This document shows positions 1 to 37,630 of a stretch of DNA of 37,630 nt, in pieces; position 1 is the stretch's first letter, and each line of letters starts with the position of its first letter. The position numbers and the translations under genes are program-made. The stretch is from a virus. The stretch covers positions 1 to 37,630 of IMG/VR virus record IMGVR_UViG_3300027797_001432; one strand, given 5' to 3'. The notes under the pieces are model-generated. The model saw only the letters and a program-made list of their open reading frames with translations, made no database searches and had not been told where the DNA came from.

Positions 1-1
1 T

Positions 2-1060
2 CTTAGTTTTGACGATGAAGATCGTTTTGGATCTATGAAAGGCGGACGTTTTGATGATGAAGATCGTTTTGGATCTATGAAAGGCGGACGTTTTGATGAT
101 GAAGATCGTTTTGGATCTATGAAAGGCGGACGTTTTGGTAGAGAACCAGAAGAAACTATTTATGAGTTAGAAATCGGTGAGGAAATGGAAGGAGACGTTG
201 GTTTAGGTGAAGACCTTGATGAAATGTACATGGATGAAGATATGTCTTATGAAGATCTTGGTGAAATGTATGTGGATGAAGATATGACCTATGAAGACCT
301 TGACGAAATGTTTGTTGAAGAAGAATCTGAAGTAGATTTTGAAAGTTTACCTAAAATGAATTTAAACAAATATAAAGTACACGAATCTAAACAAAAAACA
401 GGAAGTGCATCAAAATTTAAATATAGTAAAAAACCAAACCAAGAAGGTGGGTTTGACACAAAAATGAAAGAAGGTTCTAAACGTTATGGAAAATCAGGTA
501 AAGCTAATTTTGATTACGATAACGAAGACCCAAATTCAGAAATTGTGATGAAAATTGTGAACAAAATTACTAAAGGTAAAAAAATTGAAACTAAAGAGGC
601 TTCAAGAACATTGGCAAACAACAGAAAGGTAAAAAGAAACTTAATGGCGTCACCAAGTCAATTGAAAGAAGAAGTTGAAGTACTAAGAGAAAAGAATGAC
701 GAATACAGAAAAGCCCTTGATTTGTTTAGAACAAAATTAAATGAGGTGGCGGTATTCAATTCTAACTTGGCATACGCAACAAGATTGTTCACAGAACATT
801 CAACAACTAAACCAGAAAAAATAAATATTTTGAGAAGATTCGATAATGTTGAATCTTTAAAAGAATCCAAAAATCTTTATCAAATTCTTAAAGGTGAATT
901 ATCTAACAATAATTTATCTGATAATAGTATTAACGAATCATTTAATAGAACCGTAACAAAATCTCCGTCTACGGGATCTTCGGTTAATTTAATTGAATCA
1001 AAAACATACGAAAATCCACAATTCTTAAGAATGAAAGACTTAATGGGTAAAATAAAATAA
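2..1060 (+). CDS. Prohead scaffold/core-like protein (5' end outside window)
   Basis: Probably the internal scaffold around which the T4-like capsid assembles (gp22 role). The reading frame is open from base 2, so the ATG at 35 is unlikely to be the true start and the gene probably begins upstream. The visible N-terminal part is a 14-residue tandem repeat, MKGGRFDDEDRFGS, followed by a very acidic stretch with repeated Met-Tyr-x-Asp-Glu-Asp elements (about residues 45-100 from the ATG at 35). A basic region follows, then a predicted helical or coiled-coil segment (about 205-250). The C-terminal part contains (I/L)-x-E sites, SINES and NLIES, resembling T4 prohead-protease sites. It lies directly before the major capsid gene, where T4 has gene 22. 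The identification rests on position, charge and coiled coil rather than clear homology; a fusion with another core protein is possible. Confidence 0.6.
   Translation, partial: LSFDDEDRFGSMKGGRFDDEDRFGSMKGGRFDDEDRFGSMKGGRFGREPEETIYELEIGEEMEGDVGLGEDLDEMYMDEDMSYEDLGEMYVDEDMTYEDLDEMFVEEESEVDFESLPKMNLNKYKVHESKQKTGSASKFKYSKKPNQEGGFDTKMKEGSKRYGKSGKANFDYDNEDPNSEIVMKIVNKITKGKKIETKEASRTLANNRKVKRNLMASPSQLKEEVEVLREKNDEYRKALDLFRTKLNEVAVFNSNLAYATRLFTEHSTTKPEKINILRRFDNVESLKESKNLYQILKGELSNNNLSDNSINESFNRTVTKSPSTGSSVNLIESKTYENPQFLRMKDLMGKIK
8..136 (+). repeat. 42-bp in-frame tandem repeat in scaffold-like gene
   Basis: Two complete identical 42-bp units at 35-76 and 77-118 are flanked by a partial unit on each side (8-34 and 119-136). 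Each unit encodes MKGGRFDDEDRFGS. The upstream partial differs at one synonymous base (GAC for GAT). The array may extend to the left of the window. Confidence 0.9.
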
Positions 1061-1083
1061 AATAAACTTTTTAAAACAAACGT

Positions 1084-1093
1084 ATATTTATAA
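1084..1093 (+). promoter_or_regulatory. Candidate late promoter motif before the major capsid gene
   Basis: ATATTTATAA lies 40 bases before the capsid ATG, inside a small AT palindrome. It fits the RTATTTATWW pattern seen before other genes here. The following leader is A-rich and has no clear Shine-Dalgarno sequence. The promoter role is inferred from position and recurrence only. Confidence 0.35.
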
Positions 1094-1133
1094 TATACAT
1101 AAATAAAAAATAAAGCAAAAAAAACAAATAAAA

Positions 1134-3014
1134 ATGGGAGCATTATTAGAATCAGGTCTTGTTGGTAATATTGGGTTAAAACACCTTAAAGTTATCAAAG
1201 AAGACACAATTAACAAATGGGATAGATTAGGATTCCTTGAAGGCCTTAAAGGTCACCTAAAAGAAAACGTAGCACAGTTATATGAAAACCAAGCTTCTTT
1301 CTTGATTAACGAATCAACTTCTGAAACTTCTAACGGAGCGTTCGAAACTGTTGTTTTCCCTATCGTAAGAAGAGTTTTCTCTAAATTGTTAGCGAATGAT
1401 ATCGTATCAGTACAAGCAATGAACTTACCAATCGGTAAATTGTTCTTCTTTGTACCTCGTATCCAAGGATATAACCCAAATGCGGCTAACCCTGATGGAA
1501 CTCACTATTCACCAATAGGATCACCTCAAGCAATTGCTGACACACAAAATGATCCAAATCAAGGTTATCCTGGATATACTGCACAACCAAACGCACCATA
1601 CACTAAAAATCTTTATGATTTATTTTATGAAGGTAATGAGGCAGGATTAGATCCTCCAGGATTGTTTGATTACTCAAAAGGTCAATGGACTGCGGTAACT
1701 CAACCGGCTATTGCACAAGTATGGTCAGGTTCAAACTTAGTTGCAGCGACTGACCAATTTGATGGTATAAATACAAGAAAAATGATTGTTAAACTTTGTG
1801 GATTTAATAACGCAGGTGTTGGTAAATTAATCGGACCTGATGGTAACGAAATCGATACTGAAACTTTCCTTTCAGATCTTAAAATAACTGCCGATTTAAG
1901 TGTATTAACAGGATCTACAGGTTGTCCTAATTTAGATGAAATTGGGTCTACAAATTTATCCGCACCATTATTATTTAGAGTTGTTACTCAAATTTATGGT
2001 AAAGGTATTGTACAACCAACATCAACTAACGCACCTACAACATTCCCAGGAACTGGTAATGGTGGAAATTATAATGACATATGTTCACAAGAGGGTTGTA
2101 TCTATTTAGAAGTTGACCTTTCTTGTCCAGCATGTGTTGATTGTTCAGAGACTACATTAGATGGTTACACAGGAACTACAATTGGAGGATTTTCGGCTAA
2201 TACTGCGGTTTTAGGATCATCTCCATTCATAGCGGTTTATAGAAGATATAAAAGTTTAGAATTTGAAGATCAAATTGGTGAAGTTTCTTTTGACCTTGAG
2301 TCAGTTACAGTATCTGTTACAGAAAGAAAACTAAGAGCACAATGGTCTCCTGAATTAGCACAAGACGTTGCTGCATTCCATAACATCGACGCTGAGGCTG
2401 AATTGACGGCATTGTTGTCAGAACAAGTTGCGGCTGAGATCGACCGTGAAATTTTACGTGACTTACGTAAAGGAGCGGCTTGGAACCTACGTTGGGATTA
2501 CAACGGATGGAGAAGATTGAGTTTAACAACTTCTTATACTCAAAAAGATTGGAACCAAACTTTGATCACTGCGATCAATCAGTTGTCGGCACAAATCCAC
2601 AAATCTACTTTAAGAGGTGGAGCTAACTGGATCGTTGTTTCTTCTGAGGTTTCTGCAATCTTTGATGACTTAGAATACTTCCACGTATCTAACGCATCTC
2701 CTGAGCAAGATCAGTATAACATGGGTATTGAGAGAGTTGGTACTTTGTCAGGACGTTACCAAGTTTACCGTGATCCTTACTTCCCACCAAACACAATTTT
2801 GATCGGACACAAAGGAACATCATTGTTAGACACAGGTTACATCTACGCACCGTACGTACCTCTACAATTAACACCTACAATGTACAACCCATTCAACTTT
2901 ACACCTATAAAAGGTATTATGACAAGATACGCTAAGAAAATGGTTAACAACCGTTTCTACGCAAGAGTCACAGTTGATGGAGTTAGAACATTTGACTTAA
3001 GAGAATTGAGATAA
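1134..3014 (+). CDS. Major capsid protein, T4 gp23-like
   Basis: Forms the hexamers of the phage head (HK97 fold in the gp23 family). The N-terminus (GLKHLKVIKED... then NQASFLINESTSE) followed by a segment around residues 70-110 with VVFPIVRRVFSKLLANDIVSVQAMNLP arranged as in gp23, and the C-terminal NRFYARVTVDGV, are family hallmarks. I58-N59-E60 followed by S61 matches the (I/L)-x-E prohead-protease consensus and lies close to the T4 cleavage position (E65), so about 60 residues are probably removed on maturation. At 626 aa it is about 100 longer than T4 gp23 (521 aa); the extra length seems to lie in residues 125-370 and includes a cysteine cluster at about 317-336. A strong terminator follows. 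Codon choice looks better optimised (more GC-ending codons) than in its neighbours, as expected for the most abundant protein. Confidence 0.96.
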   Translation: MGALLESGLVGNIGLKHLKVIKEDTINKWDRLGFLEGLKGHLKENVAQLYENQASFLINESTSETSNGAFETVVFPIVRRVFSKLLANDIVSVQAMNLPIGKLFFFVPRIQGYNPNAANPDGTHYSPIGSPQAIADTQNDPNQGYPGYTAQPNAPYTKNLYDLFYEGNEAGLDPPGLFDYSKGQWTAVTQPAIAQVWSGSNLVAATDQFDGINTRKMIVKLCGFNNAGVGKLIGPDGNEIDTETFLSDLKITADLSVLTGSTGCPNLDEIGSTNLSAPLLFRVVTQIYGKGIVQPTSTNAPTTFPGTGNGGNYNDICSQEGCIYLEVDLSCPACVDCSETTLDGYTGTTIGGFSANTAVLGSSPFIAVYRRYKSLEFEDQIGEVSFDLESVTVSVTERKLRAQWSPELAQDVAAFHNIDAEAELTALLSEQVAAEIDREILRDLRKGAAWNLRWDYNGWRRLSLTTSYTQKDWNQTLITAINQLSAQIHKSTLRGGANWIVVSSEVSAIFDDLEYFHVSNASPEQDQYNMGIERVGTLSGRYQVYRDPYFPPNTILIGHKGTSLLDTGYIYAPYVPLQLTPTMYNPFNFTPIKGIMTRYAKKMVNNRFYARVTVDGVRTFDLRELR

Positions 3015-3034
3015 TCAATTAAACTGAATAAGAG

Positions 3035-3064
3035 AAAAGGAGATAAGAAATTATCTCCTTTTTT
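3035..3064 (+). terminator. Rho-independent terminator after the capsid gene
   Basis: A perfect 12-bp stem (AAAAGGAGATAA at 3035-3046 with its complement at 3051-3062) encloses a GAAA tetraloop and ends in a T tract (3059-3064). It starts 21 bases after the capsid stop codon and separates the capsid transcript from the next gene. Confidence 0.92.
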
Positions 3065-3136
3065 GTTATGGGCTAATTTATAACACCATTATGCTCGACC
3101 GATCAAATTAATATCTAACACTAAATAATTTCATAA

Positions 3137-3146
3137 GTATTTATTA
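3137..3146 (+). promoter_or_regulatory. Candidate promoter motif before the T9SS-type gene
   Basis: GTATTTATTA lies 14 bases before the ATG at 3161, after the capsid terminator. The identical 10-mer lies before the gene at 30295. This suggests independent transcription of the downstream gene. The role is inferred. Confidence 0.35.
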
Positions 3147-3160
3147 GTAAATGATATCTT

Positions 3161-5266
3161 ATGAAAAATTCTCTACTTATTTTTTTTGTTATACTAACAA
3201 GTTTTTTTGTTAGATCACAAGTAAGTTCTTACACATTTGGAACATCGACTGGAACATACACACCAATAGTTGGTGGTAGTAATTACGATAACTTTACAAG
3301 TTGGTCAAATACAAACTTTTTAGACGATAATAATTCAACCGCATTAGAATCTATAGGATTTAACTTTGTTTATAATGGAACAACCTATACACAATTTGCA
3401 GTTAATACTAATGGATTTATAACATTAGGTGCGTTACCAACTAATAGTTATTGTCCATTGGGTTCTGGTACGGTTGGTGGTTTCTCATATACCGCAGGGG
3501 CATCAAATAATGTCATATCAGCAATGGGTACTGACTTAATAGGTCGTGGGTCGTTATTGGCGAATAGAACTTTAGGTAGTGCGGTTATTACAATAACTGG
3601 TGGTGATATAAGTCAAATATTGGTTGGGGATAAAGTTAGTGGTGGTGGTGCTGGTATTCCTGCAGGTGCTACGGTACTATCTAAAACCGCAACTACTGTG
3701 ACAATTTCTGCAAATGCAACAAGTAATGGTACCGGATTTCATTTTAGATTTAGTAGGGCAACATTCGGTATCAGATTTCAAACAATAGGAACATCCCCTA
3801 ATAGGACGTTAGTTGTACAATGGACAGGTTGGCAAAGATATACAACATCGGGAGGTTTTGGAGAGTTATATAACTTTCAGATAAGATTAAATGAAACAAC
3901 CAACACAATTAATGTTGTTTATAACATACAAGGACCAACAAGTACTACCCCAACAACATTTCAGGTAGGTTTAAGAGGATCGGCAAACACTGATTTTAAT
4001 AACAGAACAACCACAACAAATTGGTCGTCAACCACTGCAGGGACATTAAACAGTTCAACAGTTACACTATCAAATACAGTTAAACCAACTTCAGGATTAA
4101 TATATACGTGGACACCACCCGTTATTCCCGTTTGTTCAGGAACACCAAACCCAGGAAACACACTTTCTTCTTCATTAACAACGTCACCAAACGGAACCGT
4201 AAATCTCTCACTACAAAACACTACAACAGGTACGGGAGTAACTTATCAGTGGCAGAGTAGTCCAGATAATTCAACATGGACAAACTTTGGAACGTCATCC
4301 TCTACCCAAACATCACCACCAATCACTTCACCTACTTGGTTTAGATCTACCGTCACTTGTTCAGGAAATAGTGGAATATCAACACCTATTCAAATAACAT
4401 TATCATATTGTACATATAACATAACTAATAATGACCCTACAGGTATTACTTCTGTAACGTTTGGTACAATATCAAATACAAGTATTGGTGGTCCGGCCTA
4501 CAGTGATTTTACCTCACAATCAACTACCGTAGAACAGGGTGGTATTTATCAATTAAATGTTAATGTAAACACAGATGGTAATTGGACAGTAAATACAAAG
4601 GTTTGGATAGATTGGAACCAAAATTACATATTTGAAGTAGGAGAAGAGTATTCTTTGGGTAGTGCAATAAACACCGCTAATGGAATTACATCATTATCCC
4701 CTTTAAATATAACAGTACCAAGCGGAGCAACTTTAGGAGAAACTAGAATGAGAATAGTATCAGTTGAAGCAAGTAATCCTGCACCATTATCGTGCGGTAC
4801 ACAACTTTATGGTGAGGCTGAGGATTATAAACTATTAATAACACCACCAACAAGTCTTCCTGTGGAGTTAATATATTTTGAAGGTTTTGGTTATCAATAT
4901 TATAACACTTTAAAGTGGTCAACTGCGTCGGAATATAACTCAGATTACTTTTCACTTGAAAGAAGTGTGAATGGTGAACAATGGGATTATGTTGGAACCA
5001 CAAAAGCAACGGGAAATAGTACACAAGTGGTTAATTACCTATATGTGGATAATTTTAGATTTAATGGGTTTATTTATTACAAATTAAATCAGTTTGATTT
5101 TGATGGTAATTTTAAAGTGTACGGTCCAATATCAATTAATAATACACACACAAATAAAAAGGTAGTTAAGTATATTAATATATTGGGTCAAGAAGTAAGT
5201 TCAGAAACAAACGGGTTTATTTTTGAGGTCTATGAAGACGGTACAACTAAAAGAATAATTAGATAA
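3161..5266 (+). CDS. Secreted multidomain surface protein with type IX secretion sorting domain
   Basis: 701 aa. Residues 1-19 form a signal peptide (MKNSLLIFFVILTSFFVRS, probable cleavage before Gln20), implying Sec export to the periplasm. Residues 20-320 are a Gly/Ser/Thr/Asn-rich beta domain of the type common in flavobacterial surface proteins, with an IPAGATV element near 168. Residues 325-420 resemble an Ig/PKD-like domain (GVTYQWQSS). Residues 425-560 match a GEVED domain (ending GEAEDYKLLI). From about 566, SLPVELIYFEGF and then LKWSTASEYNSDYFSLERS precede a C-terminal segment (668-701: YINILGQEVSSETNG, then EVYEDGTTKRIIR) typical of flavobacterial type-A T9SS sorting domains. The protein should therefore cross the outer membrane by the host T9SS. 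It has its own leader and sits between a terminator and a convergent gene, like a host-derived moron. Its role is unknown: surface decoration, receptor masking or a virion part are all possible. Confidence 0.82.
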   Translation: MKNSLLIFFVILTSFFVRSQVSSYTFGTSTGTYTPIVGGSNYDNFTSWSNTNFLDDNNSTALESIGFNFVYNGTTYTQFAVNTNGFITLGALPTNSYCPLGSGTVGGFSYTAGASNNVISAMGTDLIGRGSLLANRTLGSAVITITGGDISQILVGDKVSGGGAGIPAGATVLSKTATTVTISANATSNGTGFHFRFSRATFGIRFQTIGTSPNRTLVVQWTGWQRYTTSGGFGELYNFQIRLNETTNTINVVYNIQGPTSTTPTTFQVGLRGSANTDFNNRTTTTNWSSTTAGTLNSSTVTLSNTVKPTSGLIYTWTPPVIPVCSGTPNPGNTLSSSLTTSPNGTVNLSLQNTTTGTGVTYQWQSSPDNSTWTNFGTSSSTQTSPPITSPTWFRSTVTCSGNSGISTPIQITLSYCTYNITNNDPTGITSVTFGTISNTSIGGPAYSDFTSQSTTVEQGGIYQLNVNVNTDGNWTVNTKVWIDWNQNYIFEVGEEYSLGSAINTANGITSLSPLNITVPSGATLGETRMRIVSVEASNPAPLSCGTQLYGEAEDYKLLITPPTSLPVELIYFEGFGYQYYNTLKWSTASEYNSDYFSLERSVNGEQWDYVGTTKATGNSTQVVNYLYVDNFRFNGFIYYKLNQFDFDGNFKVYGPISINNTHTNKKVVKYINILGQEVSSETNGFIFEVYEDGTTKRIIR

Positions 5267-5277
5267 AAATTATTCTT
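5251..5277. terminator. Inverted repeat between convergent stop codons
   Basis: AAGAATAATT (5251-5260) and AATTATTCTT (5268-5277) form a perfect 10-bp stem with a 7-base loop spanning the stop codons of two convergent genes. It may act as a bidirectional terminator, but the stem is AT-rich and lacks a long T tract. Confidence 0.4.
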
Positions 5278-5497
5278 CGGGGGAATTGTTTTTAGATAGT
5301 ATTCTGATAGCTTTAGATAATACTTCTGTTTCTCCAATAGAGAAAGATCCTCTATTATATGATGATTTTACTGACTCAATTAAGTAGTATAATGCATATT
5401 CTTTATCCATTGTAGATAACATTACTTCTAAATGTTCTTCAGACAAAAGAGTTATATTATCAAAGAGGACCCCAAAGTTTTTATTTTCTTGTTCCAT
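5270..5497 (-). CDS. Small protein of unknown function (75 aa)
   Basis: Not recognised. A 75-aa acidic protein, mostly helical by composition, without cysteines, a signal peptide or a membrane segment. It converges with the T9SS-type gene (3 bases between stops) and diverges from the gene at 5526, with a 28-base gap containing TATAAATA on this strand at 5513-5520. That is the classic T4 late-promoter sequence, 15 bases before this ATG, so late expression is plausible. Confidence 0.6.
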   Translation of the reverse strand: MEQENKNFGVLFDNITLLSEEHLEVMLSTMDKEYALYYLIESVKSSYNRGSFSIGETEVLSKAIRILSKNNSPEE

Positions 5498-5512
5498 AAT
5501 TATTAAATGTGA

Positions 5513-5520
5513 TATTTATA
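5513..5520 (-). promoter_or_regulatory. TATAAATA in the divergent intergenic gap
   Basis: TATAAATA on the minus strand equals the T4 late promoter consensus and is 15 bases before the ATG at 5497. On the plus strand the same bases read as ATATTTATAT just before the ATG at 5526, so the site could serve either gene. Inferred. Confidence 0.3.
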
Positions 5521-5525
5521 TAATA

Positions 5526-6446
5526 ATGAATATAAAAGACATTGTAAATAAAATTATTAAGGAAGCGTCATCAGAGAGTGGTAGTCGTGGTTCGTATGTT
5601 GCACCATTACAACCAGGATTTAGAGTCTTTAAAAAAAATATATTAGCACCATTTACAGATGAGGTCGGTCATTATGATAGTCCTTTACTACAGTATGATA
5701 GTTACGACGGGAAAATGGACGAAACCCCAAAACAAATAAAAAAAATTGAGGGGAAAGCCAAAAAAGTTACAAACTACATTAAAAAACATCCACTATCAAC
5801 ATTTAGTGATGATGATGGTAATAGTATAAATCAAACGCCGGGTAGAGGTAAAAAAATTGTACCAATAAAGGAGTCAGATAGCACAATTACTGCTGGTGAG
5901 TATAATGGACCAATTGAAATTGGGTTAAGGAAGTGGAAAACTCACCATTTAGCTCCGTTTACATATGAATTAGATCACGAGGTAAATCACCTTAGCAAAC
6001 AAAAAACACTTAAAAATAATATTAAACGTGTTGTTGGTATGTGGGACAAAAATAAAAACAATTCTTATGAATATGAAGTATATGATGCTCACACAATAAA
6101 TGAAGATCTTGCCGTTTGGTTTGGTAAAAAGAAGAAACCTAAAGGGTCTTCTCAACCAAAAGGACCGTGGGTTGATATTTGTCGTAAGGTTGATGGTAAA
6201 CACCCACCTTGTGGTAGACCTGACACAAATAAAGGATCTTACCCTAAATGTAGGGCGGCTGGAGTTGCTGGTAAAATGAGTGATTCACAAAAAAGATCCG
6301 CATGTCAACAAAAAAGAACCGCCGAGAAAAAAGACACACAAACAGGAAAAGGACAAAAACCTATTATGACATCATACAAAACTAAAAAAGAATCCGTAGA
6401 TTCTTTGGTTGATAACATTTTAATCGAAATTAGAAACTCGTTCTAA
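5526..6446 (+). CDS. Putative capsid-associated protein with internal duplication and Cys-rich phage motif
   Basis: 306 aa, basic and Lys-rich. The N-terminus MNIKDIVNKIIKEAS is a short amphipathic helix ending in I11-K12-E13|A14, resembling the T4 capsid-targeting peptide (MKTYQEFIAE|A). Two similar segments, about residues 20-56 and 121-157, share the pattern G-x-Y-x2-P ... G-x-R ... LAPFT-x-E ... H and are separated by a possible protease site (I114-K115-E116|S117). The C-terminal part (about 216-268) carries GPWVDICRKVDGKHPPCGR and YPKCRAAGVAGKMS with four cysteines, a motif I associate with uncharacterised phage proteins (perhaps the DUF5872 or DUF6321 type, from memory and unverified). 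The last 27 bases overlap the convergent gene that ends at 6420. Function unknown; delivery in the capsid is inference. Confidence 0.6.
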   Translation: MNIKDIVNKIIKEASSESGSRGSYVAPLQPGFRVFKKNILAPFTDEVGHYDSPLLQYDSYDGKMDETPKQIKKIEGKAKKVTNYIKKHPLSTFSDDDGNSINQTPGRGKKIVPIKESDSTITAGEYNGPIEIGLRKWKTHHLAPFTYELDHEVNHLSKQKTLKNNIKRVVGMWDKNKNNSYEYEVYDAHTINEDLAVWFGKKKKPKGSSQPKGPWVDICRKVDGKHPPCGRPDTNKGSYPKCRAAGVAGKMSDSQKRSACQQKRTAEKKDTQTGKGQKPIMTSYKTKKESVDSLVDNILIEIRNSF

Positions 6447-6848
6447 GATATTATGTAGAGAGTTAGTAATCTGTGAATTAACGTCAATTTCATACTTAAG
6501 TCTTCTCTTATCTGCCTCAAGATCAAAAATATATGTTAATCTTTCCCAATCCCTTTCATGTAATTTAACATTATAATTATAAACGTGATTAGTGATTTCA
6601 ACTCTACGATCTGTCATTGTTACAAAAATTTTCATATCGTCATTTTTAAGATAACGTTTATCAGACATTGGGGCTATCATAAATTCTGTATCGCTATGTT
6701 GTATTATTTTAAGACATATTTTAAAACAAGTCTTTTCATATGATAGGGTTTCATCTTGATAAGTTGGTATAATACTTGAAGATTTTTTTGACCAAATGTA
6801 AAATTTAATTTTTAATCTATTGAAGAATCTTTTTATTCTGGTTTTCAT
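6420..6848 (-). CDS. Protein of unknown function (142 aa)
   Basis: Not recognised. I chose the ATG at 6848 (MKTRIKRFFNRLKIKF), giving a basic amphipathic N-terminus. An in-frame ATG at 6881 would add eleven residues (MYICRYKHYID) of less likely coding sequence in the AT-rich intergenic region. The rest is mixed alpha/beta with many charged residues (DDMKIFVTMTDRRVEITNHVYNYNVKL...), without a catalytic motif that I can name. Its 3' end overlaps the convergent gene that ends at 6446. Confidence 0.55.
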   Translation of the reverse strand: MKTRIKRFFNRLKIKFYIWSKKSSSIIPTYQDETLSYEKTCFKICLKIIQHSDTEFMIAPMSDKRYLKNDDMKIFVTMTDRRVEITNHVYNYNVKLHERDWERLTYIFDLEADKRRLKYEIDVNSQITNSLHNILERVSNFD

Positions 6849-6916
6849 ATCTATATAATGTTTGTATCTACAAATATACATAAATTATTTGAATAAAAAA
6901 TATTTTTAAAAAATTT

Positions 6917-7594
6917 TTAACAGTAATCTCCTGAACAATGTCTTTTACCATCAAGACCTTTAATCTTACCTTTACATACTTGAACAGCGTGGCCATTTGA
7001 ATATGCACTTGGGTACACGTCATATTTTGCCTTTGCTGATGCCTTACCTCTTGCACAAAGAGGCGTTCCTGTTTTTTTTCTACCTTCCGCCATAACCATA
7101 TCTTTATCATTCATAGACATTCCCATACCGTCTCTTTCCGTCTCATTCATTAAAAAATCAAAAACTTGATCCATATTGTTTTTTGCTTCAGAAATATGAT
7201 CTTGAGCCCAATCGTGACCGTTCTCTAAAATAGATTCAACCATATCTTGATCCATATCTAATAATATTTCAGATTGTCTTTTCATTTGTTCTAAATTAGA
7301 AAAGAACATATATCTTGATGACATATCTTCTTTAGATTCTGTAATACCATTATCTCCCTTTGCGTTATTTAAATACTCAAAAGATTTTTCTCCGTATATT
7401 TCATAAAGTCTTTTAAAGATTAATGCGGGATTCTTTCTTAAGTAACGTAAAACATCAGCAGGGACATATGGCCCATACTTTTGACCAAAAATACTTTTAA
7501 CTTCTTTTTCTCTTGGAAAAGTTCCTAATTCAGGTTCAACCGTATAATCTGACTCAGATAGAACCTCTCTAATAATTCTGTCTAAATTTCTCAT
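6917..7594 (-). CDS. Putative capsid-associated protein with YPSAYxNG motif
   Basis: 225 aa. The N-terminus MRNLDRIIREVLSES resembles a T4 capsid-targeting peptide; I8-R9-E10|V11 or L12-S13-E14|S15 would suit a gp21-type protease, and a further I-T-E|S site occurs at residues 84-87. The middle part is helical and acidic with many methionines. The C-terminal part (about 175-225) contains CARGKASAKAKYDVYPSAYS and then NGHAVQVCKGKIKGLDGK, a motif widespread in marine phage structural proteins of unknown function; four cysteines suggest disulfides or metal binding. It lies 4 bases after the gene upstream (7599-7982), so both are probably co-transcribed. The virion location is an inference. Confidence 0.6.
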   Translation of the reverse strand: MRNLDRIIREVLSESDYTVEPELGTFPREKEVKSIFGQKYGPYVPADVLRYLRKNPALIFKRLYEIYGEKSFEYLNNAKGDNGITESKEDMSSRYMFFSNLEQMKRQSEILLDMDQDMVESILENGHDWAQDHISEAKNNMDQVFDFLMNETERDGMGMSMNDKDMVMAEGRKKTGTPLCARGKASAKAKYDVYPSAYSNGHAVQVCKGKIKGLDGKRHCSGDYC

Positions 7595-7598
7595 AAAT

Positions 7599-7982
7599 TT
7601 AATTATTTAATCCGTTTTGACCACCTAAAGTGATTGCATTTAATTGTGTAACTTCTGTACCGTAATTGTCAGTCCAAACTGGATGAGGGGATGGAACGCT
7701 TGTCACGGTGTTTCCTGATGGATCACAAATCTCAATACAAATATTCTCTTCTGTGTTTGCACTTCTTGGTATATCAATAATACATTCATGACAATTATCA
7801 TATAGGGTCATTGCCGAATATGTTGTTGCTGAAGCGGTACCAGATATTACGGTACCACAAATAGTTTCTCCTGTTAGTCCATCACTAAATGAATATGTTT
7901 CTCCTGTTGTGGGTATAACCGCACCAAAATCGACTATAAAAGTATTTAATGATGAACATTGTTCTAATGTATAATTTGCCAT
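7599..7982 (-). CDS. Small beta-rich protein, probable virion or fibre-associated
   Basis: 127 aa, Thr/Ser/Gly-rich with six cysteines (CSS, CGT, NCHEC, CIEIC), predicted beta-rich. The style resembles the small protein at 33665-34129 (short beta strands with Cys pairs), but I see no alignable motif. It ends with AITLGGQNGLNN. It lies between tail genes and the YPSAY-motif gene, with 21 bases to the upstream gene. That gap contains the ATATTTATTA motif. A structural role is inferred from context. Confidence 0.5.
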   Translation of the reverse strand: MANYTLEQCSSLNTFIVDFGAVIPTTGETYSFSDGLTGETICGTVISGTASATTYSAMTLYDNCHECIIDIPRSANTEENICIEICDPSGNTVTSVPSPHPVWTDNYGTEVTQLNAITLGGQNGLNN

Positions 7983-7991
7983 ATCTTTATT

Positions 7992-8001
7992 TAATAAATA
8001 T
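7992..8001 (-). promoter_or_regulatory. Candidate promoter motif ATATTTATTA
   Basis: ATATTTATTA on the minus strand lies 9 bases before the ATG at 7982. The context TATTTATTAAATAAA is almost identical to that before the gene at 30295. Inferred role. Confidence 0.35.
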
Positions 8002-8003
8002 CT

Positions 8004-9476
8004 TTATTTTTTATTTACGATCTGAAATTTAATTTGTTTCTTATAAGTATTTATCTCACCAGAAGAAATTACTTTTAAATCAATAAAATATTCATTTGGT
8101 ATCTTATCTCTTGTGTCAAAAATAAAGTAGTATTCATTTGGGGTCTTATTTATTTTTGTCCAATCTTGAACTTGTACCTCAGTTGTTCCTTCTTTTACAT
8201 AAACTCTATAAAACACATCAACATTTGGTAATTGTTTATTAGTGGTATATGCTTGTTTAACAATAACACCAACTTTTCTAATGTCGGTATTTAAGATCAT
8301 TTCATCTTGTTTAATTCCATAATAATCAAATCCATATAAAGAAGGATTGTTTGTTGACGTTCCTATCTGTATTGATTTTTGTAATGGATATATTGTAAAG
8401 TCATTATATATGTCAGGTAAAGAAAAACCATTTAATTTAACATTTGACCATGTGTCGTTAAAGGTACAAGGGGTTTTATAACCAATTAAAGGTGGTATAA
8501 TAACTTCATAAACACCTTTTGTTTTTTGACAAGAACTAATATTTATTAACCCCGGAATTGGGGATCCACTTGAGTCACTTATTGTAACTGACGGTGGTTG
8601 GTCTAAGTTTTGAAAATCTCCATCCTCAAACACGTAAAGATAAAGTTTATTTATTTTACCAAGAGTAAAATTATTTCTATCATCATCTATAAGATCGTCA
8701 TAGTTTGTTTCTAAAAACGGTTCGTAAAAAGTTTGAGTGTGTCTTGAAAAGAATCCAACAGAATATGATCCTGTTGTCCCTGTTAAATTTTCAACTTGTG
8801 GTAAAAACGCAATACCCCAACCAACAGGATTTAACGTATCTCCTTTAAGAATACCTTCAATTTCTTCTGTCATATCAAACTCAATATTCTCATCACCAAA
8901 TTCAAAGTGTTGGATGTCAACAATTGTTATTGCTGAATAGTTAACTCCTGTACCTGTAGATGTATTTAAATTATTGTAAATTCCGGGATTTCCCCAAAAA
9001 TCTATAGTTGTTGTTTGATACCAATTTGATGGTCTATCTGAAAAATTTTTATCGTTAGGTACTGTAGATATAATATTAGCGTAGTCGTAACCAACCCCTT
9101 CGTCCCAAATTTGAGGTCTATCAGGATCCAAATCAAAATATGGTATCCTAAAAAGAATTAAATCGAATGATGTTGCTCTTAATCTACCTTCAGAATTCTT
9201 TTCATTTAAAAATTCTTTATTAAAGAATGATGTATTTACCATTCTTAACGTATGTTTAATGTTATTATTATCACACAAAGGATTTATAATCCCATCGTTA
9301 TATTTTTCTTTAAGTAGAGTTAAATCCAAATCAAATATAAATCTACTAAACCCCCTTGGGTTTAAAAGATCATCATTCCCATAAAACAATTCGATTACAG
9401 GGTTTCTACCCGTATTTGTTAAACTGTTGGAAATTATGGTATTATTCCTACTGAAATATGAATTATTAATCGACAT
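8004..9476 (-). CDS. Putative tail or baseplate structural protein (490 aa)
   Basis: No family recognised. The protein is rich in Asn, aromatic and beta-forming residues and lacks a signal peptide or membrane segment. The N-terminal 300 residues read like a jelly-roll or galactose-binding type fold (FSRFIFDLDLTLLKEKY; GWGIAFLPQVENLTG; SVGFFSRHTQTFYEPFLET). The C-terminal 200 residues look like one or two Ig-like beta sandwiches (PPSVTISDSSGSPIPG; then VFYRVYVKEGTTEVQVQDW). It lies 20 bases downstream of the gp5-like hub gene on the same strand, with an ATATTTATTA motif in the gap. Context suggests a baseplate or tail-fibre part, perhaps carbohydrate-binding. Confidence 0.5.
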   Translation of the reverse strand: MSINNSYFSRNNTIISNSLTNTGRNPVIELFYGNDDLLNPRGFSRFIFDLDLTLLKEKYNDGIINPLCDNNNIKHTLRMVNTSFFNKEFLNEKNSEGRLRATSFDLILFRIPYFDLDPDRPQIWDEGVGYDYANIISTVPNDKNFSDRPSNWYQTTTIDFWGNPGIYNNLNTSTGTGVNYSAITIVDIQHFEFGDENIEFDMTEEIEGILKGDTLNPVGWGIAFLPQVENLTGTTGSYSVGFFSRHTQTFYEPFLETNYDDLIDDDRNNFTLGKINKLYLYVFEDGDFQNLDQPPSVTISDSSGSPIPGLINISSCQKTKGVYEVIIPPLIGYKTPCTFNDTWSNVKLNGFSLPDIYNDFTIYPLQKSIQIGTSTNNPSLYGFDYYGIKQDEMILNTDIRKVGVIVKQAYTTNKQLPNVDVFYRVYVKEGTTEVQVQDWTKINKTPNEYYFIFDTRDKIPNEYFIDLKVISSGEINTYKKQIKFQIVNKK

Positions 9477-9487
9477 TTACTTTTTTA

Positions 9488-9497
9488 TAATAAATAT
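9488..9497 (-). promoter_or_regulatory. Candidate promoter motif ATATTTATTA
   Basis: Minus-strand ATATTTATTA, 11 bases before the ATG at 9476, overlapping the last base of the upstream gene. Same motif as at 7992-8001. Inferred role. Confidence 0.3.
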
Positions 9498-11026
9498 CAA
9501 TTAATTCTAATATTTTGATTTAATATTGTATTTGGTGCGTTTAATAGTTGTTCTAAAATTTCTGAAGTTCTAGTTCCGTCCCTTCCGACAGGTACCGGAG
9601 ATAATCCATGGAATGGATGTACGTGTGAAATTAAAAATTTAACGATCAAATTAATAAGTTTCATTAATTCATCTCCCCTAACCATAGGGTCTGTTTTTGG
9701 AATTATTTCTTTGGTGTATTTATCTTCTTTTATTCCGTATAATGTTGAACTTAAATCTATTTTTCCTTTTGACGGTATCTCTGTTCCGTGAGACAAAATA
9801 AATACTTTTTCGGCACCCATTGTTGAATATGTTATTGGTGCGGTTGAGTATAGTATTGGAATATATGTTGATTTATTAATTCTAATTGGTCTTGAGGTTT
9901 TATTATAGTCCCAAACTAAATTATAACCTGTTTTTGTGTCGTTTGAATTTAATTTAACTTTGTTACTTATTTTACTAACATTGTCAATCTCTGTTGGTGT
10001 TGCTCCTGTAAGATTTATTAGTTTATCGTAAGTGTTTAGTGTAGGCCTAAAGTAAAATGGAAATTGATCATAAACGTTATGTATTGTATATCCGCTAATA
10101 TTAATTGACCCCTCATTAACCCCTTTAATAAAATCATTAATTAATGTGTAAGTTTCCTTTAATGATTTACCAACAAATTGGATATAGTATTCAGGGGCCC
10201 CTACTATTTGAGACACGTTACTGACAACACTAAAATCTTTTGACTCTAATGATACGTTTAGGGTTCCTGTTAAATTATACGGAACGTTGTATAAATAAAT
10301 TGTACCTGTAAATGCGTCCATCGTATTATCAGGATTTATGATGTCCCAATCAACAACTTTTCTTATTGGTTTACTATCAACAAATATTGTTTGTTCTTCT
10401 TTTTCTTCACCATTTTCGGATTTTGTAGTGTAATTACTTAAATGTAAAAATGCTCTTTTTTCATTTTCTATTGGGAATTTATTAACATCAAAAATACTAT
10501 TTGTTTTGCCGGCTCTTAATAGTAATTCATTTTTCTTAACAATAACATCCGCAGTTCCCCTACCCAATAAAGAATTATCACCAGGTTCAGGAAAGATTCC
10601 AAAACTTTTTATATTTCTATATTCACCTTTTTGGTTTTTAAGTGAAAGCGATTGTTTTATTTTAGAACCTGCGGCGGTAAATTTCTTTGCCGACTCAAAG
10701 TACTCAAAATTTGTTGTTTGTGGTGATGAGAATGGACCTTGTATGTAATACTGATTTAAATTATCAAAAGACTTATCTTGATAAATTATGTTAACTAACT
10801 CGTCTTTTTCTGGTATTTGATTAATATAAAACGGTAATAAAGGTATGAATAAAAACGGGTCTCTTTGAGTCCACGGATCTGTTTCATCACTCCAATTAGG
10901 AATAGAGTTAATTACCGCCTGATAATCTTTAACTTCAGGTCTAACTCTTAACCTTCCCAATACCATGGGATCTTTATTATCTAAAACAACCCCAGGAAAT
11001 ATTATTTGATTTTCATTACCCGCCAT
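9497..11026 (-). CDS. Baseplate hub / spike protein with gp5-type OB-fold domain
   Basis: 509 aa. Residues 8-110 match the OB-fold domain of T4 gp5 and VgrG-like spike proteins: FPGVVLDNKDPMVLGRLRVR, then DPFLFIPLLPFYINQIPEKDELVNIIYQD. In this family the domain sits in the centre of the baseplate at the tip of the tail tube. I see no lysozyme domain as in T4 gp5. The middle part is beta-rich. Near the C-terminus is FLISHVHPFHGLSPVPVG, whose His residues could bind a metal, as in spike tips. It is encoded 11 bases into the end of a small coiled-coil gene and upstream of the 490-aa structural gene. Confidence 0.72.
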   Translation of the reverse strand: MAGNENQIIFPGVVLDNKDPMVLGRLRVRPEVKDYQAVINSIPNWSDETDPWTQRDPFLFIPLLPFYINQIPEKDELVNIIYQDKSFDNLNQYYIQGPFSSPQTTNFEYFESAKKFTAAGSKIKQSLSLKNQKGEYRNIKSFGIFPEPGDNSLLGRGTADVIVKKNELLLRAGKTNSIFDVNKFPIENEKRAFLHLSNYTTKSENGEEKEEQTIFVDSKPIRKVVDWDIINPDNTMDAFTGTIYLYNVPYNLTGTLNVSLESKDFSVVSNVSQIVGAPEYYIQFVGKSLKETYTLINDFIKGVNEGSINISGYTIHNVYDQFPFYFRPTLNTYDKLINLTGATPTEIDNVSKISNKVKLNSNDTKTGYNLVWDYNKTSRPIRINKSTYIPILYSTAPITYSTMGAEKVFILSHGTEIPSKGKIDLSSTLYGIKEDKYTKEIIPKTDPMVRGDELMKLINLIVKFLISHVHPFHGLSPVPVGRDGTRTSEILEQLLNAPNTILNQNIRIN

Positions 11027-11225
11027 TTCTACTATTTTGTTCTTTTAAAATTGTGTTATATGTTGTTTCTATTTTGTCTAAATAATTAGACAACATTAAT
11101 AATTTACTTTTAGTCTGATCAAATTCACCATTTAAAAATTCTAAAACTTTGGTTAAATCTTTATTAGATTTATTTTTATAATCTTTTACTATTTCCGCTA
11201 TTTTTTCTGCGTCTTTAATATCCAT
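11016..11225 (-). CDS. Small coiled-coil protein (69 aa)
   Basis: Almost entirely helical with heptad-like spacing (DAEKIAEIVKDYKNKSN; LSNYLDKIETTYNTILKEQ). I chose the ATG at 11225, one base after the upstream stop codon; an ATG at 11243 would add six residues and overlap the upstream gene. The 3' end overlaps the hub gene start by 11 bases, suggesting translational coupling and a baseplate chaperone or small structural role. Not otherwise recognised. Confidence 0.6.
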   Translation of the reverse strand: MDIKDAEKIAEIVKDYKNKSNKDLTKVLEFLNGEFDQTKSKLLMLSNYLDKIETTYNTILKEQNSRNGG

Positions 11226-11226
11226 G

Positions 11227-13128
11227 TTATATTTTTTTACCACTTAAATTCATTGGCATTACGATCCCGCCAGGAACCCAAGTACCATATCCTGTTATAC
11301 CTTCTACTTTACTGTTTTCATCTTCTTCTTTTTTATTCGCCTTTAACTGTGAGAAAAGAGACGCCAATCCTAAATTGGGACTTCCGTCTGGCATAGGACC
11401 TGTTGGTAAACCTACTTTTTGATATTCCTCAATAGAATTTACAAAGGCTCTTGATGCCGAATATCCACTTAATAGTTTTGTTGCGACTAACAAAGGTTTT
11501 GGTACCGTATCACCAAATCCACTTATTGCGATTTTTAATAACTGTAAGATTTCATCAACCACTCCCTTACATTCTCTCCAATCCTTTATTAATCTTGCGA
11601 CCGTTAAGATTATTTCAATTAGTCTTAATATAATTCTTAATCTTGTTTGAGAGGTCTCTTTTGTTACATCTAAAATTATTGCTTGTAATAAGTTTTGAAT
11701 ATCTTTTTTAATGATGTTAAAAAGTTCCTGTATGAATATTGCACCTATTTGGGACATTATTTGGCTTACCATCCTAAAAAATTTCTTAACAAAATCCATT
11801 AAAGATTTAACCAAGTCCCCAATCGTGGACCCAAGAGATTTTAACATTACCATTATTGGTAATAAAACTTTAGGGGATAGTAATGCAAATAAAATTGATT
11901 TAGGTAAATTTTTTAATAGACTTAAATCAAAATTTATTTTAATTCCAAAACCACTATCATTAGATGCGTTTACAACCGCAGAACTTGCGTTGTCAACCGT
12001 AGCATCAACAGTTTGTCCCGATATAAAAATTAACTCACTAATTGCGTCATTTATTAAAACAGGATCTATAGGGACGTTTACATTATCACAATCCTCAAAA
12101 ACAATAACCCCTTGATAGATATTATTTATTCTTTCCTCTATTTCAAATAGATCAACACTTGTAAATTCAAAAAATGATTCGTCAACCTCATCTAATTCTG
12201 AAGTTTTTGATGTTCCAGCAACATCTATCTCTTTGTTTGAGTCAAAACATAAACCTAATATTCTTTGTAAGATTATTTGGAACTTTGAAAAGTCCCCAAT
12301 TTTTAAATTACCTGAACCAGACTGTATTGATAAAAATCCTGTTAACATCTCAAACAACATAGCAATCACATTGTTAAAATCCAAAATATCTAAAGACGCA
12401 TAATAATCCTTTAATGTTTCTGAAATTTTATTTATACCTGAAGATCTTGACTGTAATGTTACTTTATAAAATTGACCTGGGTTACCGATACCGTCCTGTA
12501 AAACAAACTCAATATCAAAAAGATTTTGACCCGAAGCCCCTCTATAGTATTGACCATATTGATTAAAAAATGAGGTACCCAATGATTGTATTCTATTATA
12601 CAACTCTTTGTTCATTGCGAAAGGAATAGACCCAACGTTTATAGATTGTTTTTCGTATAAAATTTTATTCTTGTCATCTGATGGATCTTTTTTTAGTAAT
12701 GATAATAAATCAATTGACCTAACAGGAATATATAATGGTTGGTTTGGATTAAACTCCTGATCTTGACTACAACCAATTGTATTAATTGATTCTTTTAAAA
12801 GGATCTCGACTAACTTTGGTTTACAATTTGCTAAGGCTCTTACAAATGTTTTTTTTAAATATTCTATAGTATTAGCCCCTTTTCTATTTGTTAAACTTGC
12901 AATATCAACTAATTCGTCTAATTGTGTTTTTTGTTTTTTTTGAGATCTTTTTTTTTCTTTCTCCGCCTCTGATTTAGACCTTCTATTTTTTTTAGAATTA
13001 ACTTCTTCGTTATCTCCTTTTTTCTTAGATAATTGGGCAATATCTTGTCTTACCTGATTATAGGTTTTCGCGGCGTTTATTTTACTTTTAACATCGCCAT
13101 AACTAAAGTTTAAATCTTGTGATGGCAT
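11227..13128 (-). CDS. Large putative virion/baseplate protein with hydrophobic helical core (633 aa)
   Basis: Not recognised. Residues 1-75 are basic and low-complexity (KKNRRSKSEAEKEKKRSQKK). The middle (about 130-340) is mixed. From about 395 to 570 it is strongly hydrophobic and helical (LLSPKVLLPIMVMLKSLG; then repeated amphipathic helices), which could be membrane-active or a buried helical bundle. The C-terminal 70 residues are Gly/Pro-rich (GYGTWVPGGIVMPMNLSG). Position directly before the coiled-coil and hub genes suggests a baseplate or tail part, perhaps one contacting or crossing membrane during injection. That is inference. Confidence 0.5.
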   Translation of the reverse strand: MPSQDLNFSYGDVKSKINAAKTYNQVRQDIAQLSKKKGDNEEVNSKKNRRSKSEAEKEKKRSQKKQKTQLDELVDIASLTNRKGANTIEYLKKTFVRALANCKPKLVEILLKESINTIGCSQDQEFNPNQPLYIPVRSIDLLSLLKKDPSDDKNKILYEKQSINVGSIPFAMNKELYNRIQSLGTSFFNQYGQYYRGASGQNLFDIEFVLQDGIGNPGQFYKVTLQSRSSGINKISETLKDYYASLDILDFNNVIAMLFEMLTGFLSIQSGSGNLKIGDFSKFQIILQRILGLCFDSNKEIDVAGTSKTSELDEVDESFFEFTSVDLFEIEERINNIYQGVIVFEDCDNVNVPIDPVLINDAISELIFISGQTVDATVDNASSAVVNASNDSGFGIKINFDLSLLKNLPKSILFALLSPKVLLPIMVMLKSLGSTIGDLVKSLMDFVKKFFRMVSQIMSQIGAIFIQELFNIIKKDIQNLLQAIILDVTKETSQTRLRIILRLIEIILTVARLIKDWRECKGVVDEILQLLKIAISGFGDTVPKPLLVATKLLSGYSASRAFVNSIEEYQKVGLPTGPMPDGSPNLGLASLFSQLKANKKEEDENSKVEGITGYGTWVPGGIVMPMNLSGKKI

Positions 13129-13496
13129 TACTTATTAAGTTTGTAGTTTTTATCGTCAGTGTCTTTATTAATTAAAGATTTTAAAATATCGTCGTCCATT
13201 TCTAAATCAGATAAAGTAAAGTTATCTTGTTTTTCTTGAGACTTTTGCCAAATTTGAGCTTGGAGTTTTGATAGAGAAAGTTTTTTTTCAACACAGTCAT
13301 TTATAATTTTTTGTTGTTTTTCAATCACAGGACCTATAAGAGTCATATCTTCAGGTTCTTTCATCATTGTTAACATTTTATTTTGAATCCTAATTGCGGT
13401 ATTTCTTTGCTCAACAATTTCATTGTAGATTTCTTGCATTAAAGATAACAATGAGTCTTTAGTTAAATTAATTTCTTTTTTTGGCGGTCTTGGCAT
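13128..13496 (-). CDS. Coiled-coil protein of unknown function (122 aa)
   Basis: Helical, Gln/Lys/Glu-rich (about residues 10-90), with MQEIYNEIVEQRNTAIRIQ and KLSLSKLQAQIWQKSQEKQ as likely coiled-coil segments. The stop overlaps the next gene's start by one base. It lies between the late sigma gene and the 633-aa structural gene. It might be a tail or neck accessory protein, but no family is recognised. Confidence 0.55.
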   Translation of the reverse strand: MPRPPKKEINLTKDSLLSLMQEIYNEIVEQRNTAIRIQNKMLTMMKEPEDMTLIGPVIEKQQKIINDCVEKKLSLSKLQAQIWQKSQEKQDNFTLSDLEMDDDILKSLINKDTDDKNYKLNK

Positions 13497-13516
13497 ATCA
13501 ATAAATATTTTTGTTT

Positions 13517-14269
13517 TTATTTTAGGATTTCATTAATTATTTCTTGATATATTTTTTTATATCTCTTTAAAGAATTCCTTATTTCTTTTGTGGATAAATT
13601 TGTCATTTCTCGTATTTCAAATAAAACAACATTTTTATTGAACTTATTATTATTTGTATTTTCAACAAAAATATTATTATAGTTTTTAAAGATTTCCATT
13701 AAAGCCTCACCTAACTTAATTTCTTGATCGCTAATGTTTTTTTCGTTCATAGAGTCAGATAATTTAATAATAAATTTATTTATTATTTCCTCAGTTGATA
13801 CATCATCATTATCTATGTGGTAAATCATATCAGGAGCATTATGTAGGTCCGCAGAGATATCTTCATAAGATACTTTACGATTCATTTCTTTTTGGTCTTT
13901 GAGTATTTGACCCATAAGATAGTTTTTACATATTGTGCCAAAATACGAGTAAGCCTTTTTTTCTTTTGATGGTTTAAATTTATCTACTTTAGTCATCAAA
14001 AATGAATGAGTGTCTGTATGGATCTCATTAAAATCCATATCTTTTCTGTATAATTTATATCGTCTTATAATTGACGATATCATTTTATCTAAGGGAAATT
14101 TTAAATAATCATTATATATTTTGTTCTTTTCGTCCATTGTAGTTGCGGTTAGATACATTCTAACCGCAGTCTCTTGTGGTTCATCAAAATAATTATTTAA
14201 CTTAGGTTTTCTTCCCTTCTTTTTCTTTTCATCCGTGTCTTCATTTAGTTCAACATTTAATTCCATCAA
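13517..14269 (-). CDS. Late-transcription sigma factor, T4 gp55-like
   Basis: 250 aa, somewhat longer than T4 gp55 (185 aa). It would redirect host RNA polymerase to late promoters. Residues 53-125 resemble sigma region 2: KFPLDKMISSIIRRYKLYRK, HTDTHSFLMTKVDKFKP, then KAYSYFGTICKNYLMGQILK, the last being the typical core-binding/-10 recognition helix pattern. The C-terminal 40 residues (FEIREMTNLSTKEIRNSLKR) look like a helix-turn-helix of region 4, which gp55 lacks in canonical form, so this protein could recognise a longer promoter. An acidic/basic linker at 5-25 precedes region 2. The ATG overlaps the upstream glycosyltransferase stop by 4 bases (ATGA). Confidence 0.8.
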   Translation of the reverse strand: MMELNVELNEDTDEKKKKGRKPKLNNYFDEPQETAVRMYLTATTMDEKNKIYNDYLKFPLDKMISSIIRRYKLYRKDMDFNEIHTDTHSFLMTKVDKFKPSKEKKAYSYFGTICKNYLMGQILKDQKEMNRKVSYEDISADLHNAPDMIYHIDNDDVSTEEIINKFIIKLSDSMNEKNISDQEIKLGEALMEIFKNYNNIFVENTNNNKFNKNVVLFEIREMTNLSTKEIRNSLKRYKKIYQEIINEILK

Positions 14270-15072
14270 ACCTCTTGTGGTTCATACTTTATCTCTCTTT
14301 GTTTGATATAGAAATATTCTTTTTTTGCTGAGTCAATCCAAAATTTAGCTTCATCTTCACTTATTCTGTTATCACCATTTTTGTAATTCCAAAAAATAGA
14401 CCCTTCTCTTAAATTTATATGTTTGTAACCAATTTTAGGTATTGACATGACCTTAACGGAATTTTGTGTCAACCTTAAAAAGAATTCATAACCAAAAGTT
14501 AATTTAATATTATTTTTTAACCCTCCATTATTAATAAACTCTTCTTTTTTAATAACCAATCCCGAAATTTGAAAATTTTGATAGTTGAGTAGTGTTTCAT
14601 TAGTTAGAACCCCCATGTCTTGTGAGATGTTTGCGGCAAAAGTGGCCTCATTAGTAAACCCAACAAAAACTCCTTGATCGTTAACGTCAACAACAATAGG
14701 TAAAAATGCCCCAACATTTTTATAAATTTCCATATATTTTGATGCGTTTTTAAACCAAACGTTAGAGTACTCATCATCAAACTCTAATAGAGATACCCAA
14801 GTTGAGTTTGCTGAAGACACACCATAGTTAACTTGGTCTGCAAAATTAGGTTCCTTTTCCCAAACTAATTTTACAACATTAAGACCTTCAAAATCATATG
14901 AGTTAATGTGATCAGTTAAATCTGTTTCATCACAATAAACAATTACTAATTCATTCACAAAATCTTTTTGATTTTTAACTGAAGTGATACATTTATTAAA
15001 ATAATCCTCGAAGTTTCTGGCTTTACCTGATTTAATAGGTAGTACTACCGATATTGTATTTTTATTTTCCAT
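14266..15072 (-). CDS. Glycosyltransferase, family 2-like
   Basis: 268 aa, GT-A fold. N-terminal NTISVVLPIKSGKARNFEDY is the nucleotide-sugar binding strand; EFDD (about residues 97-100) serves as the DxD metal site; SGLVIKKEEFINNGGL and KLTFGYEFFLRL follow the usual GT2 acceptor-side order. Donor and acceptor cannot be told from sequence. It overlaps the sigma gene by 4 bases and lies 2 bases after the GT-B gene, so it belongs to the same polycistron. Confidence 0.8.
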   Translation of the reverse strand: MENKNTISVVLPIKSGKARNFEDYFNKCITSVKNQKDFVNELVIVYCDETDLTDHINSYDFEGLNVVKLVWEKEPNFADQVNYGVSSANSTWVSLLEFDDEYSNVWFKNASKYMEIYKNVGAFLPIVVDVNDQGVFVGFTNEATFAANISQDMGVLTNETLLNYQNFQISGLVIKKEEFINNGGLKNNIKLTFGYEFFLRLTQNSVKVMSIPKIGYKHINLREGSIFWNYKNGDNRISEDEAKFWIDSAKKEYFYIKQREIKYEPQEV

Positions 15073-15074
15073 AT

Positions 15075-16133
15075 TTATATTGTTTCTAATTTATTTAATT
15101 GGGATTCAAAACTTTCCAATCTTGTGTTTATTGCTCCATTAAAGAATTCAAGAACATCTGATTTAAATTTTTCTTCATTGGATAAATTTTCTGATGTTTT
15201 TTCCATGTTTAAATAAAGTTCAGGGTTAATATTGTCTTCTAACCAATTTTGGATAAAGTCGGCAATTACGTCAGGTAACATATTTTTATTGTTAATCCAA
15301 ACACCATTATCTTCTCCCATCCAATTTGGAACTAAGTTAGGTACTAAACCAATAACAGGGATCCCCATTTTAATTGATTCCAATGGGAAAGTTCCCCAAC
15401 CACTAACCTCGTCAATCCAAACAGAAACAAAACTATCTTTCATTGCTTCGGCAAATTCTACTTCAGATAGACCTCTTAAATCTCTAAATGTTAACCATCT
15501 ATATTGTGGGAATTTGACGTAAAAAGTTTTAATTAAATTTGTTGTGTCTCTATGGTCTCTTGTGTGAATTGAGATAATTGTCTTAGGTGGAAGTTCCTGT
15601 TTTTTAAATGTCTCAGAAATTTTAGGCTCAATTACATCCACAGAAACATTTCTAACAACATTCTTAATATATTCTTTTTGATTTTCAGATGTTGTTAAAC
15701 ATTTTAAAAACCCTAAAAGAGGCCATGTTTGTCCAGGTTGTAAAGTTTCAAAAATATAGTCATAAGATTGACAAAGAACAATTTTACCACAAGGTAAGTT
15801 TGTAATTTGATCCATAACGAAACCATAAATTTCAGGAATTACAATAAGATCTTCAGGAGAGACATCTAAGTTAGTACCTTCAATTGCCTTATGAGGTAAC
15901 TCAGTCATATACTCTTCACTAAGCCAACTTGATACTCCGAAGTAATCTGGTTTTTCGTGAAGGATAATAGGGTTAAATCCTTCTTTTTTTAATTCCATTG
16001 CAATTTCGTAGATATATCTAACCGATGCCTTGGCATTTCCTTTAGTGTCTTGTACTAGAAAATAAATTCTAGATTTTTTGTCTTTCATGTTTTGAATAGA
16101 CCTTTCTAACTTTGTTATTTGTTCAGCATTCAT
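15075..16133 (-). CDS. Glycosyltransferase, GT-B fold (GT1/GT4-like)
   Basis: 352 aa. After a charged N-terminal 20 residues, IYFLVQDTKGNAKASVRYIYE starts the first Rossmann-like domain. The second contains SVWIDEVSGWGTFPLESIKM and GIPVIGLVPNLVPNW, corresponding to the donor-binding E-x-x-x-x-G-x-P element of GT4-type enzymes. No signal peptide or membrane helix, so it is cytosolic. Sugar specificity is unknown. Confidence 0.75.
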   Translation of the reverse strand: MNAEQITKLERSIQNMKDKKSRIYFLVQDTKGNAKASVRYIYEIAMELKKEGFNPIILHEKPDYFGVSSWLSEEYMTELPHKAIEGTNLDVSPEDLIVIPEIYGFVMDQITNLPCGKIVLCQSYDYIFETLQPGQTWPLLGFLKCLTTSENQKEYIKNVVRNVSVDVIEPKISETFKKQELPPKTIISIHTRDHRDTTNLIKTFYVKFPQYRWLTFRDLRGLSEVEFAEAMKDSFVSVWIDEVSGWGTFPLESIKMGIPVIGLVPNLVPNWMGEDNGVWINNKNMLPDVIADFIQNWLEDNINPELYLNMEKTSENLSNEEKFKSDVLEFFNGAINTRLESFESQLNKLETI

Positions 16134-16136
16134 ATT

Positions 16137-16391
16137 TTATAATTTAGTTATTATTTTTTTCATTAATAGGGTGTTAAACGCGATTTTAAAAGGTATTGAT
16201 ACTTCATTACTTTTTAATCCTAAATCTTCGTCAACTTCGTTACTTTCCGTGAGAACAGTTTCTAGCATCGATTTAATAACCTCATATTTTACTAAATGTA
16301 TTTGAGGTTCTCCGCTAACAATCGCCAAATTGACATAGTCCTCCATTACGTCAAGATCAACATAATAGTTTTCATTCAATATTTTAAACAT
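16137..16391 (-). CDS. Conserved-looking small phage protein (84 aa)
   Basis: No function recognised. Acidic, with NYYVDLDVMEDYVNLAIVSG and EPQIHLVKYEVIKSMLETV as a strand-helix pattern; the style recalls small conserved proteins of T4-like marine phages, but I cannot name a family. The start overlaps the HAD-like gene by 8 bases and the stop is 3 bases before the GT-B gene. Confidence 0.6.
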   Translation of the reverse strand: MFKILNENYYVDLDVMEDYVNLAIVSGEPQIHLVKYEVIKSMLETVLTESNEVDEDLGLKSNEVSIPFKIAFNTLLMKKIITKL

Positions 16392-17043
16392 TGTAATTTA
16401 TTTTTTTTAATTCCTCCTCAAATTCAGATAATGATTTAATCGTAAATTCTGAAGGTATGTGTTTATTGTATTGGGTTTCATATTTTATTAAAATTTTATC
16501 CTCATACTTATTCAATAATAAGTCAGGGTTTGATGTAAGTAAAATATCAATTTCATTAAACATTTTATTTTTTGTTATTTCACTATAAAATAATACTTTT
16601 TCTATTAAACAACCAAACTTGGACAAAAAGAACAAAGATGATGGTTTTGACCTACCGATTTCATCTGAAACAATCATTAAGTCGTAAGTATCTCTTAAGT
16701 TATAGTAAATATCATTTAATATATTAAATGATAACATTTCACTAGATGGGGCATGACCAAACAATTCCATTGTATACTCCTCATACATAAAAGAATATAA
16801 ATCATCTTTTGATGGAAATGAAAAATGAGAACTTAAATCTAAAGATGTGACATCATTTAATATTTCATATTTAAATTGACTTTCCGCTAATTCTAATTCA
16901 GTGTTGCCGGAAAGATCCATCAAATACGTCTGATTAGTTTGGTCAACCTCACTTTTATCAATCATATGTTTTTCATAAAGTTGTGTAAATTTACCGATGG
17001 TGTCTCTAAGAACACCATTAATTTCAATCCCTATTCTCTTCAT
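16384..17043 (-). CDS. HAD-superfamily-like protein with altered catalytic motif
   Basis: 219 aa. The N-terminus RIGIEINGVLRDT is in the place of HAD motif I (DxDG[TV]), but the two aspartates are Glu7 and Asn9. The rest of the HAD order is retained: a long cap region (15-115), LMIVSDE with Ser126 as motif II, SKPSSLFFLSKFG with Lys133 as motif III, and EIDILLTSNPDLLLN (165-178) near motif IV. Phosphoryl transfer through an aspartyl intermediate is therefore doubtful, and a binding or structural role, or an unusual chemistry, is possible. It overlaps PhoH by 20 bases and the 84-aa gene by 8, so the three are translationally linked. Confidence 0.6.
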   Translation of the reverse strand: MKRIGIEINGVLRDTIGKFTQLYEKHMIDKSEVDQTNQTYLMDLSGNTELELAESQFKYEILNDVTSLDLSSHFSFPSKDDLYSFMYEEYTMELFGHAPSSEMLSFNILNDIYYNLRDTYDLMIVSDEIGRSKPSSLFFLSKFGCLIEKVLFYSEITKNKMFNEIDILLTSNPDLLLNKYEDKILIKYETQYNKHIPSEFTIKSLSEFEEELKKINYNV

Positions 17044-17761
17044 ACTTATCTAAAATTTGAGTAATTAATGGGTTTCTAACATTTTTGGCGTCTTTAAAAT
17101 CATAAAGACCAATTTTATTAACATTTTTAAATCTTTTCAATGCGTCATATAATCCTGATTGAGTCTTGTCTTTATATCGGTCAGTTTGTTCAAGATCCCC
17201 TGATATGAAGAATTTACTATTATAACCAATTCTTGTTACCAATAGTTTCATCTGATTAGGGGTTGAGTTCTGAGCTTCTTCAAAAATAAGAATTGAGTTA
17301 TCGATATTCATACCTCTCATATATGCCAAAGCAAATACCTCAATGATATCGGCCTTTTTTAATTCTTCCCTTGCCTCTTTACCAATGATTTTATTTAAAA
17401 GGTAATACGAGGGAAAAATGTAAGGGTCTAATTTTTCTTCTAAGTTTCCAGGTAAAGATCCTAATTTTTCTTCGGCTTCAACCGCAGGTCTAACAATAAT
17501 TATTTTCTCGTAAGAGTTGTTCGGATCAATTAACAAATCAACCGCCGCCTTCATTGAAATGAAACTTTTACCGACTCCTGCAGGTCCTGAACAAATTGTG
17601 ATTTCTTTTTCTTTCAGAAGGTTATAATATTCTTCTTGATGGTCAGATAAAAATTTATTTTTTTGTTTCTTTTTTATTATTGTATTAATAAAATCTTTTT
17701 TGGAAATTGGTTGTGATGTTGGGGTTTCTTCTTTTTGTGGTACTATTTTTTTTCTTGTCAT
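17024..17761 (-). CDS. phoH: PhoH-like ATPase
   Basis: 245 aa, a PhoH-type P-loop ATPase, common in marine and T4-like phages; its role in infection is unsettled (an RNA-related or stress function has been proposed). Walker A GPAGVGKS is at 59-66 and is followed by IIIVRPAVEAEEKLGSLPG, a family signature. Walker B is SILIFEEAQN (156-165), and sensor motif ISGDLEQTD is at 186-194. A basic N-terminal 35 residues precede the core. The start lies after a 50-base gap, so this gene may have a separate leader. Confidence 0.92.
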   Translation of the reverse strand: MTRKKIVPQKEETPTSQPISKKDFINTIIKKKQKNKFLSDHQEEYYNLLKEKEITICSGPAGVGKSFISMKAAVDLLIDPNNSYEKIIIVRPAVEAEEKLGSLPGNLEEKLDPYIFPSYYLLNKIIGKEAREELKKADIIEVFALAYMRGMNIDNSILIFEEAQNSTPNQMKLLVTRIGYNSKFFISGDLEQTDRYKDKTQSGLYDALKRFKNVNKIGLYDFKDAKNVRNPLITQILDKYEENRD

Positions 17762-17811
17762 TTTAAATTATTATTTGTTTATTATGTTAACTGATTATTC
17801 TACATAGAGTT

Positions 17812-18522
17812 TTATTTACCTCTCAGTTCATAACCTTCTTCATCGTGTCGACAAGTTAAGTCATTAATATATTTACTTTTTAATTTATTATTAACAATAA
17901 ATTTAGAGACCCTACTCCAGTATTCCGCATCTCCAGGAGACCCAACTGTACCTGTTTCTTTAAACAAATCAATATATCTTAATGGAATAGTTTTAATATT
18001 CATACAAACTGAAGAATGTATTACCCCGCAAGGAACGGGTAAAAAATCAATATACTTATCGTTAGATGTTATTCTTGGTAAATATCCATTCTTATAGGTT
18101 GATTTGGTGATAATAAAATCTGTTTTATCATTATTAACTAATTTGGCTATCTCTTCTAAGTGGTTTGGATACCAAAAATCGTCGTGATTTAAAAAACAAA
18201 CGTAATCTATATTTTCTTTTACACAAAGATCCATAGCGTAATTTGTGGCAAAAGTTCCGGCATATGACCATAAAGCTTGTTTGTTATCACCATATACATC
18301 CCTTTCGTGCGCGAATTCTAAATTCTCACAATAATTGTCGGTTAAACTTATTAATTTTTTATATTGGTTAAACTCAATTTCGTCTTCATACCTATCCCCT
18401 ATTAAAAATATTTTATAATTTTTATATGTTTGGTTTAATACGGAATTTAGAGTATTTGTTAAATACTCAATAGTCTTACCGTCTTTTCTTTTATATGTAC
18501 AAATTATTACCCCTATTTTCAT
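17812..18522 (-). CDS. Glycosyltransferase, family 2
   Basis: 236 aa, GT-A fold. KIGVIICTYKRKDGKTIEYL and TLNSVLNQTYKNYKIFLIGD are typical GT2 N-terminal elements; NHDDFWYPNHLEEI holds the DxD-type metal site; a late TGTVGSPGDAEYWSRVSKF lies where the catalytic base (Asp/Glu) is expected. It starts 4 bases inside the GNAT-methyltransferase fusion gene (ATGA). Specificity unknown. Confidence 0.85.
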   Translation of the reverse strand: MKIGVIICTYKRKDGKTIEYLTNTLNSVLNQTYKNYKIFLIGDRYEDEIEFNQYKKLISLTDNYCENLEFAHERDVYGDNKQALWSYAGTFATNYAMDLCVKENIDYVCFLNHDDFWYPNHLEEIAKLVNNDKTDFIITKSTYKNGYLPRITSNDKYIDFLPVPCGVIHSSVCMNIKTIPLRYIDLFKETGTVGSPGDAEYWSRVSKFIVNNKLKSKYINDLTCRHDEEGYELRGK

Positions 18523-19688
18523 TTTTTTCCTTTTTTACAAACAAACATTATACTAGAACATAGATCAGGATATTGTTGGCCTAATTTAAAACAACCATCC
18601 AAATATTCTTTAGAAATAATGTCAGTACTTAATAATCTGTCCCATTGAAAGTTGGCTAAAGCCTTAAAAAAAATTCCACTCCTATGTAAGATTTCTAAAC
18701 CTGATTCTGTTATATCTCGTTCTAAAGTATCTAACGTATAGGTTATATTGTGTCCGTGTTTTTTTTCTGATTCGGTAATCGCATTATTGTTTGATATAAG
18801 ACCCATTTTAACCGCAATTTGTCTGGACGGAGCATTTGCATTTGGACAAACAACAAATAAGACACCGTCATCTGTTAACCAGTTATCGTTTATTTTTTTT
18901 AATAACCTTACAGGGTTATCTATATGTTCTAAAACATGAGTTAAAATAACGTTATCAAACTTTTCTGACATATTTAAATCCTCAAAAGTCGATAAGATAA
19001 TGTTTACATCATTATTAAATTTTTTATTTGCAATCTTAACCGCATCTTCAGATCCCTCAATACAAGTTATTTTTTTAAAAAAAGGAATAATTTTTTCTGT
19101 AAAATCTCCTTTATAACTACCTAATTCTAAAACATTATCTCCTTTAAAAAAAGGGATAAAAGATTTAACCATGTAGTTGTGCATCACATCAAAATCAAAG
19201 TTGTAAGAGTATTTGTGATCTTTAGTGTCTAAAGATTCTTCATTATAATTTCTTGTTGTATCTAATTTCATAATTAACTTATTTTCAGTTTGATCATTTA
19301 TTTTAAATTTATTTCTTTTATAAAATTTAATAGCATTTAGGTTATTTTTAAATACTTCTAAGGTTATTTCACAATAATTTTGAGATATTACATATTCTTT
19401 ACAATTATATAATAGTTCTTTGGCAATACCATTTTTTTGATAATTGTACTCAACGCTTACATTAGTAATAAAGGATGTTTTATTTTTTGGGTTGGTGTAT
19501 AGAACTAACAACCCAATTAAGTTGGAGTTATGGTAACATTCAAATCTTACTCCCTTATTATGTAATTTTTTAGAATACATTTCTATGTCAACATAATCAC
19601 CTAAACTTGGGGTAAATAGATTTGAGCATTTTTTTAAATGGTCTGTAATGTTCTCTAAACTAGAATTATTTACTTTATACTCAAACAT
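18519..19688 (-). CDS. Fusion of GNAT acetyltransferase and SAM methyltransferase
   Basis: 389 aa. Residues 1-142 form a GNAT N-acetyltransferase: FITNVSVEYNYQKNGIAKEL holds the acetyl-CoA binding motif (Q84-K-N-G-I-A), followed by NLNAIKFYKRNKF. Residues 160-389 form a class I SAM methyltransferase: NVLELGSYKGDF (motif I), CIEGS (acidic strand 2), and LTHVLEHIDNPVRLLKKI. Such modules decorate nucleotide sugars or glycans (N-acetylation plus O-methylation), consistent with neighbouring glycosyltransferases. The fusion appears genuine, with no internal stop or frameshift, and the linker is about 18 residues. Confidence 0.8.
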   Translation of the reverse strand: MFEYKVNNSSLENITDHLKKCSNLFTPSLGDYVDIEMYSKKLHNKGVRFECYHNSNLIGLLVLYTNPKNKTSFITNVSVEYNYQKNGIAKELLYNCKEYVISQNYCEITLEVFKNNLNAIKFYKRNKFKINDQTENKLIMKLDTTRNYNEESLDTKDHKYSYNFDFDVMHNYMVKSFIPFFKGDNVLELGSYKGDFTEKIIPFFKKITCIEGSEDAVKIANKKFNNDVNIILSTFEDLNMSEKFDNVILTHVLEHIDNPVRLLKKINDNWLTDDGVLFVVCPNANAPSRQIAVKMGLISNNNAITESEKKHGHNITYTLDTLERDITESGLEILHRSGIFFKALANFQWDRLLSTDIISKEYLDGCFKLGQQYPDLCSSIMFVCKKGKK

Positions 19689-20649
19689 TTTTTTCTAAGA
19701 TTGCTAAACCAAAACCATATTTACCAAAATCATTGCCGTTATAAGTCATATATGTTTCATTATTTATTTTAAAAACGTGAGGGTAGTGTTGCATTGTACT
19801 GTCCCACCCGCCTTCTGAATAGGATATTCCTGACTCACTGTCTTTACGATTCCAATTGAATAAATCTTTTGACGTTGCGTAACCTATTTTATATCCTCTC
19901 CCTAAAGTCTCTCTAAAATCTGTCCCCTCTCTGTACACAAAATACATATGATATTCTCCGTTATATTCAAAAACATCGGGACCTGCTTGGCATTCATTTT
20001 CACCTAAAACATCGTTTATAATATTTTTATTATATCTTTCCCATTTTATTCCATCTTTAGATGTTGCCATTCTATTTTTATAAATTATTTCTGGTCTACC
20101 GTTTACGTTTATCCATTTTGTTCCTGATAAATAAAACATAAACCATTCATTATTAAATTTTCTAATTTTTGGTCCACTAATAACAAAAGGTTCGTCTAAA
20201 TCTGCAGAAATGATTGGTCCTTTACCTAATCTTTTAAATGTTTCTCCATTATCATAACTAATCGCAACCCCAATTGAGGTGTTAAATGGTACTGATTGTC
20301 CTCTTGTCCATCCCGCATAATAGAAAAGAATTTTGTCTCCATCAACAATATTAGAAGATGGATAAACCGCAAATTCATCAAATGTTCCTAATTCCCCTAG
20401 ATCCATTATTGGTTTATCTGAAACTCTTATTATTTTAGTTAGATCTTCTTTATCAACGTCTAAAAATGTGGTGTATGATTTTGCAAATCCATTTATATCG
20501 TTTTCAGGTCTACAAGAAAAATATATCCTTACAACCTCATCCAATACTAAAGTATGAGTACATTGGGAGTGGGTCTTCATCCAAGACCGATCAATCCCAT
20601 CATTCCATTTTGTTGGATCAAATATATGTCCTAGTTTTTTCCATTTCAT
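19681..20649 (-). CDS. Five-bladed beta-propeller glycosidase-like protein (GH43/GH32/GH130-like)
   Basis: 322 aa. Repeated blade patterns can be seen: IYFSCRPENDINGFAKS, ILFYYAGWTRGQS, GVAISYDNGETFKRLGKG, EWFMFYLSGTKW, RMATSKDGIKWERY, EYHMYFVYREG and KIGYATSKDLFNWNR. Acidic residues at blade starts, such as in GPKIRKFNNEW and AGPDVFEYNGEYHMYF, would sit in the active-site funnel. Enzymes of this group hydrolyse or phosphorolyse glycosides, but relatives in polysaccharide clusters often have no assigned reaction. No signal peptide, so it acts in the cytosol if enzymatic. It overlaps the WbqC-like gene by 4 bases. Confidence 0.72.
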   Translation of the reverse strand: MKWKKLGHIFDPTKWNDGIDRSWMKTHSQCTHTLVLDEVVRIYFSCRPENDINGFAKSYTTFLDVDKEDLTKIIRVSDKPIMDLGELGTFDEFAVYPSSNIVDGDKILFYYAGWTRGQSVPFNTSIGVAISYDNGETFKRLGKGPIISADLDEPFVISGPKIRKFNNEWFMFYLSGTKWINVNGRPEIIYKNRMATSKDGIKWERYNKNIINDVLGENECQAGPDVFEYNGEYHMYFVYREGTDFRETLGRGYKIGYATSKDLFNWNRKDSESGISYSEGGWDSTMQHYPHVFKINNETYMTYNGNDFGKYGFGLAILEKNV

Positions 20650-21353
20650 ATTAAAGTATAATTATTTAAATATTCTTTTATTTGGTCTCTTGAATTAAAC
20701 ATCATTACATCAATTATTGACAACCAAGGAACAAATTCATTATTAAATTGTGTATATTGGATTGGGTTTGATTTGATGAAATTGAGTTCAATATTATTTT
20801 GTTTAAAGGTTTCTTTGTTATATAATTCTACCCCACCTATAGAGTTTATATAAATATCCGCATTTTGTTCTTTACATAAGGATAAGACTTTATCTTGAGA
20901 TTTCAAAGTATGGTCTGTATCTATTGTAGAAGAGATTATAATAGGTGTTTTAATTTCTAAATGATCATTCATTAAAACGATACTATCGTATATAAATTTA
21001 AATAAATTAACCTCAGAATTATTTAAACATTTTGAAATTAACTCAAATGTTTCTTGAAAATAAGGGGATTTACCATATGAAGACTTAATAATATTTAACA
21101 TCTTACTTTTATCTTTCTCCCATGACTTAGATAATTCTCGTTTTACTACATCTAAATAATCTGAGTCTTTTTTAATGGGTAAGGTAATAAGATGGTCTTT
21201 TCCATTTGATAAGATGCGGTTTCGGTTTATCCATCCTTTTTTAGTGTATTGGATATTATCATATATAACAAACATATCAACAGAATTTATTAATTGGAAA
21301 TAACCAATGTATGGCATAAAATAAGGTTGCATTATTGCAATTTTTTTACTCAT
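20646..21353 (-). CDS. WbqC-like family protein
   Basis: 235 aa, the usual length for WbqC-like proteins of O-antigen and capsule clusters. MSKKIAIMQPYFMPYIGYFQ, then FVIYDNIQYTKKGWINRNRI are the family signature; LPIKK and the C-terminal PWLSIIDVMMFN also fit. The biochemical role of the family is not settled; it is often thought to act in acyl or amino transfer onto amino sugars. It is coupled by 4-base overlaps to both neighbours. Confidence 0.85.
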   Translation of the reverse strand: MSKKIAIMQPYFMPYIGYFQLINSVDMFVIYDNIQYTKKGWINRNRILSNGKDHLITLPIKKDSDYLDVVKRELSKSWEKDKSKMLNIIKSSYGKSPYFQETFELISKCLNNSEVNLFKFIYDSIVLMNDHLEIKTPIIISSTIDTDHTLKSQDKVLSLCKEQNADIYINSIGGVELYNKETFKQNNIELNFIKSNPIQYTQFNNEFVPWLSIIDVMMFNSRDQIKEYLNNYTLI

Positions 21354-22045
21354 ATTTTATTAAATCTTTTTTTTAATTTTGTTATATATTCTATACCTTC
21401 TCTTATTGCATTATTTTTTTCCTCTGTTGACAAACCAGACCAAGCTCCACCAACAGGATTATATGTGGTCATAAAACTATTAATATAATACATATCCCCA
21501 ACAAGAAAAAGATAATTTTGCATAATACTGTCCGGAGTGTCATCTTGTGTTATATTTTCTATATTAGAACATCTAATAACTCTAGACGACGTATGACTTA
21601 AAGATGTGAACTCTTCATATTTATATATTTTTGTCTCGTAATTATGTTCTATTAGTGGGTTTTTTTTCACTATTGTGTTATGGGAACTAAAAGAACAATT
21701 TTTGTTTTTTTCTAATAAATCTACTTGTAATTGTAATTTATTTTGGTCGCACCAATAGTCATCACCATCACAATAAGCAAGATAATCATTATCTAAATTT
21801 AATTTAATTGCGTTATAATAATTATATTTTGGTCCTAAATTTTTTTTATTTGTGTTTAGTATAATTTTGTTTGGGTATTTTTTAACATACTCATTACAAA
21901 TATTAGTCGTATTGTCAGTAGAACAATCATCTGTAATAAATATTTTATGATCATATTTAATATTTTGGTTAAGTATAGATTCAATACATCTGGTTATATA
22001 TTTTTCGTGATTATATGTCACAATAATAGATGTTACTTTTAACAT
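21350..22045 (-). CDS. Glycosyltransferase, family 2
   Basis: 231 aa. VTSIIVTYNHEKYITRCIES and ILNQNIKYDHKIFITDDCST are canonical GT2 motifs. YCDGDDYWCDQNKL holds the DxD. The C-terminal region is short, with GAWSGLSTEEK. It lies 12 bases after the DegT-like gene. Probably transfers a sugar in the same pathway as its neighbours. Confidence 0.87.
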   Translation of the reverse strand: MLKVTSIIVTYNHEKYITRCIESILNQNIKYDHKIFITDDCSTDNTTNICNEYVKKYPNKIILNTNKKNLGPKYNYYNAIKLNLDNDYLAYCDGDDYWCDQNKLQLQVDLLEKNKNCSFSSHNTIVKKNPLIEHNYETKIYKYEEFTSLSHTSSRVIRCSNIENITQDDTPDSIMQNYLFLVGDMYYINSFMTTYNPVGGAWSGLSTEEKNNAIREGIEYITKLKKRFNKI

Positions 22046-22057
22046 ATTAACAAATAT

Positions 22058-22699
22058 TTATTTTTTATATATCTCAAATTTAGATAAATCAGGATATGGC
22101 ATTTCTAAGTCCTCATTGTGTTTTGGGGTTTCTCCATGGTAAAATTGGTTCATGAGAAGCAACCCACGAGCGGCTAGTTCAGGCATCATATAAAAATTCC
22201 AACCTAACATATCAAAATTATCATCATGGTATGAACATTCTCTTCTACCACTATATCTTGCCCTTTTAAACCAAAGATACGCATCATGATTGTCGGTTAA
22301 AATTGCCCCACCTTTTGAAAGTTTAAAATGTTTGTAGGGACCTGTAAATGAAATACACATATGAGTATTTGGTATATACATATTATGAGTAAAACTTAAT
22401 GCGGAATCCCAAACATTACTACCAACTAAATTATAGGACCCTTTTATTGTCTTACCCTCAACAGGTAAAAAATTTACTTTTAAACCTGCATGTATAATTT
22501 CACATGGAACAGAGGGGTATGTCCTTGAAGGTATTGATATTGTTTCTTCTGTTATACTTTTTTTTACATTTTTTTCATAAAAAAGAGATAAGAATAACGC
22601 ATTACTTTGGTTATCAACAGTGACCACATACGGGGCTCCCGTATAGTCAGATAAAGATTTTTCAAAATCTTCGGTTATTTTATAAACACCATTTGCCAT
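22058..22699 (-). CDS. Short DegT/DnrJ/EryC1-like sugar aminotransferase
   Basis: 213 aa, against about 370 in typical DegT enzymes, which make amino sugars with PLP. YVVTVDNQSNALFLSLF resembles the N-terminal cofactor region; ISIPSRTYPSVPCEIIHAG follows as in DegT. SFTGPYKHFKLSKGGAILTD is the PLP-lysine region, with Lys123 at the expected spacing from the GG pair. The C-terminal domain that normally follows is largely absent; the protein ends after ARGLLLMNQFYHGET. Similar short versions appear to exist in T4-like cyanophages (from memory). It may be a binding or isomerase-like remnant, or a complete minimal form. No frameshift is evident. Confidence 0.68.
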   Translation of the reverse strand: MANGVYKITEDFEKSLSDYTGAPYVVTVDNQSNALFLSLFYEKNVKKSITEETISIPSRTYPSVPCEIIHAGLKVNFLPVEGKTIKGSYNLVGSNVWDSALSFTHNMYIPNTHMCISFTGPYKHFKLSKGGAILTDNHDAYLWFKRARYSGRRECSYHDDNFDMLGWNFYMMPELAARGLLLMNQFYHGETPKHNEDLEMPYPDLSKFEIYKK

Positions 22700-22701
22700 T
22701 T

Positions 22702-24216
22702 TTAAACTATTATAATTTTGTCTTTTATTTTTTCATTTACATTTTCATTAATCATAGGAATAAAATTATGATTGTAATCATAAATAAAGTCTTCGTCTTT
22801 TTTTGGGTCTTCGTTTCTTGTTTTAGATTCATAGTGGTAAGCAACACAATCCCCACAAATATAATTTTTATGGTTACCACATAATAATTTAATATTTAAT
22901 TCCACATCTTCTAAACAAGAAATGTAATTTTCATTAAACATACCTTGTTTAATAAATGTGGTTTTTCTTACCAATAACAAACCTCCAGTACTTCCGATCA
23001 CCTCTTTTAAATTATTATGGTAGTTATAATAGTTTTTAAAATTAAGATGACCTAAACCAAATGAATTATTCTTTCTACTTAATGAAATAAAAATACCATC
23101 ATGTTGTACAGTATTATCCTCAAAATGTAATCTACAACCAACGCTACCCGTATTTTTGTGTTCATTAAAAACGTTTAACATTCCGGATATTACATCATTT
23201 AAAATTTTAATATCGTTATTACAGAATAGTAAAAATTCATAATCATCACTAATTTGGTTTTTAACTACATCATTATTTATTTTTGCAAAATTATAATAAT
23301 CGTAAGTGATTAATTTTACATTACCAATCGGTAGTATTTTATTTTTTATAATTTCTAGTTCATCATTATTTGACCCTGTGTCCGCAATAAAGACATCAAA
23401 AATATTTGAGTCGCAATTATCATAAAATGATTTTACACATTCGTGTAACATACTAACATTTCCTTTTGTTGGTATTATAACTGCAATTTTTTTAAACTTT
23501 TTAAATTGTTTACGTTTTATTTGTGGAGCATAGACTGACTCAGGTTTTAAATCTAAAGGTAATTTATCTCCCCACTTAGCAACAAATTTATTTTTACTCT
23601 CCCAAAATTCCTGGTTGGGCTGACCTACTGATTGGTGAGTAATTTCAAATGAGGTAGTAACACCAATTTTAACATCATCAAGGTAATTTGGAATACAAAA
23701 TCCGTGATCATAAAAATGGAACTTACCAATTGTTTCATCAAAGGTATGTTTAATTTTTGTTTTGTCAAAAGAAATAAATAAACCATCAATTGTTACAACA
23801 GGGATTATAAAAGGTAATTTAGGTGAATATCTACTTAACCATTTTTTTTGTCCGTCAGGGTGGTGATAAACTTGACCCACCATAGTCTGACTTAATTTTT
23901 CCCAATATACTCCCGACTCAGGAAAGTAACAAGATCCTGCCTTTCCTATAATTCCAAATTCAGGATTAGATACGAAATCATTAATTAATTTTTTACCCCA
24001 ATTTTTTTCTAATTTAATGTCGTTGTGACAACAAACTATAATATTGTGTTTAGATTCTTTAATACCTTTATTATAAAGTTCGGATAATGAATACTGGTTG
24101 TGGTTTATGTACTCCAATATTTGGATGTTATCAATACCTGATGTTTGTAATAAATGTTGTTTAAATTTAGAATTATATTCTAAGTCTTTATGTGTTGAGT
24201 ATAATATTGTTATCAT
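22702..24216 (-). CDS. Tandem glycosyltransferase with two GT2-like modules
   Basis: 504 aa. Module 1 (about 1-235): ITILYSTHKDLEYN, IIVCCHNDIKLEKNWGKK with the HNDI metal-site equivalent, then VTIDGLFISFDK and a DHGF element. Module 2 (about 243-504): IAVIIPTKGNVSMLHECVKS, FLLFCNNDIKILNDVI, STGGLLLVRKTTFIKQG and CLEDVELNIKLL, a canonical GT2 set with ED as catalytic base. The two modules could add alternating sugars. A C-terminal 35-residue tail is charged and has no known role. Confidence 0.82.
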   Translation of the reverse strand: MITILYSTHKDLEYNSKFKQHLLQTSGIDNIQILEYINHNQYSLSELYNKGIKESKHNIIVCCHNDIKLEKNWGKKLINDFVSNPEFGIIGKAGSCYFPESGVYWEKLSQTMVGQVYHHPDGQKKWLSRYSPKLPFIIPVVTIDGLFISFDKTKIKHTFDETIGKFHFYDHGFCIPNYLDDVKIGVTTSFEITHQSVGQPNQEFWESKNKFVAKWGDKLPLDLKPESVYAPQIKRKQFKKFKKIAVIIPTKGNVSMLHECVKSFYDNCDSNIFDVFIADTGSNNDELEIIKNKILPIGNVKLITYDYYNFAKINNDVVKNQISDDYEFLLFCNNDIKILNDVISGMLNVFNEHKNTGSVGCRLHFEDNTVQHDGIFISLSRKNNSFGLGHLNFKNYYNYHNNLKEVIGSTGGLLLVRKTTFIKQGMFNENYISCLEDVELNIKLLCGNHKNYICGDCVAYHYESKTRNEDPKKDEDFIYDYNHNFIPMINENVNEKIKDKIIIV

Positions 24217-24234
24217 AGTTTTCTAAATTCATTT

Positions 24235-24837
24235 TTATATACCAGTACTCCCAAACCCGTTGTCGGATCTATCTTTATTTTCAACCTCAGAAACTTTAAC
24301 AATGTCAATCCATTTACCACAAACAACAGGACATAAAACCGCTTGAGCTATTTTCATTCCTTTTGTTACTATAAAGTCTTCTTTATTTGTGTTAAATAAT
24401 ATTACTTTTATTTCTCCTGTATATCCTTGATCAACAGTTCCTGGCGAATTTAAAACAAATAACCCTTGGTTTAATGCCAATCCACTTTTAGATCTAATTT
24501 GTATTTCATGATTTTCGGGAACATCAATTACAATTCCTGTTGGGATTAGTTGTCTACCCATAGATGGTATTACAAATTCATCTACAGAATATAAATCCAC
24601 ACCAGAATCTGTGTCATATGCAAATTTAGGTAAAACTGCGTCCCCGTGAATTAATTTAATTTTCATTTGAACTTTAGGGACATCTTCGGTAAAAACCCTT
24701 TCCAACTCATTAAGATCAATACCATACTCATTCATTAGAGCTTCTAACTCTAAGTCATCATTTACTTCATTCTCACTAAATAAACTTTCAAGATCTTTAG
24801 TTTGTGATAATATTTTATTTAATTGATTTTTATCCAT
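24235..24837 (-). CDS. dut: dUTPase (deoxyuridine triphosphate nucleotidohydrolase)
   Basis: Hydrolyses dUTP to dUMP and pyrophosphate, limiting uracil in phage DNA and feeding dTMP synthesis. All five motifs of the trimeric family are visible: AYDTDSGVDLYS (73-84), RSKSG (115-119), GTVDQGYTGEIKVILFN (133-149), KGMKIAQAVLCP (159-170) and RSDNGFGSTG (190-199). An N-terminal extension of about 57 acidic helical residues precedes the core, which is not part of the usual enzyme. One-base overlap with the upstream exonuclease gene. Confidence 0.96.
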   Translation of the reverse strand: MDKNQLNKILSQTKDLESLFSENEVNDDLELEALMNEYGIDLNELERVFTEDVPKVQMKIKLIHGDAVLPKFAYDTDSGVDLYSVDEFVIPSMGRQLIPTGIVIDVPENHEIQIRSKSGLALNQGLFVLNSPGTVDQGYTGEIKVILFNTNKEDFIVTKGMKIAQAVLCPVVCGKWIDIVKVSEVENKDRSDNGFGSTGI

Positions 24838-25538
24838 TATTTTAAATTTTTTAATTGTTTTATGAATTCAACTAACACATCAACATCTTTTTCACAATAC
24901 TCGGCAATTTGGGGTAATTTTTGTTCTACCCAATAAGCGTGATGTACTTTATCTCCTGTTATTTCTCCGTCTTTAGGTGTTGGTATTCCCATTGTGGAAC
25001 AAACCAAATCTAAGGAACCTATTGACGTGTAAGAACCATATTGCCAAATTTCTTTTGTGTCAATTGCTTTAACCTCCCAAGGCTTCGTATCGTAAGATGG
25101 TAATAACTTAGACGGTAAAATTCCGTTTATTATCATTCTTTTTGCCAACATAGGAATATCAAAATTCTTTAAGTTATGACCACATAGATAGAAATCTAAT
25201 TTATGACATCTATCGAGAAGACTTCTCACTTGTGTTAATAAAACTTTTTCATCATCACCTGAGAATGTTTGTTTTTTTACTTCTCCGTTATCCATAACAA
25301 ACGCCATAGAAACACAAACAATTTTTGCAAACTCAGGAACTAATGCTGATCGTTTTTTAAAAACTTCTTCTATTGATAATCCATTATCTTCTGGAAATCT
25401 TTTTTGAAACCAATCAAAATATTTCTCAAACTGTTCTGCAATTTCAGGACTAAATCTTTCGCAAGATTCTAAATCAGGACAACCTCCAACAGTTTCAATG
25501 TCAAGGAATAAAATTTTTGTTATAGGTACGTTAATCAT
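24837..25538 (-). CDS. 3'-5' exonuclease, DnaQ-like (DEDDy)
   Basis: 233 aa, like the predicted exonucleases related to the proofreading domain of B-family polymerases. Asp13-Ile-Glu15 (FLDIET) is Exo I; CGHNLKNFDIPML (119-131) is Exo II with Asp127; YCEKD (214-218) is Exo III of the DEDDy type. All four metal ligands are present. IDTKEIWQYGSYTSIGSLDL fits the PF10108-like family. It is a stand-alone nuclease with no polymerase domain, coupled to dUTPase, so probably in nucleotide or DNA metabolism of the phage. Confidence 0.88.
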   Translation of the reverse strand: MINVPITKILFLDIETVGGCPDLESCERFSPEIAEQFEKYFDWFQKRFPEDNGLSIEEVFKKRSALVPEFAKIVCVSMAFVMDNGEVKKQTFSGDDEKVLLTQVRSLLDRCHKLDFYLCGHNLKNFDIPMLAKRMIINGILPSKLLPSYDTKPWEVKAIDTKEIWQYGSYTSIGSLDLVCSTMGIPTPKDGEITGDKVHHAYWVEQKLPQIAEYCEKDVDVLVEFIKQLKNLK

Positions 25539-25540
25539 CT

Positions 25541-26182
25541 TTATACTATTTTTCTTATAATAAATTCATTACTACTTTTTAAATCTGGATTATTGGTTTT
25601 TTTTATTAAATCATAATTTAAACTACCAATAATTTCGTATTCATTTTTATCTAAATTATTTACAATATCATTTACCGCAGGATAAACGCCAGGACTATGA
25701 ACATCATCTAAGTAGTCGTCAAAAACTATGAAACCTCCAGGTAAAACCAAATCTTTATAGTTTTCAAAGTCTTTTATGACCGCATTATATTTATGGTCAC
25801 CATCAATAAATAAAATATCAACATTTTTAATTAAATCGTAAACTTTTTTAATTGTTTCTTCTGATTTAGAATCCCCCTCAATATAATCATATTCGCAATT
25901 GTCATGTTTAAAGTTGTTAACATTTTTTATTGGAATTTCTTTTTTTATTGGGTATCCTATGTCGACGCTGATTATTTTTTTAACTTTTTGGTTTTTAGAC
26001 ATTAAAGATGCGGATCCTCCCGCAAAAGTTCCTATTTCCATGTATGTGATATTATCTTTATCAATATTTTCACATAAATCATAAAGAATATGAAAATGAT
26101 TGTGAAAAGTATGTCTTTCCATATTTTTTATAATTTCATTAACTATGTTTAATGAAATTTCAGTTATATTAATATTTGTCAT
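25541..26182 (-). CDS. Class I SAM methyltransferase (CmcI/Methyltransf_24-like)
   Basis: 213 aa. ITYMEIGTFAGGSASLMS is SAM motif I; IISVDIG is the acidic strand 2; DILFIDGDHKYNAVIKDFEN and LPGGFIVFDDYLDD are characteristic of the Methyltransf_24/CmcI group, which often methylates sugars or small metabolites. It lies 2 bases after the GT4-like gene and 2 bases before the exonuclease gene. A role in O-methylation of a glycan is inferred from context. Confidence 0.82.
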   Translation of the reverse strand: MTNINITEISLNIVNEIIKNMERHTFHNHFHILYDLCENIDKDNITYMEIGTFAGGSASLMSKNQKVKKIISVDIGYPIKKEIPIKNVNNFKHDNCEYDYIEGDSKSEETIKKVYDLIKNVDILFIDGDHKYNAVIKDFENYKDLVLPGGFIVFDDYLDDVHSPGVYPAVNDIVNNLDKNEYEIIGSLNYDLIKKTNNPDLKSSNEFIIRKIV

Positions 26183-26184
26183 TA

Positions 26185-27402
26185 TTATTTAATTAAAGAT
26201 TTATAAAATTGATATCTTTCGCGAGTAACGTTATTAAGGTCATATTTGTCTTTTACGGTTTCATAAAGTCTTTCTCCAAGATCAACAATCATACTTGGAT
26301 TGTCGACCAACTTTTTAATATTTTTTGCCCAATCACTATGGTTATTATTTTCGTTAACCAATAAAGCGTTACCATCGGTAAATTTACCTTGATGTAAAGC
26401 GTGTTTTAAATCAATCGTGTATGGACCAACATTTGATGCAATTAAAGCTTTCTTATAAAATCCTGCCTCAATAACTTTCAATTGAGACTTCATTCTATTA
26501 AAGATATGATTTTGAATTGGTGATAACGATATGTCAAATTTAGAATAATTTTTAGCATATGACGTTACAGGTTTTGTCCATACTCTTACATAGTTCTCGT
26601 TATTTAAAGACCCAAAATAGGTTTCATCCGTAAATTTATTTAAAAACTCTTTGTATTTTGGTGAAACTATTTTGTAGTTATTAGTAAAAATTTCTTCGTA
26701 CTTAACCCATACAGTTTCTTCAGGGTTAATTGGTCTTTGTTTCTTTTCTCCTGTTTGTTTATTTATTTCGGTAACCATACCTCTTGTGTCAAAACCACAA
26801 ACATAAAATTGTAATTTATCTTGTATTTGGGATAATTTGCTAACCGTCCCATCTAATAATTTTAAATCATGTAAGTGAGAGGATCCCCCTAACCAACCTA
26901 CTCTTATTTTATCTGAAGGTAATGTTTCCTCATTGTATTGAGGATCCTGTGGGTCTATTGCGTTTGGTAACACAATAACATTTTTATTAAATTTTCTAAT
27001 CTCATTAGCAAAAATTTCAGTGGTTGTTGTTACGTATGAGGCGGCTTTAAGATTTTGAACTATTTTTTCATGTATCTTATTTGCCAAGATAAGTTGTTGT
27101 ATTGGATGTTCCTTTGTTGGTAACCAATAATCATCAATATCCCCAACAACAATAATTCCTTCTAATTTTAATTTATTTATTAAAGATAAAGATTTCTCAT
27201 AATCTTGCCCAATACTTCTATGAAAATGAACAATTTGGTATTTTTTAAAATAGTTTATGTCATCAACGTTTGGTTGATAATCAATATCAATATGAAATTC
27301 TTCAGGGTACATGTTTTGTAATTTAACATGTGGATCTATAGATCTATATTTACCAACACCTGATTGATCTGAAGGTAATACTAATACGTTAATTTTTTCC
27401 AT
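26185..27402 (-). CDS. Glycosyltransferase, GT4-like (GT-B)
   Basis: 405 aa. NVLVLPSDQSGVGKYRSIDP is the N-terminal strand and loop; VVGDIDDYW and VTTTTEIFANEIRKFN belong to the first domain; VLPNAIDPQDP, RVGWLGGSSHLHDLK and QFYVCGFDTRG begin the second; LKVIEAGFYKKALIASNVGPY is the donor-binding E-x-G element. The middle (about 205-265) holds an insertion. First gene of the long minus-strand block, preceded by a leader and a terminator on the same strand. Confidence 0.85.
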   Translation of the reverse strand: MEKINVLVLPSDQSGVGKYRSIDPHVKLQNMYPEEFHIDIDYQPNVDDINYFKKYQIVHFHRSIGQDYEKSLSLINKLKLEGIIVVGDIDDYWLPTKEHPIQQLILANKIHEKIVQNLKAASYVTTTTEIFANEIRKFNKNVIVLPNAIDPQDPQYNEETLPSDKIRVGWLGGSSHLHDLKLLDGTVSKLSQIQDKLQFYVCGFDTRGMVTEINKQTGEKKQRPINPEETVWVKYEEIFTNNYKIVSPKYKEFLNKFTDETYFGSLNNENYVRVWTKPVTSYAKNYSKFDISLSPIQNHIFNRMKSQLKVIEAGFYKKALIASNVGPYTIDLKHALHQGKFTDGNALLVNENNNHSDWAKNIKKLVDNPSMIVDLGERLYETVKDKYDLNNVTRERYQFYKSLIK

Positions 27403-27450
27403 AACAAAAATATATCTAAATATTATGGAAATATCAACCTAAAAGACAAT

Positions 27451-27481
27451 AAAAAATCCCCGTCTTAAAAGACGAGGATTT
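27451..27481 (-). terminator. Rho-independent terminator before the glycan block
   Basis: On the minus strand a 13-bp stem with one mismatch (27469-27481 against 27454-27466, two-base loop) is followed by a T run (complement of 27451-27456). It lies 24 bases after the stop of the gene at 27505 and separates the two minus-strand blocks. Confidence 0.85.
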
Positions 27482-27504
27482 AAAAATTTTTAGTATAGTT
27501 AAAC

Positions 27505-28110
27505 TTATCTTGCAATCTTTTTAACTTTTAAAAGTTTACCTTCAAAAATATGTTGACCAACTCTAAATTTAAAAATATCATTAGTACTTGATTCTGACTC
27601 GGTTAATAATCCATTACTTCTTAAAACATCCTCAACTGTCTCTTTCACTATGTTTTTAATATCATTTGCGGTAAGACCTATCTGAGGTACTTTATTTTGA
27701 ATTGTTGGACTTTGTTTTTTTGATTCCCCTATGTTATCTCCTTTGGCATTAATATTCATAAGTCTTGATGCCTTTTCAACTAAGTCATCAGATAATACGG
27801 AATTGTTTAAAGGTCCTGATGGTTGTTGTATTGGGTGTTCAATCATCAATCTTTTAATTTCATCGGGTAATCTAGAATTTAAAATTTTATCTTCTGTGTT
27901 ATCAAATTGGTTTTGTTTTTTTTGTTTTACTGCGTCTTCAGATAAATACTCTTGAGGTATGTTGTAAGTTCCTTTTACAGGTTCGTACGTATCAACATTT
28001 ATATTATTATCTAAAGATTCTGTTACTGTGTTTCTACCCATATTATTATGCTTTTGCATAATTTGTTTTGATATCTGTAGTTTTTGTAATAACGCTTCTT
28101 CTGAATTCAT
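27505..28110 (-). CDS. Putative virion/head-associated protein (201 aa)
   Basis: Not recognised. I chose MNSEEALLQKLQISKQ (ATG at 28110); an ATG at 28155 would add 15 residues overlapping the upstream gene. Polar and low in hydrophobicity with GTYNIPQEYLSEDAVKQ in the first third and a C-terminal helical element NDIKNIVKETVEDVLRS followed by KFRVGQHIFEGKLLKVKKI. Possible (I/L)-x-E sites are NIGES and LLTES. The helical element resembles the capsid-targeting-like N-termini elsewhere here. Head or internal protein is an inference. Confidence 0.5.
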   Translation of the reverse strand: MNSEEALLQKLQISKQIMQKHNNMGRNTVTESLDNNINVDTYEPVKGTYNIPQEYLSEDAVKQKKQNQFDNTEDKILNSRLPDEIKRLMIEHPIQQPSGPLNNSVLSDDLVEKASRLMNINAKGDNIGESKKQSPTIQNKVPQIGLTANDIKNIVKETVEDVLRSNGLLTESESSTNDIFKFRVGQHIFEGKLLKVKKIAR

Positions 28111-28129
28111 ATTATTTAAATTTTTTTTA

Positions 28130-28513
28130 TTAATCAAAAATTGCGTTAATAACAACTCTTGACATACTTTTATCTCCGTTAGGGTTATAGTTTGGTCTAG
28201 GTTCGTTAAATTTCTCCATAGTTGGTTTTAATGCTATTATTTTATCTACTCTAAATAATCTCCAGCTTGGTAATGGTTTTTTACCTTTATACCCCCTATG
28301 TGAAGCTCCTTCCATATCCCATGCTCTTAAGACAGGGTTTCCGGATTTACTATACCCAAAACAAACAGGTTCAATAATTCTTAAACCTTTTCCTCCCGGT
28401 TCATCACCATCATAATAAACAATCACCCTACGCTTTTTTTTGATTGCGTCGACTATTGAGGATATTGATGCTACCTCAACAATAATGTCTTTAAATGAAT
28501 TGTAAAGTTTCAT
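28130..28513 (-). CDS. WYL-domain-like protein with capsid-targeting-like N-terminus
   Basis: 127 aa. The N-terminus MKLYNSFKDIIVEVAS closely resembles the T4 internal-protein targeting peptide MKTYQEFIAEA; I11-V12-E13|V14 would be the cleavage site. Residues 22-95 resemble a stand-alone WYL-like fold: AIKKKRRVIVYYDGDEPGGK, RIIEPVCFGYSKSGNPVLRAW and SWRLFRVDKIIALKP, with the R-x-IEP and R-x-FR-x-D-x-I elements. WYL domains sense ligands and often regulate transcription or nucleases. No helix-turn-helix is present. Could be a protein packaged in the head and injected, which is inference. It shares TAATG with the upstream gene. Confidence 0.55.
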   Translation of the reverse strand: MKLYNSFKDIIVEVASISSIVDAIKKKRRVIVYYDGDEPGGKGLRIIEPVCFGYSKSGNPVLRAWDMEGASHRGYKGKKPLPSWRLFRVDKIIALKPTMEKFNEPRPNYNPNGDKSMSRVVINAIFD

Positions 28514-28803
28514 TAGGTTAACGAAGCGTAAGGATATGGGTTGTCTGCTTTATATTTGTTAATAACAATTTCTGATTTTCTTTCTAATTGGTCGGTTTTT
28601 GTTCCGCCATTTACAGTATCTAAGAAAACACCGGTACCTCTACCTTTATCATCACCATCACTCATTGCATCTTTATTAGTCGATGAATACTCGTTTGTGG
28701 TCTTATAATCATTTTTAGGTATTAGTTTTTTTCTTTCTTGATCTGCATATTTAGACAACAAATTATTTGGTTGACTAAAATCTAAAGGTTCTAAAGTTGG
28801 CAT
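28513..28803 (-). CDS. Small polar protein of unknown function (96 aa)
   Basis: Not recognised. Disordered-looking, Asp/Lys/Ser/Thr/Asn-rich, with GDDKGRGTGVFLDTVNGGTK in the middle and a C-terminal NPYPYASLT. One base separates it from the gene upstream. Probably a small structural or accessory protein of the same operon. Confidence 0.55.
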   Translation of the reverse strand: MPTLEPLDFSQPNNLLSKYADQERKKLIPKNDYKTTNEYSSTNKDAMSDGDDKGRGTGVFLDTVNGGTKTDQLERKSEIVINKYKADNPYPYASLT

Positions 28804-28804
28804 A

Positions 28805-29266
28805 TTAAATTATTTTTTTTATTAAATCGTTTATCCTAATTAGGTTTTCTTTTATTTTTAAATTGTCTGTCATATCAGACGCATCAAATTCACTTGCTAA
28901 AGGCCCCAAGTCTTTAAGAAAATCCTTATCTATTGGATCCTCTGGCATGTAATCATTTTTAATGGTCTTTGTAAAATTATCGGTATCTCTTAAACCTTTT
29001 ATTGTGTTTGTTACCCAATTTCTCATTAAATCACCACCATTTAGTATGTACGGGGCATCTTCCTTGTTTCCATTATAATATCTAAACCAATTATCAATTC
29101 TTTCTAACTGTTGGAAAGTTGCGTTTTTAGAACTCCTTAATTCCTCATTTCTTTTATGTCCCTCAACAGAAGAATCAGAATTAGGGACTTGTTGAAAACA
29201 AATTGTTAAATGATCCAACAGTTCTTTTGGTACATCAATAATTTTATTATATAAATCTTTATTCAC
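28805..29266 (-). CDS. Helical protein of unknown function (153 aa)
   Basis: Not recognised. Mostly helical: LYNKIIDVPKELLDHLTICF, then SSKNATFQQLERIDNWFRYY, then MRNWVTNTIKGLRDTDNF. It overlaps the upstream gene by 8 bases. No catalytic motif seen. Similar conserved small proteins occur in T4-like phages (impression only). Confidence 0.55.
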   Translation of the reverse strand: MNKDLYNKIIDVPKELLDHLTICFQQVPNSDSSVEGHKRNEELRSSKNATFQQLERIDNWFRYYNGNKEDAPYILNGGDLMRNWVTNTIKGLRDTDNFTKTIKNDYMPEDPIDKDFLKDLGPLASEFDASDMTDNLKIKENLIRINDLIKKII

Positions 29267-29771
29267 CTTTTTTTAAAATTTGAATTAATTTATTTAAGTT
29301 AATGTCTTCTTTATCTGCAATTGCTTTAATTGATTGTAGATTTTTTTTTATAATTTTATAAATAGGGGTCTCATCGTCAGATTTAAGTTTTTCTTTTTTT
29401 ACAATATCTTCACTATCTGATTTTTTACTTAAAACTATTTCATCAATTAAAGTGTCTAACTTATCTTTTTCTAATTCAAACAATCTTCTTTTTGTATAAC
29501 AATTTTTACACCTACCTTGTTTTTTTTCTTGTTTTAGTTCTAAATCTAATTTTTTATCAAAACCAAAAACTTTACATCTCTCATCTCTTTCTAAAAAATC
29601 TTCAACTCCAAGGTCTTCCATAGATTTCATACATTCAGAATATGTTTTATCATATTCTGTTTCTTCACTACCAAACGTACCTGTTATGTCTTCTTCATCT
29701 ATCACAGGTTTGTTTTCTTCGGATTCACCATAATAAATTCTTGCAAATGGGTATTGACTTACTTTAGACAT
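29259..29771 (-). CDS. Charged protein with CxxC motif (170 aa)
   Basis: Not recognised. N-terminus KVSQYPFARIYYGESEENKP, acidic first half, and a central QGRCKNCYTKRRLFELEKDK that could bind a metal if paired with the Cys at about residues 47 and 67 or in a dimer. The C-terminal half is coiled coil. Its stop overlaps the next gene by 8 bases. Confidence 0.55.
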   Translation of the reverse strand: MSKVSQYPFARIYYGESEENKPVIDEEDITGTFGSEETEYDKTYSECMKSMEDLGVEDFLERDERCKVFGFDKKLDLELKQEKKQGRCKNCYTKRRLFELEKDKLDTLIDEIVLSKKSDSEDIVKKEKLKSDDETPIYKIIKKNLQSIKAIADKEDINLNKLIQILKKGE

Positions 29772-29815
29772 TCTTGCTGTTTGATCCGTTGTTTTTCTTG
29801 GGTGGTGATTTAATT

Positions 29816-30241
29816 TTAAAATAGGAACATTAGATCCAATTGGAGATCCGTCGGCGAAACCAATTCGTCAATTTCACCATCGGTTTTTACTTCTTTATAT
29901 TTTTCAGGAACTTTACTTGTTAGTTTAATCCCTAACTTTTGACCAAGTTTAACAATGAATGGTGTTGCAATTGATGATCCAGGGACCAACTGAAAAACAA
30001 TTAGAGGTATTAATTTTAATATATCTGAAGATTGATCTTTAATAAATTTTTTCTCTTCTTCATTTAAATCAAAATCTTTATTTTTTAAATAGTCTTTGGT
30101 TGTTGAAATAAGTATTTTTACAAGTAATCTTGTTTCTTTTACTTCGCTAATTGCTAAATCTTTATATTTTTTTAATGCACCCAAAACCGAACCAGTATTT
30201 TTTGGTTTGTCTTCACTTAACAAATTATTTGAATGTGACAT
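29816..30241 (-). CDS. LETM1-like small protein with hydrophobic segment (141 aa)
   Basis: Residues 55-112 resemble the ribosome-binding/LETM1-like domain: LNEEEKKFIKDQSSDILKLI, then PLIVFQLVPGSSIATPFIVK, then LGQKLGIKLTSKVPEKYKE. The hydrophobic stretch (76-96) could be a membrane helix. Bacterial and phage proteins with this segment are uncharacterised. First gene of a minus-strand operon that diverges from the large papain-domain gene; the 53-base gap holds motifs facing both ways. Family assignment is by eye and tentative. Confidence 0.5.
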   Translation of the reverse strand: MSHSNNLLSEDKPKNTGSVLGALKKYKDLAISEVKETRLLVKILISTTKDYLKNKDFDLNEEEKKFIKDQSSDILKLIPLIVFQLVPGSSIATPFIVKLGQKLGIKLTSKVPEKYKEVKTDGEIDELVSPTDLQLDLMFLF

Positions 30242-30253
30242 ATACAGTTTTTA

Positions 30254-30263
30254 ATATAAATAC
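30254..30263 (-). promoter_or_regulatory. Candidate promoter motif GTATTTATAT (minus strand)
   Basis: Lies 12 bases before the ATG at 30241. The plus strand of the same bases contains TATAAATA, the T4 late consensus, upstream of the gene at 30295. Orientation is therefore uncertain. Confidence 0.35.
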
Positions 30264-30274
30264 TTTGATCTGTT

Positions 30275-30284
30275 GTATTTATTA
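30275..30284 (+). promoter_or_regulatory. Candidate promoter motif GTATTTATTA
   Basis: Lies 10 bases before the ATG at 30295 and is identical to the 10-mer before the gene at 3161. A second candidate, TATAAATA, lies at 30255-30262. Inferred role. Confidence 0.35.
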
Positions 30285-30294
30285 AATAAAAAGA

Positions 30295-33150
30295 ATGGCG
30301 GGACAAAATATTAATCAATATGTGTTTCAAAAATATAAAATAAACACCGTTAATGAGTCAATGGATATGTCATTGTCGTCAGATGAAAGAGATTATAACG
30401 AGGAAGTTATTTTTTCCCCATACCTTATTGCGGAAACCTACGGTAATAAATTACCAATTAATATTGATATTAATAATCCATTAACATCTCAAGGATTAAT
30501 ATTAAATTATAAAAATTTTAATTCTAATAATGTTTTTGTTTCTCAAAATTACTATAACCCAAACAATGAAGATCTAACTTGTTTTTCATCATCAACATTA
30601 TGTGATGTAGGTTTAACAGGCATAGATAATGGTTTGGTTGATAAAATGACAGGGGAGACCTTAAATTATACAAAAGGATTATATAATGATTTTTTAAAAT
30701 TTGACAGATTACATTTTGATAGAAGAATTAAATTATTCCAAGTAACGGGATACACCCAAAGTAATAATAAATTTTCAGGAATTACAAAAGACACTCTTTA
30801 TGAGGTTGTAAGTAAAAACGATCCTCAGTTTGGTAAGTACCATGAATTGTACGGTGGTTTCTACCAAGGATTTTATAAACTATTTGGGTTTGATTATGAA
30901 GTTTTACCTGAAAGATCTTCTAAAGGTTGGTCGGTAGAAATGTTATTAAGACCTAGATTTGTTAATGAATACAATCCATTACCTACTGAAACAACTCTTA
31001 ATGAGATGTACCCAAAAAATAAAAATACGTTTTTTTATTTTGGTACAAGAGCCGAAAATAAATTTTACCATCATGCCGATGGACACCCAAATTGTTTAAC
31101 TGGTTATACAAGAGTTACTAATTCATTAAGTGGTTGTCCGTCAACATGTGCTTGTTGTGATAGAACAGTTACGGATAGTAGATGTGTTTATGTTTACCCA
31201 CCAAGATCTTATAATAACCAACATGATCCACATTTAAATTATGGATGTCCACTTTGTGGTGGGGACAAAAAAATCTCACTAACATGTGGTTGTGGTTGTA
31301 ATGAAAGTTCATGTGAAACTTGTGGGTGGGAATGTCAAATACATAATTGTGAAACAGTAATTTTACCAACACCTACCCCGTCACCAACACCAACACCTAC
31401 CCCGTCATGTGAAACACAAACACCGGTATGTACACCAACCTGTACTAAATGTGAAACGTGCGATGAGTGTACAACTTGTGGACCAACGGGTTTTACTTCT
31501 ATTGAGTACACATGTGAGACTGATCCATTGTTTGATGTTATGTCAAATAATATATCGTTTAAACTTTGTGGTGATGTGAAAAACCCACAGATTGGTGTAA
31601 AGGTATTAAGGTTTACTGGTGGTTGTGAAACAACGGGAACTTGCGTAACGGGTAAAACATATGTTACAGGATATACTATTGATGAATATTGTTCACCACC
31701 AATTTATCCTTATTGTGAAATTGTTAACCCTGATTTCTTAAATGAAGAGCATTGGTTTTTAGTTAACGTAACTTGGGAAAGATATTCATGGTTTGATTTC
31801 TGTGATTTAAAATTTTATGGAGGTTTGTTTGACATTACTAAATTTGAATACTTGGAATCTTTGGCAAACAACAGTGTTGAATTAATAAGGCCTCCTTTAA
31901 CCCATAACAATAAAAGTGGGGAATTAATAGAATTAGTTAACTTAAATGAAACTTGGTTAGATGAAAAAAAATATAGATTAGGAAGATTAAAGATTTATGT
32001 TAACGGTAAAAAAATATATACAATAGAGGACTTTGAAGAAGTAATACCAAGAGGTTTGTTTACCGACAAAGAAAAACAAATAGGAGTTCCTTTTAATATC
32101 TCTTGGGGTGGTGGAACACAAGGATTACATGAAAATTTAACTTTTTCATCTTGTTCTGCGTTAACGTCAAATTACATACAAGATCCTGAATGTTTACCTA
32201 ATAATATATTAAGTGGGACTACTTTATCGGGGTTAAGTACTAACATACTACTTGAACAAAATTTCGGAGGAACCTTTGATGGGGGGATATCTCAGTTCAG
32301 ATTTTATATTGAACCTTTAGAATCCGACGAGATCAAACATAATTTTAAATTGTTGAAAGATAAATTTATTTTATTTGATCCTGATTGTCCTGATTGTGAT
32401 ACTAAATTTTGTAAGACAAATGATTTAACATATCAGATAAATGATGTTGTTACAAGTACAACAACAATAAATTCTTTACCACATAGTTTAGGTAGGGTTT
32501 ATATTGAGGACAAAAGAGATTTAAATTATCTTATAAAAAACAACCAACGAACACTCCAACAAATATCAACACCACCAAAAGTTTTAACTCAAAGGTATTG
32601 GGACGACAATGGATGGTGGGGAGATCAAGGAAACACACCTCAATGTGTTGGGTATTCGTGGTCACATTGGTTAGAAGATGGTCCTGTACAACAATCAGGA
32701 ATTCCACCGATAATAAAACCTTTTGATATATATAAAAACGCACAAAAATTAGATGAGTGGTATGGTGAAAACTATGACGGAACATCGGTTAGAGGGGCGG
32801 TAAAATATCTTAAAAATATTGGTAAAGTAAAATCATACTATTGGGCTTTTGATGTACAAACATTGTCTGAAACAATTTTAAAATTAGGTCCTGTGGTTGT
32901 TGGGACTAATTGGTATAATGGAATGTTTTATCCTAATAAAACTGGGTTAATTAAAATTAGTGGACAGATGGTTGGTGGTCATGCCTACTTAATAAATGGT
33001 GTTGACACAAAAACAAAACAATTTAGAATAAAGAACAGTTGGGGTAAATCTTGGGGTAATGGTGGACATGCGTTTATTTCGTTTAATGATATGTCAAGGT
33101 TAATAAAAGAAAATGGAGAAATCTGTTTGGCAATTGAATTAGGAAGTTAA
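30295..33150 (+). CDS. Giant virion-type protein: lectin-like fold, Cys-rich insertion and C-terminal papain-like peptidase
   Basis: 951 aa. Residues 1-200 are beta-rich without a known motif. From about 211 (GWSVEMLLRPRF) to about 685, strands resemble a concanavalin A/LamG-like lectin fold, including GRLKIYVNGKKIYT at about 563 and GGISQFRFYIEPLESDEIKH at about 663. An insertion of roughly 255-410 is packed with cysteine pairs (CACC, CPLCGG, CGCGC, CETCGWEC, CETCDECTTC) and a PTPTPSPTPTPTPS linker (about 357-372). Residues 765-951 match papain-family (C1) peptidases: Gln778 and Cys784 with the same spacing as papain Q19-C25, GGHAYLINGVD with His896, and KNSWGKSWGNGGHAF with Asn914. No signal peptide, so it probably acts as part of the particle. 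It may cleave host surface protein or process itself or other fibre proteins. It shares TAATG with the next gene. Confidence 0.8.
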   Translation: MAGQNINQYVFQKYKINTVNESMDMSLSSDERDYNEEVIFSPYLIAETYGNKLPINIDINNPLTSQGLILNYKNFNSNNVFVSQNYYNPNNEDLTCFSSSTLCDVGLTGIDNGLVDKMTGETLNYTKGLYNDFLKFDRLHFDRRIKLFQVTGYTQSNNKFSGITKDTLYEVVSKNDPQFGKYHELYGGFYQGFYKLFGFDYEVLPERSSKGWSVEMLLRPRFVNEYNPLPTETTLNEMYPKNKNTFFYFGTRAENKFYHHADGHPNCLTGYTRVTNSLSGCPSTCACCDRTVTDSRCVYVYPPRSYNNQHDPHLNYGCPLCGGDKKISLTCGCGCNESSCETCGWECQIHNCETVILPTPTPSPTPTPTPSCETQTPVCTPTCTKCETCDECTTCGPTGFTSIEYTCETDPLFDVMSNNISFKLCGDVKNPQIGVKVLRFTGGCETTGTCVTGKTYVTGYTIDEYCSPPIYPYCEIVNPDFLNEEHWFLVNVTWERYSWFDFCDLKFYGGLFDITKFEYLESLANNSVELIRPPLTHNNKSGELIELVNLNETWLDEKKYRLGRLKIYVNGKKIYTIEDFEEVIPRGLFTDKEKQIGVPFNISWGGGTQGLHENLTFSSCSALTSNYIQDPECLPNNILSGTTLSGLSTNILLEQNFGGTFDGGISQFRFYIEPLESDEIKHNFKLLKDKFILFDPDCPDCDTKFCKTNDLTYQINDVVTSTTTINSLPHSLGRVYIEDKRDLNYLIKNNQRTLQQISTPPKVLTQRYWDDNGWWGDQGNTPQCVGYSWSHWLEDGPVQQSGIPPIIKPFDIYKNAQKLDEWYGENYDGTSVRGAVKYLKNIGKVKSYYWAFDVQTLSETILKLGPVVVGTNWYNGMFYPNKTGLIKISGQMVGGHAYLINGVDTKTKQFRIKNSWGKSWGNGGHAFISFNDMSRLIKENGEICLAIELGS
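31365..31406 (+). repeat. 18-bp direct repeat coding Pro-Thr linker
   Basis: ACCAACACCTACCCCGTC occurs at 31365-31382 and again at 31389-31406. It codes a PTPTPS linker similar in DNA to those in the two following genes. Confidence 0.85.
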
Positions 33151-33644
33151 TGAGTACAAGTATTACAATAGAAAGTATTAATTTTATTGGGGAAAGTGTT
33201 ACAGTACTTTTCAAACCCGATAACGATTTGGTTACAATTAATTTGGGTCCAATAACTCTACCGTTTATATTTTTCCCGGCTTCTTTAAACCCACCAAGAG
33301 AAGTATATGGAACATACACAATATTAGTGGATGAAAATAAATGTGTTAACATACTTAATGTTCCTAGAGTTACACCAACACCAACACCGACGATTACTCC
33401 AACAAGAACTCAAACACCAACACCAACACCTACTAACACTCCAACAACGACTTTGGATCCTTGTAAAGTACCAACACCAACACCTACGGTAACGCCAACA
33501 ATAAGTTTAACTCCAACAATAACACCTACACCAAGTGCGACTTGTACTAATCCTTGTGGGTGTGTTAACCCAACACCAACACCAACAGTTAAACCGCCTA
33601 AACCAACACAAACTTGTACAAACCCTTGTGGTTGTAATAATTAA
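33150..33644 (+). CDS. Small protein with long mucin-like Pro/Thr tail
   Basis: 164 aa. Residues 1-70 form a small beta domain (ITIESINFIGESVTVLFKPD; YGTYTILVDENKCVNILN). Residues 72-155 are almost entirely Pro and Thr (TPTPTPTITPTRTQTPTPTP and variants). TCTNPCGC occurs twice (131-138 and 155-162) and could form disulfide knots or bind metal. No signal peptide. Probably a fibre, whisker or linker component of the virion. The Thr-rich segment looks like a substrate for O-glycosylation, and a polypeptide GlcNAc-transferase-type gene lies two genes downstream. Confidence 0.65.
   Translation: MSTSITIESINFIGESVTVLFKPDNDLVTINLGPITLPFIFFPASLNPPREVYGTYTILVDENKCVNILNVPRVTPTPTPTITPTRTQTPTPTPTNTPTTTLDPCKVPTPTPTVTPTISLTPTITPTPSATCTNPCGCVNPTPTPTVKPPKPTQTCTNPCGCNN
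33372..33614 (+). repeat. Low-complexity ACACCA-type repeat coding Pro/Thr tract
   Basis: Imperfect tandem ACACCAACACCAACACCT-like units in frame encode the Pro/Thr tract. The DNA is similar to 31365-31406 and 33884-33928, so the three neighbouring genes share sequence that could recombine. Confidence 0.85.
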
Positions 33645-33664
33645 ACACCAATTAATGTAATATA

Positions 33665-34129
33665 ATGAATGAGATTACGATAACAAATATAACAGGAACA
33701 TCACCATATGATTTATATGTTTGTGATGTTACAAATACTTTGTGTGTTTTCATATCAGGATTAACATCTGTTCCACCAAGTTACACATTTATTGTTCCTC
33801 CACCATTAAATACTTCAGGGTCTTTATTAATTAAAATTATAGACGGAGATGGGTGTGAGAGGTTTGAGTATTACTCATGTGTAAGTCCCACACCAACACC
33901 AACCCCCACACCAACACCAAGTCCTTTACCAATATGTTATTGTACTGAGGCCATTGCATTAACCGATTCGGATGGTACTTTAGATTTTGTGGATTGTCTT
34001 GGCGTTACAAATACATCAGTCCCAATAAGCCACACATCACCAACTTATTTTTGTGCGTCTGTTGTAACAAATTTATCTAATGTTAATATTGTTACCGGAC
34101 CACCTTGTGTTTCCAATCTTTGTGTTTAA
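33665..34129 (+). CDS. Two-domain small protein joined by Pro/Thr linker
   Basis: 154 aa. Domain 1 (1-72) is beta-rich (NEITITNITGTSPYDLYVCD; LLIKIIDGDGCERFEYYSC). A linker SPTPTPTPTPTPSP lies at 74-88. Domain 2 (89-154) starts PICYCTEAIALTDSDGTLDF and contains several cysteines. Probably a fibre-type virion protein. The ATG is 20 bases after the previous stop. Confidence 0.62.
   Translation: MNEITITNITGTSPYDLYVCDVTNTLCVFISGLTSVPPSYTFIVPPPLNTSGSLLIKIIDGDGCERFEYYSCVSPTPTPTPTPTPSPLPICYCTEAIALTDSDGTLDFVDCLGVTNTSVPISHTSPTYFCASVVTNLSNVNIVTGPPCVSNLCV
33884..33928 (+). repeat. Pro/Thr-coding ACACCA repeat
   Basis: Third copy of the ACACCAACACC-type DNA in adjacent genes, here coding the inter-domain linker. 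Confidence 0.75.
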
Positions 34130-34176
34130 ATTATTTATTTTAGTTCATTTGTTTATTATTTTTTAAAAAAAAAGTA

Positions 34177-35424
34177 ATGAAAATTTTTATACAAATTGCG
34201 TCTTATAGGGACCCACAATTAATACCAACAATCAAAAATTGTGTAGACAACTCAAAAAATCCACAGAATTTAGTTTTTTCAATTGCAAGACAATTTAATC
34301 CTGAAGATAAGTTTGATGATCTCTCAGAATTTGAGTCCGATAAAAGATTTAAAATTTTAAACATTCCTTATCAAGAATCAAAAGGAGTTTGTTGGGCAAG
34401 AAATTTAACTCAACAACAATATGATGGTGAAGAATATACTTTACAGATAGATTCCCATATGCGTTTTGAAAAAGATTGGGACCAAACTTTAATTGACATG
34501 ATTAAAGATTTACAAACCAAAGGTTATAAAAAACCATTATTAACTGGATATGTATCGTCCTTCGATCCTGACAATGACCCTCAAGGTAGAGTTTTAGATC
34601 CGTGGAGAATGACGTTTGACAGATTTACACCTGAAGGTTGTGTTTTCTTTTTACCCGAAGTGATCCCTAATTGGAAAGACCTAACGGAACCAATACCATC
34701 AAGATTTTACTCGGCTCACTTTTGTTTCACATTAGGAGAATTTTCAAAAGAAGTTCAACACGATCCCGAATATTATTTTCACGGAGAAGAAATCTCAATT
34801 GCCGTAAGGGCCTATACTCATGGATATGATTTATTTCATCCACATAAAATTGTTATTTGGCATGAGTACACAAGAAAAGGTAGAACAAAACAATGGGACG
34901 ACGATAAAGAATGGTATAAGAAAAATGAATCATCACATTCTAAAAATAGAAAACTTTTAGGTGTTGATGGTGAAATATTAAACGAGGAGATTGGAATCTA
35001 TGGGATGGGGACAGAACGCACCGTTACAGAGTACGAAAAATACTCAGGCATACTATTTTCAAAAAGAGCGGTACAACAATATACAATAGATAAGAAATAT
35101 CCACCAAACCCATACGATTATAAGAACGAGGAAGAATGGATTAATAGTTTCTCAATGATCTTTAAACATTGTATTGATGTTTCATTTAACGATGTTCCAG
35201 AAAATGATTATGAGTTTTGGGTTGTTGCATTTCACAACGGTAAGGACGAGACTCTTCATAGACAAGACGCGGATACAGGAGAAATTCTTAGAATGAAACA
35301 AGATCCTGACGGATATTGTAAAGTATGGAGAGAGTTTAACACAACAGAAAAACCAAAATACTGGGTTGTTTGGCCGTACTCAAAATCAAAAGGATGGTGT
35401 AACAGAATAACAGGTAATTTATAA
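34177..35424 (+). CDS. GT60-like polypeptide GlcNAc-transferase
   Basis: 415 aa. Residues 1-260 match the GlcNAc family (PF11397, CAZy GT60) of UDP-GlcNAc:polypeptide alpha-N-acetylglucosaminyltransferases, whose known members act on Skp1 hydroxyproline in Dictyostelium and on Thr-rich mucins of Trypanosoma cruzi. Key elements: FIQIASYRDPQLIPTIKNC, ESKGVCWARNLTQQQY, YTLQIDSHMRF with DSH as the metal site, and HGEEISIAVRAYTHGYDLFH, then IVIWHEYTRKGR. The C-terminal 140 residues are an extra region (YEFWVVAFHNGKDETLHRQD) I do not recognise. It lies 47 bases after the genes that encode Pro/Thr-rich proteins, suggesting that they are substrates. Bacterial members of the family are not well studied, so acceptor identity is inference. 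Confidence 0.82.
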   Translation: MKIFIQIASYRDPQLIPTIKNCVDNSKNPQNLVFSIARQFNPEDKFDDLSEFESDKRFKILNIPYQESKGVCWARNLTQQQYDGEEYTLQIDSHMRFEKDWDQTLIDMIKDLQTKGYKKPLLTGYVSSFDPDNDPQGRVLDPWRMTFDRFTPEGCVFFLPEVIPNWKDLTEPIPSRFYSAHFCFTLGEFSKEVQHDPEYYFHGEEISIAVRAYTHGYDLFHPHKIVIWHEYTRKGRTKQWDDDKEWYKKNESSHSKNRKLLGVDGEILNEEIGIYGMGTERTVTEYEKYSGILFSKRAVQQYTIDKKYPPNPYDYKNEEEWINSFSMIFKHCIDVSFNDVPENDYEFWVVAFHNGKDETLHRQDADTGEILRMKQDPDGYCKVWREFNTTEKPKYWVVWPYSKSKGWCNRITGNL

Positions 35425-35428
35425 TATT

Positions 35429-36433
35429 GTGGAATTTGAAATAAGACACGAATTTAGGGACATTAGATTTGGTAATGATGAATTTTATGTGACAAGTTTT
35501 TTTAAAAAATTTTACGAAAAACTTAAAACAAAATATCCTAATCACAGTTTTACGGTTAACAATAAAAAAGAATACGAAAAATATGGGCAAGGAGGAATTT
35601 ATAGTTGTATGAATTTTTCAATTATAAATCCATCAAACAAAAATTATTTATTAATTTCTTTTTTTGATAACTGGAAATATCATTTTATGTCTCACTTAGG
35701 GTGGGAATCGAACAAAATGAAACAATTTTTTTATCCGGGAGGTTTTAATTTTTTAGACTATTTTAATTTTAAAGAAGTCTCTAAAACTAATAAAGATTTA
35801 ATATTTCCAAAAAACATAGACTCAATTTATAATTCATTTTATTACGGACCTTATTTTGATTCTTGTTACGATGAAATGAAAGTTTTATATAATAACAAAT
35901 CAAATATAGAAAAAAGTAATAAATTATATTTTAGAGGATGGTTATGGGATTTTAGAAAAGAAATGGTTAAAAACATTAATAGAGAAGATGTTTTAATAAT
36001 AGATAAAAATGAAAACAATCAAAATTTAAATTATAAGACTTATCTAAACGAAACTTCACAATACACCGCAGCACTAAGTTTACCTGGTGGTAATGAAATG
36101 TGTAATAGGGATATTGAATGTTTTGGTATTGGTGTTCCCGTTATAAGACCTACACTGAATATTGAATATAATGATCCATTGATACCTAACTATCATTACA
36201 TTAGTTGTTATCATTTTTGTGACTATAGTGATGGGGGGCACCCAAAATACTTATCTTATGAAGATTTTAAAAAAAATTTATTAATAACATGGGATAAAGT
36301 AAAAAATAATAAAGAATATTTAAATTTTGTTTCTACTAATGCAAGGTCTTGGTTTGAAAGAAATTGTACTGTGGAAAACAACATTAATCATATTTTAGAT
36401 AAACTTAATTTAGAAAAATTATTAGAGGAATGA
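35429..36433 (+). CDS. Putative GT-B-type glycosyltransferase
   Basis: 334 aa, starting with GTG at 35429, 4 bases after the previous stop; no nearby in-frame ATG. The C-terminal half has YFRGWLWDFRKEMVKNI, ETSQYTAALSLPGGNEMCNR and DIECFGIGVPVIRPTLNIEY, like the donor-binding half of exostosin or family-90 type enzymes (E near a G-x-P-V element). The N-terminal half is aromatic-rich and not recognised. Specificity unknown. It overlaps the next gene by ATGA. Confidence 0.62.
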   Translation: MEFEIRHEFRDIRFGNDEFYVTSFFKKFYEKLKTKYPNHSFTVNNKKEYEKYGQGGIYSCMNFSIINPSNKNYLLISFFDNWKYHFMSHLGWESNKMKQFFYPGGFNFLDYFNFKEVSKTNKDLIFPKNIDSIYNSFYYGPYFDSCYDEMKVLYNNKSNIEKSNKLYFRGWLWDFRKEMVKNINREDVLIIDKNENNQNLNYKTYLNETSQYTAALSLPGGNEMCNRDIECFGIGVPVIRPTLNIEYNDPLIPNYHYISCYHFCDYSDGGHPKYLSYEDFKKNLLITWDKVKNNKEYLNFVSTNARSWFERNCTVENNINHILDKLNLEKLLEE

Positions 36434-37630
36434 TAACATTAGTAACAGGTTTATGGGATATCGGTAGAGGTAATATGACAGAGGGTTGGTCAAGAAACTT
36501 TGATTTTTATTTAGAAAAATTTAAAGAACTGTTAAAGATTGATTGTAACATGATAATTTTTGGTGATATAGAATTACAAAAATTTGTTACTGATCAAAAC
36601 AGAGACTTAAATAAAACTAGGTTTATATTAAGAGATTTAAGTTGGTTTAAAAATAACGATTACTATGAAAAAATACAAACCATAAGAACAAATCCTAATT
36701 GGTATAACCAAGTTGGTTGGTTAAAAGACTCGACACAAGGTAAGTTAGAAATGTATAACCCATTAGTTATGTCTAAAATGTTTTTATTACATGACGCAAT
36801 GTTACTTGATCCTTTTAATTCTGAAAAACTTTATTGGATAGATGCCGGATTAACAAACACAGTTAGTGTTGGTTATTTTACTCATGATAATGTTTTAGAA
36901 AAAATAAATAAAACATTTAATAACTTTACGTTTATATGTTTTCCGTATGAAACAAATACTGAAGTACACGGATTTGAGATAAATAAAATGACAGATCATA
37001 TTGGTAAAAAACCAAATATGGTATCAAGAGGAGGATTTTTTGGGGGAACCAAAGAAACAATTTCCCAAATGAATTCATTATATTATCAATTATTGTTTCA
37101 AACCTTGAACTACGGTTTAATGGGTACAGAAGAAAGTTTATTCACAATTTTAACCTACACTCAACCTAATATAATTGATTACGTAAAAATAGAATCAAAT
37201 GGGTTATTATATAAATTTTTTGAGGATGTTAAAACCAACAATGTGGTCATAGAAAATAAAAAACCAAAAATAATAACTAACAATGAAAATAATGGGGGGG
37301 TTGGTTTATACGTGATAACATTTAATTCTCCTAAACAGTTTGAAGTTTTGGTTGAGTCTATGATGGAATATGATCCTTCATTTATATCCAAAACCAAAAA
37401 ATTTTTATTAGATAATTCAACTGATTTAACAACAACAAATGAATACTTGAGAATTTGTGAGATGTATGGTTTTGTTCACATAAAAAAGGATAATATTGGA
37501 ATAACAGGTGGTAGGCAGTTTATTGCTGAGCACTTTAACGAACAAAATGATCTATCAACATATTATTTTTTTGAGGACGATATGGCTTTCTACCCAAAGG
37601 AAAGTGATACATGTAAAAATGGTTTTAATC
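36430..37630 (+). CDS. HtrL/YibB-like glycosyltransferase with a second GT module (3' end outside window)
   Basis: At least 400 aa; the frame stays open from the ATG at 36430 to the window edge. Residues 1-270 resemble the HtrL_YibB family: ITLVTGLWDIGRG, NMIIFGDIEL, NPLVMSKMFLLHDAM and KLYWIDAGLTNTV with the WIDAG metal-site element, then SRGGFFGGTKETI. From about 292 a second domain begins, GLYVITFNSPKQFEVLVES, continuing to YYFFEDDMAFYPKE, a GT2-type DxD region. It overlaps the preceding gene by 4 bases (ATGA). Function of HtrL-type proteins is poorly known; some are in polysaccharide clusters. Confidence 0.75.
   Translation, partial: MITLVTGLWDIGRGNMTEGWSRNFDFYLEKFKELLKIDCNMIIFGDIELQKFVTDQNRDLNKTRFILRDLSWFKNNDYYEKIQTIRTNPNWYNQVGWLKDSTQGKLEMYNPLVMSKMFLLHDAMLLDPFNSEKLYWIDAGLTNTVSVGYFTHDNVLEKINKTFNNFTFICFPYETNTEVHGFEINKMTDHIGKKPNMVSRGGFFGGTKETISQMNSLYYQLLFQTLNYGLMGTEESLFTILTYTQPNIIDYVKIESNGLLYKFFEDVKTNNVVIENKKPKIITNNENNGGVGLYVITFNSPKQFEVLVESMMEYDPSFISKTKKFLLDNSTDLTTTNEYLRICEMYGFVHIKKDNIGITGGRQFIAEHFNEQNDLSTYYFFEDDMAFYPKESDTCKNGFN

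Follow-up and report, generated by a model that had tools for sequence, protein, structure and literature searches.

Work on phage takeover usually concerns events within the cell. Among the closest described relatives of the system considered here is Cryophage, a Bacteroidetes phage with a 76-kb circular genome and three tagged genes (an endoglucanase, a GH39 gene and a PA14 gene) that carry type-A domains of the type IX secretion system, T9SS (Bellas et al. 2020, PMC7468147). The hypothesis that such genes serve surface modification or superinfection exclusion has already been made for Cryophage (PMC7468147). ORFs with T9SS sorting domains are also found near the head genes of crAss-like phages, where their function was left unresolved (PMC6949934). 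On the bacterial side, short CTDs have been described from Prevotella intermedia: they measure 40–51 aa (about 40–55 aa in round terms), their three strands correspond to strands 3, 6 and 7 of the long CTDs, and their cleavage and glycosylation have been shown by mass spectrometry (Ye et al. 2025, PMC11969387). For one CTD of Porphyromonas gingivalis, earlier work found that the last 22 residues suffice for secretion (reviewed in PMC5445135).

The capsid–cargo locus

The source record, analyzed as a single window of 37,630 nucleotides, is a 37.6-kb stretch of viral DNA in which an ORF of 701 aa (3161–5266, plus strand), here called the cargo gene, lies directly 3' of a gp23-type major capsid protein gene (1134–3014, plus strand). 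The two are separated by 146 nt. An earlier note on this DNA, made from the sequence alone, had placed the ORF beside the major capsid gene, and the matches of the upstream gene to Pfam Gp23 (E 6.4e-73) and to PHROG 138 (major head protein) bear this out. The cargo ORF itself is far above chance: it has 33 viral relatives, mostly full length, and a dN/dS of about 0.1.

Several features of the surrounding sequence are worth recording. The capsid protein is 626 aa long and the Gp23 match is confined to its C-terminal half; the N-terminal half contains a fast-evolving region (residues ~75–370, with 80–96% DNA identity among close strains, against 94–100% elsewhere), and this fast evolution suggests an inserted surface domain in that half of the protein. 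A 42-bp unit, DDEDRFGSMKGGRF, is present in three tandem copies at 1–150, in the N-terminal part of a gene that ends at 1060 and probably starts before the window. Among the late genes at 13500–37630 there is a long run of glycan-related genes encoding GtrB-like and other glycosyltransferases, an acetyl-/methyltransferase and a GlcNAc transferase (34177–35424); their products may act on glycans of the virion or of the host. Another late protein (30295–33150, 951 aa), which has no signal peptide, has at its C-terminus a peptidase domain of the papain family (C1), with E 3.8e-7 in Pfam and E 8e-55 to a PHROG peptidase. Rfam and tRNA searches of the window gave no match.

Between the capsid and cargo genes there is a strong terminator hairpin (3033–3064, plus strand) with an RNA fold of -20.4 kcal/mol (z -5.66), which is kept with compensating changes in many relatives. 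It is followed by a late-promoter-like box, GTATTTATTA (3137–3146, plus strand), some 15–24 bp 5' of the start codon. The TATTTAT within this leader (3138–3144) is kept in most of the orthologs aligned. The same heptamer is present 5' of 9 of the 16 window genes that have intergenic space, gp23 included, against an expectation of 1.3 and with 0 of 2,000 shuffles reaching this count. In these nine genes, which lie on both strands, the box reads TATTTAT(T/A) and is positioned 11–49 bp before the start codon. We regard it as a candidate late promoter of the T4-like gp23 phage group. A sigma-70 scan of the window gave results at chance level, and the TATTTAT box was used instead.

Downstream of the cargo gene the signal is less clear. 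A hairpin at 5264–5295 (plus strand) is weakly terminator-like (-8.3 kcal/mol, z -2.2) and overlaps the end of a convergent 75-aa gene (5270–5497); it is not listed by a consensus terminator scan of the plus strand. The leader and upstream terminator that the earlier note had assigned to the gene are thus as it described them, while the downstream terminator proved weak. Its comparison of the gene to a moron is supported: about one third of related phages have the gene, which comes with its own promoter-like box and an upstream terminator.

The cargo protein and its C-terminal tail

The cargo protein begins with a strong predicted signal peptide (3161–3217, plus strand), MKNSLLIFFVILTSFFVRS/Q, ending ...FFVRS/Q, where the slash marks predicted cleavage before Gln20. 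No other N-terminus in the window comes close to it in hydrophobicity, and it obeys the Q-rule of Bacteroidetes signal peptides (PMC5837995). The earlier note had recognized a signal peptide here. Signal-peptide and Q-rule calls were rule-based. A site composed of a small residue followed by Gln was found in 43 of the 45 distinct viral N-termini that have a start; the remaining two appear to be mis-called starts.

The signal peptide is followed by a conserved N-terminal head domain (residues 21–318; 3221–4114, plus strand), which shows 67–94% identity among the 33 viral relatives. Within it the alignment defines an insert of ~70 residues (GSAVITITGGDIS...IPAGATVLSKTATTVTIS; 3539–3754, plus strand) that is missing from heads of the L212/L258 type and forms a separately confident stretch in the AlphaFold model. 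Next comes an exchangeable middle region (4115–4850, plus strand) containing a GEVED domain (PF20009, residues 479–558; 4595–4834, plus strand; Pfam E 8.2e-19), which had also been called correctly from the sequence. An Ig/FN3-like domain (LPVELIYFEG...YYKLNQFDFDG, residues 566–660; 4856–5140, plus strand) precedes the tail.

An AlphaFold model of the C-terminal region, built from 48 sequences, has a mean pLDDT of 91 and predicts seven strands (the Ig-like domain) followed by three (the tail, at 107–112, 125–130 and 135–139). The model of the whole cargo protein is poor (pLDDT 48) and a PDB fold search with it was uninformative; PDB sequence searches with the whole protein and with the tail profile returned chance-level matches only, and PHROGs and PADLOC gave no match for the cargo protein. 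In the passenger, beta domains are stacked in an adhesin-like manner, and none can be recognized as catalytic.

The last 43 aa (5135–5263, plus strand), with three predicted strands, make up what we describe as a short C-terminal sorting module on the basis of a tail profile, bacterial matches and the AlphaFold model. The protein ends ...EVYEDGTTKRIIR, as the earlier note stated. The same note had read this ending as a flavobacterial type-A T9SS sorting domain, and had itself named a failure to match models of the TIGR04183/TIGR04131 type as counting against that reading; such a failure is what was found. TIGR04183 (type-A) gave no match at E<=1 in the cargo protein, none in the whole record and none at E<=10 in 12 relatives. 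TIGR04131 (type-B) is not among the NCBIfam matches of the cargo protein and these 12 relatives, and no Pfam or NCBIfam sorting-domain model matches the tail of any of them. The type-A label was dropped because there is no direct model match. At 43 aa the tail is a shorter variant, which the curated models, spanning some 72–80 aa, do not pick up.

A fold search with the tail model recovered generic Ig/FN3 folds without a significant match. Aligned to canonical CTDs with hhalign, the viral tail reached a probability of 5%, which is not significant, and bacterial short tails reached 35%, values slightly above those of column shuffles but no proof of kinship. Short CTDs are marked by motifs B (an invariant Gly), D (GxY or GxN) and E (basic); the tail profile has invariant N15, G18, Q19 and G27 and a basic end, and its motif D is GxI.

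Bacterial genomes were scanned with the 136-aa C-terminal region and 77 loci carrying the Ig-like domain were fetched, nearly all of them from Bacteroidota. In most, the domain continues into a canonical CTD of ~80 aa of the YPNP type; in Crocinitomix catalasitica and in a Crocinitomicaceae MAG it ends in a short module of the viral type. Because both follow the same Ig-like domain in bacteria, the short and the canonical tails occupy the same place. A profile of the short module matched in 62 of 100 genomes of the Crocinitomix family (up to 11 copies per genome), in 89 of 199 Flavobacteriales genomes and in none of a phylum-wide sample of 147 further genomes; since the sampling scheme behind these sets is not given, the distribution indicates a host range but does not measure it. 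In each of the 47 bacterial proteins extracted, the match reaches to within 5 aa of the stop codon. A recognizable signal peptide is present in 26 of them, most of the others being cut at a locus edge, and their passengers differ widely. The Crocinitomix-type genomes tested contain, in addition, 100–150 canonical TIGR04183 tails each. The translocon gene sprA was found in 196 of 199 sampled Flavobacteriales genomes, although it is so common that its co-occurrence with the module makes a weak test; the phage host itself is inferred and not observed.

The tail behaves as a sorting module, forming the extreme C-terminus of dozens of otherwise unrelated secreted Flavobacteriales proteins. These sequence comparisons give good support to a tail that functions in the manner of a short CTD, while membership among the short CTDs is not proven; the tail resembles this recently described class rather than a strict type-A domain. 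With P. intermedia as the first, Crocinitomix-type Flavobacteriales appear to be a second lineage where short tails coexist with long ones.

A different explanation is that the protein is exported by Sec to the periplasm or outer membrane only, the tail being a structural end-cap and not a T9SS signal; from the inside, such a protein might assist lysis or block DNA entry. The silence of the curated T9SS models and the weak profile similarity to canonical CTDs count in favor of this explanation. It is nevertheless unlikely: the same ending is found on very different secreted proteins, repeatedly within single genomes that are full of T9SS cargo, and it replaces canonical CTDs after the same domain. 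T9SS export to the host surface, as the earlier note proposed, is the best reading of the Q-rule signal peptide, of a tag found on unrelated secreted proteins and of the near-universal presence of sprA, even though no curated T9SS model matches.

The slot after gp23, selection and gene flow

The position of the cargo gene is conserved. In all 33 contigs that carry close viral relatives of the protein, gp23 lies 5' of the gene; the gap between the two is usually ~150 nt, and is sometimes large enough to hold another gene. Of 138 viral contigs that encode a relative, at least 80 were found, in a scan with the C-terminal alignment, to carry the tail essentially complete. Twenty contigs were searched whole, several of them 95–257 kb in length, and each contains exactly one tagged gene. 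A count that started from gp23 covered the 52 loci that extend 2.2 kb or more beyond it: 15 have a tagged gene in the slot (16–18 if partial ones are included), and the others mostly have genes without signal peptides.

What occupies the slot varies. The heads of the tagged viral genes fall into at least six unrelated groups, and the passenger modules include CUB, GEVED, GBD_T9SS_assoc and Ig_7, with weaker matches to fn3 and PKD; no catalytic domain was found in the tagged viral proteins scanned. In four related loci (L261, L289, L314 and L332) the slot holds subtilases with signal peptides (Pfam S8, E 1e-16 to 1e-31), two of which end in T9SS-like tails (PGYYFLVNNGIIVRKIYKN-type) that no model catches, and in one related phage a secreted DNA/RNA endonuclease lies beside the subtilase. 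Overall, the slot after gp23 looks like a place for secreted cargo.

Searches of isolate phages and plasmids found no full-length relative of the cargo protein. Four uncultured huge phages match its C-terminal region only, and some Bacteroidota plasmid proteins, several of them annotated as T9SS type A, match it in part. In a 634-kb uncultured phage (LR745206) an ORF ends with the same Ig-like domain and a short tail (...NTLGQEVDEYQKGLIFEIYEDGSVKKKYISE), and the short tag may extend beyond the gp23 clade studied. A cultured relative, Flavobacterium phage immuto 2-6A, encodes near the same place a protein (gp064, 546 aa) with PKD-like repeats and no signal peptide.

A location directly after gp23 could also be taken to mean a virion function, with the protein a capsid decoration or head fiber and its beta domains fiber modules. 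The ~70-residue head insert, which we take to resemble fiber repeats, fits this idea, as does gp064 of immuto 2-6A, and for that branch the idea stays alive. For the cargo protein itself it is quite improbable. The signal peptide would carry the protein out of the cytoplasm, where capsids assemble, and its absence from the immuto 2-6A repeat protein sets the two apart; the conserved tail is the ending of bacterial secreted proteins, and about two thirds of the phages with this gp23 do without the gene.

The cargo gene is under strong purifying selection in its head domain, where the median dN/dS is 0.10; in the tail region it is 0.26. Relative to one locus (L016), the middle of the gene (~4100–4850) has been replaced, with 41–48% DNA identity between flanks that are mostly 92–100% identical. 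Relative to another (L004), identity is 86–96% over most of the cargo gene but only 53–80% over a large part of the capsid gene and of the downstream gene. The replaced middle in the first comparison and the contrast in identity in the second point to recombinational exchange of the cassette or of parts of it.

Exchange has also involved a bacterial chromosome. A Flavobacteriales genome (G326; L349:2243–5899) encodes beside pgk a surface protein of ~1,200 aa; over 289 residues, the head of this protein and the phage head share 82% protein identity and 81% DNA identity. The tail region was not found in this genome, although it holds the closest bacterial head domain. In a tree, the G326 head falls among viral sequences with modest support (88/87). 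The GC-content of the G326 head is 36% (GC3 0.19), like that of the phage gene, whereas the rest of the same gene and its neighbors are at 45–47%. Given this base composition and placement, sequence comparison makes transfer from phage to host at least as likely as the reverse. A phylogeny had been proposed in the earlier note as a means of finding a host donor; in the tree the closest bacterial head is nested among viral sequences, and the direction of donation may be reversed.

The similarity to G326 raises the prospect that the gene is merely a captured fragment of a host surface protein with little function for the phage. We consider this very improbable, given the low dN/dS of the head across divergent phages, the maintenance of the gene in many phages together with a promoter-like box and terminator, and the phage-like composition of the bacterial domain, by which the transfer may have run the other way.

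Proposed mechanism and comparison with known systems

The sequences themselves show the signal peptide, the tag, its constant place in the genome, a single tagged gene in each contig searched whole, purifying selection and the exchange of passengers; use of T9SS, surface location and timing late in infection are what we infer. The cargo gene would be transcribed from its own late-type promoter, and Sec would export the protein, with signal peptidase I cutting before Gln20. The host T9SS would then recognize the short C-terminal module, presumably via a PorV-type shuttle; the module would be cleaved, and the protein would stay on, or leave, the surface of the infected cell. Passengers would be exchanged by recombination, with one tagged gene per phage in those that have the slot after gp23. 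The resulting variable surface coat or adhesin would alter which phages or cells attach to the infected cell, that is, it would act in superinfection exclusion or masking.

Taken as a whole, we think it probable that the gene encodes phage cargo for the host T9SS, with a short-CTD tail and an adhesin-like passenger, expressed from a single exchangeable slot after gp23 for display at the surface late in infection, the most likely role being exclusion or masking. The role in superinfection exclusion or masking, considered on its own, is plausible but falls short of an even chance: in none of the tagged proteins scanned do the passenger domains, as judged from their sequences, point specifically to exclusion.

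Surface display could instead serve adhesion. Infected cells that stick to surfaces, particles or uninfected neighbors would increase the contact between progeny and hosts, or would alter biofilm behavior. The CUB, GEVED, galactose-binding-like, Ig and fn3 passengers are typical of Bacteroidota adhesins, the tagged proteins scanned have no catalytic domain, and a large surface protein of a bacterium also contains the head domain; sequence, however, does not separate adhesion from masking, and the secreted subtilases found in the same slot suggest that it is not only for adhesins. An adhesive role is possible but doubtful. Returning to exclusion, we offer a broader proposal, and only tentatively: that T4-like Flavobacteriales phages possess a dedicated single-slot display locus after gp23 from which the host's own T9SS and a compact tag coat the infected cell with one interchangeable passenger, giving an exclusion coat that varies "antigenically" within the population, and that heads pass between this locus and host surface proteins, in the direction from phage to host as well.

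If true, Bacteroidota phages would have, in a conserved and exchangeable locus that reshapes the exterior of infected cells via a phylum-specific secretion system, a counterpart to the O-antigen-converting or exclusion genes known from enteric phages. Because the short tag has no TIGR04183 or Pfam match, cargo of this kind escapes standard annotation.

Phage-encoded, strain-variable T9SS cargo, together with the same exclusion hypothesis, is already known from Cryophage (PMC7468147). New among the open-license literature are the post-gp23 slot in T4-like phages with its one tagged gene per contig and its model-invisible short tail, and also the Crocinitomix-type distribution of the tag and the gene flow with a host surface protein. 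The locus resembles Cryophage in that genes of a Bacteroidetes phage carry a host T9SS signal and vary between otherwise near-identical phages (PMC7468147); it differs in belonging to T4-like gp23 phages, in having one tagged gene per contig after gp23, in its adhesin-like passengers and in a short tail that type-A models miss. With crAss-like phages it shares a predicted Bacteroidetes host and a tagged ORF near the head-gene block, but those are another phage group and their passenger has BACON repeats (PMC6949934). The tail is like the T9SS type-A domain (TIGR04183) in position, in type of passenger and in co-occurrence within the same bacterial genomes, but is unmatched by that model and has no YPNP-type first half. 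With the short CTDs of P. intermedia it has in common a length within about 40–55 aa, three predicted strands, a conserved Gly motif, a terminal basic motif, a place at the extreme C-terminus and an accompanying signal peptide; it departs from them in that GQEV and YxDGT are present, and the GxY motif absent, in the tails of the viruses and of Flavobacteriales.
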